A stretch of 64,000 nucleotides of DNA from positions 62,001-126,000 of the forward strand of contig JAAURB010000002.1 in the NCBI GenBank assembly GCA_012033335.1, given 5' to 3'. The notes under the pieces are model-generated. The model had not been told where the DNA came from, did no database searches, and saw only the letters and a list, made by a program, of their open reading frames with translations. The translations under genes were made by a program, and so were the position numbers. This document shows positions 1 through 64,000 of this stretch, piece after piece. The stretch is from Oscillatoriales cyanobacterium RM2_1_1. GTDB lineage: Bacteria > Cyanobacteriota > Cyanobacteriia > Cyanobacteriales > Microcoleaceae. Each line of letters begins with the position of its first letter. Position 1 is the first letter of the stretch.

Positions 1-147
1 TACCCATTCTCGGCTGCCATCCATAGACAAATTGTCAGCAACAATCACCTCAACATGAGAATAATTGAGCTTTTGAATAGATTCTAAGGTTTTCGGTAGA
101 ACGGCTCTACCGTTATAATTAATAATCCCAATCGTAACCTTTTCCAT
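1..147 (-). CDS. Family-2 glycosyltransferase, N-terminal fragment
   Basis: Only the first 49 codons lie in the window; the gene runs off the left edge. The translation starts MEKVTIGIINYNGR and continues through LPKTLESIQKL to VIVADNLSMDGS. This is the nucleotide-sugar-binding start of a GT-A fold family-2 glycosyltransferase (beta-strand, N-Y-N-G, then V-x-x-D-N-x-S). Such enzymes add sugars to surface glycans in the cytoplasm or at the inner membrane. It points the same way as the polysaccharide deacetylase, acyltransferase and epimerase to its right, but a 613-base gap separates it from them, so it probably has its own promoter. The substrate cannot be inferred. Confidence 0.85.
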   Translation of the reverse strand, partial: MEKVTIGIINYNGRAVLPKTLESIQKLNYSHVEVIVADNLSMDGSREWV

Positions 148-760
148 AATTGTTATCTGAAGCACAAATTTGTTTAATCAAAATCTGTATGCTAAAATTA
201 AAAGTTGATGCTAGAATTAATCTATATATAGGCGAAACTTGTCTACAATGTTTCCCGATAAAGTCTCAGCGTACTATTTCCCTGATGATTTCTTGAAAAA
301 GTCTTAAAGGATTTACCCAAATAGTCTAAGCCCCTATAAAGAGAAGCCCCAAGCATTTGAGCCATGTATTAACTAGATCTAAAAGTTTAGATTAAATAGA
401 TCATAGATCAAAACTTTCTTATGTCAGTCCCAAGCGTTATTGTTCTATCGGAATCTGACTGAAATCATTAATGAAGCAGGCAATATGACACGACAAGGTA
501 TAATCCCCAATTTGATATCCAATTACAATCAGAACTTTAGGTTTCAAAAAAGTAATGGCATCAATTGCGATATAAAACGATTGAAGGTTTATGTCAGATT
601 GACCCGGATGCTATTATTCACTCTTAATTAAGGTTCTATATCTTTAAGATCCGTCTTTGAACTTAGTTAATAAAATCTTTACGTTGTCAGGTTTAAACCT
701 GGAGAAAACAAGGATTTGAATATCAAGCTACGGATCAATAGGTTTCCTCAATCAATCCCT
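148..760. other. Intergenic region, no gene supported
   Basis: This AT-rich stretch lies between the 3' end of the deacetylase gene and the start of the glycosyltransferase, both on the minus strand. It should hold the promoter of the glycosyltransferase. A 63-codon TTG-initiated frame on the plus strand lacks a ribosome binding site and protein-like composition. I see no RNA gene or clear terminator. Confidence 0.6.
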
Positions 761-1894
761 TTAGTAAATTTCTACAGTCGTCGCTCGGCGGCGTAGCTTA
801 GCCTGGAAAATACTGAACAGCGACTTTCGCCCCTCTCCCGGGAGTCGCAGCAAATAGTCATCCTTTAAGCGGGGAATGTAAAAAGGAGAATCCCCTACCC
901 GGTTAGTATTGCGATCGCCCAGACTCACCCAGAAGTTACTTTGATAGCCCACTTGCTGGCTCAGATCAATTGCCTCCAGACTACCAGCCCCCCAGGGATA
1001 GCAGAGATGCTCAATGGACTTTCCTAAACGATGGGATAACACTTCTTTGGATTGGGCCAGATCCTCTAGCATCTGTTGTTGTCTTTCTTGCTCGGTTTCA
1101 TACTGAGCTTGGGTCAGTGGCAGGGTTTGATGATATTGGGTCAATTCCCGCCGCCAGGTGCTCTTTTCAAAAAAGCTAACCCCTCCCTGGGCTTGAACCC
1201 AATCGGTGCAGGCGGCTTGAACCTCAGCATCGGCCAGATATCTCAAGTGACCCTCTAGCCGAGGCCCATACTGATAGATCGGTGTTCCCCATGGCAATTG
1301 GTTAGTGTAGGAACCGTTACTGCCGATCCAGGGGACATCCAACCCCAGAGTATCAGGCAGTTGAGGATTGAAGAAGTCCACCAGTTTGGCCGCCGTAAAA
1401 ATCCGCGCGTGGTATTGACTGTGGGACTCAATCTCAATCACGCCGCTGTGATCTAGCTCGATCAATTCTGGCCAGGACAGCCAACCCTTACTGGCGGTAG
1501 CGGTAGTTGGCTGCTCCTGAATATAATGGGGCACGACAAAGCCCACGGCATGAAGTCCGTACTGTTTTAGCAGGGGATAGGCAATGTCATACCAGCTCTT
1601 GTCCCCATCATCAAAGGTGAGCAGCACTGAAGGAGCCTCCAGGGACTTCTCTCCCCGGAGAAAAGCCATAAATGTAGCCAGATCCAGGGTGCGATAGCCG
1701 TTCCGCTTTAAGAACTCCAGTTGACTTTGAAAGGTCGAACGGTTAATCGTGTGAAACATGAACACAGGCACTTCCGCTTCCAGGGTGTCAAACCCTCCCC
1801 CGGTAACAAATCGAGGATACTGATGTTGAACAAACCGCTGCAACTCAATCGGAACTTCCTGGACTGCCTTAACCAGCTTTTGGATGATAGCCAT
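761..1894 (-). CDS. Polysaccharide deacetylase family protein (NodB/CE4)
   Basis: A 377-residue protein with NodB-homology features of carbohydrate esterase family 4. Metal-dependent members remove N- or O-acetyl groups from chitin-like or peptidoglycan-like polymers. Visible motifs are T-F-D-D-G-D at residues 93-98 (catalytic Asp and metal Asp), S-H-S-Q-Y-H at 157-162 (metal His pair) and C-Y-P-W-G near 298-302. No clear signal peptide is seen. The ATG at 1894 was chosen because the frame upstream is only a TTG-initiated extension into the acyltransferase. With this start it overlaps the end of that gene by 26 bases, which suggests translational coupling. Context suggests modification of an exported glycan. 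The exact substrate is unknown. Confidence 0.85.
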   Translation of the reverse strand: MAIIQKLVKAVQEVPIELQRFVQHQYPRFVTGGGFDTLEAEVPVFMFHTINRSTFQSQLEFLKRNGYRTLDLATFMAFLRGEKSLEAPSVLLTFDDGDKSWYDIAYPLLKQYGLHAVGFVVPHYIQEQPTTATASKGWLSWPELIELDHSGVIEIESHSQYHARIFTAAKLVDFFNPQLPDTLGLDVPWIGSNGSYTNQLPWGTPIYQYGPRLEGHLRYLADAEVQAACTDWVQAQGGVSFFEKSTWRRELTQYHQTLPLTQAQYETEQERQQQMLEDLAQSKEVLSHRLGKSIEHLCYPWGAGSLEAIDLSQQVGYQSNFWVSLGDRNTNRVGDSPFYIPRLKDDYLLRLPGEGRKSLFSIFQAKLRRRATTVEIY

Positions 1895-2677
1895 GAGAAG
1901 TTTCTTGAGTATTAGATTGGCGCGATCGCAGGATTTTTGCTGGAACCCCGACTGCAATACTATATTCTGGTAAGTCCCGGGTTACCACTGCTCCAGCCCC
2001 GACAATACAGCCCTGACCCACCGTAACGCCATCAAGTACTGTTGCTCCCGCCCCCAGCCAGACATCGTCTTTGATCACCACCGGGCCTTTGGTGTAAACC
2101 CCCTGATCCATCATCGGAATATCGAGGTGATCTGTGATGTAGCGCCCCCCACCGATATAGCAATTGGCTGCTATCAATACAGAGTGGCCAATTTCAATTC
2201 CAGAATTAGAAGTGATGACCACATTGCAGCCTAGATCAGTTTTAGGCCCGATCAGGACTGAGCCAGTTTTTCCCTGAATCACACAGTTTCTCGAGACAAT
2301 AACATGATCCCCGAGCTCAATGCCTAGGTCTCCTGCTCCACTGGCATCGAGGAGTACCCCATCATCAATCGCAACCCGATTCCCCAGACTGATTTTTTGG
2401 GGATGTCGTAGAACCAGGTTTTGCCCCAGGATCACCCCTGATCCGACCTGGTTGAATAACCGGGGATACAGGGATTTTCGCAAGACATAGCCCAAACTTC
2501 CCGGCAAGCCGCTACAAAGCAAGGTGGTCAATTCATACTGGAAAATGGCAGCCAGTCTGAAGTGCCTAAAACTTTATCCTGATAGCGCTTGAGGGGAGAA
2601 ACCTTAGCTTGAGTTAACTGTTCCGAGAGCGGAACCTTAGCAATTTTTTCGTCGTGGTTGCGATCGCCAGAGGCCAT
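1869..2677 (-). CDS. Left-handed beta-helix (hexapeptide) acyltransferase, frameshifted
   Basis: The bulk of the protein has the I/V-G-x-x hexapeptide repeats of a left-handed beta-helix O-acetyltransferase, for example IGLPTD-like turns near IGPKTD and VWLGAGATVLDGVTVG. The intact frame downstream has no ATG and continues upstream as LAAIFQYELTTLL, a typical family start. The true N-terminus (ATG at 2677, MASGDRNHDEKIAK...) lies in another frame and stops just past the ATG-derived Met-Asn near 2532. The frames join if one base is missing between about 2532 and 2576, near TTCAGACTGG. Adding one base gives 269 residues, a normal length. It sits between the epimerase and deacetylase genes of the glycan cluster and probably acetylates a sugar. 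Sequencing error is as likely as real inactivation. Confidence 0.8.
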
Positions 2678-2853
2678 TATAATTCCTGTAAATTTGAGAC
2701 TAATTAATTTTAAAGTTTGGATGAAATCCTCAGGGGTTGATTGGGCTGAAGCACCTGAATTACTCTTGTTACCCGGATTGAGTCGAGGGGATTAAGACCC
2801 GAAATTTTCTGGCAATGTATCTTCTGGCAAGATGTCTTCTGATAATAAGGGAG

Positions 2854-3911
2854 TTAGTTTTGGGTCGGTGTTGGACTGGTAACTGATTTTTCCAGGGAAA
2901 TCCAACCCTGATCAAGATACCATTGAGCCAATTCCTGCAATCCCTCCTGATCAGAATGGGCCGGAGAAAATCCCAATAAGTTCTGCATTTTAGCCGTACT
3001 AAACGATCGATCCTTCGTATAAAAAGCCAGGCGACGACGGTAGATGGGGGGCTCGATTCCCAAGGGGCGACAGATGAATTCTAAAACATCCCCCAGGGCA
3101 AAAATAGGGACTCTAGGAAACTGGAGAAACTTCGGGGTAACTCCATAGTAATCTCCCACTAAGTTCACCATTTGCTTGAAGGTCATGGCTGCCTCACTGC
3201 CGCAAATAAAGACTTCCCCCACCGCCTGAGGATGGATAGCTGTCAGAATAAAACAATCCGTCAAATCATCCACATGGACAAAATGCAATAAATTGCTGCC
3301 ATTCCCCAGGACTGGAACCCGTTTTTTGGCCACCCATCTATAAATTTTCAGCAGTCGTTTCTCCCCAGGGCCATAAATTCCAGCCGGACGGACAACGGTA
3401 ACCGGAAGCCCTGAGTGTTCCGCAAATTCCCGAATCCAGATCTCACCCTCTAGCTTGGTTTGCTGATACATGTCCCCCGGCTTCATGGGGGAGTTTTCAT
3501 CCCCCGGGGGATGCTCAATATGACCATGTACCCCAATGGTTGAGACATGGACAAATCGTCGGAAATCAGGCTGATTTAGGGCTGCTTTTGCCAGCAGTTG
3601 AGTACTTAAAACATGGACATTGTGATACCCGATATCGGGAGATTTGGCTTCCCGAAAAGGAGTCACCATGTGAAAAATATAGTTGACTTCAGCCATGGCT
3701 GCCTCGATCAAATCCTGATCAAAGACATCCCCTCGCAACCATTGAATCGGCAATCCTGCAAAGGATTCTAGGTCGGAGCTGGGGCGGCGATCGCCACCAC
3801 GTTCACTCCTTGATCTACTAGCTTTCGCACTAAAACCGAGCCAGTAAATCCCGTCGCCCCTGTCACCAAAGCCCGGGAACCCTGGGGTAGTTCATATCTC
3901 ATATCATTCAT
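2854..3911 (-). CDS. NAD(P)-dependent epimerase/3-beta-HSD-like protein, frameshifted
   Basis: This is an extended short-chain dehydrogenase. The N-terminus (ATG 3911 or 3902) contains the Rossmann nucleotide-binding loop V-T-G-A-T-G-F-T-G, but its frame ends soon after V-V-A-I-A at about 3778. The rest, from R-P-S-S-D-L-E onward, is in the next frame and carries the catalytic Y-Q-Q-T-K (YxxxK) motif and G-I-Y-G-P-G-E. Restoring one base just after the GCGATCGC octamer (about 3781-3791) gives 352 residues and a smooth family-like junction A-I-A-R-P-S-S. The protein likely oxidises or epimerises a sugar nucleotide or a sterol-like lipid. It lies upstream of the acyltransferase and deacetylase genes in the same direction. 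Confidence 0.82.
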
Positions 3912-3976
3912 ACCTTCACTCAATCTAAGATATTAATCTGAAAAGTTAATCTGGAGATTAGTCTGGAGAGACACTT

Positions 3977-4070
3977 TGCAGCGTTCCTCACACTGCTGGA
4001 GTAGGGGAGTTGGGTGCACCCCATCCCTAACGCCCCAACCCATGCCCCACGGGATTGAAAATCCCTGTAA
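3977..4070 (+). repeat. Dispersed short repeat, family 1, copy A
   Basis: The left end reads TTGCAGCGTTCCTCACACTG and the right end ACGGGATTGAAAATCCCTGT-AA. The same ends occur near 23199, 30921 and, reversed and partial, near 63107. Terminal TT(A/G)CAGCG and C(G/C)CTGTAA are inverted, as in miniature transposable elements. The middle is G/C-rich and variable. It lies in the gap between the fusion gene and the epimerase gene. Confidence 0.65.
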
Positions 4071-4125
4071 GCCGTTCACTGAAAGTCTAGTTTGAGTTGA
4101 GCATTTGAGTTGAGCATTGGAACCA

Positions 4126-5769
4126 TCAATCTTGGCCCCGATCAAACCGGGCAATCACAGGAGACCCCAACAATCGCGTCAGTCCAGTTGGTCTGATGGT
4201 TTGCTCCAACGCCGCCGATAATCCTGGGGATTTGAAGGCTCGATGCAACACCATTGGATAAAAGAACTGAGCCTGACGCTGGCCCAACCTATAGCCCAAA
4301 GCCTGGAATTGTTGCAAAATCTCTGCTTCCTGATAGCAAATAAATGGCCGGGTGTTTCCCTCCAATCCTTTCTTCACTTTGAACAAGTAGGGGGCGATCG
4401 CATTCACACTACGGGTCGTCGGATAGTCTACAATCACTGCCTTTTTTGCCACCCGTGTCAGTTCGGCCAGGAACGTTTGCCATTGGGTGACATGGGCGAG
4501 AAATCGATAGCTGATCACCACATCAAAAGCATCATCTGGATAGGGCAACTCCAGAACATTCCCAACTCGGAATTCACAGAGATTGGCATCCACAAAATTT
4601 TGGATACGATTCTGGCAACTCTCGTCACTCCCTAAAATTGTCACCGAATAGCCATGCTGAATTAAAGGCTCCAGGGTTTGACCATGACCTCCCCCCACAT
4701 CAAGCACTGTTGCTTTTGGATAGGGCTTTAATAATTTTAAGGTGGCCTGCTCTTGAACTTTTAGCAACCACAGTCCTGTCTCCCCAGAAAAACGACGGGC
4801 GTAGTCTTCAGAGGAGGTTTCAATATCAGCCGTTTCAGGAAATCCATTTTGAGCGTGAGATGAACTGGTCGAATCCTGGTTTGAATTCTGAGCTAGATCC
4901 GGTGGCATAGGAACTGTTGACGATTTGCTATTGGACTTTTGCGATCGCATAGCCATCTGATTCTGGACAAACCGGACTGGATTTTCCAGGGAACCATAGG
5001 GATGAACTTCAAGTTGAGGGATGAGCAAAAGTTGCTTGAGGCTGGATCCAGGGTATTGCGGATCAAACTCTCCCTGAATCCAGAACCCAAAACTCCCCGG
5101 TCGAGAGGCTTCAGCAGCAATTGGCAGGGGATCGGTTCCCGGCAAAACGGGCCGACCCTGGGCTGCAATCCGCTGAAAATGAGGTGGGTAAGGCCACAAC
5201 TTAGGGCGGCCACTATTGTCTCCCAAAAAGACTTGTGGAGAGCTAGGCTCATCCAATAGGGTCTCAATCAGTTTGCCCCGCTGACCAATCCATTTACCGA
5301 CTCCCCAAGGCAAAACCGGGATAGCGCCAGATTGTTCGATCTGTTCCAGGGTTTGATTCAGGGGTAAACCATCAGGAATTTGCTCAGGGGTAATTAAGGC
5401 CAGAACTTCCAGTCTCTCGGCGGTCACTAGCTGACGACCTGCTAGGAGGAAAATCCCATCACCAGAAGCATTTTGAGCCCAAAGTGATAGGGCTTCACCA
5501 GTGGCATGAAATGTCCAGCCCTGAAGGGTGCATCGATCCGCTGCGAAGTTTAGAAGCTGAGCAAAGTACTGGTTGGGAAGGCTTTCCGTCAAGCAGAGCA
5601 GCAATATCGGGTCAGCCCCAGCATTGCCAGCCGGTAGATTTTTCTGGAAATTGGCTAAGGCTGCATCCAAAAACTGATCCAGTTGAAAGCAGTCATAGAT
5701 ATGTACATGACTGTCCACCAGAATTACTGGAGTTGTTGATTTGGCTACAGCAGCAGAAGTTGTTGTCAT
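4126..5769 (-). CDS. Amidohydrolase-like domain fused to a SAM methyltransferase
   Basis: A protein of about 547 residues with two parts. The first 270 residues look like a metal-dependent TIM-barrel hydrolase (amidohydrolase/PHP-like). It begins V-D-S-H-V-H-I-Y-D near the start, with later L-P-W-G-V-G-K, L-G-D-N-S-G and L-P-G-T-D-P-L segments. A Ser/Asn/Gln-rich linker follows at about 275-325. The last 200 residues form a class I methyltransferase, with glycine-rich V-L-D-V-G-G-G-H-G and a post-II D-A-F-D-V-V-I-S-Y segment. The ATG at 5769 was chosen over an in-frame TTG five codons upstream. It heads the minus-strand glycan genes. Substrates are unknown. The fusion is read through without any suspicious indel. 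Confidence 0.75.
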   Translation of the reverse strand: MTTTSAAVAKSTTPVILVDSHVHIYDCFQLDQFLDAALANFQKNLPAGNAGADPILLLCLTESLPNQYFAQLLNFAADRCTLQGWTFHATGEALSLWAQNASGDGIFLLAGRQLVTAERLEVLALITPEQIPDGLPLNQTLEQIEQSGAIPVLPWGVGKWIGQRGKLIETLLDEPSSPQVFLGDNSGRPKLWPYPPHFQRIAAQGRPVLPGTDPLPIAAEASRPGSFGFWIQGEFDPQYPGSSLKQLLLIPQLEVHPYGSLENPVRFVQNQMAMRSQKSNSKSSTVPMPPDLAQNSNQDSTSSSHAQNGFPETADIETSSEDYARRFSGETGLWLLKVQEQATLKLLKPYPKATVLDVGGGHGQTLEPLIQHGYSVTILGSDESCQNRIQNFVDANLCEFRVGNVLELPYPDDAFDVVISYRFLAHVTQWQTFLAELTRVAKKAVIVDYPTTRSVNAIAPYLFKVKKGLEGNTRPFICYQEAEILQQFQALGYRLGQRQAQFFYPMVLHRAFKSPGLSAALEQTIRPTGLTRLLGSPVIARFDRGQD

Positions 5770-5846
5770 GATTACAATACCCAATCACGTGATCCAATCT
5801 TCAGGGGGTGTTTAAAACGGGTATCAATTGAGAAATTATTGAGAAA

Positions 5847-6386
5847 CTACTTAGAAAATCTAGACGATCTGGAGTGTTGCCAGACCTTCAGCCCGGCCAG
5901 AATCAGCAACCCATAACACAACTCCCAACTGATAAATACCAGATGACCTAAATCTAGCAGTCCCCGGGAGTGATGCACAGCAGGAAATAGGGACAGGGGC
6001 GATTTGAAGTAAGCCTCCGTCAAAGGCCATAACAATTGCATTCCCTGACCCCCCGCCGTCAACCAATCTAGCAACAGATGGGAACCGTAGAGTCCAAAGG
6101 TAAATAACAGCATTTGCTGGTAAGAGTACTTGAACTTTTGATAGGTCAACCCGGCTAAAGCCAGACTAAACCCCAGAGCAAAAATCAAGGTATGGGTCAG
6201 CCCCCGATGAAAATCCTGTCCTGTCAAGAGTTGCGGTAAAAAGTCAAAGTCAGCGGCGATCGCCACAAATACTCCATAGTAACTCTGGATCGAAACGCTG
6301 CTTAAGGAAAGCGGTGAGCTTGAGGTTCGAGGCCACAATCGAGCCAGAACATAGCCAGAAACAGCATGGGCAATGGGTGAGGGCAT
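5847..6386 (-). CDS. YdjM-like membrane-bound metal-dependent hydrolase family protein
   Basis: A 179-residue hydrophobic protein that starts MPSPIAHAVSGYVLARLW. It has several membrane segments and the family signature of conserved polar residues: A-A-D-F-D-F-L-P near the middle, H-R-G-L-T-H, and L-D-W-L-T after G-S-H-L-L. These match the LexA-regulated YdjM family, annotated as putative inner-membrane metal-dependent hydrolases. The ATG at 6386 is used; the longer open frame upstream overlaps the true 3' end of glpD and is not family-like. It lies 71 bases downstream of glpD and could be co-transcribed. The biochemical role is unproven. Confidence 0.75.
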   Translation of the reverse strand: MPSPIAHAVSGYVLARLWPRTSSSPLSLSSVSIQSYYGVFVAIAADFDFLPQLLTGQDFHRGLTHTLIFALGFSLALAGLTYQKFKYSYQQMLLFTFGLYGSHLLLDWLTAGGQGMQLLWPLTEAYFKSPLSLFPAVHHSRGLLDLGHLVFISWELCYGLLILAGLKVWQHSRSSRFSK

Positions 6387-6457
6387 TAGAGATTTCCTGA
6401 TAGTATTTTCTGATATTGTTTTCTGATTGTGTTCCCTGATTAGATGCTGATCGAGGC

Positions 6458-8136
6458 TTAGGTGGGTAAAGAGATTCTCGGAACCGGAACACCATAGCGC
6501 TGACAGATCGTTTGAATCTCCCGTTCCAGTCGGGCTGAGTCCCATCCCAGGGCTTGCCCCAGGGTTCGAGCGCAAACGTCTACAATCCTATCTCCAGGAT
6601 ACCCAGCACTGCCTAATTCAGTTCGCCGAAAATCACATCGCTCAAGGTTTGAGCCATTTCCTCTTTTACGGCATAGCTAACTTCCGCCTGGATAATTGCC
6701 AGACTGTCTGGTGGTGAATCAGTTTGTGATTCAGTCTCCTTGGCCGCCCCATTCAAATAGGACAAAACCTGGGGATAGGCAGAGCCGTAGTTGTAAACCA
6801 GACGTTGGGTGACTTCTGGGGAGAGACACTCCGTGGCGATCGCCCCCTGGAGAAATTCATTGAAGTCGGCAATCTGCCCCCCATAAACTGGAGTTTGAGC
6901 AGAAATGGAAGCAGGAGCCTTCTGACCCCAGGATCGGCAAACCCGATCCACTAGCTTTTGAGCCACATCCCGAGCGGTGGTGTACTTTACCCCAACCACA
7001 GACATCATCCCCGGATGACCATCCCTGGCATGGTCATAAATCTGATAGTGCTTGGTTAACTTGGGTTCTTCGGTCTGGTGTTCAACCCCATCACAGGGAA
7101 GCAGCCCACCATGTACCCAGGCCACTTGATCTCGAGTTAAATGGGCTCCAGGATAAGACTGGTTGATCTGAGCTAAAAATTCCTGAATCTGAGCTTCACT
7201 CAGGGCAAATTGATCGGGATTACCCGGATGTACTCCGTACCAGGTTCCGATGATGGATCGACCCCGCCATGGAGCTACAAACAGAAAACGACTGCCTGCT
7301 GCCCCGGAACTGGGTAAGCCCACGGCATAGTTTTCAAATAGGGGTCGGGTGGTCACCAGGTTCATGGCTTGGGACAGCAAGGGGGGCCCTGGGAAGGTGG
7401 ATTGCTTTAATAACCCCGTAACCTGGGCCAGCCAGGGGCCACTGGTATTAATCACCGTTCTGGCCCTTAAATCAAATTGTTGTCCATCCGATTGGTCTTC
7501 AGCCCGAACTCCGATGATGCGGCTCCCCTGATACAGCAAATCGGTCACTCTAACATAGTTGGCCAAACGAGCTCCCGCCTGACTGGCGGATCGCAGCAAT
7601 GCCAGAATCAGCCGCTCGGAGTTGTAAACCTGAGCATCATAAAAAATTGCCCCACCGGTTAAACCTTCGGAACGAACTCCAGGAAGCAACTGCTGACAGC
7701 GCTCCCGACTAACTACGTGACCCTGAGGAATATGCTTTTGAGGGTCGGCTAGACGGTTCCGGTCAAAGCTGATCGCGTCATTCAAGGCTAGAGCAACGGC
7801 CAAGGCTGCTTTTCCCTTCATACCATGGCCATAGGTTGGCACAATGACAGGCAAAGGATGGATCAAGTGAGGCGCGATTTGCATCAGAGTCCGGCGCTCA
7901 TGGATGGACTCGCGCATTCGTTTGAAGTCTGCATTTTGCAGATAGCGAAAGCCACCATGAATTGTTTTCAAACTATTGGCAGACGTAGCGCTGCCAAAAT
8001 CACCCTTTTCAACCAGGGCAACCGACAACCCTCTCAGGCTGGCCTCCCAGGCGACGAAAGCCCCATAGATTCCTCCTCCAATCACCAAGACATCGTAGGC
8101 TTGACGAGTTAGTGAGACTAGATTTCTTTCCATCAT
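6458..8136 (-). CDS. glpD: FAD-dependent glycerol-3-phosphate dehydrogenase, frameshifted near 3' end
   Basis: This is an aerobic glycerol-3-phosphate dehydrogenase, which oxidises glycerol-3-phosphate to dihydroxyacetone phosphate at the membrane. The N-terminus has the FAD loop V-I-G-G-G-I-Y-G, then V-E-K-G-D-F-G-S-A-T-S and K-T-I-H-G-G-F-R-Y-L. The frame stops early at 6613 after D-V-I-F-G-E-L-N. In the next frame the normal C-terminus continues as R-R-T-E-L-G-S-A-G-Y-P-G-D-R and ends at 6458. One T missing from the T-run at 6629-6632 (coding-strand TTTT) explains this and restores 559 residues. Starts at 8154, 8136 or 8133 are possible. It follows the GT4 gene by 44 bases. Confidence 0.88.
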
Positions 8137-8179
8137 CTCAATCAACCATCTCAATCAACTAGCTACTAAATTCTCTAAC

Positions 8180-9469
8180 CTACTTTGCTTGACACTGTTG
8201 AGGCAGTAATTCACTTTTCAGCCAACCATAAAGGTCTTTGATGGTATTACGAAAAGCACTATAGCTGTGCTTTTCGGCAACGAGCTGACGGCCTGCTAAA
8301 CCCAGCTCTTGACAGAGCAATTGATTCTGGGCCAACTGCACCATTCCCGCTGCAAAGCTAGTTGAATCAGACTTGGCCAATAGAGCGACCTGGTCAGTCA
8401 ACACCTGGGTATGGGTGAGTAAATCTGTAGCCAGTACGGCTTTTCCACTGTCTAAATAAGAATAGATCTTCATGGGTGTGTTCTTGCCCTTCGTTCGGGG
8501 AGACACCAGAATATCAGCCTGGGAAAGATACCCACTCAGATGGGTGGCAGGACGTTGACCCATGAAATGAACCCGATTACCAGCACCAAGCTGGGCTGCC
8601 TTCTGGCGATAGGTTTCAATCCCCTCAGCGTCACCTCCAATAATCACCAGATTGAGACTCTCGTCTTGCTGTAAGGCGATCGCAAAACCCTCAATCATCA
8701 AGTCAATTCCCTGATACCCCTCTAGGTTGCCAACATACATCAGCATCACCCCCGTAATTCCCAGATCAGCCCGAAGGTCTTCTTGAACTTCGATGCCTTC
8801 ATTCTCTGCCAACAAGGAAATATCAGGGAGAATCATGACCCGCTCAGGAGAATATTTGGCGATATCTTGGGCGATCGCATCGCAGACTGGAATGACCGCC
8901 TTGGCCCGTTTGACGGCTAATTTTTCAAACCAGTTTAAAGCAGGAGCCAAGGGAGATAACCAGGGAAGCTGTTCTACCATTTGCTGGGCAATGGAGGAAT
9001 CCATGTCATAGACGTAGGGAATATTCAGTAACAGCTTAAATAAGAGAGCAATAAAGACGGATTCTTCAATCCCTTGAATCACATCATATTGCTTCCGAGA
9101 AACAAGCTGAATCGCTTTGACCAGCATCAAAACATCATAGATCAGTTTTTTCCAGGAGAATCCAGGCTTAACATTTGAAACCAGCGGACATTTTAGAGTT
9201 CGGTAAATAGTGACATTAGGATATTGAACGTCTTGACCCTCGGGATAGGTCAACACATCAACCTGATACTGCTCTTCAGATAATGCCTTAAGAAAAATAC
9301 TGCTGTTGATGGGAGTGCCGCGATCCTGGTAGAAAGGATGGGGCGCTAAGAATAAAACTCTTAAACTATCTTCTCTCAGGGGCTTTGCATACCAACAAAG
9401 ATCTCTGGAGTGTTTGACCTGAGGGTCTACGTACGCTTCATTAAGCGAACCTTGGGCTTGCGATATCAT
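8180..9469 (-). CDS. Family-4 glycosyltransferase
   Basis: About 429 residues with a GT-B fold. The N-terminal domain begins L-R-V-L-F-L-A-P-H-P-F-Y and G-T-P-I. The C-terminal domain carries L-M-Y-V-G-N-L-E-G-Y-Q-G-I-D, the donor-binding segment of GT4 enzymes, then V-H-F-M-G-Q-R and S-P-R-T-K-G-K-N-T-P-M-K-I-Y-S-Y-L, where the usual E-x7-E region is altered. The ATG at 9469 has the Shine-Dalgarno-like AAGGGG upstream. The frame stays open for 74 more codons to 9691 but has no ribosome site there. It transfers a sugar from a nucleotide sugar, probably to a lipid or surface glycan. It is followed at 44 bases by glpD. Confidence 0.82.
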   Translation of the reverse strand: MISQAQGSLNEAYVDPQVKHSRDLCWYAKPLREDSLRVLFLAPHPFYQDRGTPINSSIFLKALSEEQYQVDVLTYPEGQDVQYPNVTIYRTLKCPLVSNVKPGFSWKKLIYDVLMLVKAIQLVSRKQYDVIQGIEESVFIALLFKLLLNIPYVYDMDSSIAQQMVEQLPWLSPLAPALNWFEKLAVKRAKAVIPVCDAIAQDIAKYSPERVMILPDISLLAENEGIEVQEDLRADLGITGVMLMYVGNLEGYQGIDLMIEGFAIALQQDESLNLVIIGGDAEGIETYRQKAAQLGAGNRVHFMGQRPATHLSGYLSQADILVSPRTKGKNTPMKIYSYLDSGKAVLATDLLTHTQVLTDQVALLAKSDSTSFAAGMVQLAQNQLLCQELGLAGRQLVAEKHSYSAFRNTIKDLYGWLKSELLPQQCQAK

Positions 9470-10215
9470 TGATTTCCCCTTATGAATCTCTAACCGTTTA
9501 TCTCCACTCCAAGAGGCAACTCTTTCGATTTCCCTGCTCTCAAATTCCTCTGTCAATTCTTCTACACCTAGAAAAAGAATTTGGAGTCCCTGACTTAATC
9601 TATCTAAATCGTATAATCTGCACTTGGCAAAAGTCAGGGTATTTTTGTAAAACCTTACTGAAAATTGACGTGGATTCTGTAAAGATTCCATAAAGGGTAT
9701 GGCTTACGAGGTTGAAGGAGTAAGAGCAGCGTTGGAAACAAACAGTCTTGATATAAACCCTATCTCCTCAGCAGGTGATGCAGAGGAAACCAACTAACCC
9801 TCAATACTGAAAGAATATACTTGGACGATATGCTTGGACAATAGTTGGCCGTTGAAGCAGAAACAGTATAAATAGGCAATTTGGTATAAAAATGGTTCAA
9901 ACTTATCTAAAACAGCACTTTGCAATATTCGTCCTGATTCAGCCAAAGTTTCTTCCAAATAGCAATATCAGCATAAACCCCAAAAAATGTTTTAGTGGTC
10001 TAGCTTTATACAAGCTTAACAGAGCTTAACGAACTAGTTCTACTTTTTTGGCTTGAAACAACTGACTCATCAATAGAAAGAAATTTCACGGTTCAGATTT
10101 TTGTTGATATTTGTAGCTACAGTCACAGCAATAGTTACAGCAGTTAGAATGGGAATTCTCATAGGGCTACGACATCTCTACAAAAGCCTCCAAGCCATGA
10201 ACGGTCTGGAGCGAT
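9470..10215. other. Intergenic region, no gene supported
   Basis: This lies between the 3' end of the NTPase-WD40 gene and the chosen start of the GT4 gene. The part 9470-9691 stays open in the GT4 frame and may be its 5' leader or an N-terminal extension. The remainder has no coding frame with a ribosome site and no tRNA-like fold that I could see. Confidence 0.5.
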
Positions 10216-13200
10216 CTAGGGGTTATCTAAAATACATAAGTTCTGATTTTTGTCAGGTTCAATCAACTTCAGGTAATCTTGTAGCCAGTTACAGCTCTGT
10301 TGAGAATCATCTGAAGATAGGATCAGTTCAAGATTCCAGAGGTTCACTTTTTGATCTTCGCTGGTTGAGATTAACTGTTTGCCTTTTGGGTCAAAGGCAA
10401 CCTGCCAGATGGCTCCATCCGGTTTGTAGATGGTTTTGAGCAACGTTCCGGTACGATTCCAGAGCTTAATCGTCCGATCTAAACCGGCAGAAGCCAGCAT
10501 CTTACCATCCGGACTGAAAGCAACCGTCAGAGCCCCATCTCGATGGGCAATAAAAGTCTCCCGCAGAATACCACTACGGTTCCACAGGTGAATTGTGCCT
10601 TCTAAACTAGCCGAGGCGATCGCATCTCCTCTGGCACTAAAGGCCACATCCACCACTCCGTCTCGATGGCCGGTCAGGGTCTGTAATAACGTACCGGTAG
10701 TCGTCCACAGTTTAACCGTTTGATCCAAGCTAGCGGAGGCAATGACTTGCCCATCTGGACTAAAAGCCAGGGCCCGTACTTCATCTTGATGGGCTGGAAT
10801 CGTTTTAGTATTTTGAAATTGTCCCTGGGAATTGATTACCCAAAGCTTGATCATGCCATCCCGGCTCCCTGAAACAATCATTTTCCCATCTGGGCTAAAT
10901 TGGGCATCCCAAACTGGACTGTTGTGGCCTGTTAAGGTTTGATCTAGCTGACCCTGAGAATTCCATAATTTAATCGTTTTATCCCAACTGCTAGAAACAA
11001 TCTTTTGGCCATCCGCTCTGAACCCAACCCCTAATACCCTAGCTTGATGCCCATTAAAGGTAGCCAGGATTGTCCCATCTGGTTTCCAAAGTTTTAAGGT
11101 CTTGTCATCGCTACCCGATAGGATGGTGTGATTATAAGGGTGGATAGCCAGGGCAACCACTCCGGCCCGATGGCCACTTAAGGTTTTAACCAGGGGGTGC
11201 TGCAGTCGCCAGAGTTTAACGAGTTTGTCTGCTCCTGAGGATGCAATCAACTGGCCATCTGGGCTAAAAGCCACACTGTGGACGCGCTCTTGATGGCCCT
11301 CCAGGTTTCTTACTAAAGTGCCGTTAAGGAACCAGAGTTTCGCTGTCTGATCCCAACTGGCAGTGGCAATCGTCTTGCCATCGGGACTGAAGCTGACATC
11401 AGCGATCTCAGCACTATGACCTGAAAAGCTACGTTCCAGGCGACCGTTTTGCCATAGATAAATCATTCCGTCATCCCCCACAGACACTAACTGGAAGGAT
11501 CCAGGGGTTTGATTTTGACTTTGATTTTGAACTGGGGGAGCGTAAGCAATGCCTCGAACCGGGCCTTGATGAGCCTGGAGGGTTTGTTCCAGTTGGCCAT
11601 CAAGCTGCCAAAGCTTGACCGTACTGTCTTCACTAGCGGAGGCAATCTGTTGACCATCAGGGCGAAAAGCCACCCTCTGAACAGCAGCGGTATGACCCTT
11701 GAAGGTTTGTTTGAGCTGACCAGAGCGGCTCCAGAGTTTTAAGGTTTTGTCTTCGCTCCCTGATACCAAAAGCTGACCATCGGGGCTAAAGGCCACACTC
11801 CCAACTCCGGCAGAGTGCCCCGAAAATGTGCGTTCTAATTGTCCATCCACGGCCCAGAGTTTGACTGTTTTATCCTTGCTGGCTGAAGCCAGGGTTTGGC
11901 TATCGGGGCTGAAGGTGACCCGCCAGACCGAACCCTGATGGCCCTTTAAGGTTCTCAGCAGTCTGCCACTGGTATTCCACAGCTTGATGGTTTGATCGCC
12001 GCTAGCCGTTGCTAGATAGCGACCATCAGGGCTAAAGGCAACAGACCAGATGGATTTCTGATGGCCAACCAAACGATTTGATTCCTCTGCCTGATAGAGG
12101 GCCTGTCTCAGGGCAACTGTCACCTGGGTCTGAGCCTGAAAATTAGCGTTGGGCAGTTGTTCGAGTTTGCGCTGGGCCCTGAGGGCTTCTACCAGAGCTT
12201 CTAACTTTTGGTTTGAGGCCAGTAATGCTTCTGAAGAGAGGGTCAAGGCCAGGATTTCATTCAGTTGGGCCGTGCGATATTGAAAAAAGTCACCAGGCCC
12301 AATCCGCCGGCAACCAACAGAGCTGAGCTAATCACGGCCAGCAGCGATCTCTGCAAGCGACTGACTTTTTGTTCCTGTTCCAGGCGAGCCACAACTTCTT
12401 TGATTTGTTGAGCTTCCAGAATGGTTTGCCGTTCTTGCCACTCTAATTCCTGACTAGCGACAATAAACTGATAATCCAGATCACTGAGACTTTTTCCTTG
12501 GGCCCAGTTTTGGGCGTCCTTGAGGGCCTGTCCCCGCAGCAGACGAGACCGATCCCGACGATTTGAAGTCATCCAGGCATCGAAGGTTTGGGAATAGGGT
12601 CGAAGTTTGGCCAATTGACGATTGATCCAGTCCAAATCAAAGACTTCCTGGTAGATTGGATTTTTGATCTGAAGATACCCCTGATTACGAACTACCAAAC
12701 CACTCAGTAATAGCTCAATTTGCTCCTGGCTGTCATCTACTTCAACGGCTAACTCCTGCAACATTTGCTGGTACAGCGCTAACATCCGCCCAGTATGTTG
12801 TCCGTAGCAGAGGCGATCGCGAATGGTACGGAGATGCTCTGGTTCGTCCTGGACTTCCCATCGATCAATGACGTGGGCTCGAACCACCTGCTCAATCCAG
12901 AAGGGCTCTGTGCCCGGTGGCAGGGCTAGTTTTCCCTCACTGACTTTCTCCTGGCTGAGTTGCCAGACAATCTGGCAGAGCTTTTGGGTAAGAAACGGCT
13001 GACCCCCTGTCCACTTGAGAATTTCCTGGAGCAAGAGGTCTGGATTTTTGACATGGTCTGCCAAGCCCTGGGCCAGGGGATGCACCTCTAACGGGCGAAA
13101 GCCTTGGAGTTCAATCGATTGACCAATATTAAATGGAGTTAGGGTACGATTTTGAATCAACTCAGAGGGAGTAGCTACCCCAAATACCGCAAAATTAACC

Positions 13201-13727
13201 CGATAATACTCAGGATTGAGGGCTCTCTGGTTGTAGAAATAACGAATCAGGGTGAAAAAATCATCTGCTGGAAAGGGCAACCGCAAAACACTGTCAATTT
13301 CATCGATCAGGATAAAAAGATTGTTCTGGGGAAAGTGAGTGACGAACAACTCGGTAATGAATTGGCTGAAGCGCTGAAAGTCTGAAATATCTTCCCGAGA
13401 AGCCCACCAGGATTTTAGATTCAACTTCCCCAACAAATCAAATTCCAACCAAAGCTGGGAAACAATCCCCTTATACCACTGAGCTGGAGTGGTTTCTTCG
13501 CTCACCAGACTGGTCATATCCAGGGTGGCACAGGCACAACCTGCCAATTCTAAACGCTGTTTGATCCGGACTAACAGGGAAGATTTGCCCATCTGCCGGG
13601 AATTGAGCACATAGCAAAATTCTCCCTGGGCCAGGGTAGTGTAAAGTTTTTCATCGGCATCTCGTTCGACATAATGAGGATGATCATCAGCCAAACATCC
13701 TCCTACCTGATATCTGCGAGTGACCAT
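10216..13727 (-). CDS. AAA-like NTPase with about 14 WD40 repeats, frameshifted in the middle
   Basis: The first 480 residues form an AAA-like (AAA_35 type) NTPase. A P-loop-like N-S-R-Q-M-G-K-S lies near residue 43-50 and Walker B L-F-I-L-I-D-E-I-D follows. A hydrophobic membrane segment sits near 460-482. The frame then breaks at a run of six T (12283-12288 on the coding strand). One added T gives F-F-Q-Y-R-T-A-Q-L-N and joins directly to the WD40 part, for 1,170 residues. I count about 14 G-H-x-x-x-V-x-x-V-A-F-S-P-D-G units, enough for two seven-bladed propellers. Such proteins are common in filamentous cyanobacteria and may be signalling or STAND-like switches. The specific function is unknown. 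Confidence 0.85.
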
Positions 13728-13845
13728 GCTGGGGTTTAAATCTGAAGAATGCCGAGCAAGATGGGGCGTTTTGACTATCTGGATTTTAGACGATTGGCCC
13801 GACGTTTAGCTATGAGGTTTGGCTCTGAAGCTTGGCCCTAAATTT

Positions 13846-14820
13846 TCAGCCATGAAGTTTTGCGATTTGATTCAGGTTGGTGCGGGCATTGCGTCGCCAC
13901 ATTTCAGGCTTGATTCGCCGCAGGGCAGAGGCCGGAAAGCGGCGATTCCATTCGTCCTCTGAGAGTTCTGCCAGTTCTGATAGCTGAGGAGCAATATTCC
14001 AAGGATAGGGCTGAAAGTCTTCTATATCGGTCTCTTGGGCAAATCGTTGATTCCAGGGACAAACCTCCTGACAAATATCGCAGCCCGCAACCCAACCCCC
14101 CAAATTGATATCCTCTGGCAATGCTTCTGCCCGGTTTTCAATGGTGTGATAGGCAATACAGCGGTTGGCATCTACCACAAAGGGCTCAACAATCGCCTGG
14201 GTGGGGCACGCCTCTAAACAGCGAGTACAGGTGCCGCAATGTTTGGTGTGGGGAGTATCTGGAGTCAGGCACAGGTTAGTCAGAATTTCCCCTAAAAATA
14301 CCCAGGAACCATACTGGCGGGTAATCACATTGCTATTTTTGGCAATCCAACCGATGCCAGCCTGTTGCGCCCAGACTTTATCCTGAATTGGCCCAGTATC
14401 AGCGTAGTAGCGAGCTTGAATGCCTTGGCCCTGAGCTTCTAACCAGGTGGTCAGGGACTTAAGTTTCTGAGGCATCACCCGGTGATAATCCCGCCCCCAA
14501 CCATAGCGAGAAATCTTTGCAAATTCATGGCCTTCGGGGTGTTGGTGGGGGGTGTAATAGTTCAATGCCAGACAAATCACTGACTGTACCCCTGGCATCA
14601 CCTGCTCAATCTGCTGACGTTTGGGATTTGCCATCCAGGCCATATCTGCCTGATATCCTTGAGCCAGCCAGGTTCTGAGGGGGTCTATTGCCTCAGGTTC
14701 CAAGTCATTCACTCGGGCGATCCCAACTTGATGGAACCCCAGGATTTTAGCCTGTTGCTTGATCTGATCGGCTGAAATAATCTCTGATGAACCTTTTAAC
14801 ATCTCATTTTGGATTGCCAT
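13846..14820 (-). CDS. queG: Epoxyqueuosine reductase
   Basis: QueG reduces epoxyqueuosine to queuosine in the wobble base of tRNAs, using a corrinoid and two [4Fe-4S] clusters. The 324-residue length is within the family range. Visible are the catalytic-region Y-Y-A-D-T-G-P-I (Asp 141), the first ferredoxin-like Cys set [12 protein letters not shown] at 195-206, and the second [12 protein letters not shown] at 246-256. The start may be at 14820 or seven codons in (14802); neither has a strong ribosome site. It is transcribed away from the peptide cluster, so the shared 210-base gap contains both promoters. Confidence 0.93.
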
Positions 14821-14923
14821 ATAGCCATTGTGAATGTCTGATCATAGGCTATAGTGCAGTTTCCAGTTAGCAAATAGAATTCCTCTTCACAATTCATAAC
14901 TCTAAAGTTTGAGTTCATGATTT

Positions 14924-14947
14924 AAATAAATCTGCCAAACTGGCAAC
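14924..14947 (+). promoter_or_regulatory. Conserved upstream element of peptide gene 1 with small inverted repeat
   Basis: The stretch AAATAAATCTGCCAAACTGG plus CAAC is repeated almost exactly before the second peptide gene. Here it lies 106 bases before the ATG, and there 107. It contains the inverted pair TGCCA/TGGCA around three bases. The fixed spacing suggests an operator or a 5' UTR stem shared by both genes. It could also be a by-product of the duplication. Confidence 0.45.
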
Positions 14948-15029
14948 TGTAAGTTACCCCTTTTGAATATATTAATGAGCGAGAAGTAATCCAACTTCTG
15001 TCCAATATTCAAATCCTAGGAGAAAAACC

Positions 15030-15338
15030 ATGATCATCTCTGATCTAAACTATTTGGAAGTTGCTCAAGAGCCAGTTGTTGGTGGAGTTTTCGTTGCTAA
15101 GTTCGTTGATATCAGCGTTGATGTTGATCAGGACTTTAACGTTAATATTGATGTTGACGTTAACAAGGACATCGATGCTACTCTCGACAGCAATGTCGAT
15201 ATTTCTGGTAACTTCGCTAGCTTGACTTTCGACGTAACTGCAATCGGTAACAATTCTTTCGCTGAAGGTGATGTTTCCGTGATCGTTACTGGCGACCTAT
15301 CTGAAGTCAGCGGCACTTTGATTGCTGGCGTTCAGTAA
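15030..15338 (+). CDS. Double-glycine-leader Asp/Val-rich peptide 1
   Basis: A 102-residue peptide. Residues 1-19 (MIISDLNYLEVAQEPVVGG) look like a leader for a C39-peptidase/ABC exporter, with the Gly-Gly cleavage pair at 18-19. The predicted core of 83 residues has no Cys, Arg, Trp or Tyr. It is rich in alternating Asp and Val or Ile (V-D-V-D-Q-D-F, N-I-D-V-D-V) and holds about 13 Asp and 13 Ser/Thr. The second half is more Ser/Thr/Gly-rich and ends I-A-G-V-Q. AGGAGA sits about seven bases before the ATG. A near copy follows at 15799. I recall similar MIISDLNYLE leaders in other cyanobacteria but no assigned function. A ribosomally made, modified secreted peptide is my inference. Confidence 0.85.
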   Translation: MIISDLNYLEVAQEPVVGGVFVAKFVDISVDVDQDFNVNIDVDVNKDIDATLDSNVDISGNFASLTFDVTAIGNNSFAEGDVSVIVTGDLSEVSGTLIAGVQ

Positions 15339-15427
15339 TCAGGCTAAGTCATCAAGTTCGGCTATCGAGTTCAGTTATCAAGAAGTTCTCCTCTGGAAAA
15401 CAACTTTCATAGATCATCAACTATCGA

Positions 15428-15467
15428 AACAGAAACCTGTTTGAGTCACATCAAGCAGGTTTCTGTT
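15428..15467 (+). terminator. Stem-loop terminator after peptide gene 1
   Basis: The arms AACAGAAACCTG (15428-15439) and CAGGTTTCTGTT (15456-15467) pair perfectly over 12 bases around a 16-base loop, 90 bases past the stop codon. No long T-run follows, so termination efficiency is uncertain. It would separate peptide gene 1 from peptide gene 2. Confidence 0.6.
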
Positions 15468-15480
15468 AGTGGCTAGGTAT

Positions 15481-15560
15481 AATTAATTGAAAGATTGATC
15501 TAGGGGCGAGGCCCCAGATCCCCTTCCATTTAACAATTGATTACAACCACCTACTGAATT
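15481..15560 (+). repeat. Dispersed short repeat, family 2, copy 1
   Basis: The segment CCATTTAACAATTGATTACA plus ACCACCTACTGAATT, preceded by AGATTGAT and a G/C-rich hairpin GGGGC-GAG-GCCCC, recurs in reverse orientation at 32885-32974. The flanks differ, so it is a mobile or dispersed non-coding repeat. It occupies most of the space between the two peptide genes after the terminator. Confidence 0.55.
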
Positions 15561-15691
15561 TTCTGCATCTGTAGTTTCATTATCAGTTTAGTCATTGCGA
15601 GTTCAGTTTTGCAGGACTACTTGATCCCTGGTTGCAATTTCAACACCCTCCAGGCTCCAAATACTATTAGAATATTACCCGGCTTGATCCC

Positions 15692-15715
15692 AAATAAATC
15701 TGCCAAATCGGCAAC
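15692..15715 (+). promoter_or_regulatory. Conserved upstream element of peptide gene 2
   Basis: AAATAAATCTGCCAAATCGG plus CAAC matches the element before peptide gene 1 at 22 of 24 positions, both differences being in the loop or adjacent pair. It is 107 bases before the ATG. The inverted pair TGCC/GGCA is kept while the bases between changed, which hints at selection for the dyad. Confidence 0.45.
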
Positions 15716-15798
15716 ATGATCTTGAATCACTTCATTATTCTGAGTATCAAGGGAAGTAAAGTCTTTCCTGAAACCTTAATTATTAAGAGGACAAATCC

Positions 15799-16113
15799 AT
15801 GATTATTTCTGACCTTAACTACTTGGAAGTTGCTCAAGAAGCGATCGCTGGCGGTACTGGCGTATTTGTTTCTAAGAATGTTTTCGTTGACGTTGATGTT
15901 GATCAGGATTTTAACGTTGATATTGATGTTGATGTTGACAAGGACATCGATGCAACTCTCAACAGCAATGTTGATATTTCTGGTAACTTCGCTAGCTTGA
16001 CTTTCGACGTAACTGCAATCGGTAACAATTCCTTCGCTGAAGGTGATGTTTCCGTGATCGTTACTGGCGACCTATCTGAAGTCAGCGGTACTTTAATTGC
16101 TGGTGTTCAGTAA
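15799..16113 (+). CDS. Double-glycine-leader Asp/Val-rich peptide 2
   Basis: A 104-residue paralogue of peptide 1. The leader MIISDLNYLEVAQEAIAGG ends in the Gly pair at 18-19, leaving an 85-residue core. The core begins T-G-V-F-V-S-K-N, then V-D-V-D-V-D-Q-D-F-N-V-D-I-D-V-D-V-D-K-D-I-D. From N-V-D-I-S-G-N to the end it is identical to peptide 1, and the DNA there differs at only a few silent sites. AGAGGA precedes the ATG. Alternating acidic and branched residues fit a beta-structure or cation-binding surface. It is the nearest peptide gene to the JmjC oxygenase, 160 bases away. Confidence 0.85.
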   Translation: MIISDLNYLEVAQEAIAGGTGVFVSKNVFVDVDVDQDFNVDIDVDVDKDIDATLNSNVDISGNFASLTFDVTAIGNNSFAEGDVSVIVTGDLSEVSGTLIAGVQ

Positions 16114-16140
16114 TAGCATCTAATCGTAACTAGTCATAAT

Positions 16141-16166
16141 AAAGTTGCCCTACGGAGGACAACTTT
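16141..16166 (+). terminator. Stem-loop after peptide gene 2
   Basis: AAAGTTG (16141-16147) pairs with CAACTTT (16160-16166), extended by CCT/AGG inside one mismatch and closing a short loop. A weaker version of the same structure follows peptide gene 1 near 15380-15410. It may be a 3' stability element rather than a terminator. Confidence 0.45.
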
Positions 16167-16197
16167 CAAAGATCATTAAGTTAAGATTGTTTAGCTT

Positions 16198-16228
16198 AAC
16201 CTGCTTAATTATAACAATTAGGCAGGTT
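16198..16228 (+). terminator. Second stem-loop between peptide gene 2 and the JmjC gene
   Basis: AACCTGC-T-TAATT (16198 onward) pairs with AATTA-G-GCAGGTT (to 16228), 13 pairs including one T-G wobble, around a five-base loop. It lies 48 bases before the JmjC start. It could cause partial termination, so that the abundant peptide messages exceed the enzyme message. Confidence 0.5.
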
Positions 16229-16275
16229 CATTTGCAAACTTTATCCAGGTATTAGAACCGGATGTTGTAAAAGTG

Positions 16276-17493
16276 ATGATGAACACCCTCTCAAATCTCT
16301 TGCAGCCTTATCCTGTTGAGCAATTTCTCCATGAAAACTGGGCCCAGCAAGGTATTCTAATCTCAGGCAATCAGCCCAGTCGATTTGATCACTTATTTTC
16401 CTGGCATCAATTCAATCATTTACTCAATTTTCATCGGCTTCGGGAACCCCAACTCCGGTTTGTCCTCGATCAAAAAGACATGTCCTTTGCTAATCCTCAA
16501 GAAGGAGTAAGGCGCTGCAAAGCCGGAGCTAGCATTGTATTGAGTCGGGTGAACGAGTTGGTTCCACAGATTGCTGACCTAATTTGGTCGCTGCAGGAAG
16601 ATCTAGGCCACCGAAAAATTCACGCCAATGTCTACTGTTCTTGGCCGGGCCATCAAGGATTTCACTGTCATTACGATACCCATGAAGTGTTTATCCTGCA
16701 GCTTGAGGGAGAAAAAGAATGGTTTGTTTTTGAAGACACGCTCAAATATCCCTATCGCCAAGAGACTTGGGACTCCCGGGAACCACCCAAGAGTGAGCCC
16801 TATATTCACAGCGTACTCAAGCCGGGGGATCTGCTGTATATTCCTCGGGGTCACTGGCATTATGCGATCGCCCAGAATCAACCCTCTCTCCATTTGACCA
16901 TTGGTGTTCTTTGTTTGAAGGGAGCTGATCTATTGACCTGGTTAGCGGAGACCCTGCAGCAGCCAGAAATCTGGCGTAAGAATCTGCCTCTCTTTTCCCA
17001 GGGAGAAACAGAGCCGCTTGAAGAATATACCAGGCGACTGATTGACCATTTAGTCGGAACGTTGCAAGCCGAAAAACAGCATCTAAGTCAAGAATTTGCC
17101 CGGGTTCACAGAATGCAGGGATTCCGAGATGCAGAAGTGTCCCTGCCGATGCAAGTCGGGTTCGGCTTATTCGCCCAAGAGCTGAATACTCCTTTGCGAT
17201 TAGCTCAATTTCTCAAGGTCAGATTGGAGCCCTTACCCGAGGGTTCCTATCAATTGGTGGCTGGAGACAAAACCGTCACATTCAAGCAGTTGCCTCCGGA
17301 GTTTGTCAAGCAGTTGATGGAATTTGTCCTATCTGGACAGATTTTTACCCCCAATGAGATCGCTCAAAAGCTGCCAAACTATAGTTTAGACACTGTGATT
17401 ATCCCGATTTTAGCTGGGTTAATTAAAGAAGGAGTATTGATTGAAGATGACCCAATCTACACTGACAGAAATAGAAATCAAATCATTGATTAA
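16276..17493 (+). CDS. JmjC/Cupin_4-type Fe(II)- and 2-oxoglutarate-dependent oxygenase
   Basis: About 405 residues. The segment G-F-H-C-H-Y-D-T-H-E-V-F-I-L-Q-L-E-G (near 128-147) matches the ribosomal-oxygenase-type (YcfD/NO66, Cupin_4) core, with metal ligands His and Asp in H-Y-D. The distal His is in L-Y-I-P-R-G-H-W-H (near 188-196). A winged-helix-like C-terminal region follows (A-Q-K-L-P-N-Y-S... L-I-K-E-G-V). Known relatives hydroxylate ribosomal-protein side chains. Here the two peptides lie immediately upstream, so hydroxylation of a peptide Asp, Asn or other residue is my inference. GTG 16273 and ATGs 16276 and 16279 are all possible starts. The gene overlaps the GT41 gene by about 47 bases. 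Confidence 0.85.
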   Translation: MMNTLSNLLQPYPVEQFLHENWAQQGILISGNQPSRFDHLFSWHQFNHLLNFHRLREPQLRFVLDQKDMSFANPQEGVRRCKAGASIVLSRVNELVPQIADLIWSLQEDLGHRKIHANVYCSWPGHQGFHCHYDTHEVFILQLEGEKEWFVFEDTLKYPYRQETWDSREPPKSEPYIHSVLKPGDLLYIPRGHWHYAIAQNQPSLHLTIGVLCLKGADLLTWLAETLQQPEIWRKNLPLFSQGETEPLEEYTRRLIDHLVGTLQAEKQHLSQEFARVHRMQGFRDAEVSLPMQVGFGLFAQELNTPLRLAQFLKVRLEPLPEGSYQLVAGDKTVTFKQLPPEFVKQLMEFVLSGQIFTPNEIAQKLPNYSLDTVIIPILAGLIKEGVLIEDDPIYTDRNRNQIID

Positions 17494-19519
17494 AAATGCG
17501 GCTCAAAAGCATCAATCAGGTCAGTTGCAGGAGGCCAAATTACTCTATAAAGAGATTTTTCAGAACTTTCCAGGGAGTACAGACTTGCCAGCGAGCTGCA
17601 TTCATCTTTATCCTTTAATTCTGACTGACTACGGGCGATTGCTCCAGAAACTAGGCCAATCTGATCAAGCCATTCAATTCTATCAGCAGGCTATTGAGCT
17701 TGATCCCGAACTGATTCAAGCTCAGATTAATTTAGGAACTATTTTTCAAACCCAGGAAAGATTGGTAGAGGCAGCCCAAGCCTACCAAAATATTTTAGGG
17801 CTCAATCCTCATTTGGCTGAAGTTCACAATGGTTTAGGAATCATTTATAAAAAGCAAAAGCAAGATCAGCAGGCCATTGAACACTATCAAAAAGCTATCG
17901 AGATCAGTCCTAATTTTGTTGAGGCATACAATAACCTGGGAATTGTCTTGAAAAATCAGGGAAGGATTTCAGAGGCATTGGCAGCTTATCAACAGGCATT
18001 GAGGATTAAGCCTGACTTTGATATGGCTAAGTTTGGATTGTGTATGACGCAACTCCCAATCATTTATCAGGACACTGAAGAGATTCTTTGGAGACGCAGT
18101 TGCTATCAAAATCATCTGCAAAAATTGGCTGATGAGTATGATCAATCCAGTCTTGATCAACAATCCCGTGGAGCTAATATTGTTGGTACAATGCAACCTT
18201 TTTATCTAGCTTATCAGGGTTTGAATGATCGGGAATTACAACATATTTATGGGTCATTGATCTGTCAGTTGATGGCAGTTCGCTATCCAAATTGGAGTCA
18301 ACCCATCCCTTTACTCAAGCCGGATCAGTATCAGAAGATTCGAGTGGGATTTGTCTCGAGTTGTTTCTATCATCATTCAGTCTGGAAAATTCCGATTAAA
18401 GGTTGGATTGAAAATATCGACAGGGAACAGTTTGAGTTGTTTGGATATCATACTAATTCTAAGCAAGATCAAGAAACGGTTGAGGCAGCTCAAGCTTTTG
18501 TGCAGTTTACTCAAGGCACTTTTTCCGTTGATCAATGGGCTGAGAAAATTCACAATGACCAGCTTCATGTGCTGATTTTTCCAGAGATTGGTATGGAGCC
18601 TCTGCCGGTTCAAATCGCCTGTTTGAAGCTTGCTCCCATTCAAATGGTATTTGGAGGGCATCCTGAAACCACAGGACTACCCACGATTGATTATCATCTA
18701 ACCAGTGACTTAATGGAGCCCAAAAATGGTCAGGATCATTACACTGAAACATTAGTCAGGTTACCCAACTTAGGAGTCTGCTACACCCCCTTAAAAACCC
18801 AACCCCGGAACATCAAAAAAAAAGATATTGGAATGCCCGAAAATCAAGTTATGTTCTGGTGCTGTCAATCCCTATTTAAATATCTGCCTCAACATGATGA
18901 TATTTTCCCCCAAATTGCTCAACGGTTAGACAAGGGGAGATTTGTATTTATTCGCCATGACAGTGAAGTGGTAAACCAGATCTTTTATACCCGACTGGAG
19001 TTGGCTTTTCAAAAATATAATTTAAGCCATGAAAAATACTGCATTTTTTTACCCCGTTTAAAGGCCAGAATGTTTGCAGGGGTTACGGCTTTAGCGGATG
19101 TTTTTCTAGATAATATTGGCTGGTCAGGCAATAACACAATTATGGAGTCCACGCTTTATAATAATGTGCCGATTGTCACCTGGCCCGGAACCCTAATGCG
19201 AAGCCGTCATGCTAAAGCAATTCTTGATGTGATGGGCATTGTAGAAACCATTGCCTCTAGTAAAGCAGACTATATTGAGATTGCCATCAGGTTAGGGGAG
19301 GACTCGGCTTATCGTCGGTCAATCTCTGAAAAAGTCAACCATTCTAAACACAAACTTTACAACGATCTAACCCCTGTCAGAGCCCTAGAAGATTTTCTTA
19401 ATCAAGTGGTTCGACAACCCAAATCTCTGCCAGATTGGCAACATTCTGAGGCTAGAGTGCGATTGAATAAACCACAATTGAATGAATCAGAGTTCAATCA
19501 ATGGAAATTTAATGATTAA
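17447..19519 (+). CDS. TPR protein with GT41 (O-GlcNAc transferase/SPINDLY-like) catalytic domain
   Basis: About 690 residues. Residues 40-200 hold tetratricopeptide repeats (A-I-Q-F-Y-Q-Q-A-I-E-L-D-P, A-H-Y-Q-K-A-I-E-like, L-A-A-Y-Q-Q-A-L). The C-terminal part resembles the GT41 catalytic domain: I-R-V-G-F-V-S near 290, I-Q-M-V-F-G-G-H-P-E-T-T-G-L-P, D-Y-H-L-T-S-D, D-V-F-L-D-N-I-G-W-S-G-N-N-T and P-I-V-T-W-P-G. GT41 enzymes attach a sugar to Ser or Thr of proteins in the cytoplasm. The GAAGGAG at 17428-17434 lies inside the JmjC gene. The ATG at 17447 or the TTG at 17441 may be used. The overlap suggests co-translation with the oxygenase. Confidence 0.85.
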   Translation: MTQSTLTEIEIKSLIKNAAQKHQSGQLQEAKLLYKEIFQNFPGSTDLPASCIHLYPLILTDYGRLLQKLGQSDQAIQFYQQAIELDPELIQAQINLGTIFQTQERLVEAAQAYQNILGLNPHLAEVHNGLGIIYKKQKQDQQAIEHYQKAIEISPNFVEAYNNLGIVLKNQGRISEALAAYQQALRIKPDFDMAKFGLCMTQLPIIYQDTEEILWRRSCYQNHLQKLADEYDQSSLDQQSRGANIVGTMQPFYLAYQGLNDRELQHIYGSLICQLMAVRYPNWSQPIPLLKPDQYQKIRVGFVSSCFYHHSVWKIPIKGWIENIDREQFELFGYHTNSKQDQETVEAAQAFVQFTQGTFSVDQWAEKIHNDQLHVLIFPEIGMEPLPVQIACLKLAPIQMVFGGHPETTGLPTIDYHLTSDLMEPKNGQDHYTETLVRLPNLGVCYTPLKTQPRNIKKKDIGMPENQVMFWCCQSLFKYLPQHDDIFPQIAQRLDKGRFVFIRHDSEVVNQIFYTRLELAFQKYNLSHEKYCIFLPRLKARMFAGVTALADVFLDNIGWSGNNTIMESTLYNNVPIVTWPGTLMRSRHAKAILDVMGIVETIASSKADYIEIAIRLGEDSAYRRSISEKVNHSKHKLYNDLTPVRALEDFLNQVVRQPKSLPDWQHSEARVRLNKPQLNESEFNQWKFND

Positions 19520-19641
19520 AAAATCAATTTACTCCTGCACTAACCGTTTAATCAACCAGTGATCAACCAGTGAATTAGTGAGAGTTGATCATTCAATTAA
19601 CCTAACCTTCCTAGATCTATCTGAGAACCCAGGATACTCCT

Positions 19642-21573
19642 ATGGCGACCCTGACCGAAGCCCTACAACTTGCAATCTCAGACCATCGTGCTAATCATTT
19701 CACTCGGGCTGAACGAACCTACGCTCAGATCTTAGAGAAGCAGCCCCATAATGCTGATGCTCTCTATGGTTTGGGGGTTTTGACTCACCAAATCGGCAAA
19801 TATCAGCTCGCCGAACACCTGTTCAACCAGTTACTCAAGCTTCATCCCGATTCGGCTAGGGGATGGTTAGGGCTAGGGAATTTGTATCAGAGTCAGGGTC
19901 AATTTTCTGAGGCTATAACCGCCTACCAAAACGTTTTAGAAATTCAACCCGATTCAGTGGCCGCCTATAACAACCTGGGCTATGCCCTACAACAACAGGG
20001 CAAATTAGAGGAGGCGATCGCCCGCTACCAAACAGCCCTGGAGTTCCAACCCGATTGCCAGGAAGCGGAGGTGAATTTGGGTAATATTTTTCATGCCTTG
20101 GGCCAGCTTTCCCCGGAGAATCAACTTGACTATGGCATTGCTAATTGCAACCTGGGAATCACTTGCCAGTATCAGGGAGATCTGAAAACCGCCCGCCAAT
20201 ACTACCATCAGGCGATCGCCCTGAACCCCAATCTTGCCAAGGCTTACTCCGGCTTGGGGGCAATTTATCAAAAACAGGATCAGCTAGAGTTGGCAGAAGC
20301 CGCCTACCACAAAGCCCTAGAGCTTGATCCAGAGGATGGAGAGGTTTATTTGAGTCTGGGCAAGCTGTATCAAACTCAGCGTCAACTCATGGCATCAGCT
20401 TCTGCCTATCGTCAGGGATTATGCCGGGTGAATCCGGCCTATGCCGCCGCTCTGAAAGCCTACCAGCCCTTGAATGTCCCCCCCGAAGAGCGTTTGCCCC
20501 CTGAGGTTTCTATGGGAGAGGTAACGATTGGAGGACATTCGTTTCCGACGGTTTCTCCCGTACCTACCGATCAGGGTAAGCGTCCGTTCTGGACGGTGAT
20601 TGTACCCCTCTACAACCGCCAGGAATTTATGCTGGAATGCCTGGCTAGTTTGCTCAGACAGTGGCAGGGAGAGGAGCACATGGAGATTCTAGTGATGGAC
20701 AATAATAGCCATGTTCCGATGTTTGAACTGGTAGAAGCCATTGGGGGAGGGGTTGTTCAGTATTACCGAAATCCCCAGAATATTGGAGCCCGACGCAACT
20801 TTAACCTGGGAATTGCCCTGAGTCGGGGACAATGGGTGCAGGTCTTGCCAGATGATGAATATGTCTTGCCCGATTTTTACAAGCGTTTGCAGCAGAGCTT
20901 AGGGGACTGCCCTGATTCGGTGGGAGCAGCTTTCACAGGCTATCAGAATATTGATGATCGAGAAGAGGTTATTTTTGTTCAGTACCATCCCGGGCTACAG
21001 CCGGGGATCAATTCAAATTGGTTGGAGCGGATTGGGGTATCAAATCCCCTGAATCCCTGCGCCGTGGTGATTCGTCGCACGACCCATGAACAGCTTGGAG
21101 TCTATGACCCAGCCAATAACTATACTCCGGATTGGGAGCTCTACAAGCGGATTGCCGCTTTTCAGGATTGGTGGCACGAATCAGGTGTTCTGGCTTGCTA
21201 TCGTCAGCATTCAAACAATATGTCAACCGAGATGTTTCTCGCCGGAGCCCAGGGGGATCAGTATCGTCTGGGGATTGAGATGTCTGCGGGCTATCTGCCT
21301 GCAGAGGTGGTAGCCCGATCTCGACGACACTACTTTGATCTATGCCTGAAACAAGCCGCAATTCCTTTGAAAGCTGGCAAGATGAATGCGGTGTTTCGGC
21401 TGATTCAAGCTGCCCTGAAAATTGATTCATCTCCCGAAGCCGCTCAAAAATTGTTTGCCTGGTTGGCTAGCGATGGAGCTTCTCCAGTCAGAACAGTATT
21501 GGTGGAAAAGTTGAGCGCTATGCCGTTCAATGATTCCAGTGAAACAAAAGATTTTTTCTTTGCCTATCCTTAA
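19642..21573 (+). CDS. TPR protein with family-2 glycosyltransferase domain
   Basis: A 643-residue protein. Residues 1-285 are TPR units (for example A-I-T-A-Y-Q-N-V-L-E-I-Q-P-D-S and A-I-A-R-Y-Q-T-A-L-E). After a short linker, a GT-A domain begins at about 314 with W-T-V-I-V-P-L-Y-N-R, followed by I-L-V-M-D-N-N-S, N-I-G-A-R-R-N-F-N and the metal-binding-like L-P-D-D-E-Y. It lies 122 bases after the GT41 gene on the same strand. TPR-glycosyltransferase proteins usually modify proteins or cell-surface material. I infer possible extension of a sugar placed by the GT41 enzyme. The ATG at 19642 has weak upstream AGGATAC. Confidence 0.82.
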   Translation: MATLTEALQLAISDHRANHFTRAERTYAQILEKQPHNADALYGLGVLTHQIGKYQLAEHLFNQLLKLHPDSARGWLGLGNLYQSQGQFSEAITAYQNVLEIQPDSVAAYNNLGYALQQQGKLEEAIARYQTALEFQPDCQEAEVNLGNIFHALGQLSPENQLDYGIANCNLGITCQYQGDLKTARQYYHQAIALNPNLAKAYSGLGAIYQKQDQLELAEAAYHKALELDPEDGEVYLSLGKLYQTQRQLMASASAYRQGLCRVNPAYAAALKAYQPLNVPPEERLPPEVSMGEVTIGGHSFPTVSPVPTDQGKRPFWTVIVPLYNRQEFMLECLASLLRQWQGEEHMEILVMDNNSHVPMFELVEAIGGGVVQYYRNPQNIGARRNFNLGIALSRGQWVQVLPDDEYVLPDFYKRLQQSLGDCPDSVGAAFTGYQNIDDREEVIFVQYHPGLQPGINSNWLERIGVSNPLNPCAVVIRRTTHEQLGVYDPANNYTPDWELYKRIAAFQDWWHESGVLACYRQHSNNMSTEMFLAGAQGDQYRLGIEMSAGYLPAEVVARSRRHYFDLCLKQAAIPLKAGKMNAVFRLIQAALKIDSSPEAAQKLFAWLASDGASPVRTVLVEKLSAMPFNDSSETKDFFFAYP

Positions 21574-21580
21574 AATTGAC

Positions 21581-21644
21581 ATTCCGCACTTTGAAGGGTG
21601 ATACAAAGACCTCAATTGTTTTGTGCCAGTTGAAAGTGCGGAAT
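21581..21644. repeat. 12-bp inverted repeat pair after the TPR-GT2 gene
   Basis: ATTCCGCACTTT (21581-21592) and AAAGTGCGGAAT (21633-21644) are perfect inverse copies 40 bases apart, eight bases past the stop codon. The spacing is long for a simple terminator. It may be the ends of a tiny mobile-element remnant or a bidirectional 3' structure. Confidence 0.5.
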
Positions 21645-21720
21645 ATGGGTGGCTTTTTGCATGGGATTCTCGTCTAACCCAAACAAATGAAAGCGTTGTT
21701 ATTATCCCCTCAGCAAACAC

Positions 21721-21749
21721 TGATGAAGAACTTTAAAGGTTCTTCATCA
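21721..21749. terminator. Perfect 11-bp hairpin
   Basis: TGATGAAGAAC (21721-21731) and GTTCTTCATCA (21739-21749) pair around TTTAAAG. No T-run follows. It sits in the 438-base gap before the transporter operon and could terminate the preceding transcript. No gene is supported in this gap; a 61-codon frame at 21791 lacks a ribosome site. Confidence 0.45.
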
Positions 21750-22011
21750 ATAACCTTCTCTTAAAATTGAGATAATCTTTTCTTAAGCTGATGATGGTAA
21801 GGTACACTCACATCCAGGGTGCTGGAAAATTATATGAAACTCTGACCTGTCACTGCTTTCAACCTTGGCAATTTCAATCGAGAACTTTTGATCATTCTGG
21901 TTTGAGCTTTCTTGAAATTCTGGTTACAATTCTCAGGAAATTACGCCTGAATGGTCTTACAGGGTCAATCCGCTAAACTTTCTTACATTCTAACTAACCC
22001 AAGTCAACCCC

Positions 22012-23139
22012 ATGTCTAATCATCAAACTCGACGAAATTTTATTCTTGGCTCACTAGGAACTCTGACTGCTATTGTTGTTGTGTCCTGCAGCGGAGGTTC
22101 AAATCAATCAACCCAAACAGAAACGACCCCTGCTAATCCAGATTCAACTGCAGTTAATACGACAGCAACAAATACTAGCGGTGCGGGAGACAGCATCACA
22201 GTTTACACGGCCTTAGAAGATGATCAAATTCGGGACTATTTGTCTTCTTTCCAGAAAGCCCATCCTGATATTAAAGTCAATATTGTAAGAGATTCTACCG
22301 GAATTGTTACCGCCAAATTACTGGCCGAAAAAGATAATCCTCAAGCTGATGTAATCTGGGGTTTGGCCGCTTCTAGCCTTCTAGTAGCTGATCAACAAGG
22401 GCTTTTAGAACCCTACGCTCCCGCCGGGTTAGATCAGGTTAGACCTCAATTTAGAGATGAGCAAAATCCACCTAACTGGGTTGGAATTGATGCCTGGATG
22501 TCTGCTTTTTGCGTAAACACGGTGGAAATGGAGAAAAGAGGCTTACCTATTCCCCAATCCTGGGAAGATTTGACCAAACCTGAATATCAGGGTTTAATCG
22601 TCATGTCTAATCCAGCTTCATCTGGAACAGGGTTCCTATCCGTTTCGGCTCTGTTGCAGATGAAAGGAGAAGAGGCTGGTTGGCAATACTTAGATGCCTT
22701 GAACGAGAATGTTGCTCAATACATGCACTCCGGATCAAAGCCCTGTAAAGCCGCTGGAACTGGAGAATACCCAATCGGGGTTTCCTTCGGCTACCGGGCC
22801 GTCAAGCAAAAGAATGATGGCGAACCGATTGCTGCCGTTTTTCCCACAGAGGGTTCAGGATGGGATATTGAAGCGAATGCCCTGGTCAAGAAAGCAGATA
22901 TGAAACCTGCGGCCAAAACCTTTTTGGACTGGGCCATCTCTCCTGAAGTCTCCAAAGAATATGCCAAAAACTTTGCGATCACGGCTGTGGAAACTGATGT
23001 GCCGATTCCTGAAGGGTTCCCCGCTGATCCCACCGCTCAACTAGCTAAGAACGATTTCAAATGGGCCGCTCAAAATCGGGATGCCATTCTGGAAGAATGG
23101 ACAAAGCGGTATGATTCTAAATCTGAGCCCAAAAGTTAG
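22012..23139 (+). CDS. Tat-exported lipoprotein, substrate-binding subunit of ABC importer (AEP/Fe type)
   Basis: A 375-residue periplasmic binding protein. The N-terminus combines a twin-arginine T-R-R-N-F-I-L-G with a lipobox V-V-S-C (Cys 26), followed by a Ser/Thr/Asn-rich tether to about residue 60. The fold starts [11 protein letters not shown] and includes [16 protein letters not shown], typical of the putative 2-aminoethylphosphonate binding proteins related to the Fe(III)-binding AfuA/FbpA group. The ligand is therefore a phosphonate-like compound or iron. It heads the import operon. A terminator just downstream probably keeps its message more abundant than the ATPase and permease messages. 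Confidence 0.85.
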
Positions 23140-23157
23140 TTTCGGCTGATGATGAAT

Positions 23158-23182
23158 AAAGGCGTTCTATTAGAGCGCCTTT
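23158..23182 (+). terminator. Terminator or attenuator after the binding-protein gene
   Basis: AAAGGCGTTCT (23158-23168) pairs with AGAGCGCCTTT (23172-23182), 11 pairs with one wobble around ATT, followed by TGTT. It is 18 bases past the stop codon. It fits the common arrangement in which the binding protein is made in excess. Confidence 0.75.
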
Positions 23183-23198
23183 GTTGGTTATAGATTGT

Positions 23199-23284
23199 TT
23201 ACAGCCTTTCTCACCCTGCTAGAGTACGGCCCGGTGCGCCACCAATTCCCAAATCCATACCTGACGGGATTGAAAATCGCTGTA
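23199..23284 (+). repeat. Dispersed short repeat, family 1, copy B
   Basis: It begins TTACAGCCTTTCTCACCCTG and ends ACGGGATTGAAAATCGCTGTA. It shares ends and partial interior (GGTATGGATTTGGGAATTGG on the other strand) with copies at 3977, 30921 and 63107. Confidence 0.65.
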
Positions 23285-23385
23285 GTCAACTCATCATCAC
23301 CCTGATTGACTGACAAATCTTTTGTGTGATTGTCTGAACTGCCCTCTCCCTCTCCCAAGTTAACAGAGGGAACCGGAGAAGATCT

Positions 23386-23416
23386 CCCCTCTCCCTCTCT
23401 GGGAGAGGGAGAGGGG
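23386..23416. repeat. Perfect G/C-rich hairpin, CCCCTCTCCCTCTC type
   Basis: Two 14-base arms, 23386-23399 and 23403-23416, pair around TGG and are embedded in further CCCTCTCCC and GGGGTGAGGG runs (23340-23430). Sequences of this style are common in cyanobacterial intergenic DNA. Together with the family-1 repeat it fills the 352-base gap before the ATPase gene. The region also must hold any internal promoter. Confidence 0.6.
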
Positions 23417-23491
23417 GTGAGGGGGAGAGAGTTTTGTCGGTCAACCAACATCACCAACCCATCATAAATAAATAAATATAGAGAAAAGATT

Positions 23492-24703
23492 ATGACTTAC
23501 TCTTCTGAATTTCCAGTCACAACTTCTCAATCCCAAACTCATCAAAATCCTCCCCCAATTGATCGCCTGATTCAACCTCAAAATCAACCGATTGGCACCA
23601 ACCTGGGAGAACCCTATTTGCGAATTGAAGGAGTGAACAAATCCTTTGGGAGTTTTGTCGCATTGCGAGAGATTTATCTGGATGTTTATCCAGGGGAATT
23701 TGTCTGTTTGTTGGGGCCGAGTGGCTGCGGCAAAACGACTCTACTCCGCATTATTGCAGGGCTAGAACAGCAAACCAGTGGTCGAGTTATCCAAGGGGGC
23801 AAAGACGTTTCTAACCTGCCCACTTCCAGACGAGATTTTGGCATTGTCTTCCAATCCTATGCCCTGTTTCCCAACTTAACGGTTGAACAAAATATTGGGT
23901 ATGGCTTACACAATGAAGGACGACCTAAGTCAGAGATTCAGGCAAAAGTTAATGAGTTAATTGATCTGGTTGGACTAGAGGGTAATGCCCACAAATACCC
24001 CTCCCAAATGTCAGGTGGTCAACAACAACGGGTAGCATTGGCCCGGGCATTGGCCCAGTCTCCGGGGTTGTTGCTTCTAGATGAGCCACTATCTGCCCTC
24101 GATGCCAAAGTCAGGGAGAAACTTCGGAGTGAAATTACTCACCTGCAAAAACGGTTAGGAATTACTACGGTGATGGTGACCCATGACCAGGCAGAAGCCC
24201 TTTCCATGGCTGATCGGGTAGTGGTAATGGATAAGGGCTACATTGCCCAAGTTGGCACCCCCCACAATATTTACCAAGAACCCAATAGCCCCTTTGTTGC
24301 CAACTTCATCGGAATCATGAATTTCCTCAAGGGCATTGTCCTGGCCTCCAATCAGGTTTGTTGTGGCAATATTACCCTAAGTACAGGGGTTCAAGTGCTA
24401 GAGCCAATCCATAGCAATGTCACCATCGCCATTCGTCCAGAAGATATTAAGTTTTTGGGGGAGGTCGGGGCTATCAGTTCACCGCTGCTGGATCGACCCA
24501 ATGTTCTGATTGCCAACATTAATAGCCTGGAATTTTTAGGGGCAGGTTATCTGGTTAATGTCAGCCTTGAGGGGGATTCTAGAGAAGAAATCTTGGTCAA
24601 TCTTCCGATTGAAATCGCTAGAAAAATTAACTTCAATTCGTCTCAGTGTCGCTTAGCCCTCCAACTTCCACCTGAATTGATCAAGATTTTTCCAACTGCT
24701 TAA
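23492..24703 (+). CDS. ABC transporter ATP-binding protein (AEP/Fe importer type)
   Basis: A 403-residue importer ATPase. An N-terminal extension of about 45 residues is rich in Gln, Pro and Asn. The nucleotide-binding domain has Walker A G-P-S-G-C-G-K-T-T near 97-105, the ABC signature M-S-G-G-Q-Q-Q-R near 180, Walker B L-L-L-L-D-E-P-L-S-A-L-D and the switch His in V-T-H-D-Q-A-E-A. A C-terminal TOBE-like regulatory region (A-I-R-P-E-D-I-K) follows, as in spermidine, iron and aminoethylphosphonate importers. It energises the permease encoded 88 bases downstream. Confidence 0.9.
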   Translation: MTYSSEFPVTTSQSQTHQNPPPIDRLIQPQNQPIGTNLGEPYLRIEGVNKSFGSFVALREIYLDVYPGEFVCLLGPSGCGKTTLLRIIAGLEQQTSGRVIQGGKDVSNLPTSRRDFGIVFQSYALFPNLTVEQNIGYGLHNEGRPKSEIQAKVNELIDLVGLEGNAHKYPSQMSGGQQQRVALARALAQSPGLLLLDEPLSALDAKVREKLRSEITHLQKRLGITTVMVTHDQAEALSMADRVVVMDKGYIAQVGTPHNIYQEPNSPFVANFIGIMNFLKGIVLASNQVCCGNITLSTGVQVLEPIHSNVTIAIRPEDIKFLGEVGAISSPLLDRPNVLIANINSLEFLGAGYLVNVSLEGDSREEILVNLPIEIARKINFNSSQCRLALQLPPELIKIFPTA

Positions 24704-24791
24704 CTAACCGTAGCTCAATCTATCTTTAGTTAACTGAGCCCTATCTGCTGGCCCGATTTTTCCGTGCAACCCTATCAGAACTTCCAGAAAA

Positions 24792-26522
24792 ATGACAACC
24801 TCAAACTCTCCACTCCAAAAACCTCTACTTCAAGGCGCTCCCCAGAAGTTGACTGCTGAAGATTGGCTCATGAGAATACTTCTGGGATTGGGCACCCTCT
24901 GGTTACTGGTGGGGGTAATTTTTCCTTTGATCCCCATGATTAGCCGGAGTTTTCAAGATCGAGATGGAAACTGGGTGGGACTGGCAAACTATGTCAAATA
25001 CCTGACCACACCAACTTTAGGACAATCTTTTGGGAATAGTTTATATGTGGCATTGATCAGTACTTTGATCTGTGTTCTTTTTGCTTTTGTCTATGCCTAT
25101 GCCCTGACTAGAACCCGAGTTAGAGGGAAGGGAATTTTCCAAACCCTGGGAATGTTGCCCCTATATCTTCCTCCTATGGCCCATGCCATTGGCTTGATTT
25201 ATTTATTTGGAAATCAGGGAATAGTTACGAATGGGCTTTTTGGTTTACTGCCGGGTTGGGATATTAACTTATATGGCTCAACTGGAATTATTCTAGGGGA
25301 GATTTTATACTGCTTTCCCCAAGCCTTAGTTATTTTAGTTACGGCTTTGAGTTTGACGGATGCCAGACTTTACGAAGCGGCTGAAGTCATGAGAACTTCA
25401 TCCTTGAGAACATTTTTAACCATTACCCTTCCGGGAGTCAAATATGGTTTGATCAGCGCAGTTTTTGTCTGTTTTATTCTGGCGTTTACAGATTTCGGTG
25501 TGCCTAAAGTGGTGGGGGGAAGCTTCAATGTGCTGGCGACTGATATCTATAAACAAGTGATTGGTCAGCAAAACTTTTCCATGGGAGCAACGATTAGTGT
25601 CTTTCTCCTGATTCCTGCCGTCATGGCTTATATTATCAATCGAATTGTCCAACGACGGCAAACGACTTTTGTCAGTGCCAAATCAGTCCCTTTTCAACCC
25701 AAAGACAATCCAGTTTTAGACTGGGGTATGTTTGTATTCTGTAGTTTGGTTGCCCTGGTTGTTCTGGTTGTATTTGGCATGATCATTCTGGCTTCGGTGA
25801 TCAAAGTCTGGCCCTATAATTTTAGTCTGAGCCTGAGACATTATAATTTTGGTAGTGTGGGGGGAGGCGGTTACCAAGCCTATCGCAATAGCATTGTAGT
25901 GTCTCTGCTGACCGCTGTTTTTGGAACAGCTATTGTGTTTATTAATGCTTACCTGATTGAAAAAGGCAAGGGATTGTCTGGGTTGCGATCGCTCAATGCT
26001 TTTCTTTCCAATTTACCCCTGGCATTACCCGGATTAGTGCTGGGATTGTCCTATGTATTTTTCTTCAATCATCCCCGCAATCCTCTGAATTTTCTCTACG
26101 CTACGACAGCAATTCTGGTGTTGTGTAATATCATCCATTTCTACACCGTTTGTTTTTTGACAGCTAGCACTGCCCTCCAACAAGTTGACCCAGAATTCGA
26201 GTCGGTTTCTGCTTCAATGGGAGTACCTTTTTACAAAACTTTCTGGCGGGTGACTGTTCCCATTTCGATTCCCGCCATCCTGGAAATTGGAATTTACTAT
26301 TTTGTCAACGCGATGATTACTGTCTCGGCGATTGTTTTCCTCTATCCAGCAAATTTTCCCCTAGCCGCTGTGGCGATTATTAATATGGATGATGCGGGAG
26401 ATGTGGCGGCGGCAGCAGCCATGTCAACCTTGATTGTTTTCACCAGTATTGGGGTGAAAATTCTCTATCATTTTCTGACTCGTGGATTACGAAATCGAAC
26501 CCAAGCATGGCTGAAGCGATGA
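24792..26522 (+). CDS. Fused two-domain ABC permease (AEP/Fe importer type)
   Basis: A 576-residue integral membrane protein with about 12 hydrophobic segments in two similar halves. Each half carries an inner-membrane importer EAA-like loop: Y-E-A-A-E-V-M-R-T-S near 195 and F-E-S-V-S-A-S-M-G-V-P near 475, the contact sites for the ATPase. This fused layout is known for the putative 2-aminoethylphosphonate permeases and iron permeases such as FbpB. It forms the channel for the binding protein at 22012 and ATPase at 23492. Its stop codon overlaps the ATG of the following pseudogene (ATGA), so the two were translated together when that gene was intact. Confidence 0.88.
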   Translation: MTTSNSPLQKPLLQGAPQKLTAEDWLMRILLGLGTLWLLVGVIFPLIPMISRSFQDRDGNWVGLANYVKYLTTPTLGQSFGNSLYVALISTLICVLFAFVYAYALTRTRVRGKGIFQTLGMLPLYLPPMAHAIGLIYLFGNQGIVTNGLFGLLPGWDINLYGSTGIILGEILYCFPQALVILVTALSLTDARLYEAAEVMRTSSLRTFLTITLPGVKYGLISAVFVCFILAFTDFGVPKVVGGSFNVLATDIYKQVIGQQNFSMGATISVFLLIPAVMAYIINRIVQRRQTTFVSAKSVPFQPKDNPVLDWGMFVFCSLVALVVLVVFGMIILASVIKVWPYNFSLSLRHYNFGSVGGGGYQAYRNSIVVSLLTAVFGTAIVFINAYLIEKGKGLSGLRSLNAFLSNLPLALPGLVLGLSYVFFFNHPRNPLNFLYATTAILVLCNIIHFYTVCFLTASTALQQVDPEFESVSASMGVPFYKTFWRVTVPISIPAILEIGIYYFVNAMITVSAIVFLYPANFPLAAVAIINMDDAGDVAAAAAMSTLIVFTSIGVKILYHFLTRGLRNRTQAWLKR

Positions 26523-27181
26523 ATCCCCAACCCCCTATCAACTAACTCAATCCCAATGTTCCCGATCAACTACCCTGGATTGATGTTCCGGTGATAAAAG
26601 CTACCGCTGAATCCCTACAGGGTTATGGCAACCTCGTGGAAAATTATCAGGATTGCCCGATTGAAATCACCACTTGGCCCCAACCCGGATAGCGACCCAT
26701 AGCTTCTGGAACTGGAAATCAAGCGGGGACAACCCAGGGCATCTTTGAATTTTGATGGCAGGGAGACTTATTCTATGGTCGCAACCCAGCCGTTGCAGAT
26801 CAGTTGTTGGGATGGTCAAAAAAACCCTAGGGAGGCCACTACTGCCACAACCTGATCAAACCATTTCCCCAACCATTCCCCGGTGTTGCTGTGGATGTCA
26901 ATTATCACCCCGACGGTGGGCAGTTGTTTTTTCCTCTGGATGGTTCTGCTTTTATTGTGCCCTTGGCGTTACCCGGGGATGATCTGAAACCTGAGGATTT
27001 TGTCGCGTTCTCCTTCGCAGGAAATCTGGGACTCTATATTCATCCCGGTATCTGGCATGAAGGCGTATTTCTAAGGGCTGAAAGAGCCCAATTCTATGAT
27101 GAACAGGGTAAAGTCCATGCTCGCTTTAGCTGTAACCTGGCCCAGGAGTTTGGCATATTCCTGCGGATTCCCCTGGCTTAG
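26519..27181 (+). pseudogene. Ureidoglycolate-lyase-like cupin gene with four in-frame stops
   Basis: One frame runs from the ATG at 26519 to the stop at 27181 without any indel, but contains TAA at 26543, TAG at 26690, TGA at 26753 and TAG at 26828. Between them the translation is good family sequence: I-D-V-P-V-I-K-A-T-A-E-S-L-Q-G-Y-G, then V-N-Y-H-P-D-G-G-Q-L-F-F-P and Y-I-H-P-G-I-W-H-E-G-V-F. These resemble ureidoglycolate lyase-type cupins. Every stop can arise by one C-to-T or G-to-A change (for example TGG to TGA in E-F-stop-W-Q-G-D). The ATG overlaps the permease stop, so it was the last gene of the import operon. Only the C-terminal 96 codons remain open, and residual function is unlikely. 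Confidence 0.85.
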
Positions 27182-27327
27182 CCTCAGAATTCCCTGAGTT
27201 ATAACTGAGGGTCTTGAGAACAGCTACTCAAACAGGAGCAGATCCTTTGAAGTTAAGCTAGGGAATTATTCAGTTAGGAAATTAAGGGTGAAAATAACTG
27301 ATAACAAATATCAAGTCTGGTATAAAC

Positions 27328-27430
27328 TTACACAAACAAATAAGCCTATCCCATGATATCTTCAGATAAACCCAACAATACCGAGCACAATTTAGACAGG
27401 CTTACCGTTCGCGGTGGGCCTTTATTTAAT
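27328..27430 (+). ncRNA. Candidate small RNA ending in a strong terminator
   Basis: A TATAAA box at 27321-27326 precedes about 70 bases of non-coding DNA and then a strong terminator. TAAGCCT (27341-27347) can pair with AGGCTTA (27398-27404), whose last bases are also needed by the terminator stem, so the two folds exclude each other. TATC-TTCA-GATA forms a small inner stem. No -35 box is clear and the downstream gene is on the other strand, so this could instead be the 3' end of the import-operon transcript. It does not match any RNA family I recognise. Confidence 0.35.
27399..27430 (+). terminator. Intrinsic terminator with TTCG tetraloop
   Basis: GGCTTACCG (27399-27407) pairs with CGGTGGGCC (27412-27420), nine pairs with two wobbles, closed by TTCG and followed by TTTATTTAATTTT. 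This is the clearest intrinsic terminator in the window. It lies 218 bases past the pseudogene, between convergent units. The rest of the 27182-27604 gap holds no gene. Confidence 0.8.
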
Positions 27431-27604
27431 TTTCGAACTTTTTTCAATATAGCAACTTTCCAGTAAATGTCCAAATCTCTAAAATCCAGATTAGGACTTA
27501 GGCAACTTGCAACTCGGTATCAGACTTCTCAAGAACTGTTGCACCACCCAACTCCTGCTGATGATCTTTCATGACACCCTGTTCAGGGAAGCTGTCCCGG
27601 AAAT

Positions 27605-28867
27605 CTATTCAGGAACCTTTTCAGGAAAACTATCTAGGGCCTCAATAGCGGCTTCTAGGGCGATCGCCACATGAGCCCAATGAGTCCCCCCCTGACAAAA
27701 GACAATGTAGGGGTCTCGCAGGGGGCCATCAGCCGAAAATTCAGAGGTACTGCCATCGACAAAGGTTCCTCCCGCCATCACCAACTGACTTTCATAGCCC
27801 GGCATCTCCGCCGGAACTGGATCAAGATAGGAGCCCACCGGGGAATGGGCCTGTACCGCCCGACAAAAAGTCACCAGTTTCTCTGCAGATCCTAGTTCAA
27901 TCGCCTGAATGACATCTCGTCGGGAGGCAAAGGGTTGGGGATTGACACGATAGCCTAACTGATCGAACACATGGGCGGTGAGATGATTGCCTTTGAGGGC
28001 TTCTCCCACCATCTGGGGGGCGAGAAACAATCCCTGAAAGAGAAGACGATTCTGGTCAAAGGTAGCCCCACCGCTACTGCCAATCCCTGGGGCCGTCAAT
28101 CGACAGGTAGCGGCTTCCACCCATTCAGCTCGACCTGCAACATAGCCCCCCGCTGTGGCAATGGTTCCGCCGGGGTTTTTGATCAGGGATCCGGCGATCA
28201 GATCAGCCCCCACCTCAGGGGGTTCAGTTGTCTCAACAAACTCTCCATAGCAGTTGTCCACAAAACAGATCGTATGGGGGTTTTGCTGTTTGACTTGATA
28301 GACAATTTTTTCAATCTCGGCCATCGAGAGACTGGGCCTCCAGGCGTAACCACAGGATCTTTGGATTAGTGCTACCTTAGTATGGGGTTGGACGGCAGAT
28401 TCAAGTGCTTCCCAGTTCACTGTGCCCTCTGAAGTTAAATCTAGCTGTCGGTATTGAATGCCAAATTCAATCAAAGATCCTTGGTCTTCTCCCCGGAGAC
28501 CAATGACCTCCTCCAGGGTATCGTAGGGTTTTCCGGCTATTGCTAATAATTCTTCCCCAGGACGCAGGTTGCCGAACAAAGCACAGGCGATCGCATGGGT
28601 TCCGGAGACAAATTGGACTCTGACCGCTGCGGCTTCTGCCCCCATGATCTCGGCAAAAACCCGATCAAGGGTTTGACGGCCTAGGTCATCATGACCATAG
28701 CCTGTCATCCCAGCAAAATGATGGGTTCCCACCCGATGTTTGCGGAAGGCGGCCAAGACTTTTTGCAGATTTTGCTTGACCTGAGCGTCGATTCCATCAA
28801 AAATCGAACATAGTGCTTGCTTTGCTTCATCTAACTGTTTAACGCTATGGTTGCTATGGTTCACCAT
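27605..28867 (-). CDS. Methionine gamma-lyase/aluminium-resistance family PLP enzyme
   Basis: A 420-residue fold-type I pyridoxal-phosphate enzyme of the group annotated as methionine gamma-lyase family or aluminium-resistance protein. Features include F-A-G-M-T-G-Y-G-H-D-D near 52, V-Q-F-V-S-G-T-H-A near 84 (cofactor phosphate region), F-V-D-N-C-Y-G-E-F near 200 (Asp pairing with the pyridine nitrogen) and the likely PLP lysine in G-S-L-I-K-N-P-G-G near 230. These enzymes probably cleave a sulfur amino acid, but the true substrate is unproven in cyanobacteria. The ATG at 28867 has GAGAGGGAC upstream. It is divergent from the first desaturase, sharing a 76-base promoter gap. Confidence 0.85.
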   Translation of the reverse strand: MVNHSNHSVKQLDEAKQALCSIFDGIDAQVKQNLQKVLAAFRKHRVGTHHFAGMTGYGHDDLGRQTLDRVFAEIMGAEAAAVRVQFVSGTHAIACALFGNLRPGEELLAIAGKPYDTLEEVIGLRGEDQGSLIEFGIQYRQLDLTSEGTVNWEALESAVQPHTKVALIQRSCGYAWRPSLSMAEIEKIVYQVKQQNPHTICFVDNCYGEFVETTEPPEVGADLIAGSLIKNPGGTIATAGGYVAGRAEWVEAATCRLTAPGIGSSGGATFDQNRLLFQGLFLAPQMVGEALKGNHLTAHVFDQLGYRVNPQPFASRRDVIQAIELGSAEKLVTFCRAVQAHSPVGSYLDPVPAEMPGYESQLVMAGGTFVDGSTSEFSADGPLRDPYIVFCQGGTHWAHVAIALEAAIEALDSFPEKVPE

Positions 28868-28943
28868 CGGAGTCCCTCTCCTGAAGAGTGCTAGCCATTA
28901 TGACGCAAATCAAATCACATTTATAACCTGACTGAGTTTTTTC

Positions 28944-29756
28944 ATGACGATTGCAAATTCAAAACAACTTAGCCTCGACTGGAAAGTCATCGGTTTTATG
29001 GCTTTTCTCCATGTTGGGGCACTGTTTGCGTTGCTGCCCAGTAATTTCAACTGGGCAGCAATCGGGATAGCTACTTTTCTACATTGGGTAACAGGGGGAT
29101 TGGGAATTACCCTGGGATTGCACCGATTAGTCACTCATCGTAGCTTTGAGACTCCTAAATGGTTGGAGTACTTTTTGATATTCTGTGGTTCCCTGGCTTG
29201 TCAGGGTGGGCCCATTGAATGGGTGGGAATGCATCGATTGCATCATCTGCATTCAGATACAGAGTCCGACCCCCATGATTCTAATCAGGGATTCTGGTGG
29301 AGTCACATGGGCTGGATGCTCTATCAACAGCCGATCAAGGCTGAGATTCCCCGCTACACAAAAGATATTGGAAATGATCCGGTTTATCAGTTTTTTCAAA
29401 AAAACTTTATTCAAGTTCAGGTTGCTCTAGGGGTTCTATTATTCTTGCTAGGAGGATGGCCTTTTGTCGTTTGGGGAGTTTTTGCCCGGGTGGTTTCAGT
29501 CTTTCACTGTACCTGGTTTGTCAATAGCGCCACCCACAAATTTGGCTATCAAACCTATGAATCGGGGGATCACTCCAAAAATTGTTGGTGGGTTGCCCTG
29601 GTGACCTACGGAGAAGGCTGGCATAACAATCACCATGCCTTTCAGCATTCAGCTCGACATGGGCTGAAGTGGTGGGAAATTGACCTGACCTGGATGACTG
29701 TTCGCAGTTTACAAACCTTGGGTCTGGCTACAAAGGTGAAGTTGGTAAATTTGTAG
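28944..29756 (+). CDS. desC: Delta9 acyl-lipid/acyl-CoA fatty acid desaturase, copy 1
   Basis: A 270-residue membrane di-iron desaturase. The three histidine clusters are H-R-L-V-T-H at 60-65, H-R-L-H-H at 97-101 and H-N-N-H-H at 227-231. Hydrophobic stretches at about 15-50, 75-90 and 150-175 form the membrane pairs. DesC introduces the first double bond at carbon 9 of stearate bound to glycerolipids and supports membrane fluidity in the cold. The ATG at 28944 is the only family-like start. A paralogue follows 322 bases downstream, with its own upstream region. Confidence 0.92.
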   Translation: MTIANSKQLSLDWKVIGFMAFLHVGALFALLPSNFNWAAIGIATFLHWVTGGLGITLGLHRLVTHRSFETPKWLEYFLIFCGSLACQGGPIEWVGMHRLHHLHSDTESDPHDSNQGFWWSHMGWMLYQQPIKAEIPRYTKDIGNDPVYQFFQKNFIQVQVALGVLLFLLGGWPFVVWGVFARVVSVFHCTWFVNSATHKFGYQTYESGDHSKNCWWVALVTYGEGWHNNHHAFQHSARHGLKWWEIDLTWMTVRSLQTLGLATKVKLVNL

Positions 29757-30078
29757 GGAGTTGATTCATTGTCAAATCTGTCGATTAGAAGTCAGACTCA
29801 GCCCACATTTGTGGAGCTAGACTCAGGATATTTAATTCAGTACAAGTAGGGCGACTAGGGAAATGCAAGGGGAAGGTTGGACTGTTTTTGTATAGTCTAA
29901 AGGAGTTCTGGTGTGAGGTTAGTGTAATAACTAACTAAACTTAGTCACCTAGTTTTTCTCGATTAAGGCGCAAGATTACCAGGTCAATTGATCAGCGCCT
30001 GACTTTGAGAAGAACAATAGCATCGTTAGTCTTAGTTTGTTTAGTTCATACCCCTTGAAGGGATGATAAAAATATCGA
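29757..30078. other. Gap between the two desaturase genes
   Basis: This 322-base AT-rich gap holds no open frame with a ribosome site and no strong hairpin. It probably contains the promoter and 5' leader of the second desaturase gene, which allows separate control of the two copies. Confidence 0.5.
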
Positions 30079-30903
30079 ATGACTTTAGCCACAAATCCAT
30101 CACGATCTGATATTCATTGGGAACATTTAATCAGTTTAGCCATTGTCCATGGCATTGCTTTACTAGGTTTATTTCCGGCATTTTTTAGCTGGAAAGCGGT
30201 TGGAGTTGCAATTTTATTGCATTGGATTACTGGAGGACTTGGAATTACTCTAGGATGGCATCGTCTGGTGACTCATCGGAGTTTTCAAACTCCCAAGTGG
30301 TTGGAATACTTTCTAGTCTTCTGCGGTGTCCTCTCTGCGGAGGGAGGCGTAATTGATTGGGTGGGTTTACATCGAATGCATCATCTTCACTCCGATCAGG
30401 ATGAACTTGATCCCCACAATTCTAGAAGGGGCTTTTGGTGGAGCCACATGGGTTGGATGTTTTTGAAAAGCCCTGCCCAACCATTAGTTCCCCGATATAC
30501 TCAAGATATTATCAATGATCCGGTTTATCAATTCTTTCAAAATCGATTTCTACTGATTCAGATTGCATTAGGTCTATGCCTGTTTTTGATTGGGGGTTGG
30601 CCATTTATTATCTGGGGAGTTTTTGTTCGTTTGGTTCTGGTGTTTCATTGCACCTGGTTTGTCAATAGTGCAACGCACAAGTTTGGCTATCGCACCTATG
30701 AAACTGAGGACGATTCCACGAACTGTTGGTGGGTGGCATTGGTGACTTATGGCGAGGGTTGGCACAACAATCACCATGCCTTTCAATATTCTGCCCGTCA
30801 CGGATTGAAATGGTGGGAATTAGACTTAACCTGGATGACAATTCGGTTATTTCAAGGGTTGGGATTGGCAACCAAGGTGAAACTCACCGCCCCGTCTGAT
30901 TAG
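30079..30903 (+). CDS. desC: Delta9 acyl-lipid/acyl-CoA fatty acid desaturase, copy 2
   Basis: A 274-residue paralogue of the preceding desaturase with the same histidine clusters: H-R-L-V-T-H, H-R-M-H-H and H-N-N-H-H. The core (for example F-H-C-T-W-F-V-N-S-A-T-H-K-F-G-Y) is nearly identical, while the N-terminus differs (MTLATNPSRSDIHWEHLISL). The tandem pair suggests duplication followed by divergence in regulation or in acyl position and chain preference. Which copy acts at sn-1 or sn-2 cannot be told. The start ATG at 30079 is preceded by GGGATGATAAAAATATCGA without a strong Shine-Dalgarno. Confidence 0.92.
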   Translation: MTLATNPSRSDIHWEHLISLAIVHGIALLGLFPAFFSWKAVGVAILLHWITGGLGITLGWHRLVTHRSFQTPKWLEYFLVFCGVLSAEGGVIDWVGLHRMHHLHSDQDELDPHNSRRGFWWSHMGWMFLKSPAQPLVPRYTQDIINDPVYQFFQNRFLLIQIALGLCLFLIGGWPFIIWGVFVRLVLVFHCTWFVNSATHKFGYRTYETEDDSTNCWWVALVTYGEGWHNNHHAFQYSARHGLKWWELDLTWMTIRLFQGLGLATKVKLTAPSD

Positions 30904-30920
30904 TTGGGCGAATTAACCTT

Positions 30921-30990
30921 TTACAGCGTTTCTGACACTGCTGGAGTGCAGGATCAAATCCTCAACTTATGGGATTGAACCTCGCTGTAA
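30921..30990 (+). repeat. Dispersed short repeat, family 1, copy C
   Basis: The shortest full copy, with perfect 8-base inverted ends TTACAGCG (30921-30928) and CGCTGTAA (30983-30990). Inside, TTTCTGACACTGCTGGAGT and GGGATTGAAC match copies A and B. It starts 18 bases after the second desaturase stop codon. Confidence 0.65.
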
Positions 30991-31008
30991 TCCAACTGGT
31001 AATATTTT

Positions 31009-31038
31009 CTTGAAAGCCTTGTGGCGAGGGCTTTCAAG
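31009..31038. terminator. Perfect 10-bp stem-loop after repeat C
   Basis: CTTGAAAGCC (31009-31018) pairs with GGCTTTCAAG (31029-31038) around a ten-base loop. No T-run follows on the plus strand. It is probably the 3' end structure of the desaturase transcript. The rest of the gap to 31243 holds only short tandem repeats. Confidence 0.5.
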
Positions 31039-31153
31039 ATGGCTAACTTAGAACGAGTAGCTCAATCCCACAGACTAGAAACCTGCCCTACAAACTCTTA
31101 CCAGTCAGGGTGAATTGCTATTCCCTAGAGAACACAATTAAAAAGGCACAATC

Positions 31154-31211
31154 AATAAAGACAAGATTAATAAAGACAAGATTAATCAGGCTCAATTAAA
31201 AAGACAAGATT
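31154..31211 (+). repeat. Short tandem repeat AATAAAGACAAGATT
   Basis: Two adjacent perfect 15-base units (31154-31168, 31169-31183) and a third near copy ending at 31211. They lie just before the DUF1517-like gene and may be in its 5' leader. Replication slippage is the simplest origin. Confidence 0.6.
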
Positions 31212-31243
31212 AAAACTATAACTTTTGATCCAGTGGTGAACCT

Positions 31244-31873
31244 ATGGCTGTGGGCAAGCAATTTAATCAATTTTTTGGGAAAACCCGATTTGTCGTCTGC
31301 CGGATTTTTCTGCATTTAAGTGGGGCTGAAGTTACCCCCTTATTGGGAATTTTAAATCAAGCTACTCGAGATGCGATCGCCGCCGAAGGGGATTTGCAAG
31401 TGCTCGGGGAAAAATTGGTTGATGTCTGTCAAGCCTTGCTCCAGTTCAATATCTATTGGAAAACCGCCGCCAATGAAGGAGATGTCCTCTGGGATGAAGC
31501 TGAAGCGGCGGACTATGTGGATGAACTGTTCACTGACTCAGCCCAGCGTTACCTCAGCCAACCGGATCTGGCTCAATCTGATTTGACTCAACCGGGGTTT
31601 AGTGGGAAGGCATCGGATCAGGCTATGTTTTCCCTGCCAGCAACGCAAAATTTAGTAGTCATGTTTACAATAGCGGGGGAGGGCGAAATTTCCGAATTGG
31701 AAACTAATCTAGCAGACCCCGAAGCCATGCAGGATGCCCTCAAAGCCTTAATCAATCTCCACTATCAAGGGCGACTGCGGGGGATCCAAATTCACTTTTC
31801 CCCAGCTCAATTTGGCGATGAATTAACGGATGACCAGCTCTTGCAAAATTTCCCAGAACTTGTACCCATTTAG
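31244..31873 (+). CDS. DUF1517-like conserved cyanobacterial protein
   Basis: A 209-residue soluble protein. The C-terminal half (A-T-Q-N-L-V-V-M-F-T-I-A-G-E-G-E-I, then L-I-N-L-H-Y-Q-G-R-L-R-G-I-Q-I-H-F-S-P) resembles the DUF1517 end found in cyanobacterial and plastid proteins, including the closing D-E-L-T-D-D-Q-L-L-Q-N-F-P-E-L. The N-terminal half is helical. No signal peptide or catalytic motif is seen and no function is assigned. The 3' end includes three near-tandem TTGTACC(T/C)AT units, one in the coding part. It is followed 47 bases later by the lipoprotein gene. Confidence 0.75.
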   Translation: MAVGKQFNQFFGKTRFVVCRIFLHLSGAEVTPLLGILNQATRDAIAAEGDLQVLGEKLVDVCQALLQFNIYWKTAANEGDVLWDEAEAADYVDELFTDSAQRYLSQPDLAQSDLTQPGFSGKASDQAMFSLPATQNLVVMFTIAGEGEISELETNLADPEAMQDALKALINLHYQGRLRGIQIHFSPAQFGDELTDDQLLQNFPELVPI

Positions 31874-31920
31874 CTTGTACCTATAAAGTTGTACCTATTC
31901 AAAACAGTGAGTTGAGCCTT

Positions 31921-32802
31921 ATGCTTCGTCAATTAGCTTTATTAGTCCTATCTCTGACCCTCTGCTGGACAACCTTTGCCTGTGGGTCTCCCAGTGGAAT
32001 GACCGCCAATCAAACCCAGGTTTCTACTCCAGTTCCGCCCACTGCCCCGGTTAGTAATCCTAGCCTGAATTCAGGCCCAACCAATTCAGGAGAATATTCC
32101 CTGCAGCAGGCAGAATATGACGATGCCACCGGAGAATACACTCTCATGCTTTTGGGAAGTACCCCGCCGATTTATCGAACGGTTGACTTGCAGATGGCGC
32201 GGTTAACTGATGAAGAATTGCAGGCGGGCAAACAAAGCTATGCCAGCATCAACGGTGATCAGGCGACGCTACATCTTACCGAAGATTTTAAGATTGGCTA
32301 TGTTCACAATGTCACAAAAGCTCAAGTTGACCCGCAAACCGGACAGACAGAAACGGTAATTGTTCGCCAGGAGTCGAATTCCTGGAGTCCTTTTGCCAGT
32401 TCCTTTGCCGGGGCCGCGATCGCCAATTCTCTGTTTGCCCCTCGTTACTACGTTCCTCCGGTTTATCGCTCCGGGGGTAATCTGTTGGGCTATGGGGGCT
32501 ATGGCAATTCTTACAACGGCGCGGTTGACAATTATCGTTCCCGCTACAATACCCCTCCTGCGGCTGTAAAAAATCGCCAGGTCTTGCGAACGTCCGGGGC
32601 TGTGAGATCTCCATCCTCTTCGTCCTCAACCCCAAAGCGTCAGACCACCAATCGCTCAACCGGTTCAGGGGTCGGCTCAAGCGATCTCCGCCAGCCATTT
32701 CAGCAAACCCGCCCCAGCCAGACGACGAAACGGCGATCGCCCAGTTTTGGCAGTAGCGGTACTCGCCGACGTTCATCTGGGGGAGCTAGACGGAGACGTT
32801 AG
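31921..32802 (+). CDS. Putative lipoprotein with basic Ser/Arg-rich C-terminus
   Basis: About 293 residues. The start MLRQLALLVLSLTLCWTTFA followed by Cys is a lipoprotein signal peptide, and G-S-P follows the modified Cys. A Pro/Thr/Asn-rich tether (25-60) precedes a folded part (E-Y-S-L-Q-Q-A-E-Y-D-D-A-T-G-E-Y). After about 190 the sequence becomes low-complexity, rich in Ser, Arg, Gly and Gln, ending R-R-R-S-S-G-G-A-R-R-R-R. I do not recognise a family. A peripheral envelope protein whose basic tail could bind acidic polymer is only a guess. The ATG at 31921 was preferred over a TTG three codons earlier. Confidence 0.75.
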   Translation: MLRQLALLVLSLTLCWTTFACGSPSGMTANQTQVSTPVPPTAPVSNPSLNSGPTNSGEYSLQQAEYDDATGEYTLMLLGSTPPIYRTVDLQMARLTDEELQAGKQSYASINGDQATLHLTEDFKIGYVHNVTKAQVDPQTGQTETVIVRQESNSWSPFASSFAGAAIANSLFAPRYYVPPVYRSGGNLLGYGGYGNSYNGAVDNYRSRYNTPPAAVKNRQVLRTSGAVRSPSSSSSTPKRQTTNRSTGSGVGSSDLRQPFQQTRPSQTTKRRSPSFGSSGTRRRSSGGARRRR

Positions 32803-32843
32803 AGGTTGAGATTAGGGGCATTCTTGCCTCTAGTCTTGTTCCA

Positions 32844-32880
32844 GACTAGTGACTGTTCAATCCCTGAACAGTCACTAGTC
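32844..32880. terminator. Perfect 16-bp hairpin after the lipoprotein gene
   Basis: Arms 32844-32859 (GACTAGTGACTGTTCA) and 32865-32880 pair completely around ATCCC, 42 bases past the stop codon. No T-run follows on either strand. It probably ends the lipoprotein transcript or protects its 3' end. Confidence 0.65.
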
Positions 32881-32884
32881 ATCA

Positions 32885-32974
32885 TGAATTAAGTAGGTGG
32901 TTGTAATTAATTGTTAAATGGTACGGGGCAGTGCCCCCCTCATCCCCCCACCATCAATCTTCTAGTTAATTGCG
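32885..32974 (-). repeat. Dispersed short repeat, family 2, copy 2
   Basis: On the minus strand this reads AGAAGATTGATGG, a G/C-rich hairpin, then CCATTTAACAATTAATTACA plus ACCACCTACTTAATT, matching copy 1 at 15481-15560. The conserved part is the last 40 bases. It directly abuts the hairpin at 32844-32880. Confidence 0.55.
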
Positions 32975-33046
32975 TCAAGCGACTTAGTCATCATAGAAAT
33001 TGCTGGGAATCAAGCGGGCACGTTGCTTGTTCTGCCAAGATCCGCT

Positions 33047-33793
33047 ATGATCCTGCAAGTCAATAGTAGTCCCAACTTGAGATCGGTGGAAACCATAAAT
33101 CTTCCAGAATCCAATCATCCCCTGGTCATATCCCTGTCTCACCACAATGACCAGGAGCTATTAACCTTGTTTCAAAACCATCTTGATCAAGGAAAGTATT
33201 TCGTTACAATCTACTGTCGGTACGCCCAGGTGCTCCATACCCTAATCAGTCACTCTGTGCGATCGCCGGTGCAAGCGGATTATTTATTTTCTCAGACCTG
33301 GCGGCATATTTACTATGAAATGCGATCCCTCGATTTGCGAGAGGAGGGAACAGGTAGCGTAGCAGAAACCCTGCAAAATTGGCTCATTAATGTGGCGGCG
33401 ACTTGTATCAATCGGGCTGATCTGCCCCCGGTTGAATCTATTCACTATTCCCTTGAGGTTGCCCCTCCGCCCCTGTGGTGTTACGTTGGGCAGATCTTAG
33501 ATCGGATGGATGCCCTAGAACGATTGGTAGTGTTGATGGCTCAAACCTTTCGCTGGAGTGAGACCCGAATTGCCGCCTATTTGCAAGCAGAAGGAGAATC
33601 GATTTCTCCCAGTGAAGTCAAATCTGTTTTGGGTCAGGGCTATCAATCTCTGCAGAACAATCTACCCACTGACATTCGGGTCATTTATCTCAATCAAAGC
33701 ATGGCCTTGACTCAGCCTCCAATAGGTGAATTCGTCAATTTTTCCTCTAAGAACTCGGCTCTTGTCAATTCAGAGATCAATTCAAGGGCCTAG
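33047..33793 (+). CDS. Sigma-70-family-like protein
   Basis: About 248 residues. The central part (F-V-T-I-Y-C-R-Y-A-Q-V, Y-L-F-S-Q-T-W-R-H-I-Y-Y-E-M, L-Q-N-W-L-I-N-V-A-A-T-C-I-N) resembles region 2 of ECF-type sigma factors. A later segment (L-D-R-M-D-A-L-E-R-L-V-V-L-M-A-Q-T-F-R-W-S-E-T-R-I-A) resembles the region 4 helix-turn-helix. The match is to family style and not to a sharp motif, so the call is moderate. The ATG at 33047 is used; an in-frame TTG lies eight codons upstream. It stands alone between a repeat and the convergent ruvC operon. Confidence 0.6.
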   Translation: MILQVNSSPNLRSVETINLPESNHPLVISLSHHNDQELLTLFQNHLDQGKYFVTIYCRYAQVLHTLISHSVRSPVQADYLFSQTWRHIYYEMRSLDLREEGTGSVAETLQNWLINVAATCINRADLPPVESIHYSLEVAPPPLWCYVGQILDRMDALERLVVLMAQTFRWSETRIAAYLQAEGESISPSEVKSVLGQGYQSLQNNLPTDIRVIYLNQSMALTQPPIGEFVNFSSKNSALVNSEINSRA

Positions 33794-33835
33794 GACGAAG
33801 CCCTGGATTAGAACGGATCTGGCAGGGTACCCCGT

Positions 33836-34228
33836 CTAGTCAGCTTCACTTGTTTCTAACTTATATTCCAGGGGTTTGCAAAAATCTTCAACCCCAGTCT
33901 TGAGGGCATAGATCACGACGGGAACCACTAGGAGTTCTGGGCAGGCTTTGCTTTCTAGCAACCCGGCAACCACTGCAGTAATCTTACCTTCAAGCAAGTC
34001 TTGGCGATAATCAAGGTGGCAGACTTTGACCCGAAATCGTTTTGCCAGACCATCAAGCCAGTTTTCTGAGGTAGTCGGGGTTTGACCGGCGTGAATAGCC
34101 ATTGAAATTGCCGCGTCTTCTAAGTCCCCTTCACAATCCTCAATCTGGTCTAAGGCCTCCAATGCTTCTGGATAGGTAGCCAGTTGAGAACGAAACTGAG
34201 CAATTTCTTGGGAGGTCAGGATGATCAT
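33836..34228 (-). CDS. Conserved hypothetical protein downstream of ruvC
   Basis: A 130-residue acidic soluble protein ([16 protein letters not shown]..., [16 protein letters not shown], ending L-E-T-S-E-A-D). No catalytic motif, signal peptide or membrane segment is visible. Its ATG overlaps the ruvC stop codon by four bases, so it is translationally coupled to the Holliday-junction resolvase. The linkage hints at a DNA-related role but nothing in the protein proves it. Confidence 0.8.
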
Positions 34229-34746
34229 AGACAGGAGTGGGTAGATTCCAATTGAGCAATAATATCTGGATCAAACCAGGCGGTTAGAGCAACAGCCAAA
34301 GCATCTGCCGCATCATCAGGCTTTGGAATAGTGGCTAATTCTAATTCTCGGGCAACGGCTTCCTGAACCTGTGGTTTCTTGGCATTACCATACCCTGTCA
34401 AAGCCTTTTTGATCTGGGCAGGAGTAAATTCTACCAGAGGAATTTCAAACTGCGCCAGTGCCAGCAACAGGACACCTCGGGCCTGGGCTACCGGGATGGT
34501 ATTTCCCATGCGATAAAAGAATAACTTCTCAACCACCGCCAGATCAGGTTTTGTCTGCTCTAGCACCGTATGTAAGTCTTGATAAATCGTGCATAGACGC
34601 TGACCAATCTTAGAATTCTTAGGGGTTGTAATCACCCCAAAGTCCACCAGGCTAGCCTGAGGATTGTCATTCAAACTCGAACATTGAATCACCCCAAACC
34701 CCAAAATCGCTAGACCTGGATCAAAACCAATCAGACGCTTTTGCAC
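34225..34746 (-). CDS. ruvC: Holliday-junction resolvase RuvC
   Basis: About 173 residues. RuvC is a dimeric RNase H-fold nuclease that cuts four-way junctions made by RuvAB branch migration. The acidic catalytic residues are visible: Asp in I-G-F-D-P-G-L-A near the N-terminus, Glu in A-V-V-E-K-L-F-F, and Asp pair in [10 protein letters not shown]. The start is probably GTG at 34746, seven bases after the chlI stop codon, because the longer frame upstream is a reading of the chlI end. It overlaps the following hypothetical gene by four bases. Confidence 0.92.
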
Positions 34747-34753
34747 AGAAGAT

Positions 34754-35902
34754 TCAGCCCTCGTTGTCTGGCAGACCGAACACGGCTCGGAATACCTTCT
34801 GAACCTTATAACCCGAATCAATCGATTCCAGAGGATCTTTCCGCAGGCGATGGCGCAGGCACAGAGTGATCACCCGTTGAATGTCTGCTACGGTGACATC
34901 CAGACGATTCTCAAAGGCCGCCAAGGCTTTTGCAGCTCGATTGCTGACAATGTCCCCCCGCAAGCCATCCACATCAAGTTCAGAGCAAACCTGAGAAATT
35001 TTGATCCGCAGTTCCGGGTCAATCTTGACCTGGGGCAACCGGACCTGGGCTTCGACAATTTGACATTGCAGGGCTTCTTGCTCCGTTAGATATTCCTGTA
35101 AAAACTCCTGAGGACTCTGGTCAAACTCAGATCGCTGTTCGACAATCTGCACCCGGAGATGGGGTTCTTTGACGGTGCGAATTTCCACATGCATCCCAAA
35201 CCGATCCAAGAGCTGGGGCCGCAGCTCGCCTTCTTCTGGATTGCCCGAGCCCACCAGGACGAATCGAGCCGGATGTCGAATTGAGATACCTTCCCGTTCC
35301 ACGGTATTCCAACCACTCGCCGCCGAATCTAGCAACACATCAACTAAGTGATCATCGAGTAGATTCACCTCATCCACGTAGAGAATGCCCCGGTTCGCCT
35401 TGGCCAGTAACCCCGGTTCAAAGGCTTTTACCCCTTCTGCCAGGGCTTTCTCAATATCAATCGTGCCGCAGACCCGATCCTCAGTAGCTCCCAGGGGCAG
35501 ATCCACCATCTGTACCTTGCGACGACTGATTGGCACATCTGAACGATGGGCGAGCCGTTCTCGGACTGCATCACTCATCAGATCGGGATCATAGGGGTCA
35601 CTGCTGAAGGGATCATCTGCAACCACTTCAATCTCAGGCAACAGGTCAGCCAGGGCGCGAATCGTAGTGGATTTGCCGGTACCGCGATCGCCCATGATCA
35701 TCACCCCCCCGATCTTAGGATCAATGACATTCAGCAACAGGCCCAGTTTCATCTCCTCCTGACCAACAATAGCTGTGAAAGGAAAAACAGGGCGACGGGA
35801 CAGTTGAGCAAGCTGTTCGGAGCAGGGATGATTAGAACCTGATGGTTCAGAGTTTAATGGCTCGGAATTCTCAGAATTAACAGAAGCGGCAGTAGAAGTC
35901 AC
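34754..35902 (-). CDS. chlI: Magnesium chelatase ATPase subunit I
   Basis: ChlI is the AAA+ motor of Mg-chelatase, which inserts Mg2+ into protoporphyrin IX in the first committed step of chlorophyll synthesis. Visible are Walker A G-D-R-G-T-G-K-S at 71-78, the family start [14 protein letters not shown], Walker B-like [12 protein letters not shown] and G-S-G-N-P-E-E-G (sensor 1). The start is GTG at 35902. The first 37 residues are a Ser/Glu/Asn-rich extension longer than usual, so a later start is possible. It leads the unit chlI-ruvC-hypothetical. Confidence 0.95.
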
Positions 35903-35979
35903 AGTTCAGAATCAGTTCACAATTTCTTCAGTATCGCTTTTCAGTATAGACTTTAAGTTGGCTTAACTAAAGTTAGCAG

Positions 35980-36270
35980 CTACGAGTCAAGCCAGGCTTG
36001 ACTGCTCCCTGAAGTAAATTCAGAGGCAATTCTATCAAAGATTTCAGCACCTTTGGCAATTTCTCGCCCGACTTTGAGTGAAGTTAAACATGTCTGCAAT
36101 TTCAGGTCGGGAGCTTGACCCAGGGGAATGTCGCCACAGATCTGCAATGGGTATAACTTTAGACGGAATTGATTCTGTCTAGGGGCGTTGAATATTTTCC
36201 AAGGAATAAATATTTTCCAAGGAATAAAGAACGAAAGTCGATAAACCCGAAGAATATTTGACAGATCCAT
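35980..36270 (-). CDS. Doubtful small hypothetical protein
   Basis: A 96-codon frame from ATG 36270. The N-terminal part contains the repeat F-I-P-W-K-I twice, created by an 18-base tandem duplication. The C-terminal half (I-A-K-G-A-E-I-F-D-R-I-A-S-E-F) looks protein-like. There is no ribosome site upstream and no recognised family. The start codon lies within a palindrome. It may be a relic or not coding at all. Confidence 0.25.
   Translation of the reverse strand: MDLSNILRVYRLSFFIPWKIFIPWKIFNAPRQNQFRLKLYPLQICGDIPLGQAPDLKLQTCLTSLKVGREIAKGAEIFDRIASEFTSGSSQAWLDS
36193..36228 (+). repeat. 18-bp perfect tandem duplication
   Basis: TATTTTCCAAGGAATAAA occurs twice back to back (36193-36210 and 36211-36228). 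Its length is a multiple of three, so the minus-strand frame stays open through it. A recent slippage event is likely. Confidence 0.85.
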
Positions 36271-36284
36271 GTAGTCCGACTACA
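36270..36284. promoter_or_regulatory. 7-bp inverted repeat, possible operator
   Basis: TGTAGTC and GACTACA flank a single C. It lies over the start of the doubtful small gene, about 500 bases before rplC. The symmetry fits a dimeric repressor site, but no regulator is indicated. Confidence 0.3.
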
Positions 36285-36422
36285 ATTGGATATTGTCGCT
36301 AAATTTGAGATGACAAAGTTGAACTGACAAAGCATTTTGCTTTTTTAGACTGCTAAGCCATCTGTGTGGTGAGCTGGAGCAACTTTGTCTGAGCAACAGA
36401 ATCTTGCAGCCTCCCTAGGACT

Positions 36423-36501
36423 CTAAGAAATGTTCTTAGGGGTTAAAGGGCGTAGAGCAGTGATTTTCTCGAAAGGGTTCTCAAATCGGTCAATCCGATT
36501 T
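36423..36501 (+). promoter_or_regulatory. Leader hairpins upstream of the ribosomal operon
   Basis: CTAAGAA/TTCTTAG (36423-36439, loop ATG) and AAATCGG/CCGATTT (36483-36501, loop TCAAT) lie 280-360 bases before rplC. The 36285-36780 region has no gene and must contain the promoter of the ribosomal cluster. A CCGGTGAGGTTTTTTT segment near 36652 could be an attenuator. Feedback by L4 is known in enteric bacteria, and I only infer a similar role here. Confidence 0.4.
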
Positions 36502-36780
36502 TGGACGCAGTTCAGGATACTAGATAGCTCAATCGCTATTCAAGTCCATGCGACCTTTTTGTGCAGCCGAATGGTTTTCCCGGGCTGCGATGTTGATTGA
36601 CTAAATTAAACAAGTCTTGAGCTTGAGTGGTAAGTGAACAGGGTCATTACTCCGGTGAGGTTTTTTTGGCCGTTAGTATTTTGCATCACTTGGGTTTCAG
36701 GCTAGACCATGATGGGTTTTTGGTTCACCAGAAACTCTCATTAAAAAACAAGGCAACGTAAGGAAGAGGGGCGAGTTGAA

Positions 36781-37476
36781 GTGTCTTTAGGTATCCTTGG
36801 GACAAAGCTCGGCATGACTCAGGTCTTTGATGCTGAGAGTGGGAAGGCAATTCCAGTTTCAGTAATTCAAGGTGGGCCATGCATTGTAACTCAGCTTAAG
36901 ACTGAGCAAACGGATGGCTACACCGCTATTCAGCTTGGTTATGGCGAAGTTAAAGATAAAGTTCGCAAGCTCAATACGAAGAAATCTCCGGGTAAGGAGG
37001 TCAACAAGTATTTGAGTAATCCTGAACAAGGCCATTTGGCTAAGTCTGGCGGAACTCTATTGCGGCATCTGCGAGAATATCGCCTGGAAGATATTGGTGG
37101 TTATGAGTTGGGACAGCAGGTTAAGGTTGATATTTTTGAACCAGGGCAACTGGTCGATGTCGCTGGCACCAGCATGGGTCGAGGGTTTGCAGGCTATCAA
37201 AAGCGGCATAACTTTAGACGAGGGCCGATGTCCCACGGCTCAAAGAACCACCGTGAGCCGGGTTCTATTGGCCCTGGAACAACTCCAGGTCGGGTCTATC
37301 CGGGCAAGAAAATGGCAGGTCACTATGGGGCAGCTCGGGCTACGACCCGCAAGCTGGCAGTAGTTCGAATCGATCCGGAACGCAACTTGATTCTAATCAA
37401 GGGTGCTATTCCCGGTAAGCCGGGGGGGCTGGTGAGCATCGTACCTGCCAATCTTGTCACTCGGAAGCAAAAGTAA
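36781..37476 (+). CDS. rplC: 50S ribosomal protein L3
   Basis: L3 binds 23S rRNA domain VI near the peptidyl-transferase centre and starts 50S assembly. The 231-residue sequence begins [13 protein letters not shown] and includes the conserved [14 protein letters not shown] and [17 protein letters not shown]. The start is GTG at 36781, with purine-rich AAGGAAGAGGGGCGAG upstream. In cyanobacteria rplC commonly leads this cluster, with rpsJ elsewhere, as seen here. Confidence 0.97.
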
Positions 37477-37487
37477 GGGAAAAAGAC

Positions 37488-38119
37488 ATGGTTGAGTGTA
37501 TTGTTCGCAATTGGGACGGGGAAGAGGTTGGACAAGCCTCCTTTGAACTCAGGGTTGCGAAGCCAGAAAATGCCGCCCATATTGTTCATCGTGCCCTTGT
37601 CCGTCAAATGAACAACGCCCGCCAGGGAACTGCTAGCTCTAAGACACGGGCTGAGGTGCGGGGTGGGGGACGCAAACCCTGGCGGCAAAAAGGAACGGGT
37701 CGAGCTCGGGCGGGATCAATTCGTTCTCCTCTGTGGCGAGGGGGTGGGGTATCCTTTGGGCCAAAGCCCAGGGATTACTCGATCAAGATGAACCGCAAGG
37801 AAAAACGTTTGGCTCTGCGAACTGCTTTTCAGAGCCGTGCTGACGATATGGTTGTGGTGGAGGAGTTTGTTGAACATTTCCCCCGGCCCAAAACTCGGGA
37901 TCTATTGGCGGCGATCGCCGCTGGGGAATTGAGCCAGATACCAAAGTACTGTTGATTCTGCCGGAAAAACAGGAAATGGTTTATCTGTCTGGCCGAAATG
38001 TTGAAGCCTTGAAGGTTTCTCTGGCCGACAGCTTAAATGTCTACGATGTCCTACTCGCAGACAGAATTGTTGTGACCCCTAGGGCCCTTGAAAAGATCCA
38101 GGAGATTTACGGTGATTGA
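37488..38119 (+). CDS. rplD: 50S ribosomal protein L4, frameshifted
   Basis: L4 lines the peptide exit tunnel. The N-terminal 145 residues are normal ([17 protein letters not shown]). The frame then ends early at 37955 after A-A-I-A-A-G-E-L. In the next frame the normal C-terminus follows: [15 protein letters not shown] and [11 protein letters not shown], stopping at 38119. One missing base just after GCGATCGC near 37911-37922 explains it and restores 210 residues, the usual length. L4 is essential, so sequencing error is the likely cause. The stop overlaps the rplW start. Confidence 0.93.
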
Positions 38120-38420
38120 GTATAGTACCCGCGATTTGGCAGATATGATCCGGCGACCTGTTCTGACCGAACGGGCCACCCTGATGATGGAGTTGAATCA
38201 GTTTACCTTCGACGTGGATCCACGGGCTAGCAAGCCAATGATTAAGGAAGCTGTAGAGTTTCTATATCCCGTTAAGGTGCTGAGTGTAAACACCCACAAC
38301 CCTCCCCGAAAACAACGTCGCGTTGGCAAGTTTGCTGGGTTCAAGTCTCGTTACAAGCGAGCAATTGTCACCCTTGAAGACGGGGAACCAATGCGGAAAC
38401 TGTTGTTCCCAGAGGTTTAG
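38112..38420 (+). CDS. rplW: 50S ribosomal protein L23
   Basis: L23 sits at the tunnel exit and is a docking point for trigger factor and SRP. The 102-residue sequence has R-R-P-V-L-T-E-R-A-T and P-R-K-Q-R-R-V-G-K-F-A-G-F-K-S-R-Y-K-R-A. The start chosen is GTG at 38112 ([11 protein letters not shown]), with AGGAG about seven bases upstream. It overlaps the end of the corrected rplD by eight bases. The open frame upstream of this GTG is the rplD shadow. Confidence 0.95.
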   Translation: MIEYSTRDLADMIRRPVLTERATLMMELNQFTFDVDPRASKPMIKEAVEFLYPVKVLSVNTHNPPRKQRRVGKFAGFKSRYKRAIVTLEDGEPMRKLLFPEV

Positions 38421-38554
38421 CCTCGGAGGACTGTTCAGTATTCTATCTATCCTGTAGCGGCCTGAACTCTCCGTTAAATCCCGCTGAAATATAGCTCTCT
38501 AAGCCAGGTAAATTTCTGAAGTCAGCGCTAAATTGCAGATTATAAAGGCAAACT

Positions 38555-39416
38555 ATGGGAATTCGTGCATATCGACCCTATACTCCAAGTACTCGTCAGC
38601 ATACGGTTTCAGACTTTGCGGAGGTAACTCGATCTACCCCTGAGCGGTCTCTTGTTACCTTTAAGCATCGTCAGAAAGGCCGGAATAACCGGGGAGTGAT
38701 CACCTGCCGCCATCGGGGTGGGGGTCATCGCAAGCTCTATCGCATAATTGATTTTCATCGCGATAAGCACAATCTTCCCGCTAAAGTAGCTGAGATTGAG
38801 TACGATCCAAACCGCAATGCCCGAATTGCGCTCTTGCATTATTCCGATGGTGAGAAACGATACATTCTGCATCCCGCCGGTTTGCAGGTAGGTACAACCA
38901 TTGTGTCTGGCCCCGATGCCCCGATTGAGGTTGGTAACGCTTTACCCCTGATCAAGATTCCTTTAGGAACCGATGTTCACAATGTTGAGCTAGTTCCTGG
39001 CAAAGGGGGACAGATGGTGCGGTCAGCGGGGGCAAACGCTCAGATTATGGCGAAGGAAGGAGATTATGTCACCTTAAAACTGCCCTCTGGAGAGCAGCGA
39101 AAGGTTCTGGCTCGCTGTTATGCCACGATTGGTCAGGTCGGCAATGCTGACTTTCGTAACCTGAGTATGGGTAAAGCCGGACGGAATCGCTGGCTAGGTA
39201 AGCGACCTACGGTTCGGGGAAGTGTGATGAACCCGGTTGATCACCCCATGGGGTGGAGAGGGACGGGCCCCCATTGGGCGAAGTGGCCCTATGACACCCT
39301 GGGGCAAACCTGCCTTGGGAGCCAAGACCCGTAACCCTAAAAAGCGTAGCACTGCTCTGATTGTGCGTCGGCGACGTAAATCTTCTAAGCGAGGCAAAGG
39401 CGGTCGTCAGTCCTGA
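38555..39416 (+). CDS. rplB: 50S ribosomal protein L2, frameshifted twice
   Basis: L2 is needed for subunit joining and peptidyl transfer. The N-terminus [13 protein letters not shown] and the core are normal. At the near-invariant H-P-H-G-G-G-E-G-R loop the sequence reads CACCCCATGGGGTGG (39242-39256). One C and one G restored (runs at 39244-39247 and 39250-39253) give [13 protein letters not shown] and then [11 protein letters not shown] to the stop at 39416, 287 residues, exactly the normal length. Two independent homopolymer losses in an essential, highly conserved site point to sequencing error. Confidence 0.95.
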
Positions 39417-39521
39417 TAGGTTCAACAATATTGGACTTTTGATTCGGCCTGAGGCAGGTCTGGTGTTTCCTAAAGATTGTCCGTTCTCAATTCACGTCAA
39501 CCGCTATCTTTGGTTTAAATT

Positions 39522-39800
39522 ATGTCTCGTTCTTTAAAAAAAGGTCCATTCGTTGCTGACCATCTGTTAAGCAAGATAGAAGCTTTAAACAGCAGTGGTA
39601 AAAAAGAGGTCATCAAGACTTGGTCTCGTGCTTCTACGATTGTGCCTCAGATGGTTGGTCATACCATTGCGGTTCATAACGGTCGGCAGCATGTCCCTGT
39701 CTTTTTGACTGAGCAAATGGTCGGTCACAAATTAGGGGAATTTGCCCTGACCCGAACCTACCGGGGCCATGCCAAGAGTGACAAAAAAGCTCGACGATAG
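39522..39800 (+). CDS. rpsS: 30S ribosomal protein S19
   Basis: S19 (92 residues) binds the head of the 30S subunit next to S13. It begins [14 protein letters not shown] and ends with G-H-A-K-S-D-K-K-A. The conserved [10 protein letters not shown] and V-G-H-K-L-G-E-F are present. The length is normal. It follows rplB and precedes rplV in the standard order. Confidence 0.97.
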
Positions 39801-39872
39801 AGCGTGAACTTAGAGGAGTTATTTTGAATCAACAGTTTGAATCAACTGGATTCAGGGAGTAGTAAAAAGCTT

Positions 39873-40232
39873 ATGGCTGTAGATACTGATTTTGAAGTGA
39901 AGGCGATTGCTCGTTATGTCAGAATGTCCCCCAATAAAGTTCGGCGGGTACTGGATCAAATCCGGGGGCAATCTTACCGCGATGCGCTGATTATGTTGGA
40001 GTTCATGCCCTATCGATCCTGTGAACCGATTCTCAAGGTTCTGCGTTCTGCGGTTGCCAATGCGGAACATAATGCAGGACTTGATCCCGCCACCCTATTT
40101 GTCTCAAGTGCCTACGCCGATCAAGGCCCTAGCCTGAAGCGTTTTCGCCCTCGGGCTCAGGGTCGGGCCTACCCGATTCGCAAGCCAACCTGTCATATCA
40201 CTGTTGCCGTTGCCTCTAGAGCGGATAGCTAG
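39873..40232 (+). CDS. rplV: 50S ribosomal protein L22
   Basis: L22 (119 residues) reaches into the exit tunnel, and its loop is a site of macrolide resistance mutations. It starts [23 protein letters not shown] and ends with [11 protein letters not shown] and C-H-I-T-V. The ATG at 39873 gives the family N-terminus. Upstream, TTTGAATCAAC is duplicated at 39823 and 39836, and the first copy is part of a 12-codon TTG frame behind GAGGAG, which could be a leader peptide or chance. Confidence 0.95.
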
Positions 40233-40255
40233 ACAAACCTTATTCATAAACGACT

Positions 40256-40984
40256 ATGGGACAAAAAATTCATCCAATCGGTTTTCGACTGGGAATCACT
40301 CAAGACCACAGGTCATGCTGGTTTGCAGATCCTAAGCAATATCCAAATCTCTTGCAAGAAGACTATAAGATTCGCAAGTATGTTCAGAAAACCCTGGTGA
40401 ATGCTGGAATCTCTGACATTCGCATTGAGCGTAAGGCTGACCAGATTGATCTGCAAGTCCATACGGCTCGGCCCGGAGTAGTCGTCGGTCGAGGAGGCGC
40501 AGGGATTGAATCCCTCAGGGTTGGCCTGCAAAATGAGCTCCAGAGCAACCGACAGATTCGGATCAATGTTGTAGAAGTTGCCCGAGTTGATGCCGATGCC
40601 ACTCTGATTGGAGAGTATATCGCTCAGCAACTCGAAAAGCGGGTTTCTTTCCGTCGAGTAGTGCGTCAAGCGATTACCCGGGCCCAGAAAGCCGGGATTG
40701 AAGGGATCAAAATTCAGGTTAGTGGTCGGTTAAATGGTGCAGAAATTGCCCGAACAGAGTGGACTCGCGAAGGCAGAGTTCCCCTACACACCTTGAGGGC
40801 TGATATTGACTACGCCTACTGTACAGCCTTGACTATCTATGGCATTTTAGGCATCAAAGTCTGGATCTTTAAGGGAGAAATTATTCCTGGCCAAGAAGAT
40901 GTTGCGGCCCCAACCACCGCTGCCCAACCCCGACGCAAGCAACCCCGCCGCCAGAAGTACGACGATCGCTCGAATGATACTTGA
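40256..40984 (+). CDS. rpsC: 30S ribosomal protein S3
   Basis: S3 (242 residues) forms the mRNA entry channel with helicase-like action. The sequence begins [14 protein letters not shown] and has the KH-type [12 protein letters not shown]. The basic tail ([12 protein letters not shown]) is usual for cyanobacterial S3. The ATG at 40256 lies 23 bases after rplV. Confidence 0.97.
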
Positions 40985-41082
40985 GCCATCTCAACTTCTT
41001 TGCTTCTTTGCTTGAATCTGAGCCATTCCAGCTCATGACTGATGTCTGAATAGCTAACCCGATAACTGACCAGAGAACCGAA

Positions 41083-41586
41083 ATGTTAAGTCCTAAAAGA
41101 ACGAAATTTCGCAAGCAGCAGCGAGGCCGAATGCGAGGTCAAGCGACCCGAGGCAATCAGATTGATTTTGGAGAATATGCTTTACAAGCCCTAGAGCCCT
41201 CTTGGATTACTGCTCGCCAGATTGAGGCATCCCGTCGGGCAATGACTCGGTATATCCGTCGAGGCGGCAAGATCTGGATTCGCATTTTTCCAGATAAACC
41301 GATTACGATGCGGGCGGCAGAAACTCGAATGGGTTCCGGAAAAGGAGCCCCTGAATTCTGGGTGGCGGTGGTGAAGCCAGGTCGAGTAATGTTTGAGATT
41401 GCCGGAGTTTCAGAGTCCGTAGCCCGTGAAGCTATGCGTCTGGCGGCATTTAAATTACCGATTAAAACCCGATTTATTATCAAGCAACGGGAGACTGAAC
41501 TGGTAGATGCTCCGGTAGATGCCCAAGTAGATACCCAGGCTGATACTCAGGCAGACCCCCAAGCCGATATTCAGGTCGAGACCTAG
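41083..41586 (+). CDS. rplP: 50S ribosomal protein L16 with unusual acidic tail
   Basis: L16 contacts the A-site tRNA and 5S rRNA region. The first 139 residues are a normal L16 ([31 protein letters not shown]). Residues 140-167 are an extra tail of repeats such as V-D-A-Q, A-D-T-Q and A-D-P-Q, acidic and with no Lys or Arg. Typical L16 ends near 140. The repeat DNA suggests expansion. The 98-base gap upstream lacks a strong hairpin. Confidence 0.96.
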
Positions 41587-41641
41587 GCTTATTGGGGCTT
41601 TGATCGCATTGATACCAGGTTCATATTAGATAAAGGAAAAA

Positions 41642-41950
41642 ATGGCATTTCCAAAAGCTGAAGAGGCCAGGCAACTCACTGATGAGGAGCTGTCTGAACA
41701 AATTTTAGAAGTCAAAAGGAAGCTAGCCAACCTGCGGCTCCTCCAGGCAACTGGACGACTTGAAAAAACCCATGAGTTTAAACATGCTCGTCATCGTCTG
41801 GCTCAACTGATGACCGTAGAACATGAGCGCAAACAACCCGAAGTACCTGTTACTCCTGTCGTTGCGCCAGTAGAGTCTGTCGAACCCCCAAAAGAGACTT
41901 CAGCCGTTTCTGAAGGGGCGGCTGAGGAGACAGAGCCGGAGGAAGCCTGA
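41642..41950 (+). CDS. rpmC: 50S ribosomal protein L29 with acidic tail
   Basis: L29 (about 65-70 residues in most bacteria) lies near the tunnel exit by L23. Residues 1-65 match the family (E-E-L-S-E-Q-I-L-E-V-K-R-K-L-A-N-L-R-L-L-Q-A-T-G-R-L-E). Residues 66-102 are an extra Pro/Glu/Val-rich tail (P-V-T-P-V-V-A-P-V-E-S, ending E-E-T-E-P-E-E-A). The tail adds to similar tails on L16 and L15 in this cluster. Confidence 0.95.
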   Translation: MAFPKAEEARQLTDEELSEQILEVKRKLANLRLLQATGRLEKTHEFKHARHRLAQLMTVEHERKQPEVPVTPVVAPVESVEPPKETSAVSEGAAEETEPEEA

Positions 41951-42022
41951 ACGGTTAAACGATCAATGGGGTAAGTGGGGTTGATGTTTTCTTGAATTTG
42001 ATATGTTTTAGGTTTAAAAGCG

Positions 42023-42268
42023 ATGGCAACTAAGGAAAGAGTTGGTTTGGTGATTAGCAACAAAATGGATAAGACTGTAGTGGTTGCGGTAGAAAATCGT
42101 TCTCCCCATCCTAAATACGGCAAGATTGTTGTTAAGACTAAGCATTATAAGGCTCATGATTCAGACAATAAGTGTCAGGAAGGAGATCGGGTTTTGATTC
42201 AAGAAACTCGTCCTTTAAGTCGAACAAAACGCTGGAATGTGATTGAGATTCTCAATGTCAAATCTTAG
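42023..42268 (+). CDS. rpsQ: 30S ribosomal protein S17
   Basis: S17 (81 residues) is a primary 16S rRNA binding protein in the 5' domain. The sequence includes [18 protein letters not shown] and [20 protein letters not shown], the conserved OB-fold elements. The ATG at 42023 follows TTTTAGGTTTAAAAGCG. It precedes rplN by 78 bases. Confidence 0.96.
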
Positions 42269-42346
42269 TCAAAATCTCAGCTATATTGGCCTAGATATTC
42301 CAGAACCAAGTCAGACAGACTCCAAATTCCGCAAGAGAAATAAGTC

Positions 42347-42715
42347 ATGATTCAAACACAGTCATTATTAAATGTCGCTGATAATAGTGGAGCCCGAAAG
42401 CTAATGTGCATTCGGGTTCTGGGAGGGGGAAATCGTCGTTATGCCTTCATTGGTGATGAGATTGTTGCCGTTGTTAAGGATGCGATCCCTAATATGGCGG
42501 TGAAAAAATCAGATGTAGTCAGAGCGGTTGTTGTTCGGACTCGCCATAATTTACGCCGGGACAGCGGCATGAGCATTCGGTTTGATGATAACGCCGCCGT
42601 CATTATTAACCCCGATGGAAATCCCAAAGGAACCCGGGTTTTTGGGCCTGTGGCTCGAGAGTTACGGGAGAAGAGTTATATGAAAATTGTGTCTTTGGCA
42701 CCGGAGGTTCTTTGA
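42347..42715 (+). CDS. rplN: 50S ribosomal protein L14
   Basis: L14 (122 residues) forms an intersubunit bridge and is a binding site for RsfS. The start [18 protein letters not shown] and end [23 protein letters not shown] are standard. Its TGA stop (42713-42715) is one base from the ATG of rplX, so the two are tightly coupled. Confidence 0.97.
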
Positions 42716-42716
42716 G

Positions 42717-43079
42717 ATGCTAGGCAAACGGAAGAAGGGCGCTGCGAAAAGCCTTCATGCTCTCCAGATGCATGTTAAAAAAGGCGACACGGTGCAGGTA
42801 ATTAGTGGGCGGGACAAAGGAAAAGTGGGAGAGATTCTCAAGTCGCTTCCTAAGGTCAGTCAAGTAATTGTCAAGGATGTTAATATTCGCACCAAGCACG
42901 TCAAACCTAGTCAGGAAGGGGAATCAGGTCGGGTCATCACCTTTGAGGCCCCCATTCATAGTTCCAATGTGATGCTCTATTCCACCAAAGAGAAAGTAGC
43001 GAGCCGGGTTGGATATACCTTGACTGAGGATGGCCGCAAGGTACGGATTCTCAAGAAGACAGGGGAAATCATTGATTGA
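42717..43079 (+). CDS. rplX: 50S ribosomal protein L24
   Basis: L24 is an assembly-initiator protein with a KOW motif, seen here as [16 protein letters not shown]. The 120-residue product starts M-L-G-K-R-K-K-G-A. The ATG at 42717 was chosen because GGAGG lies at 42702-42706 within the end of rplN. The longer frame upstream is the shadow of rplN. Confidence 0.95.
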
Positions 43080-43160
43080 TGTTGACAATGAATCCCGGTT
43101 TAATGTTTGGCCTCAAATCTATCCTGACAAAGCCCAGGACTATCAAAAGGAAATTGCATT

Positions 43161-43706
43161 ATGGTTTCTAAGCTAAAAACCCAATACCAGGAACAAATTG
43201 TCCCCAAATTGATGGAGCAATTTAAGTACACCAATATTCATCAGGCTCCTAAGGTGATCAAGGTTACGATTAATCGGGGTCTGGGGGAAGCCTCTCAAAA
43301 TGCCAAAGCATTAGAGTCTTCAGTCAAGGAGTTGAGCATTATCACGGGCCAAAAACCCGTGGTGACTCGAGCTAAGAAGGCGATCGCAGGCTTCAAAATC
43401 CGTCAAGGAATGCCCGTTGGAGTGATGGTGACTCTACGTTCAGACCGAATGTACAACTTTCTCGAGCGATTGATTCATCTGTCCTTGCCTCGAATTCGGG
43501 ACTTTCGGGGAATTAGTCCAAAAAGCTTTGATGGTCGAGGTAACTACAGTTTAGGGGTTCGAGAGCAATTGATCTTCCCGGAGATTCAGTATGACAGCAT
43601 CGATCAGATTCGCGGCATGGATATTTCAATTATCACTACAGCAAAGACCGATGAAGAAGGGCGTGCCTTGCTGAAAGAAATGGGAATGCCTTTTCGAGAA
43701 AGTTAA
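43161..43706 (+). CDS. rplE: 50S ribosomal protein L5
   Basis: L5 (181 residues) anchors 5S rRNA and contacts the P-site tRNA. The sequence includes [29 protein letters not shown] and the closing [13 protein letters not shown]. The ATG at 43161 is preceded by AAGGAAAT. It is followed at 22 bases by rpsH. Confidence 0.97.
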
Positions 43707-43728
43707 GGAAGCAAACTAGTAAGCAATT

Positions 43729-44130
43729 ATGGCAACAAACGATACCATCTCAGATATGCTGACGCGCATTCGCAACTCTTGCCTAGCCCGTCATCGCACC
43801 ACTCAAATCCCAGCCACCCGGATGACTCAGAGTATTGCCAGAGTCCTGAAAGATGAAGGTTTTATCGCGGATTTTGAGGAAGTGGGTGAGGGGATCAGAC
43901 GGAACCTGGTTCTGTCTCTCAAGTATCATCCCAAAACTCGAATGCCCACCATCAGAACTCTGAAGCGGGTTAGCCGCCCAGGGTTAAGGGTCTATAAAAA
44001 CCGTAAGGAACTCCCTCGGGTTTTAGGAGGAATTGGGATCGCGATTATTTCCACCTCAAGGGGCGTGATGACTGATCGGGAAGCTCGTCGTCAAGGGATT
44101 GGCGGAGAGGTGCTGTGTTACATCTGGTAG
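43729..44130 (+). CDS. rpsH: 30S ribosomal protein S8
   Basis: S8 (133 residues) binds the central domain of 16S rRNA and, in enteric bacteria, represses the spc operon. It reads [15 protein letters not shown] and ends with [13 protein letters not shown] and G-G-E-V-L-C-Y-I-W. The length is normal. A 126-base gap follows before rplF. Confidence 0.97.
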
Positions 44131-44256
44131 TTACATCTGTGTAGTTACATCGAGTAATTATTAATCAATAGGTTTAGATTCTGAAATTTCGTCCATCATG
44201 ATCTGGCATGGTCTGGACGAGCAAAGTCACTAATCACGAATACTGAGTAAAGCACT

Positions 44257-44796
44257 ATGTCTAGGATTGGTAGACGTCCAATATCGGTTCCGGCCAAAGT
44301 CAACCTCAATATTGACGGGCAGCGGGTAACGGTAAAAGGGCCTAAAGGAGAATTATCGCGGGAGCTTCCTGCCGAAGTTCTAGTTGAGCAAGAAGGGGAA
44401 ATGGTCACAGTAGCACGGCGAGATGAAAGCCGTAATGCCCGTCAGCGCCATGGCCTGTCCCGAACCCTGGTTGCCAATATGGTGGAAGGCGTTTCTCAGG
44501 GTTTTGAAAAACGCCTGGAAATTCAAGGGGTTGGGTATCGGGCTCAGGTTCAGGGGCGCAATTTGATTCTCAATGTGGGCTATAGCAAACCGGTCGAGAT
44601 CAAACCTCCCGAAGGGATTAATCTCGCCGTTGAGAATAATACTAATGTTATTGTCAGCGGTATCGATAAAGAGATTGTAGGAAACATGGCCGCTCGGATT
44701 CGGGCTGTACGTCCCCCTGAACCCTACAAAGGTAAGGGAATTCGTTACGCTGGAGAGCAAGTCAGACGCAAAGCTGGTAAGTCAGGGAAGAAATAA
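44257..44796 (+). CDS. rplF: 50S ribosomal protein L6
   Basis: L6 (179 residues) sits near the factor-binding stalk. The start [14 protein letters not shown] and the C-terminal [13 protein letters not shown] are typical. The two repeated alpha/beta domains are present. It is three bases from rplR, which implies coupling. Confidence 0.97.
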
Positions 44797-44799
44797 GCA

Positions 44800-45165
44800 A
44801 TGAAACTTACACGTCAAGAATCGCGTGAACGTCGCCACCGCCGAGTCCGGAGCCGTGTGTTTGGCACCTCCGAGCGTCCCCGGATGGCTGTATTTCGGTC
44901 TCATAATCATATCTACGTCCAGGTTATTGATGATACTAAGCAGCACACCCTGGTGGCCGCTTCAACCTTAGAGCCTGACTTGAAGTCAAAGCTTGAGTCT
45001 GCTGCTGGAACCTGTGATGCGTCTACCCATGTGGGGCGCTTAGTCGCAGAGCGATCGCTCTCTCAAGGAATCACTAAAGTTGTATTTGATCGGGGAGGCT
45101 ATCTGTATCACGGTAGAGTTAAAGCACTGGCAGATGCAGCTCGGGAAGCAGGACTTGATTTCTAA
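44800..45165 (+). CDS. rplR: 50S ribosomal protein L18
   Basis: L18 (121 residues) binds 5S rRNA. The N-terminal basic region R-R-H-R-R-V-R and the conserved [16 protein letters not shown] and [18 protein letters not shown] are clear. It follows rplF at three bases and precedes rpsE. Confidence 0.97.
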
Positions 45166-45248
45166 TGGCTTGATTTTGAGTTGGAAGCCTCAAACTCTCT
45201 GCTCATCAATCTGAAACTTAAATAATTGAATCAATCGGATCAATTCTT

Positions 45249-45800
45249 ATGGCAGAACAACAGCAACAGCAACAACAGCAACGACGCAAAAAAGGCGGCA
45301 ATCGCACCAAAGAAAAAGAGTCAGAATGGCAAGAGCGGGTAGTGCAGATCCGCCGGGTTACTAAGGTGGTCAAAGGGGGTAAAAAGCTGAGCTTCCGGGC
45401 CATCGTCATTGTTGGCAATGAACGGGGTCAGGTTGGGGTTGGAGTCGGCAAAGCCGCTGATGTGATTAGCGCGGTCAAGAAGGGAGTTGCGGATGGTCGC
45501 AAGAACCTGATCACTGTTCCCCTGACCCGATCCTACTCAATTCCCCATCCCAATGATGGAATAGCAGGAGGAGCAAAAGTCATGGTTCGTCCGGCAACTC
45601 CTGGAACGGGGGTAATTGCTGGGGGGGCTGTCCGAACGGTTCTGGAGCTGGCTGGGGTACGAAATATTCTGGCAAAACAGCTTAGATCAGGGAATCCCCT
45701 CAATAATGCCAGGGCAACCATAGAAGCCCTTTCAACCCTGCGAACTTTCTCGGAAGTTGCTGAGGAGCGGGGAGTTCCGATTGAGCAACTTTATGCTTAG
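45249..45800 (+). CDS. rpsE: 30S ribosomal protein S5 with poly-Gln start
   Basis: S5 (183 residues) helps decoding fidelity. After the Met the sequence is A-E-Q(8)-R-R-K-K-G-G, a glutamine run encoded by mixed CAA/CAG codons. The core then follows: [20 protein letters not shown] and G-K-A-A-D-V. Other cyanobacterial S5 proteins have variable N-termini, so the run is probably tolerated length variation. The gap to rplO is 174 bases. Confidence 0.97.
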
Positions 45801-45974
45801 GTGTTGATGCTTGAGGATTTACGTCTAAATCAACAGGAGGCAAGACAAGCCTGAGAACGCTCTATGTTTAGCTGTTTTTTCAGCTATTGACTCCCTAGAA
45901 TGTAAATTTCAATCAATGTAAATTTCAACACTCGGCTATAGCCAACATTACTATCAAAGTCTAGAGGACTGAAC

Positions 45975-46523
45975 ATGAGACTAAAAGATGCAGTACCCAA
46001 GCCCGGATCTCGAACCCGCAGCCGTCGCTTGGGTCGAGGAATCTCCGCTGGTCAAGGAGCCAGTTGTGGGAAAGGAATGCGGGGTCAGAAGTCCCGCTCA
46101 GGTCGAGGCACTCGCCCGGGGTTTGAAGGGGGTCAGAACCCTTTATATCGTCGTTTACCCAAACTAAAAGGCTTTCCCCTGGTTCGCCAGAAGCGTTACA
46201 CTACCATAAATGTAGGACGGTTGGTATCACTTCCGGCAAATGCAGAGGTTACTCTATTTTCCTTAATGAAAGCTGGGATTGTCACCACTGATGATGGCCC
46301 CTTAAAGCTCCTCGGAGATGGAGAGCTCAACATTGCCCTAAATGTCAAAGCGGCGGCGTTTACCAAGACTGCCCGCCATAAGATTGAAGCGGCGGGGGGG
46401 ACTTGTGAAGTGATTGGTTCCCGAACTCAACCTTCGGAAGAAGCTGTCCCACAAGGGCTAGGTCAAGAGGCTGCTGAACTAGGGGTTGCTGCTCAGCAAT
46501 CACCCTCCTCTGAAGAGGAGTAG
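45975..46523 (+). CDS. rplO: 50S ribosomal protein L15 with acidic tail
   Basis: L15 (usually about 145-150 residues) is a late 50S assembly protein. Residues 1-150 match the family: [33 protein letters not shown] and [15 protein letters not shown]. The last 30 residues (E-E-A-V-P-Q-G-L..., ending S-P-S-S-E-E-E) are an extra acidic tail. It is followed by secY at 48 bases. Confidence 0.96.
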
Positions 46524-46571
46524 GCCAACTTCCATTGCCAAAACCCAGTTAATACTAGGAGGTAAACCTTC

Positions 46572-47888
46572 ATGGTTGTCAGTCGAGATAAGATCCCTAC
46601 GGCTCAAGAAACATTCATGCAGATGGCCCAGGCTGCAGGTTTGAGAGGTCGGATTTTGGTTACAGTTGGGTTGCTAATTCTGGTTCGACTTGGGGTTTTT
46701 CTCCCGATCCCAGGAATTGACCGGGCCGCCTTCGCAGAGAATATTCAAAATAGCCCGGTGATTGGCTTACTGGATCTATTTTCTGGGGGAGGTTTATCTG
46801 CCCTGGGAATTTTTGCATTAGGCATTATACCTTACATTAATGCCTCAATCATTATGCAATTGATGACGGCGGCACTTCCTAGCTTAGAGGAATTGCAAAA
46901 AAATGAAGGAGAAGCAGGGCGGCGTAAAATCTCTCAGATTACCCGTTATGTCGCTTTGGGTTGGGCCGTTTTACAAAGCTTTGGTTTGGCACTTTATATC
47001 AACAATCTATCAGGAGTGCCTCAGAATCCCGGCCCCCTATTTATTGCAGAACTTGTTTTAGCCCTAGCTGCGGGCTCAATGTTTGTCATGTGGGTTTCAG
47101 AACTGATTACTGAACGGGGCATTGGCAACGGAGCATCACTACTGATTTTTGTCAATATTGTTGCTGTTTTACCTCGTTCTTTAGGTGATACCATCACCCT
47201 GGCTCAAAGTGGGGATCGGGCTATTATTGGCCGCGTAATTTTTCTGCTGTTGATCTTCCTGGCCATGATTGTGGGGATTGTGTTTGTTCAAGAGGGAACT
47301 CGTCGGATTCCAATTGTTTCCGCTCGCCGTCAGGTGGGTCGCAAGCTTTATCGGGAAAAGAATAGTTATCTGCCCCTGCGCCTGAATCAAGGGGGCGTTA
47401 TGCCGATCATTTTTGCCTCCGCCGTTTTGATCATTCCAGCTTCTTTGTCCCAGGTCACGAATAATCCAGTCCTGATTCGGGTTGCAACAGCCTTAAGTCC
47501 TGGGGGCCAGACACCCTGGCTTTATACTCTGTTTTACCTGTCCATGATTCTGTTTTTTAGCTATTTCTATGCTTCCTTGATCATGAACCCGGTTGACATC
47601 TCTCAAAATTTGAAGAAGATGGGAGCTAGTATTCCGGGAATCCGTCCAGGCAAAGCCACCAGCGAATATTTGGAGCGGGTACTGAACCGCCTGACATTTC
47701 TCGGAGCCATTTTTCTGGGTTTAGTAGCCATTATCCCGACAATTATCGAGAGTGCTACCCGAGTTCCGACCTTTCGAGGCTTTGGGGCGACCTCCCTGTT
47801 AATCCTGGTTGGGGTAGCGATTGATACTGCCAAGCAAGTTCAGACCTATGTCATTTCTCAACGCTATGAAGGGATGGTGAAGCAGTAG
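46572..47888 (+). CDS. secY: Preprotein translocase subunit SecY
   Basis: SecY is the channel of the Sec translocon in plasma and thylakoid membranes. The 438-residue protein has ten hydrophobic segments and conserved signatures: F-L-P-I-P-G-I-D, L-G-I-I-P-Y-I-N-A-S-I-I-M-Q-L, and the ribosome-binding loop Q-E-G-T-R-R-I-P-I. AGGAGGT precedes the ATG at 46572. The stop codon shares its last base with the adk GTG start. Confidence 0.97.
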   Translation: MVVSRDKIPTAQETFMQMAQAAGLRGRILVTVGLLILVRLGVFLPIPGIDRAAFAENIQNSPVIGLLDLFSGGGLSALGIFALGIIPYINASIIMQLMTAALPSLEELQKNEGEAGRRKISQITRYVALGWAVLQSFGLALYINNLSGVPQNPGPLFIAELVLALAAGSMFVMWVSELITERGIGNGASLLIFVNIVAVLPRSLGDTITLAQSGDRAIIGRVIFLLLIFLAMIVGIVFVQEGTRRIPIVSARRQVGRKLYREKNSYLPLRLNQGGVMPIIFASAVLIIPASLSQVTNNPVLIRVATALSPGGQTPWLYTLFYLSMILFFSYFYASLIMNPVDISQNLKKMGASIPGIRPGKATSEYLERVLNRLTFLGAIFLGLVAIIPTIIESATRVPTFRGFGATSLLILVGVAIDTAKQVQTYVISQRYEGMVKQ

Positions 47889-48502
47889 TGGTTCAGATTA
47901 TCTTATTAGGCCCCCCCGGTTCAGGTAAAGGGACACAGGCAGCGAGATTAGCTGGATATCTTGAGATTCCCCATATCTCGACTGGAAATATATTGAGGCT
48001 GAATGTGTCTGAGGGAACTGAACTGGGTCAAAAGGCCAAGGTTTATATGGATCGGGGAGATTTAGTTCCAGATCAATTAATTCTGGATATGGTCAAGGAG
48101 CGACTATCTCAAACTGATGCCTACAGCGGTTGGATATTGGACGGATTTCCTCGAAATGTTCCTCAAGCCCAGTTTTTGGAATCTCTGCTCAAAGAATCGT
48201 CCGAGTTACCTCTGGCCACTCTCGATGACTCCCAATCTGCTGATCAGACAGTTGTGGTTAACCTGGATGTTCCAGACGGAATCTTGATTCAGAGACTTCT
48301 AACCCGATCTGCAGATGGAGATCGGCGCTCAGATGACAACGAAGCCACAATTCTTCATCGATTGAGCGTTTATCGGGAACAAACTGCACCTCTAATTGAA
48401 TTTTATCAAGCTCGCCAACAACTCGTTCAAGTCAATGGAAATCTTCCCATTGATCAGGTAGCAACTGAACTCTTGACAGTGTTAGACAATCCTAATAATT
48501 GA
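47888..48502 (+). CDS. adk: Adenylate kinase
   Basis: Adk interconverts ATP, AMP and ADP. The 204-residue protein has the P-loop G-P-P-G-S-G-K-G-T near 7-15, the AMP-site I-S-T-G-N-I-L-R, L-D-G-F-P-R-N near 84 and R-L-x-x-R segments of the lid. Start is GTG at 47888, overlapping the secY stop by one base. The placement between secY and infA is usual for cyanobacteria. Confidence 0.96.
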   Translation: MVQIILLGPPGSGKGTQAARLAGYLEIPHISTGNILRLNVSEGTELGQKAKVYMDRGDLVPDQLILDMVKERLSQTDAYSGWILDGFPRNVPQAQFLESLLKESSELPLATLDDSQSADQTVVVNLDVPDGILIQRLLTRSADGDRRSDDNEATILHRLSVYREQTAPLIEFYQARQQLVQVNGNLPIDQVATELLTVLDNPNN

Positions 48503-48679
48503 TTAGTTTTTCTATACTCTTGACAAAGGTTCAATCATCAGAGCCAAAATTTGATAAAATTGTGTTAAGAAGTGTGGTTCAAGTTACTCTCTTTTTACCC
48601 ATAGTTTCATGGTCTAAGTAGGGGTTCAAGCAAATGCCTAAACTGTTAGTATCAATTGAATTTTAAAAGGAGTTCTAGC

Positions 48680-48904
48680 TTGTCCAAGCAAGACTTGATT
48701 GAGATGGAAGGAACTGTAACGGAGTCTCTTCCCAATGCGATGTTCAGGGTTGATTTAGATAACGGATTTAATGTTCTGGCCCATATTTCAGGCAAAATTC
48801 GGCGAAACTATATTAAAATCTTGCCTGGGGATCGGGTTAAGGTTGAGTTGACCCCCTATGACCTGACGAAGGGAAGAATTACTTACCGCTTGAAAAAGAA
48901 ATAA
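48680..48904 (+). CDS. infA: Translation initiation factor IF-1 (TTG start)
   Basis: IF-1 blocks the A site during initiation. The 74-residue product [16 protein letters not shown] matches the family. The start is TTG at 48680, because no ATG or GTG fits. AGGAG at 48668-48672 is seven bases upstream and supports it. An in-frame extension of eight codons from 48656 would run through this ribosome site and is rejected. The rare start codon may limit IF-1 level. Confidence 0.95.
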
Positions 48905-49003
48905 TGGTCAAGCTCCATTGGGAAAGATAGCAAAAACTTTCTATCCTGAAGTGGCAATAGATGATATAATTGTAGATTCGTTGTGGTTCTTTTTTAAATT
49001 GGC

Positions 49004-49120
49004 ATGAAGGTTCGAGCGTCGGTTCGTAAAATTTGTGAGAAATGTCGAGTCATTCGGCGACGGGGGCGGGTAATGGTAATCTGCTCTGTCAACCCAAAAC
49101 ATAAACAACGACAGGGGTAA
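49004..49120 (+). CDS. rpmJ: 50S ribosomal protein L36
   Basis: L36 is a tiny zinc-binding 50S protein. The 38-codon gene begins [16 protein letters not shown] and has the zinc ligands C-E-K-C near 11-14, then C-27 in V-I-C-S-V-N and H-33 in P-K-H-K-Q-R. The length fits the family. It lies in its usual place between infA and rpsM. Confidence 0.97.
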
Positions 49121-49294
49121 ACCTTTGCTTGAAGCGCCGACCATTGGAAATTCAAGCCGAGTAAACTTATCGGTTGATTCATTGTGATCTCTTGGGATGA
49201 GACATTCCATTATGGAATCGGGCAACCCTAGCGCTATCAATCGAGATAACTGAAGTCAAATAACTAAACTAGAAATGACGAGGGAGAGAGGGTT

Positions 49295-49675
49295 GTGGCA
49301 CGAATAGCTGGAATAGACCTGCCCCGCGATAAGCGGATTGAGATTGGTCTAACCTACATTTATGGAATCGGGCTTTCACGGTCTCACGAAATTTTAGAGG
49401 AGTCTGGGGTCAATCCCGACACTCGGGTTCGAGATCTGAGTGATGCTGATGTTGCCGCACTTCGGGCAGCGGTTGAAAGCAAATATCAGATTGAAGGGGA
49501 TCTGCGACGGTGGGAGGCCATGAACATCAAACGATTGATGGATATTGGTACTTACCGGGGTCGTCGTCATCGGATGGGCTTACCAGTCAGGGGTCAGAGA
49601 ACCCGTACTAATGCGAGAACTCGCAGAGGGGTCAGGCGGACTGTAGCGGGTAAGAAGAAAGCGGCTAAGAAGTAG
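49295..49675 (+). CDS. rpsM: 30S ribosomal protein S13
   Basis: S13 (126 residues) is in the 30S head and contacts the P-site tRNA. It starts [25 protein letters not shown] and has [14 protein letters not shown]. The start is GTG at 49295 behind GAGGGAGAG. The gap to rpmJ (174 bases) holds no gene. Confidence 0.97.
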
Positions 49676-49796
49676 TCATTAGGTTTAAAACAGCACAGGC
49701 CCTCAGGGTTATGTGTGTATTATTGTTTTCACCCAATTGTACTCAGTTCAAGTCAGTTCAGAAAAATAGTCCAGAGGATGAGTCTAAAGAAGATTT

Positions 49797-50189
49797 ATGG
49801 CCAAACCATCTAAGAAATCAACTACCAAGAAACAGAAGCGTAATGTGCCTAACGGACTGGCTTATATTCAGTCTACATTCAATAATACGATTGTAACCAT
49901 TACTGATCCGAATGGTGAGGTCATATCCTGGTCCTCTGCAGGGTCAACTGGCTTTAAAGGAGCGAAGAAGGGTACACCCTTTGCGGCTCAGACGGCTGCT
50001 GAGAATGCCGGTCGTCGAGCGACTGATCAGGGTATGAGACAGGTTGAAGTTATGGTTAGTGGCCCAGGAGCAGGGCGGGAGACAGCAATTCGGGCTCTTC
50101 AAGGGGCTGGGCTGGAGATCACGCTGATTCGGGATATTACTCCCATTCCTCACAATGGCTGCCGTCCTCCAAAGCGTCGCCGCGTGTAG
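49797..50189 (+). CDS. rpsK: 30S ribosomal protein S11
   Basis: S11 (130 residues) lines the platform of the 30S subunit. The N-terminal basic [11 protein letters not shown] and the core [15 protein letters not shown] and [10 protein letters not shown] are standard. It is followed by rpoA in the alpha-operon order, without rpsD, as usual in cyanobacteria. Confidence 0.97.
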
Positions 50190-50298
50190 GTTTAAGCATA
50201 TTTATCAAGCAGTTTTAGAACGGTCTTGATAGCTGTTTTAAGACTTTGTTGAGACTTGGGCATGACGATGGAGCTGAAAGGATAAAGGAGGTTGATTG

Positions 50299-51243
50299 GT
50301 GGCACAGTTTAAGATTGAGTGCATTGAGTCCAGCACAGAAGCTGACCGCAGCCAGTACGGTAAGTTTTTCATAGAGCCCCTCAACAAGGGCCAAGGGATT
50401 ACGGTTGGTAATGCTTTACGGCGGGTTTTACTCTCCAATCTGGAGGGGACGGCGATTACCGCTGTGCGAATTGCTGGAGTGAATCATGAATTTGCTTCGA
50501 TTCCAGGGGTGAGAGAGGATGTGCTTGAAGTGTTACTCAACCTTAAAGAGGTTGTTCTCAAAAGCTATTCTGACCAGAAGCAAATTGGCCGTTTACTGGT
50601 TCAAGGGCCTGCCACGGTCACTGCTGGTCATTTTGATCTGCCCTCTGAAGTTGAGGTAATTGACAAAAGTCAATACATCGCAACCTTGTCACCCGATGCG
50701 ACTCTGGAAATGGAGTTTCAGGTTGAAAAGGGAAGTGGTTATCGAGCCATCAATCGGAATCGAGATGAGGCAACATCGCTTGATTTTCTCCAAATTGATG
50801 CGGTTTTTATGCCAGTTCGCCGGGTCAACTATGCCGTTGAGAATGTACGGATTGGCGAGTCAGTAGAGCAAGATCGCTTACTAATAGAAATCTGGACGAG
50901 CGGTAGTTTTACACCCCAGGAAGCGATTAGTCAAGCAGCCACAACCTTGGTGAGCTTGTTCTCGCCACTGAAAGATGTGACTCTAGAATCGGTCAAGGCC
51001 GAACCTGGAGAAGATGTTGATCCGACCAGTCAGATTCCGATTGAGGAACTACAGCTCTCCGTGAGAGCCTACAACTGTCTCAAACGGGCACAGATTAACT
51101 CTGTGGCTGATCTGCGAGATTACACCCAGGAAGACTTGCTTGAAATCAAAAATTTTGGGCAAAAGTCTGCTGAAGAAGTGATCGAGGCGCTGCAAAAGCG
51201 CTTGGGTATTACTCTCCCTTTAGAGCGGGCGAGTAAAGTATAG
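50299..51243 (+). CDS. rpoA: RNA polymerase alpha subunit
   Basis: Alpha (314 residues) dimerises to nucleate polymerase assembly. The N-terminal domain has Y-G-K-F-F-I-E-P-L and G-Q-G-I-T-V-G-N-A-L-R-R. The C-terminal domain has the helix-hairpin-helix-like L-S-V-R-A-Y-N-C-L-K-R-A and I-K-N-F-G-Q-K-S. The start is GTG at 50299, with AAGGAGGT six bases upstream. A TTG one codon earlier is too close to the ribosome site. Confidence 0.97.
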   Translation: MAQFKIECIESSTEADRSQYGKFFIEPLNKGQGITVGNALRRVLLSNLEGTAITAVRIAGVNHEFASIPGVREDVLEVLLNLKEVVLKSYSDQKQIGRLLVQGPATVTAGHFDLPSEVEVIDKSQYIATLSPDATLEMEFQVEKGSGYRAINRNRDEATSLDFLQIDAVFMPVRRVNYAVENVRIGESVEQDRLLIEIWTSGSFTPQEAISQAATTLVSLFSPLKDVTLESVKAEPGEDVDPTSQIPIEELQLSVRAYNCLKRAQINSVADLRDYTQEDLLEIKNFGQKSAEEVIEALQKRLGITLPLERASKV

Positions 51244-51270
51244 GAATTTATTATCAACAGGGAGTTGATT

Positions 51271-51621
51271 ATGCGTCACCGTTGTCGTGTTGCCCTACTG
51301 AGTAAGCCGGCTGACCAGCGAAAAGCTTTACTGCGGGCGTTGGCCACAGAGCTAATTCGCCATGGCCGGATTACTACCACCAAAACTCGAGCAAAAGCGG
51401 TTCGAACAGAGGTGGAACGAATGATTACTCTGGCAAAGGATGGCTCTCTACCCGCTCGCCGTCGAGCCCTGGGCTATCTTTATGACAAACAGTTAGTGCA
51501 TTCCCTATTTGAGGGAGCATCGGAGCGATATGGCTCCCGGAATGGAGGATATACCCGGATTATTCGTACCATTCGTCGCCAGGGTGATAATGCTGAAATG
51601 GCTGTGATTGAGCTGGTGTAG
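51271..51621 (+). CDS. rplQ: 50S ribosomal protein L17
   Basis: L17 (116 residues) is near the tunnel exit. It begins [20 protein letters not shown] and has [13 protein letters not shown]. The ATG at 51271 is preceded by CAGGGAG. The upstream TTG at 51265 is rejected. truA begins two bases after its stop. Confidence 0.97.
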
Positions 51622-51623
51622 AA

Positions 51624-52490
51624 TTGTCTGAGAATTTTCCCCAAAACTCAGAATGGCAGCGAGTGGCTCTGGTGATTCAATACCAGGGAACTCACTTTCA
51701 GGGTTGGCAACGTCAACCCAATGGCCGAACAGTTCAGGAAGAAATTGAGCAAGCTGTGGCCATGGTAGTAGGTTATCCAACGACGGTTCATGCTGCCGGG
51801 CGGACGGATTCTGGAGTTCATGCGGCGGCCCAGGTTGCCCATTTTGATGCTCCGGCCCATATTCCAGCTCACCGTTGGGCAGATATATTGAATGGTCGAT
51901 TGTCCTCTGATCTGCTGATTCGAGCATCTGCTCTGGTTGCACCGGGTTGGCACGCCAGGTTTTCAGCGAAGTGGCGACGCTATCGCTATACCTTGTACAC
52001 CGAGGCCCGACCCAATCTGTTTGTACATCCTTTTGTCTGGCATTATTATCAGGCGAATTTGAATGAGTCTTTGATTCAGTCAGCCCTGAACCCTTTAGTT
52101 GGTCGTCATCATTTGGCTGCCTTTCAACGGGCTGGTTCCTCCCGGCCCCATGCCTGGGTGGAGGTGCAGGAGGCAGTTTGTCAACGCCTAGGGCCATTTC
52201 TCTATATTGAAGTTCAAGCCAGTGGTTTTCTTTATGGAATGATGCGGCTACTGGTGGGAATGTTAGTTCAGGTGGGGATTGGGCAGCGATCGCCCGAGAG
52301 CTTCAAGCGGATCTGGCAACAGGAACAGCGTCATGAAGTCAAGCACTCTGCGCCTGCCCAAGGACTTTGCCTTTTGCGGGTTGGCTATCTGGATTTTCCT
52401 ATTGATCCCCAGATCTGGTTCGATGCCTTCCCACGATTTTTTTTAGGGGACAACAGGGATTTCAGTTGTTTTCCATATCTATCTAACTAG
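51624..52490 (+). CDS. truA: tRNA pseudouridine(38-40) synthase
   Basis: TruA isomerises uridines 38-40 in the anticodon arm of many tRNAs. The 288-residue protein has Y-Q-G-T-H-F-Q-G-W-Q-R-Q and the catalytic Asp in A-G-R-T-D-S-G-V-H-A near 58-67, with M-M-R-L-L-V-G later. The start is TTG at 51624, two bases after rplQ. A GTG inside the conserved V-A-L-V-I-Q-Y is too late. The C-terminal end past G-L-C-L-L-R-V-G is longer than in some relatives. Confidence 0.93.
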   Translation: MSENFPQNSEWQRVALVIQYQGTHFQGWQRQPNGRTVQEEIEQAVAMVVGYPTTVHAAGRTDSGVHAAAQVAHFDAPAHIPAHRWADILNGRLSSDLLIRASALVAPGWHARFSAKWRRYRYTLYTEARPNLFVHPFVWHYYQANLNESLIQSALNPLVGRHHLAAFQRAGSSRPHAWVEVQEAVCQRLGPFLYIEVQASGFLYGMMRLLVGMLVQVGIGQRSPESFKRIWQQEQRHEVKHSAPAQGLCLLRVGYLDFPIDPQIWFDAFPRFFLGDNRDFSCFPYLSN

Positions 52491-52515
52491 ATAAACATTT
52501 AAGGAGACTTTCATT

Positions 52516-52983
52516 ATGGCCAGTTTACTGACCAAAACCTATCTTCCGGTTCAGGCTAAAATTGAGCAAAAGTGGTATGTCGTGGATGCGGCTGAGCAAC
52601 GGCTAGGTCGTTTATCGACTGAAATTGCCCGGATTCTCCGGGGCAAGAACAAGGCCATCTATACTCCCCACATGGACACCGGCGACTTTGTTGTGGTGAT
52701 CAATGCGGAGAAGGTTCGAGTGACCGGCAGGAAACCCGAGCAAAAACTCTATCGTCGGCACTCCGGAACCCCCGGTGGCATGAAGACTGAAACGTTTGAA
52801 AAGCTTCAAGCCCGGATCCCTGAGCGGATCGTTGAGGATGCCATTCGAGGAATGTTACCCAAAAACGCCCTGGGACGGCAGCTTTTTAGAAAGCTTAAAG
52901 TCTATGCTGGCCCAGACCATCCCCATCAGGCCCAGCAACCTGAGACATTACATATCAACACTATTCCAACAAAAGGTAAGTAA
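52516..52983 (+). CDS. rplM: 50S ribosomal protein L13
   Basis: L13 (155 residues) is an early 50S assembly protein. The sequence includes [19 protein letters not shown] and [26 protein letters not shown] precedes the ATG at 52516. It is two bases from rpsI. Confidence 0.97.
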
Positions 52984-52985
52984 TC

Positions 52986-53393
52986 ATGCAAGGAACAGAT
53001 AATCGAGCAGTTTATTGGGGCACAGGCCGTCGCAAGTCTTCCAGTGCAAGGGTTCGCTTAATTCCTGGCACCGGTCAGTTGACCATTAATGGCCGTGAAG
53101 GAGAGAACTATCTACAATTTAATAAGGGATATCTCTCTACGGCCAAGGCTCCCCTGGAAACTCTAGGGCTGGAGAATGAGTATGACATTCTCGTCAATGT
53201 TCGAGGGGGTGGCTTAACGGGTCAGGCTGACTCAATCCGGTTGGGAGTGGCCCGAGCCCTGTGCGAACTGAGCCCCGATAATCGTCCTCCCCTCAAAGCC
53301 GAAGGGTATCTCACCCGCGATCCACGAGCTAAAGAGCGAAAGAAATACGGCCTGAAAAAGGCCCGGAAAGCCCCTCAATTCTCAAAACGATAA
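52986..53393 (+). CDS. rpsI: 30S ribosomal protein S9
   Basis: S9 (135 residues) reaches the P-site tRNA with its C-terminal S-K-R. It has [16 protein letters not shown] and R-G-G-G-L-T-G-Q-A. The AAGGTAAG before the ATG lies in the rplM end, so the pair is coupled. Confidence 0.97.
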
Positions 53394-53492
53394 TTTTTGG
53401 AGTCATTATTCTGGGCTTGTTAAAGTTAGAATAGTTCAAAAATTAAGCATTCAAAAATCAACTCAACAATCAAGCAAATTAACGGAGAGACT

Positions 53493-53741
53493 ATGCCTAA
53501 ACCTGATATTCACCCGGAATGGTACCCAGAAGCCGAAGTTTACTGCAACGGCGAATTAGTCATGAAAGTAGGCTCAACTCAACCCAAGATCCAGGTTGAT
53601 GTCTGGTCAGGAAATCATCCTTTCTATACTGGCACTCAAAAGATCATTGACACCGAGGGACGAGTCGAACGGTTCATGCGAAAGTATGGCATGACCGATA
53701 AGCACTCCGCCCCATCCGGTGAGTCTAAGTCTGAGGGTTAG
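53493..53741 (+). CDS. rpmE: 50S ribosomal protein L31
   Basis: L31 (82 residues) bridges the subunit heads. The sequence begins P-K-P-D-I-H-P-E-W-Y-P-E-A and has H-P-F-Y-T-G-T-Q and R-V-E-R-F-M-R-K-Y-G-M. Only a single Cys is present (V-Y-C-N-G), so it is the zinc-free form. The 147-base gap to prfA carries imperfect inverted GTTGTC-rich ends and two AAGTTGCACTTT copies, a degenerate repeat. Confidence 0.96.
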   Translation: MPKPDIHPEWYPEAEVYCNGELVMKVGSTQPKIQVDVWSGNHPFYTGTQKIIDTEGRVERFMRKYGMTDKHSAPSGESKSEG

Positions 53742-53888
53742 CCAGGTTGTCACTTGTCCGTTGTCTGTAGAACTGTTTTCTACTGACAATTTGCGCGGTT
53801 AATACTTTTCTAAGTTGCACTTTTTTTAAGTTGCACTTTAGAGCAATATCTTCAAGTCATCCCTGACAACTGACAAAGGACAACGACC

Positions 53889-54995
53889 ATGGCTGAAAAT
53901 TACCTCATCGACAAACTCAAATCTGTAGAGCAAACGTTCAACGAACTCACCCTGCGGTTGGCTGATCCTGAGGTCGCCGTTGATCCGGACGAATTTCAGC
54001 GGGTAGCCAGGGCCCGTTCTTCCATGGAAGCCGTGGTTGAAGCCTACCAGCGCTGGCAAATCGTTCAGCAAGAGCTAGCTGATGCCAGGCAAATCTACCG
54101 CGAAACGGGGAACGATCCAGAACTTAAGCAGATGGCGGCCCTAGAAGTCAACGAACTAGAAGCAGAGAGCGAACAGCTTGAAACCCAATTAAAAGTTCTA
54201 CTCCTGCCCCGGGATCCGAACGATGATAAAAATATTATGTTAGAGGTTCGGGCTGGGACAGGAGGTGATGAAGCCAGCATTTGGGCTGGGGATCTGGTAC
54301 GAATGTATTCTCGCTATGCTGAGGGGCAAAATTGGCGCGTCAAAATGGTCAGTGAATCCCTGGCGGACATGGGGGGCTTTAAAGAAGCCATCCTGGAGAT
54401 TCAAGGGGATTCGGTTTACAGCAAGCTGAAGTTTGAAGCGGGAGTCCATCGGGTTCAACGGGTTCCCTTAACTGAAGCGGGGGGGCGGGTTCATACCTCA
54501 ACGGCAACCGTGGCGATTATGCCGGAGGTGGATGATGTCGAAATTGAAATTGATCCCAAAGAGATTGAGATGACCACAGCCCGTTCTGGCGGTGCAGGGG
54601 GACAGAACGTCAACAAGGTTGAAACAGCGGTTGACTTGATTCACAAACCCACCGGGATTCGAATTTTTTGTACCGAGGAACGTAGTCAATTACAAAACCG
54701 GGAGCGGGCGATGCAAATCCTTCGGGCCAAGCTCTATGAGATTAAACTGCGGGAACAACAGGATGCCGTAACCTCAATGCGGCGATCGCAGGTGGGAACC
54801 GGCTCCCGTTCTGAAAAGATCCGAACCTACAACTACAAGGACAATCGGGCCACAGATCACCGCTTGGGCCAGAATTTCCCTTTAGAAACGATTCTAGAGG
54901 GGGATATTGAGCAGATGATCCAGACTTGCATCTTCCAGGATCAGCAGGAACGCCTAGCCGAATTGGCGGCGGAGACAGCCCCGGTTACGGTTTAA
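53889..54995 (+). CDS. prfA: Peptide chain release factor 1
   Basis: RF1 reads UAA and UAG and triggers peptide release. The 368-residue protein has the catalytic G-G-Q in [11 protein letters not shown] near 234-244. Stop-recognition region P-A/E-x-T appears as P-L-T-E-A-G, and the core [11 protein letters not shown] is standard. AAAGGA precedes the ATG. It ends the translation cluster. Confidence 0.96.
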
Positions 54996-55006
54996 GCTCA
55001 AAGCTT

Positions 55007-56741
55007 GTGAATTTTTTCAGCGTCAAGGGAATTCTGGTTCAGGGGATCCTCATCCTACTTTTAGGTAGTGGTTGTCAATCCCTGCAGCAAAGGACTTCTG
55101 ATCGAAGCCAGACTGGAATGGTAGCTTCGGCGGATAATCAGTCCACAATAGCGGGTTTGGCGATGCTCCGGCAGGGGGGGAATGCGGTGGATGCTGCTGT
55201 CGCTACAACCCTGGCAATTTCTGTCGTGGAGCCCTTTTCCGCTGGAATCGGTGGCGGCGGATTTTTATTGTTGGGGCGGCCATCCCCTGAACCTGGAGTC
55301 GGCTATCAGATTCAAGCTTTGGACTTTCGAGAGCGTGCCCCGATTGCTGCCACTCCAGACATGTATCTGGATGCAACGGGTCAGCCCCAGCCTGGGGCCA
55401 GCCTGGATGGCCATTTGGCGGCAGGGGTACCCGGAACCATTGCCGGGTTGTACACGGTGCATCGATTTTATGGTCAGCTTCCCTGGATAGAGGTAGTTCA
55501 ACCGGCCATTAATCTGGCAGAGAACGGGTTCCCCGTTGGGGAATCCCTAACTCGATCAATCCGACAGCGTTTGCCCATCATTGCCAGTAATCCTGCCGCC
55601 CGCCGTATTTTTACCCAAAATGGCCAGCCCTACCAGCCTGGAGATATCTTGATCCAGCAGGATCTGGCCCAAACCCTGAGGCAAATTGCCCAGGAACCTC
55701 GGAGCTTCTACCAGGGAAGAATTGCCCAGGCGATCGCCCAGGACATGAAAAATTATGGCGGCTTGATCACCCTGGAGGACTTGAATGTCTATACCCCGAT
55801 CTGGCGGAGTCCTCTCTGTGGAGAATTTCGGCAGGCTCAGGTTTGTTCAATGCCTCCGCCTTCCTCTGGGGGGGGTGCATTTGCTAGAGATGCTGAATAT
55901 GATTGAGCCCCAGGATCTCAAGGCTTGGGGGCCAGGTCACCCCAATACCCTGCACTGGCTTACCGAGGTGATGCGGATTGCCTATGCGGATCGGGCGGAA
56001 TATTTAGGAGATCCCGATTTTGTTGCGGTTCCTGTTGGTTCCCTGACCAGTCGGGGTTACGCTAGGGAGCGGCTGAAAACCATTAATCCGAATCGGGCCC
56101 AACCTTTTCAGCAGATTCAGCCCGCTTCCCTTGAACAAATTCAACGCTATCGTTGGGAATCCCCTGAAACTAGCCATCTGACCGTAGTGGATGCTGCCCG
56201 CAACGTTGTCAGTCTCACCTTCACCATCAATACTGGCTTCGGGGCAGGAGTCGTAGCGGCGGGGACAGGGATTGTCTTGAACAATGAAATGGATGATTTT
56301 GCGATCGCGCCGGGGGTTCCCAATGCCTTTGGTTTAGTGGGAGGAGCAGCAAATCAAATCGCCCCGAAGAAAACTCCACTCTCCAGTATGACTCCAACCA
56401 TTGTGACTCGGGACGGCAAATTACTTATGGCCACTGGTACCCCGGGGGGCAGCACCATTATTACCACAGTGCTGCAAGTTGTGCTGAATGTTTTAGAGTT
56501 TGGTTTTGATGCTGAAACAGCGGTTTCTGCGCCTCGAATTCATCATCAGTGGTTACCTGATCGACTGATGGTGGAAAAAGGACGGATGGATTCAGCGACC
56601 TTGAATGAGCTCAAGCGCCGGGGCCATTCCATCATTGAACAGGAGGGTTGGGGGAATGCCAATATTATTCTGGTCACTCCACAGGGAGATTTGGAGGGGG
56701 CTGCCGACCCGAGGCAGGATGGAGCCGCTGAGGGATTCTAG
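55007..56741 (+). CDS. ggt: Gamma-glutamyltransferase, frameshifted in a G-run
   Basis: GGT cleaves the gamma-glutamyl bond of glutathione in the periplasm and matures by self-cleavage at a Thr. The start is GTG at 55007, giving a lipoprotein-type signal with L-G-S-G-C. The catalytic Thr is in E-T-S-H-L-T-V-V-D, and G-G-N-A-V-D-A-A-V-A is present. The frame breaks at eight G (55868-55875). Seven G would give the conserved P-P-P-S-S-G-G-V-H-L-L-E-M-L and 577 residues. An extra base from sequencing is likely, although slippage in such a tract could also switch the gene off. Confidence 0.88.
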
Positions 56742-56923
56742 GGTAGAGGGAATCTAGAGTCAATATTCGTGCAGGTTCGGATAATGCTATATAAAATTGA
56801 ATTTTAAGATTGAATTTTTGAGGTTGAATCCTTTAAGTTGAAAGAATAAATTAAGCTCCGTTCAAAGGCTGGGTTATCCAGCATCTATGTCACACTAACT
56901 CGTTGCTTTTTAGAATTCCTACC

Positions 56924-57817
56924 ATGCAATCCCATCGTTCTACCCCCTGGATCCAGCAGCAGTCACGGATGATCATCGGGGCGATCGCCCTTTCCGGTAG
57001 CCTGGAAACCGCTTATCTCACCTGGACAAAGCTTTCGGGAACCTCAGTGGCTTGCCCGATTAGCAACTGCAACGATGTCCTCAACAGTCCCTATGGAACC
57101 ATTTTCAACCTGCCGTTGCCCCTGTTTGGCTGTCTGGCTTATCTGACCATGGCAGGCTTAGCCTTGGGGCCAAAGCTTTTCAAAAACCCCAAAACTCAAT
57201 TCTCCCTGGAACAATTGAGTTGGGGACTGATGTTTGGACTGGGAACGGCGATGGCGATTTGCAGCAGCTACTTGATTTACCTGCTTGCCTTTGAGTTACG
57301 AACGTTCTGTTTTTACTGTGCTTTGTCAGCAATTTTCTCCTTCAGTTTATTTTTGTTAACCCTGGTCGGTCGTAGCTGGGAAGACATCGGTCAACTCCTG
57401 TTTCAGGGATTAGCAATTGGGATGGTGACGCTAATCGGAGTACTCGGGGTCTACAACACCACCCAGGCAACGGAAGCTCCACCAATAACAGGGTTTCAGA
57501 TTACCAACGTTTCCAGTCCGGCAGGTCTTAGTCTTGCCCACCATCTTCAGAGCATTGGAGCTAAACAGTACGGGGCTTACTGGTGTCCCCACTGCCAGCA
57601 ACAGAAGCAACTATTTGGCAAGGCAGCTTTTGACCTGGTCAACTACGTTGAATGCGATCCCCAAGGCCCAGATCCTCAACCTCAACTGTGCCGCCAGCTT
57701 GGAATTACATCCTATCCCACCTGGGAAATTCAGGGAAAGTTCTACTCAGGACTGCAATCCTTGGAAGCTCTAGCGGATTTATCAGGATATCAAGGGGAAC
57801 AAGACTTTCAGGGATGA
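56924..57817 (+). CDS. VKOR-thioredoxin fusion, disulfide-forming protein
   Basis: About 297 residues. An N-terminal vitamin K epoxide reductase-like membrane domain with four or five helices holds the loop Cys pair C44/C49 (A-C-P-I-S-N-C-N) and the quinone-side C-F-Y-C near 129-132. A periplasmic or lumenal thioredoxin-like domain follows with W-C-P-H-C near 225. In cyanobacteria such fusions oxidise dithiols in exported proteins and pass electrons to quinones. The ATG at 56924 was preferred over a TTG seven codons upstream. Confidence 0.9.
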   Translation: MQSHRSTPWIQQQSRMIIGAIALSGSLETAYLTWTKLSGTSVACPISNCNDVLNSPYGTIFNLPLPLFGCLAYLTMAGLALGPKLFKNPKTQFSLEQLSWGLMFGLGTAMAICSSYLIYLLAFELRTFCFYCALSAIFSFSLFLLTLVGRSWEDIGQLLFQGLAIGMVTLIGVLGVYNTTQATEAPPITGFQITNVSSPAGLSLAHHLQSIGAKQYGAYWCPHCQQQKQLFGKAAFDLVNYVECDPQGPDPQPQLCRQLGITSYPTWEIQGKFYSGLQSLEALADLSGYQGEQDFQG

Positions 57818-57858
57818 TGTAGGTTATGCTGAAATGTGAGAAACTTCTTAGTTCTGCA

Positions 57859-57877
57859 ACCTCAGAAGGGCTGAGGT
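57859..57877 (+). terminator. Small hairpin after the VKOR gene
   Basis: ACCTCAG (57859-57865) pairs with CTGAGGT (57871-57877) around AAGGG, followed by CTTATT. It lies 42 bases past the stop codon and is a plausible weak terminator. Confidence 0.5.
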
Positions 57878-57920
57878 CTTATTGATGGCCACGGGTGAGA
57901 GAGCAAAGTTTCAAGCTTAT

Positions 57921-57971
57921 CGATTGAGCCTGAAAGCCTCTACGGAGGGGCCTTGTCAGGGCTCATGATCG
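57921..57971 (+). other. Structured element of unknown type
   Basis: Nested pairing is possible: CGAT/ATCG outermost, TGAGCC/GGCTCA, TGA/TCA, then GCCTC/GAGG around TACG. The layers are separated by small bulges. This resembles a structured RNA or a decayed repeat. I do not recognise a family and see no promoter. Confidence 0.35.
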
Positions 57972-58433
57972 TTGCAATCAGGGTCAATCTACCACAATCG
58001 ATTTACCGTAATCAATCTATAAACATCAGACATCCCTCAGCAGATGGAGCGATCGCTAGGGATTAGAGGGCATTTGAAAAGTCAGATTTAATATCCGATA
58101 GGCTAGGTCGCTTTGATAACTAACTAGAGGTTAATTCAGTCCAGTTTCAACCCAGTTTCAACTCAGATGTTAATGATTGATGTGAATAACTGAGTTGATT
58201 GAAACCAAACATGGCAGTCTGAGAAGGTTTATTAGTATTACTGGGTATTGGTTTACAGTCTACGGTTTATAAACTGCAGTTTACAATCTGCGAGGGTAAA
58301 ATACCGGCTCCATATTTATAATTTAAATCCTAATTTAAACCATGATTTAAAGTCAAATCCATAGGGTTTCCTGCTCAAACGCCAACTGAATCCATTTATT
58401 TACTTCTTTGGTTCCCATGTCTCAGGCAGGCGA

Positions 58434-60596
58434 ATGTTAATTCAAAAGCTAGATCAATCCTCCAATCGGCTTCTCTCCGCTTTAAAGCAATGGGTTAAGC
58501 AGCAGGAGTCTCCTGTTTGGTGGATTTCCTCTGGAGTTGCCGGAACTGTACTTTTAATTCGGCTTCTGGGTTTATTACAGTCTTCGGAGTGGTCAGTCTT
58601 TGATTTATATTTTCGGCTGCGTCCGTTAGAACCTGTAGATGAAAAGATTTTGATTGTTGGGATTGATGAGAAGGACTTGCAAGCCTATGGTTTTCCTGTG
58701 TCAGATCGGGATCTGTCCGCCTTACTCACTCGCCTTGATCAAGCTAAACCCAAAGCCATTGGCCTGGATATTTATCGAGATTTGCCGGCTCCCCCCGGCT
58801 ACAACCAACTGGTGCAATCTTTTAAGACAATTCCCAACCTGGTGGGAATTGAGAAGGTTGAAACCTCTCGGAGTTTAGGGATTCAGCCACCGCCAATTTT
58901 GGGCCAGCGAGATCTGGTGGGATTCAATAATGTCATTGTTGACGCTGATGGTAAGATTCGCCGCAGTTTACTCTACATGCAAGGATTTGCCGATGGACAA
59001 ACTCGCCAGAGTTTTGCCCTTGAGCTGGCACTGATCTACCTGGCTCAGGAAGGCATCACCCCTGAAGCCGCCAATCAAGCCAACGATCTCAGATTGGGTC
59101 AGCGGGTCTTTCGCCAATTTCAACCCAATGATGGGGGCTATATTCGGGCTGATCCGGGGGGCTATCAATTTCTCGCCAATCTTCGGGGGCCATCAGGCTA
59201 TTTTGCCACCGTTTCCATGCGGGATGTCTTAGAAGGCCGGGTTTCTCCGGGGCAAATTCAGGATCGGATTGTCTTGATTGGATCTGTGGCTCCGAGCGTT
59301 AAGGATCTTTATTCAACCGCCTATAGTGAATTGTTCAAGCAGCCTCGACCCCTGTATGGAGTAGAGTTGCAGGCTAACTTTCTCAGTGAAATTCTGGATT
59401 CGGCTCTCTATGATCGTCAATCCATTCGAGTTTGGCCAGAGATCGTCGAATGGCTTTGGATCTATGCCTGGGCTTTGGCGGGAGCCCAGATGTGCTGGTA
59501 TGGGCGATCGCCCTATCGATCCCTGGTGGCAACCTTGGCAACGGGAGGATTATTGACCGTTTTAGCCTATGTTGCGTTTCGATTGGGATGGTGGATTCCA
59601 CTGGTGCCTGGAGTTATTGCCCTAGGGGGTTCAGCCATTACTATTCTGGCCTATTGGGCCCATCGCCAGGAGGAAATGAAGCGATCGACCGAGTTTTTCA
59701 AAAGTGTGATCAACACCATTCCTGACCCGGTTTATGTAAAGAACATCAATCACGAGAAGATTGTGATCAATCAAGCCTATTGTCAATTGACCGGGTACCC
59801 ACCAGAGATGATCATGACCTCGCCAGACTATAAACTGTTCCCGGTTTCTGAAGCCAAAATCCTATGGCAGCAGGATGAACAGGCATTTCATAGCTCGATT
59901 ATCCAGGAGTGTGAAGAGAAACTAACCTGTGCCGATGGTAAGGTTCACTTGATTGAAATTAAGCGATCGCTCCACCAGGATGGGGCGGGTAATCTCTTTC
60001 TGGTTGGGGTAATCCGGGATATTACCGAACGCAAACAACTTGAAGCCAATCTCAAGCAATTGGCCTCAGAATTAGAACAGTCCAATGCCGCCCTTAGAGT
60101 TTCTGCTGAACATGATCCCCTCACGGGCTTACCCAATCGCAAACTTTTTCAGGAGCGATTGCAGCAATCTTTAGCCTGGGCAGACCAATATAAAAAATCT
60201 GTTGCCTTGTTTTTTCTGGATTTGAATGACTTTAAACTCGTCAATGACAATTTGGGGCATCACATTGGGGATCTACTCCTGCAAGCTGTAGCTGAGCGAC
60301 TTCAGGGATGTCTGCGGGGCAGTGACACAGTTTCTCGTTTGGGGGGCGATGAATTTACGATTATTCTACCTGGAATTCCCAGCCGAGAAAACGCTGAAAA
60401 AGTTGCTGAAAAAGTTTTGGAAACCATTATCAAGCCCATTACCCTTGAAGCCCATGAAGTGTCTATTACCACCAGTATTGGCATCAGTCTCTATCCTGAA
60501 GATACCTGTGACATTGAATTGCTAGTTCAAAAAGCAGATATGGCTATGTATCAGGCTAAAAAATTGGGCAAGAATGTCTATGAATTCTCGGTATAA
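58434..60596 (+). CDS. CHASE2-PAS-GGDEF diguanylate cyclase
   Basis: A 720-residue membrane sensor. A first membrane helix at about 27-48 is followed by a CHASE2 extracytoplasmic sensor (D-E-K-I-L-I-V-G-I-D-E-K-D-L-Q, later P-G-Q-I-Q-D-R-I-V-L-I-G-S). Three membrane helices lie at about 340-415 and a PAS domain with PAC-like end V-G-V-I-R-D-I-T-E-R-K at about 420-540. A GGDEF domain follows with D-P-L-T-G-L-P-N-R and the active site R-L-G-G-D-E-F. It should make cyclic di-GMP in response to an outside signal. No EAL domain is present. Confidence 0.93.
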   Translation: MLIQKLDQSSNRLLSALKQWVKQQESPVWWISSGVAGTVLLIRLLGLLQSSEWSVFDLYFRLRPLEPVDEKILIVGIDEKDLQAYGFPVSDRDLSALLTRLDQAKPKAIGLDIYRDLPAPPGYNQLVQSFKTIPNLVGIEKVETSRSLGIQPPPILGQRDLVGFNNVIVDADGKIRRSLLYMQGFADGQTRQSFALELALIYLAQEGITPEAANQANDLRLGQRVFRQFQPNDGGYIRADPGGYQFLANLRGPSGYFATVSMRDVLEGRVSPGQIQDRIVLIGSVAPSVKDLYSTAYSELFKQPRPLYGVELQANFLSEILDSALYDRQSIRVWPEIVEWLWIYAWALAGAQMCWYGRSPYRSLVATLATGGLLTVLAYVAFRLGWWIPLVPGVIALGGSAITILAYWAHRQEEMKRSTEFFKSVINTIPDPVYVKNINHEKIVINQAYCQLTGYPPEMIMTSPDYKLFPVSEAKILWQQDEQAFHSSIIQECEEKLTCADGKVHLIEIKRSLHQDGAGNLFLVGVIRDITERKQLEANLKQLASELEQSNAALRVSAEHDPLTGLPNRKLFQERLQQSLAWADQYKKSVALFFLDLNDFKLVNDNLGHHIGDLLLQAVAERLQGCLRGSDTVSRLGGDEFTIILPGIPSRENAEKVAEKVLETIIKPITLEAHEVSITTSIGISLYPEDTCDIELLVQKADMAMYQAKKLGKNVYEFSV

Positions 60597-60843
60597 ATCT
60601 TCTTATAAATATTTATAAATACTAGACCAACTCCTTGAACGTCTTGTAATGAGATAGTTGAAAGGGCAGAACGTGGGTTAGATCTCTTTGGGCCCCCTAC
60701 CAAGATCGCTGGGCTTGAAATGTATAGACTGAGGGGCTGTAATCATGCAGGGTATGAATCCCCAGCCTAATCATACGAAATTTTTGGGGAAATGGTTCCA
60801 GCCTAGGACAGTTTAAGAAACGTCTATCTGATTAGGGATAGTT

Positions 60844-60857
60844 CAGTAATATTACTG
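60844..60857. promoter_or_regulatory. Perfect 14-bp palindrome, possible operator
   Basis: CAGTAATATTACTG reads the same on both strands and lies 72 bases before the ATG of the small secreted protein. It is AT-rich in the centre, as in many dimeric regulator sites. No partner site was found nearby. The rest of the gap 60597-60929 shows no gene. Confidence 0.4.
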
Positions 60858-60929
60858 ATATACTGATTAAATCGGGGAAAGGGTGTTTAGTAGTTAAACA
60901 TTGTCTTTTAGGATTTGGGGTCAGTTTCG

Positions 60930-61136
60930 ATGGGATGTATCTCTATCTCCAGGTTATTACTAACAGCTGTAATGGGCGTGGGATGGCAATTGGCAGCAGT
61001 GTCAGCTTCTCAGGCAACAACAGAGCTTCAGTTCGTGTCTACACGGTTTGAGTCTGGTATCTCAGGCACTATTTTTCAGGGTTACGAGCCCACCCCTAAG
61101 AGTGGTGGGGGCGAAAGCGGAGCCGGTTCCCGATAA
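60930..61136 (+). CDS. Small secreted hypothetical protein
   Basis: A 68-residue product. A signal peptide is evident (S-R-L-L-L-T-A-V-M-G-V-G-W-Q-L-A-A-V-S-A-S-Q-A with A-x-A-like cleavage near residue 30). The mature part of about 38 residues ends P-K-S-G-G-G-E-S-G-A-G-S-R. That ending weakly recalls the start of DUF928 proteins, so this might be a truncated member. No ribosome site is strong. A solid terminator hairpin follows, which supports a transcribed unit. Confidence 0.5.
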   Translation: MGCISISRLLLTAVMGVGWQLAAVSASQATTELQFVSTRFESGISGTIFQGYEPTPKSGGGESGAGSR

Positions 61137-61247
61137 TAGGTTCGGTTAAGATAGATTAAGATAATAGGATTTTCAAAATAGGGACTGGCTTTCTCTACAG
61201 AAAGTTCAGAACTGATTAAAAGTCAGAAATTTAATATAACCCTTCAA

Positions 61248-61278
61248 GAGGCAGAGAGAAAGAATATCTCTCTGCCTC
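61248..61278. terminator. Perfect 12-bp terminator hairpin
   Basis: GAGGCAGAGAGA (61248-61259) pairs with TCTCTCTGCCTC (61267-61278) around a seven-base loop, 112 bases past the small secreted protein gene. AATTATGTT follows. It lies between convergent genes. Confidence 0.7.
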
Positions 61279-61292
61279 AATTATGTTGATCA

Positions 61293-61328
61293 AATGTTGA
61301 TTGAAATAATATTATTTCAATCAACATT
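61293..61328. repeat. Perfect 36-bp palindrome with no spacer
   Basis: The arm AATGTTGATTGAAATAAT (61293-61310) is followed directly by its exact complement to 61328. It lies 42 bases past the psbU stop codon, which ends at 61370 on the minus strand. As RNA it would make a long AT-rich hairpin with a minimal loop and may terminate psbU transcription. As DNA it could extrude a cruciform. Confidence 0.85.
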
Positions 61329-61369
61329 AATTCGAACAAAATTGACTAAGCCATTGAATCTGACCAGTT

Positions 61370-61798
61370 CTAGTCGTATGTTCCGGTATTTAAGCGGAAA
61401 TTACCTTCTTGCAGGACAGAAGTTTCTGGAGTTACTGTGAAAAGATCTAAGTTAGCTCTCAGCAGATCTGCCTGTTGCTGGGTCAAGTTGGGGATCTCTA
61501 GAACGTCCTCAACGGAGTCATAGGGGGCATTATCAATAATTAGCTTGGCCAGGGTAGGAAACATCCCTCTAATCTGCCGAAATTCTCGAATAGAGCTATT
61601 ATTCAAGTCAAGCTTTTCTCCCACTTCTGCGAGTTTTTCATCTGCTCGATTTCTCCGGCTCTCAACGGCTAAAACCGGGGAAATGATACCCAGTTTAGAC
61701 ATCTCCAGGGAAGTGGCGATCGCCGGGGCAGTTCCAAAACCAATCAGACCAGTGATAAGTAAACTCAATGAAGCCAACCAACAAAAAAACCGTTTCAT
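61370..61798 (-). CDS. psbU: Photosystem II extrinsic protein PsbU (12 kDa)
   Basis: PsbU stabilises the Mn4CaO5 oxygen-evolving site on the lumenal side of photosystem II with PsbO and PsbV. The 142-residue precursor has a signal peptide (M-K-R-F-F-C-W-L-A-S-L-S-L-L) with likely cleavage near A-I-A. The mature part starts around residue 45 and holds two helix-hairpin-helix units (I-R-E-F-R-Q-I-R-G-M-F-P-T-L-A-K-L-I and V-L-E-I-P-N-L-T). The ATG at 61798 has AGGAG nine bases upstream. A longer frame upstream was rejected. Confidence 0.95.
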   Translation of the reverse strand: MKRFFCWLASLSLLITGLIGFGTAPAIATSLEMSKLGIISPVLAVESRRNRADEKLAEVGEKLDLNNSSIREFRQIRGMFPTLAKLIIDNAPYDSVEDVLEIPNLTQQQADLLRANLDLFTVTPETSVLQEGNFRLNTGTYD

Positions 61799-62065
61799 TA
61801 AAGTATTTCTCCTATCCGATACAAACAGCATTTCTTGACATCCCGTGACTTTTGCTGCTGCAACCAATTGCAATCAAACCTGTCGCAAATCTGTTGCAAA
61901 CCCCTGATCAAAAACCTCTGATCAAAAATCATAGATCAACAATGCTAGCCACTGGAAATCATTATCCTTCTGCTAGGTACTATACCGCACTATTGGCGCT
62001 CAAATGCAGGTCTATCTTGCCCTAACCTGACTCTATCAAGCTCATCAACCTTGGGATTCTCAAGC

Positions 62066-63025
62066 CTAAGGTCGTAGCCCCACCCCCAACCCATAGCTAT
62101 ATACCTTGAAGACCTGTCCCTCAGTATCAAATAGCACCCTGATGCCGCTGCCATCTGGGTTCATCCATTCATAGGTGGCGCTGAAATCTTCATTGCTATC
62201 GGGATTGAAACCAGTGGTTGTGCCAGGAACCTGCATAATTTGCTGAACTTGCCCATAGGTCATGCCCAAGCGTAGCTGATAATATTGGGCTCGGGTGGCA
62301 ACCATAGGGGCAGTTTCTGGGGCTGTTGGGGTTGAAGTTGATCCTAGGGCCACCCCTGGGTTAATTGGAGCAGACATCTCAAACACGGTACTGTCGAGAT
62401 TTTGACTGGAGATAGAGGCAACCTGTTGATTCTGGTTAAACATGACCACGATGTTGGAGCCATCTGAATTTGACCAGAAATATTGTATCCCTGGGCTATA
62501 GATTTCCGATGACTCGGCAGGTTTTCCAGGAGCCTGACCCTTTGTCCCCAGGATAGCGTCTACCTCCAGAGCTGTCATGCCCGGTTTAATGCTGTTGTAC
62601 TGAGCAGTGCTAAATTGGCGAGTAAAGCGATTTTCTACCGTACTTCCCGAACCCTGGGATGAACTTTCTGATGAACCTGAGGATTGACGAGCAAAGTTCT
62701 GGTTGCTCTCCGTAGGCAAATTGTAAGCGACAAATCTGACGACTTTCTGGTTTTCATCAAAGACAATACTAATGGACGAGCCATCCTGATTCACCCAGTG
62801 ATAAGTGACCTGTCGAGAGGTTAAATCACGGCTGAATCCGGCATCCCGCTCCCCCTCTGCCGCCAGAAGTTGTTGAATTTCTGCATAGGTCATGCCCACC
62901 CGAATTTGATCATATTGCAATCGGGTAAAACGGTTGAAGGGGCTGGCGAATCCAAAACCAATCTCCAAGAACAGACCTGCACTGATCAAAGTACCGACCA
63001 ACCCCAAATGGATAATCTGTTTCAT
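62066..63025 (-). CDS. Secreted protein with three SmpA/BamE-like repeats
   Basis: A 319-residue exported protein with an N-terminal signal peptide (M-K-Q-I-I-H-L-G-L-V-G-T-L, then G-F-G-F-A-S). Three tandem units begin Y-D-Q-I-R-V-G-M-T, Y-N-S-I-K-P-G-M-T and Y-Y-Q-L-R-L-G-M-T. Each ends in a Y-x-W-x-N-x-D-G-S strand pair. The spacing and motif resemble SmpA/OmlA (BamE) or beta-lactamase-inhibitor-like modules, which bind proteins at the envelope. The units are joined by Ser/Pro/Thr-rich linkers. The role is unknown. Confidence 0.75.
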   Translation of the reverse strand: MKQIIHLGLVGTLISAGLFLEIGFGFASPFNRFTRLQYDQIRVGMTYAEIQQLLAAEGERDAGFSRDLTSRQVTYHWVNQDGSSISIVFDENQKVVRFVAYNLPTESNQNFARQSSGSSESSSQGSGSTVENRFTRQFSTAQYNSIKPGMTALEVDAILGTKGQAPGKPAESSEIYSPGIQYFWSNSDGSNIVVMFNQNQQVASISSQNLDSTVFEMSAPINPGVALGSTSTPTAPETAPMVATRAQYYQLRLGMTYGQVQQIMQVPGTTTGFNPDSNEDFSATYEWMNPDGSGIRVLFDTEGQVFKVYSYGLGVGLRP

Positions 63026-63106
63026 CTGGACTCTTTTCCTCTTGCTTCGTAACCTGGATAGATATCCTTAACAAATATCATAGATATTGCTGAGTGAAAT
63101 TAATCC

Positions 63107-63165
63107 TATAGCGATTTTCATTGTGAGGTATGGATTTAGGAATAGATGGCATGCTATCCACGGTT
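63107..63165 (-). repeat. Dispersed short repeat, family 1, diverged partial copy D
   Basis: Reads TATAGCGATTTTCA, then AGGTATGGATTTAGGAATAG, which matches the reverse complement of copy B (CAGCGATTTTCAATC, AGGTATGGATTTGGGAATTG). The other end is lost or too diverged. It lies between the SmpA-like gene and the transglutaminase-like gene. Confidence 0.5.
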
Positions 63166-63187
63166 TAAACTGCAGTTCCCTAATTCC

Positions 63188-64000
63188 TCAAGCGGAATCC
63201 TTGAACCGCAATGGACGTTTGAATCTGGACTTGAATGATTTGAGCTGTGCTTTTTTTAAGTTATGCACCAGTTGACGAAGCTGGGCCAGATTTGAGGGTT
63301 GTCCTCCATAGCGCCAGCGCACATAAGTCTGGGAGATTTCATCAATTACCTCGGCCTCATCAATGGACTGGTGCGATCCCACAGCCTTAGAATATTCAGT
63401 GGGAGTTTGAACCGCTAGCTTGGGATAGCCTTTCGTCGCCAGGAGTTGGAGCATTTGCTGATAAAGCCCTTCCTCGATGGGCAGCTTGGTGAGCCAGCGG
63501 CGATATCGCCAGGTCTTCCACCCCTCCCAGCCCAGCCAAGCCAGAAAGGCAATAGCAGTGGCACTGACCAGGCCCAAGAGAATACCCAACCAACCCTGGG
63601 AGAATAGGTTAAAAAACCAGCGCAGGCTACCGACCAGAACCCCAATAATCGCCCCAAAGATAGTTTGTAGCGCCCCTGTGACTGGGGAAGGTAGCCAGCC
63701 TGCAATCCATTTCCAGAACGCCTGCAGGGCACTAAAGGTTTGATTTTCTTCTACTGAAGGCGGAATCAAATCCATTCCAGGAATCGGATTAAACGCAAAC
63801 CAGCCATATTCAGGAAAATAAACCTCCGCCATCGCATGGGCATCCGTATTCCGAACAATATAAAGCCCGGTGAAGGGATTGAATTCTCCTGGTTCAAATC
63901 CAGCCACCAACCGGGCCGGAATCCCAATTGACCGCAACATGATTGTTAAAACTGTAGCAAAGTGATCGGGGTATCCCCCCGTTACTAGATTGCCAGGGGG
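63188..64000 (-). CDS. Membrane transglutaminase-like (TgpA-type) protein, C-terminal part
   Basis: The gene continues past the right edge; 270 codons are visible. The transglutaminase core has G-G-Y-P-D-H-F-A-T-V, L-R-S-I-G-I-P-A-R-L-V-A-G-F and N-T-D-A-H-A-M-A-E-V-Y-F. A membrane helix follows near F-S-Q-G-W-L-G-I-L-L-G-L-V and a cytoplasmic tail with a DUF4129-like Y-S-K-A-V-G region. At the place of the usual catalytic Cys (G-x-C-x-x-F) there is a Pro (Y-P-D-H-F), so it may not be a classical protease. I recall the same in other cyanobacterial relatives, without having checked. Confidence 0.82.
   Translation of the reverse strand, partial: PPGNLVTGGYPDHFATVLTIMLRSIGIPARLVAGFEPGEFNPFTGLYIVRNTDAHAMAEVYFPEYGWFAFNPIPGMDLIPPSVEENQTFSALQAFWKWIAGWLPSPVTGALQTIFGAIIGVLVGSLRWFFNLFSQGWLGILLGLVSATAIAFLAWLGWEGWKTWRYRRWLTKLPIEEGLYQQMLQLLATKGYPKLAVQTPTEYSKAVGSHQSIDEAEVIDEISQTYVRWRYGGQPSNLAQLRQLVHNLKKAQLKSFKSRFKRPLRFKDSA

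Follow-up and report, generated by a model that had tools for sequence, protein, structure and literature searches.

A cyanobacterial locus that pairs Asp/Val-rich double-glycine peptides with a JmjC oxygenase and TPR-glycosyltransferases, a probable half of a split gene set

In Oscillatoriales cyanobacterium RM2_1_1, two genes for Asp/Val-rich double-glycine (GG) peptides lie ahead of genes for a JmjC 2-oxoglutarate oxygenase and two glycosyltransferases, TPR-GT41 and TPR-GT2. Comparison with two genomes of another genus (G500 and G598), each of which holds such genes in one cluster, showed at the level of gene content that the set is split in RM2_1_1 between this locus and a second contig, C121. 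On balance, the locus is probably one half of a group of genes for the production and decoration of secreted Asp/Val-rich peptides of beta type. The window, i.e., the whole 64-kb stretch of DNA that was analysed, corresponds to G000:C134:62001-126000, and the positions given below are counted within it.

All five genes are encoded on the + strand: GG-leader peptide 1 (15030..15338; 102 aa, with leader MIISDLNYLEVAQEPVVGG and an Asp/Val-rich core), GG-leader peptide 2 (15799..16113; 104 aa), the JmjC oxygenase (16273..17493; PF08007, E 4.6e-28), the TPR-GT41 glycosyltransferase (17441..19519; PF13844, E 1.8e-29) and the TPR-GT2 glycosyltransferase (19642..21573; PF00535, E 3.9e-19). The gene calls and Pfam matches thus confirm the arrangement claimed in an earlier note on this DNA, namely two paralogous Gly-Gly peptides, a JmjC enzyme, an overlapping TPR-GT41 and a TPR-GT2 on the same strand. 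The JmjC gene starts 160 bp past peptide 2, and approximately 120 bp separate the GT41 and TPR-GT2 genes. The GT41 gene was called from a TTG at 17441; since its relatives start at the position of the ATG at 17447, the latter is the more likely start, and with it the JmjC and GT41 genes still overlap by about 47 bp. Two inverted repeats read from the sequence, both terminator- or attenuator-like and on the + strand, interrupt the array: a perfect 10-bp repeat (CAGAAACCTG / CAGGTTTCTG) after peptide 1 (15430..15465), and a 7-bp repeat (AACCTGC / GCAGGTT) in the gap between peptide 2 and the JmjC gene (16198..16228). An Rfam search matched no RNA element, and no relatives were found in the viral contigs searched. 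The neighbours on the 5' side, an AAA_35 protein (12261-13727) and the epoxyqueuosine reductase QueG (13846-14820), are both ordinary and are encoded on the opposite (-) strand.

A palindrome precedes each peptide gene, TGCCAAACTGGCA at 14933..14945, 97 bp 5' of the start codon of peptide 1, and TGCCAAATCGGCA at 15701..15713, 98 bp 5' of that of peptide 2 (neither is assigned a strand). Its general form, TGCCAAAATGGCA with a variable middle, was found with 23 of 73 related GG-peptide genes compared to 17 of 370 control genes; besides the window, the loci concerned include L182, L187, L031, L032, L036, L091, L093, L098, L114 and L132, among others. The distance to the start codon is nearly constant at about 89-109 bp, with extra copies often farther upstream, and the palindrome is a candidate operator or promoter element.

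The two peptides are 88-89% identical, share the MIISDLNYLE...GG leader (MIISDLNYLEVAQE..GG) and contain no Cys. Alignment of their DNA indicated an almost identical second half and greater divergence near the beginning of the core, a pattern as after a recent duplication. Neither peptide matched a Pfam or NCBIfam family; matches to BMC and RimP fell under the cut-off and were set aside, and structure prediction gave a pLDDT of 49, too low for use. When GTDB genomes were scanned with an alignment of nine family members, homologues were recovered at 52 loci, all of them cyanobacterial, and because the same leader and core thus recur in dozens of cyanobacteria, the peptides are more than chance open reading frames. 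In an alignment of 45 members, the leader (MIISDLNYLE) hardly varies and ends in GG or GA, and the core conserves G-N-x-A and A-x-G-x-N-[TS]. The leader resembles KIXDLXYLEX10GG, a cyanobacterial motif derived from HetP-like proteins of group II clusters (PMC3140520). For the five genes, no class enzyme and no Pfam or NCBIfam leader match was found for lanthipeptides, cyanobactins, microviridins/graspetides or Nif11/NHLP peptides; together with the lack of Cys, this bears out the earlier claim that the cores fit none of the first three. Other ISDLSYLE-GG peptides, with Ala/Thr-rich cores, were observed at L031:6249-8834, L032:6602-9163 and L036:10061-10477, all in HetC-type clusters; those of L031 and L032 flank a CelD-like gene.

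Apart from the JmjC-linked peptides of G500 and G598, peptide 2 has the highest Asp content among the GG peptides of the family. GG peptides adjacent to JmjC genes are the richest in Asp (n=4 vs 60; Mann-Whitney p 5e-4) and are enriched in the pattern [VILF]D[VILF]D (n=4 vs 60; p 3e-6), with p values that are optimistic because the four peptides come from two lineages. The GG peptides of L099/L029 and L107 are about equally Asp-rich, yet have no JmjC gene nearby. Even spacing of Asp was considered as a JmjC-specific signature and rejected, as it is also enriched among GG peptides without JmjC (44 vs 16.8 expected). Asp-richness and the DxD pattern alone are therefore no proof of a link to JmjC, since JmjC-free GG peptides share both.

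The neighbourhoods of the family point to a secretion system. At the 52 loci, which were found with the leader MIIS[DE]LNY and several of which lie on short contigs, a long-type (HetC-like) C39 ABC exporter was present in 41, HlyD in 42, a SurA-like gene in 41, RTX-type repeats in 31, TPR-GT41 in 19 and HetP in 16. The double-glycine nature of the leader, as the earlier note had it, is upheld by its near-invariance together with these C39 exporters. In 12 of 51 loci, the gene immediately 3' of the peptide encodes TPR-GT41, and these adjacent enzymes form one clade with 49-59% identity to the GT41 of the window. No JmjC gene was found at any of the 52 MIIS[DE]LNY loci, and the initial view that GG peptides and JmjC are unlinked holds there; it was overturned by the JmjC genes most closely related to that of the window, which adjoin peptides with the leader MIISDLSYLE. 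The proposal that leader peptides of this type recur beside both enzymes in other genomes was upheld for GT41 and, with respect to JmjC, failed at the LNY loci and held in G500 and G598; the reading of the locus in the earlier note is partly supported.

No C39 exporter lies within the 64-kb window, and the earlier deduction that one must be encoded elsewhere proved correct. Three C39 loci occur elsewhere in the genome, and one of them, on C121 (L027), comprises genes for a HetC-like exporter, HlyD, HetP, TPR-GT4, a PIG-L deacetylase, a 594-aa protein and an FkbM methyltransferase. Because these genes form the other half of the set, the C121 exporter is probably the missing partner of the window peptides. 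With leader and cognate exporter both present, as in C39 (PCAT)-exported double-glycine peptides, cleavage and export are predicted. The HetP-like protein of this locus (L027:9089-9484) carries a leader-like motif, ITDLAYMEQVDESCSSISGG, close to its C-terminal end; such a motif in HetP was reported in 2011 (PMC3140520).

The one-cluster version of the set was found in G500 and G598, which hold the nearest relatives of the window JmjC (55-56% identity). In both, an Asp/Val GG peptide (leader MIISDLSYLE; core, e.g., MIISDLSYLEVVEESNVVGGYGGVNVTKDVDIEVDVDLNFDANVDVDIDKDIDVNLDSTVDITGNF...) lies immediately 5' of the JmjC gene, and the order of the cluster is C39 exporter, HlyD, HetP, a fused TPR-GT41::TPR-GT2, TPR-GT4, a PIG-L-like protein, a 710-aa protein, an FkbM-like methyltransferase, the GG peptide and JmjC, with RTX and SurA genes on its flanks. 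Genes of C121 and of the window, taken together, make up this same set. Between G500 and the window, the JmjC enzymes are 55% and the peptides 58-62% identical. The fused glycosyltransferase is an open reading frame of 1417 aa in G500 (L233:217-4470) and 1404 aa in G598 (G598:C235:25372-29586), orthologous to the two separate genes of the window, with the window TPR-GT2 corresponding to its second half. The catalytic part of the window GT41 is 59.7% identical to the GT41 half of the G500 fusion and 62.6% identical to a GT41 on the contig of a third related JmjC, that of G019, which lies amid TPR-GT2, GT41 and GT4 genes on a contig where no GG peptide was found. The tree places the window JmjC in a clade with those of G500, G598 and G019 (support 100/95), nested inside a family that is paired with Asp-rich peptides, and each of these three genomes, as well as that of the window, also contains another JmjC, which belongs to the other branch. 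Since G500 and G598 belong to the same genus, only two of the adjacencies between JmjC and a GG peptide are independent.

The active site of the window JmjC is intact: the triad H133-x-D135...H196 and the 2-oxoglutarate lysine K148 are invariant in 91 of 91 sequences. Its AlphaFold2 model (pLDDT 91.7) resembles the protein hydroxylases NO66, MINA53 and YcfD. Following the JmjC and helical parts, a C-terminal domain (residues about 316-391) is predicted to be winged-helix-like, with three strands followed by three helices at residues 316-385. This is the order seen in RRE domains, and sequence and profile searches found no known domain or RRE relative for it in the PDB or Pfam. Fusions of RRE-like folds to PF08007 JmjC domains have been noted, with bacterial homologues in RiPP-like contexts (PMC12710340).

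Relatives of this JmjC are distributed patchily, in 85 of 391 genomes of the order, and commonly adjoin another kind of peptide. With a relaxed scan, 14 of the first 19 JmjC loci (6 of 19 with a stricter motif) had upstream on the same strand a short peptide that combines an Asp-rich tail with a motif resembling [ILV]x[VI]E[VI]xx[ILV], compared to about 2 of 665 other genes in the fetched loci when duplicate JmjC loci were left out. Because these very loci had supplied the motif, the enrichment is partly circular. Most of the later loci were fetched after the motif had been defined, and a short Asp-rich peptide with an IxVEVKDL-like motif is paired with JmjC at 64 of 92 loci. The second JmjC of the window genome has a small peptide of its own (L037:6549-6689, on contig C70; ...KIQIEVKDV...NVDSDGGD), and further partners read ...NFDADGGDRNFDADGGDR, ...DQDYDQDYDQDYD and ...NYDYSRNYDYSR. 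The partners at L065-L080 and L137-L215, directly upstream of JmjC, contain repeats such as DADGGD, DQNQDV, DYDQ, NYDYSR and SNSN, and some have apparent signal peptides. These short peptides are likely to represent a separate, uncharacterised family. What looks like a lasso-peptide cluster was noticed at L083:9108-14614, where small KYGTMKEFT peptides and a protein resembling asparagine synthetase accompany a distant JmjC of about 26% identity.

The GT41 enzyme combines a TPR array with a GT41 catalytic region, the architecture of protein O-glycosyltransferases, and transfer to Ser/Thr of the peptide is accordingly a prediction from domain content. Its closest solved relatives are SPINDLY and OGT; similarity to NGT, which would suggest N-glucosylation of an NNS site, is only weak. 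Several further GT41 genes occur in the genome, as paralogues that are 23-41% identical to that of the window.

In the mechanism that we favour, the JmjC enzyme, possibly by means of its C-terminal winged-helix domain, would bind the precursor's acidic strand and would hydroxylate Asp or Asn side chains within the D-x-D array; its relatives probably do likewise on the adjoining short Asp-rich peptides. The action of a hydroxylase on an Asp-rich exported peptide is well supported by context, because in G500 and G598 the JmjC gene immediately follows an Asp/Val GG peptide and the wider family is paired with short Asp-rich peptides. The TPR-glycosyltransferases would grip the peptide within the superhelix of their TPR repeats and attach a short glycan, perhaps at the conserved A-x-G-N-N/D-S region, which PIG-L and FkbM would trim or cap. 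The C39 exporter would then cut after Gly-Gly and export the product, which most likely belongs to the cell surface or the matrix, much as the EbfG proteins do. In the order that the earlier note had proposed, hydroxylation and glycosylation, possibly O-linked, would come ahead of export.

A simpler account, which we regard as somewhat unlikely, is that the GG peptides are exported unmodified as matrix or surface proteins, with the TPR-glycosyltransferases, PIG-L and FkbM decorating an RTX protein, a polysaccharide or the HetP-like protein, and JmjC acting elsewhere. It would explain why 33 of the 52 GG-peptide loci lack GT41 and many have neither JmjC nor GT41, and the RTX proteins encoded at over half of the loci, like the HetP proteins, could be targets of the glycosyltransferases; the further GT41 genes of the window genome are also in keeping with it. 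It is at odds, however, with the adjacency of JmjC to GG peptides in two lineages, with the ties of the wider JmjC family to small Asp-rich peptides, and with a GT41 of one clade being the next gene after the peptide at 12 loci. Were the JmjC instead a ribosomal-protein hydroxylase of the YcfD/NO66 type, placed here by chance, the common Pfam family and overall fold would be expected; identity of about 20%, a patchy rather than housekeeping-type distribution, the presence in this genome of a paralogue that has a small peptide to itself, and repeated adjacency to small acidic peptides render this highly improbable.

Two further alternatives concern the nature of the product. Oxidation of the Asp-rich peptide to a cross-link, a macrocycle or another product in place of hydroxy-Asp is suggested by the Tyr/Asn repeats (DYDQ, NYDYSR) in some partner peptides of the relatives; we consider it rather improbable for the window peptides, which have no Tyr, Trp or His in their Asp-rich part, and the nearest folds, NO66, MINA53 and YcfD, are simple side-chain hydroxylases. 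The products could also be bacteriocins, the name given in 2011 to cyanobacterial GG peptides of such clusters (PMC3140520), and C39 exporters elsewhere do export bacteriocins. This proposal addresses the final role and is compatible with the modification steps, but it is decidedly improbable given cores of about 85 residues that are acidic, Cys-free and beta-patterned, the lack of any immunity gene seen, and the finding that GG proteins of S. elongatus are needed for biofilms, with three of them forming amyloid (PMC4997328, PMC9981879).

A feature typical of RiPPs, the repeated occurrence of a modifying enzyme beside a precursor that consists of leader and core, was thus found in the window, G500 and G598, and in the wider pairing of JmjC with short Asp-rich peptides. 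More broadly, and only tentatively, there may exist a class of peptides, widespread among cyanobacteria, whose small acidic IxVEVKDL-like precursors carry D-x-D arrays that JmjC enzymes hydroxylate at Asp/Asn, one branch having re-partnered with HetC-type exported GG peptides and TPR-glycosyltransferases to yield secreted hydroxylated glycopeptides. GG peptides, HetC-type exporters, GT41 enzymes and JmjC oxygenases are each known already; their apparent combination on an Asp/Val peptide was not found described, and calling the system a new class must await chemistry. The literature search likewise found no description of pairs of JmjC and short acidic peptides; a 2025 paper that reportedly concerns macrocyclisation by 2OG-dioxygenases in RiPPs lies outside that search. 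If the proposal is true, a large set of JmjC peptide oxygenases would gain obvious candidate substrates at more than 60 loci, HetC-like exporters would likewise gain candidate substrates, and a possible cyanobacterial route to hydroxylated, glycosylated surface or matrix proteins would come into view. The one-cluster version of G500 and G598 is compact enough for transfer into a laboratory host.

Of the known systems, the group II cyanobacterial 'bacteriocin' clusters (Wang et al. 2011, PMC3140520) are similar in their type of leader motif and their exporter set (long-type C39 ABC, HlyD, SurA). The main text of that report names no cupin, glycosyltransferase or TPR gene, and the window peptides differ from such clusters in having a conserved Asp/Val beta-type core, JmjC and TPR-glycosyltransferases alongside, and the exporter on another contig. 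HetC of Nostoc PCC 7120 is a C39-ABC exporter with a HetP gene alongside, as in L027 (PMC10986499). Its physiological substrate is still not established and its surroundings revealed no GG-leader gene (PMC10986499), whereas the HetC-like exporters considered here adjoin a defined family of GG peptides. EbfG1-4/PteB of Synechococcus elongatus, likened to the present system by their description, are small GG proteins of the biofilm matrix and their C39 transporter, for which the available text of the reports mentions no modification enzymes (PMC4997328, PMC9981879).

JmjC enzymes that act, or are proposed to act, on ribosomal precursors are exemplified by BipG/BpmG of biphenomycin (PMC12707348, PMC12257519) and by the RRE-JmjC fusions (PMC12710340), the latter having an RRE-like order of strands and helices, an order also predicted for the C-terminus of the window JmjC. 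The precursors of both differ from the present ones, and no Asp-rich partner peptides are described in these three reports. NO66, MINA53 and YcfD share fold and catalytic residues with the window JmjC and differ from it in their genomic partners as well as in sequence. Finally, SPINDLY and OGT have in common with the window GT41 the overall architecture of TPR repeats joined to a GT41 catalytic region.
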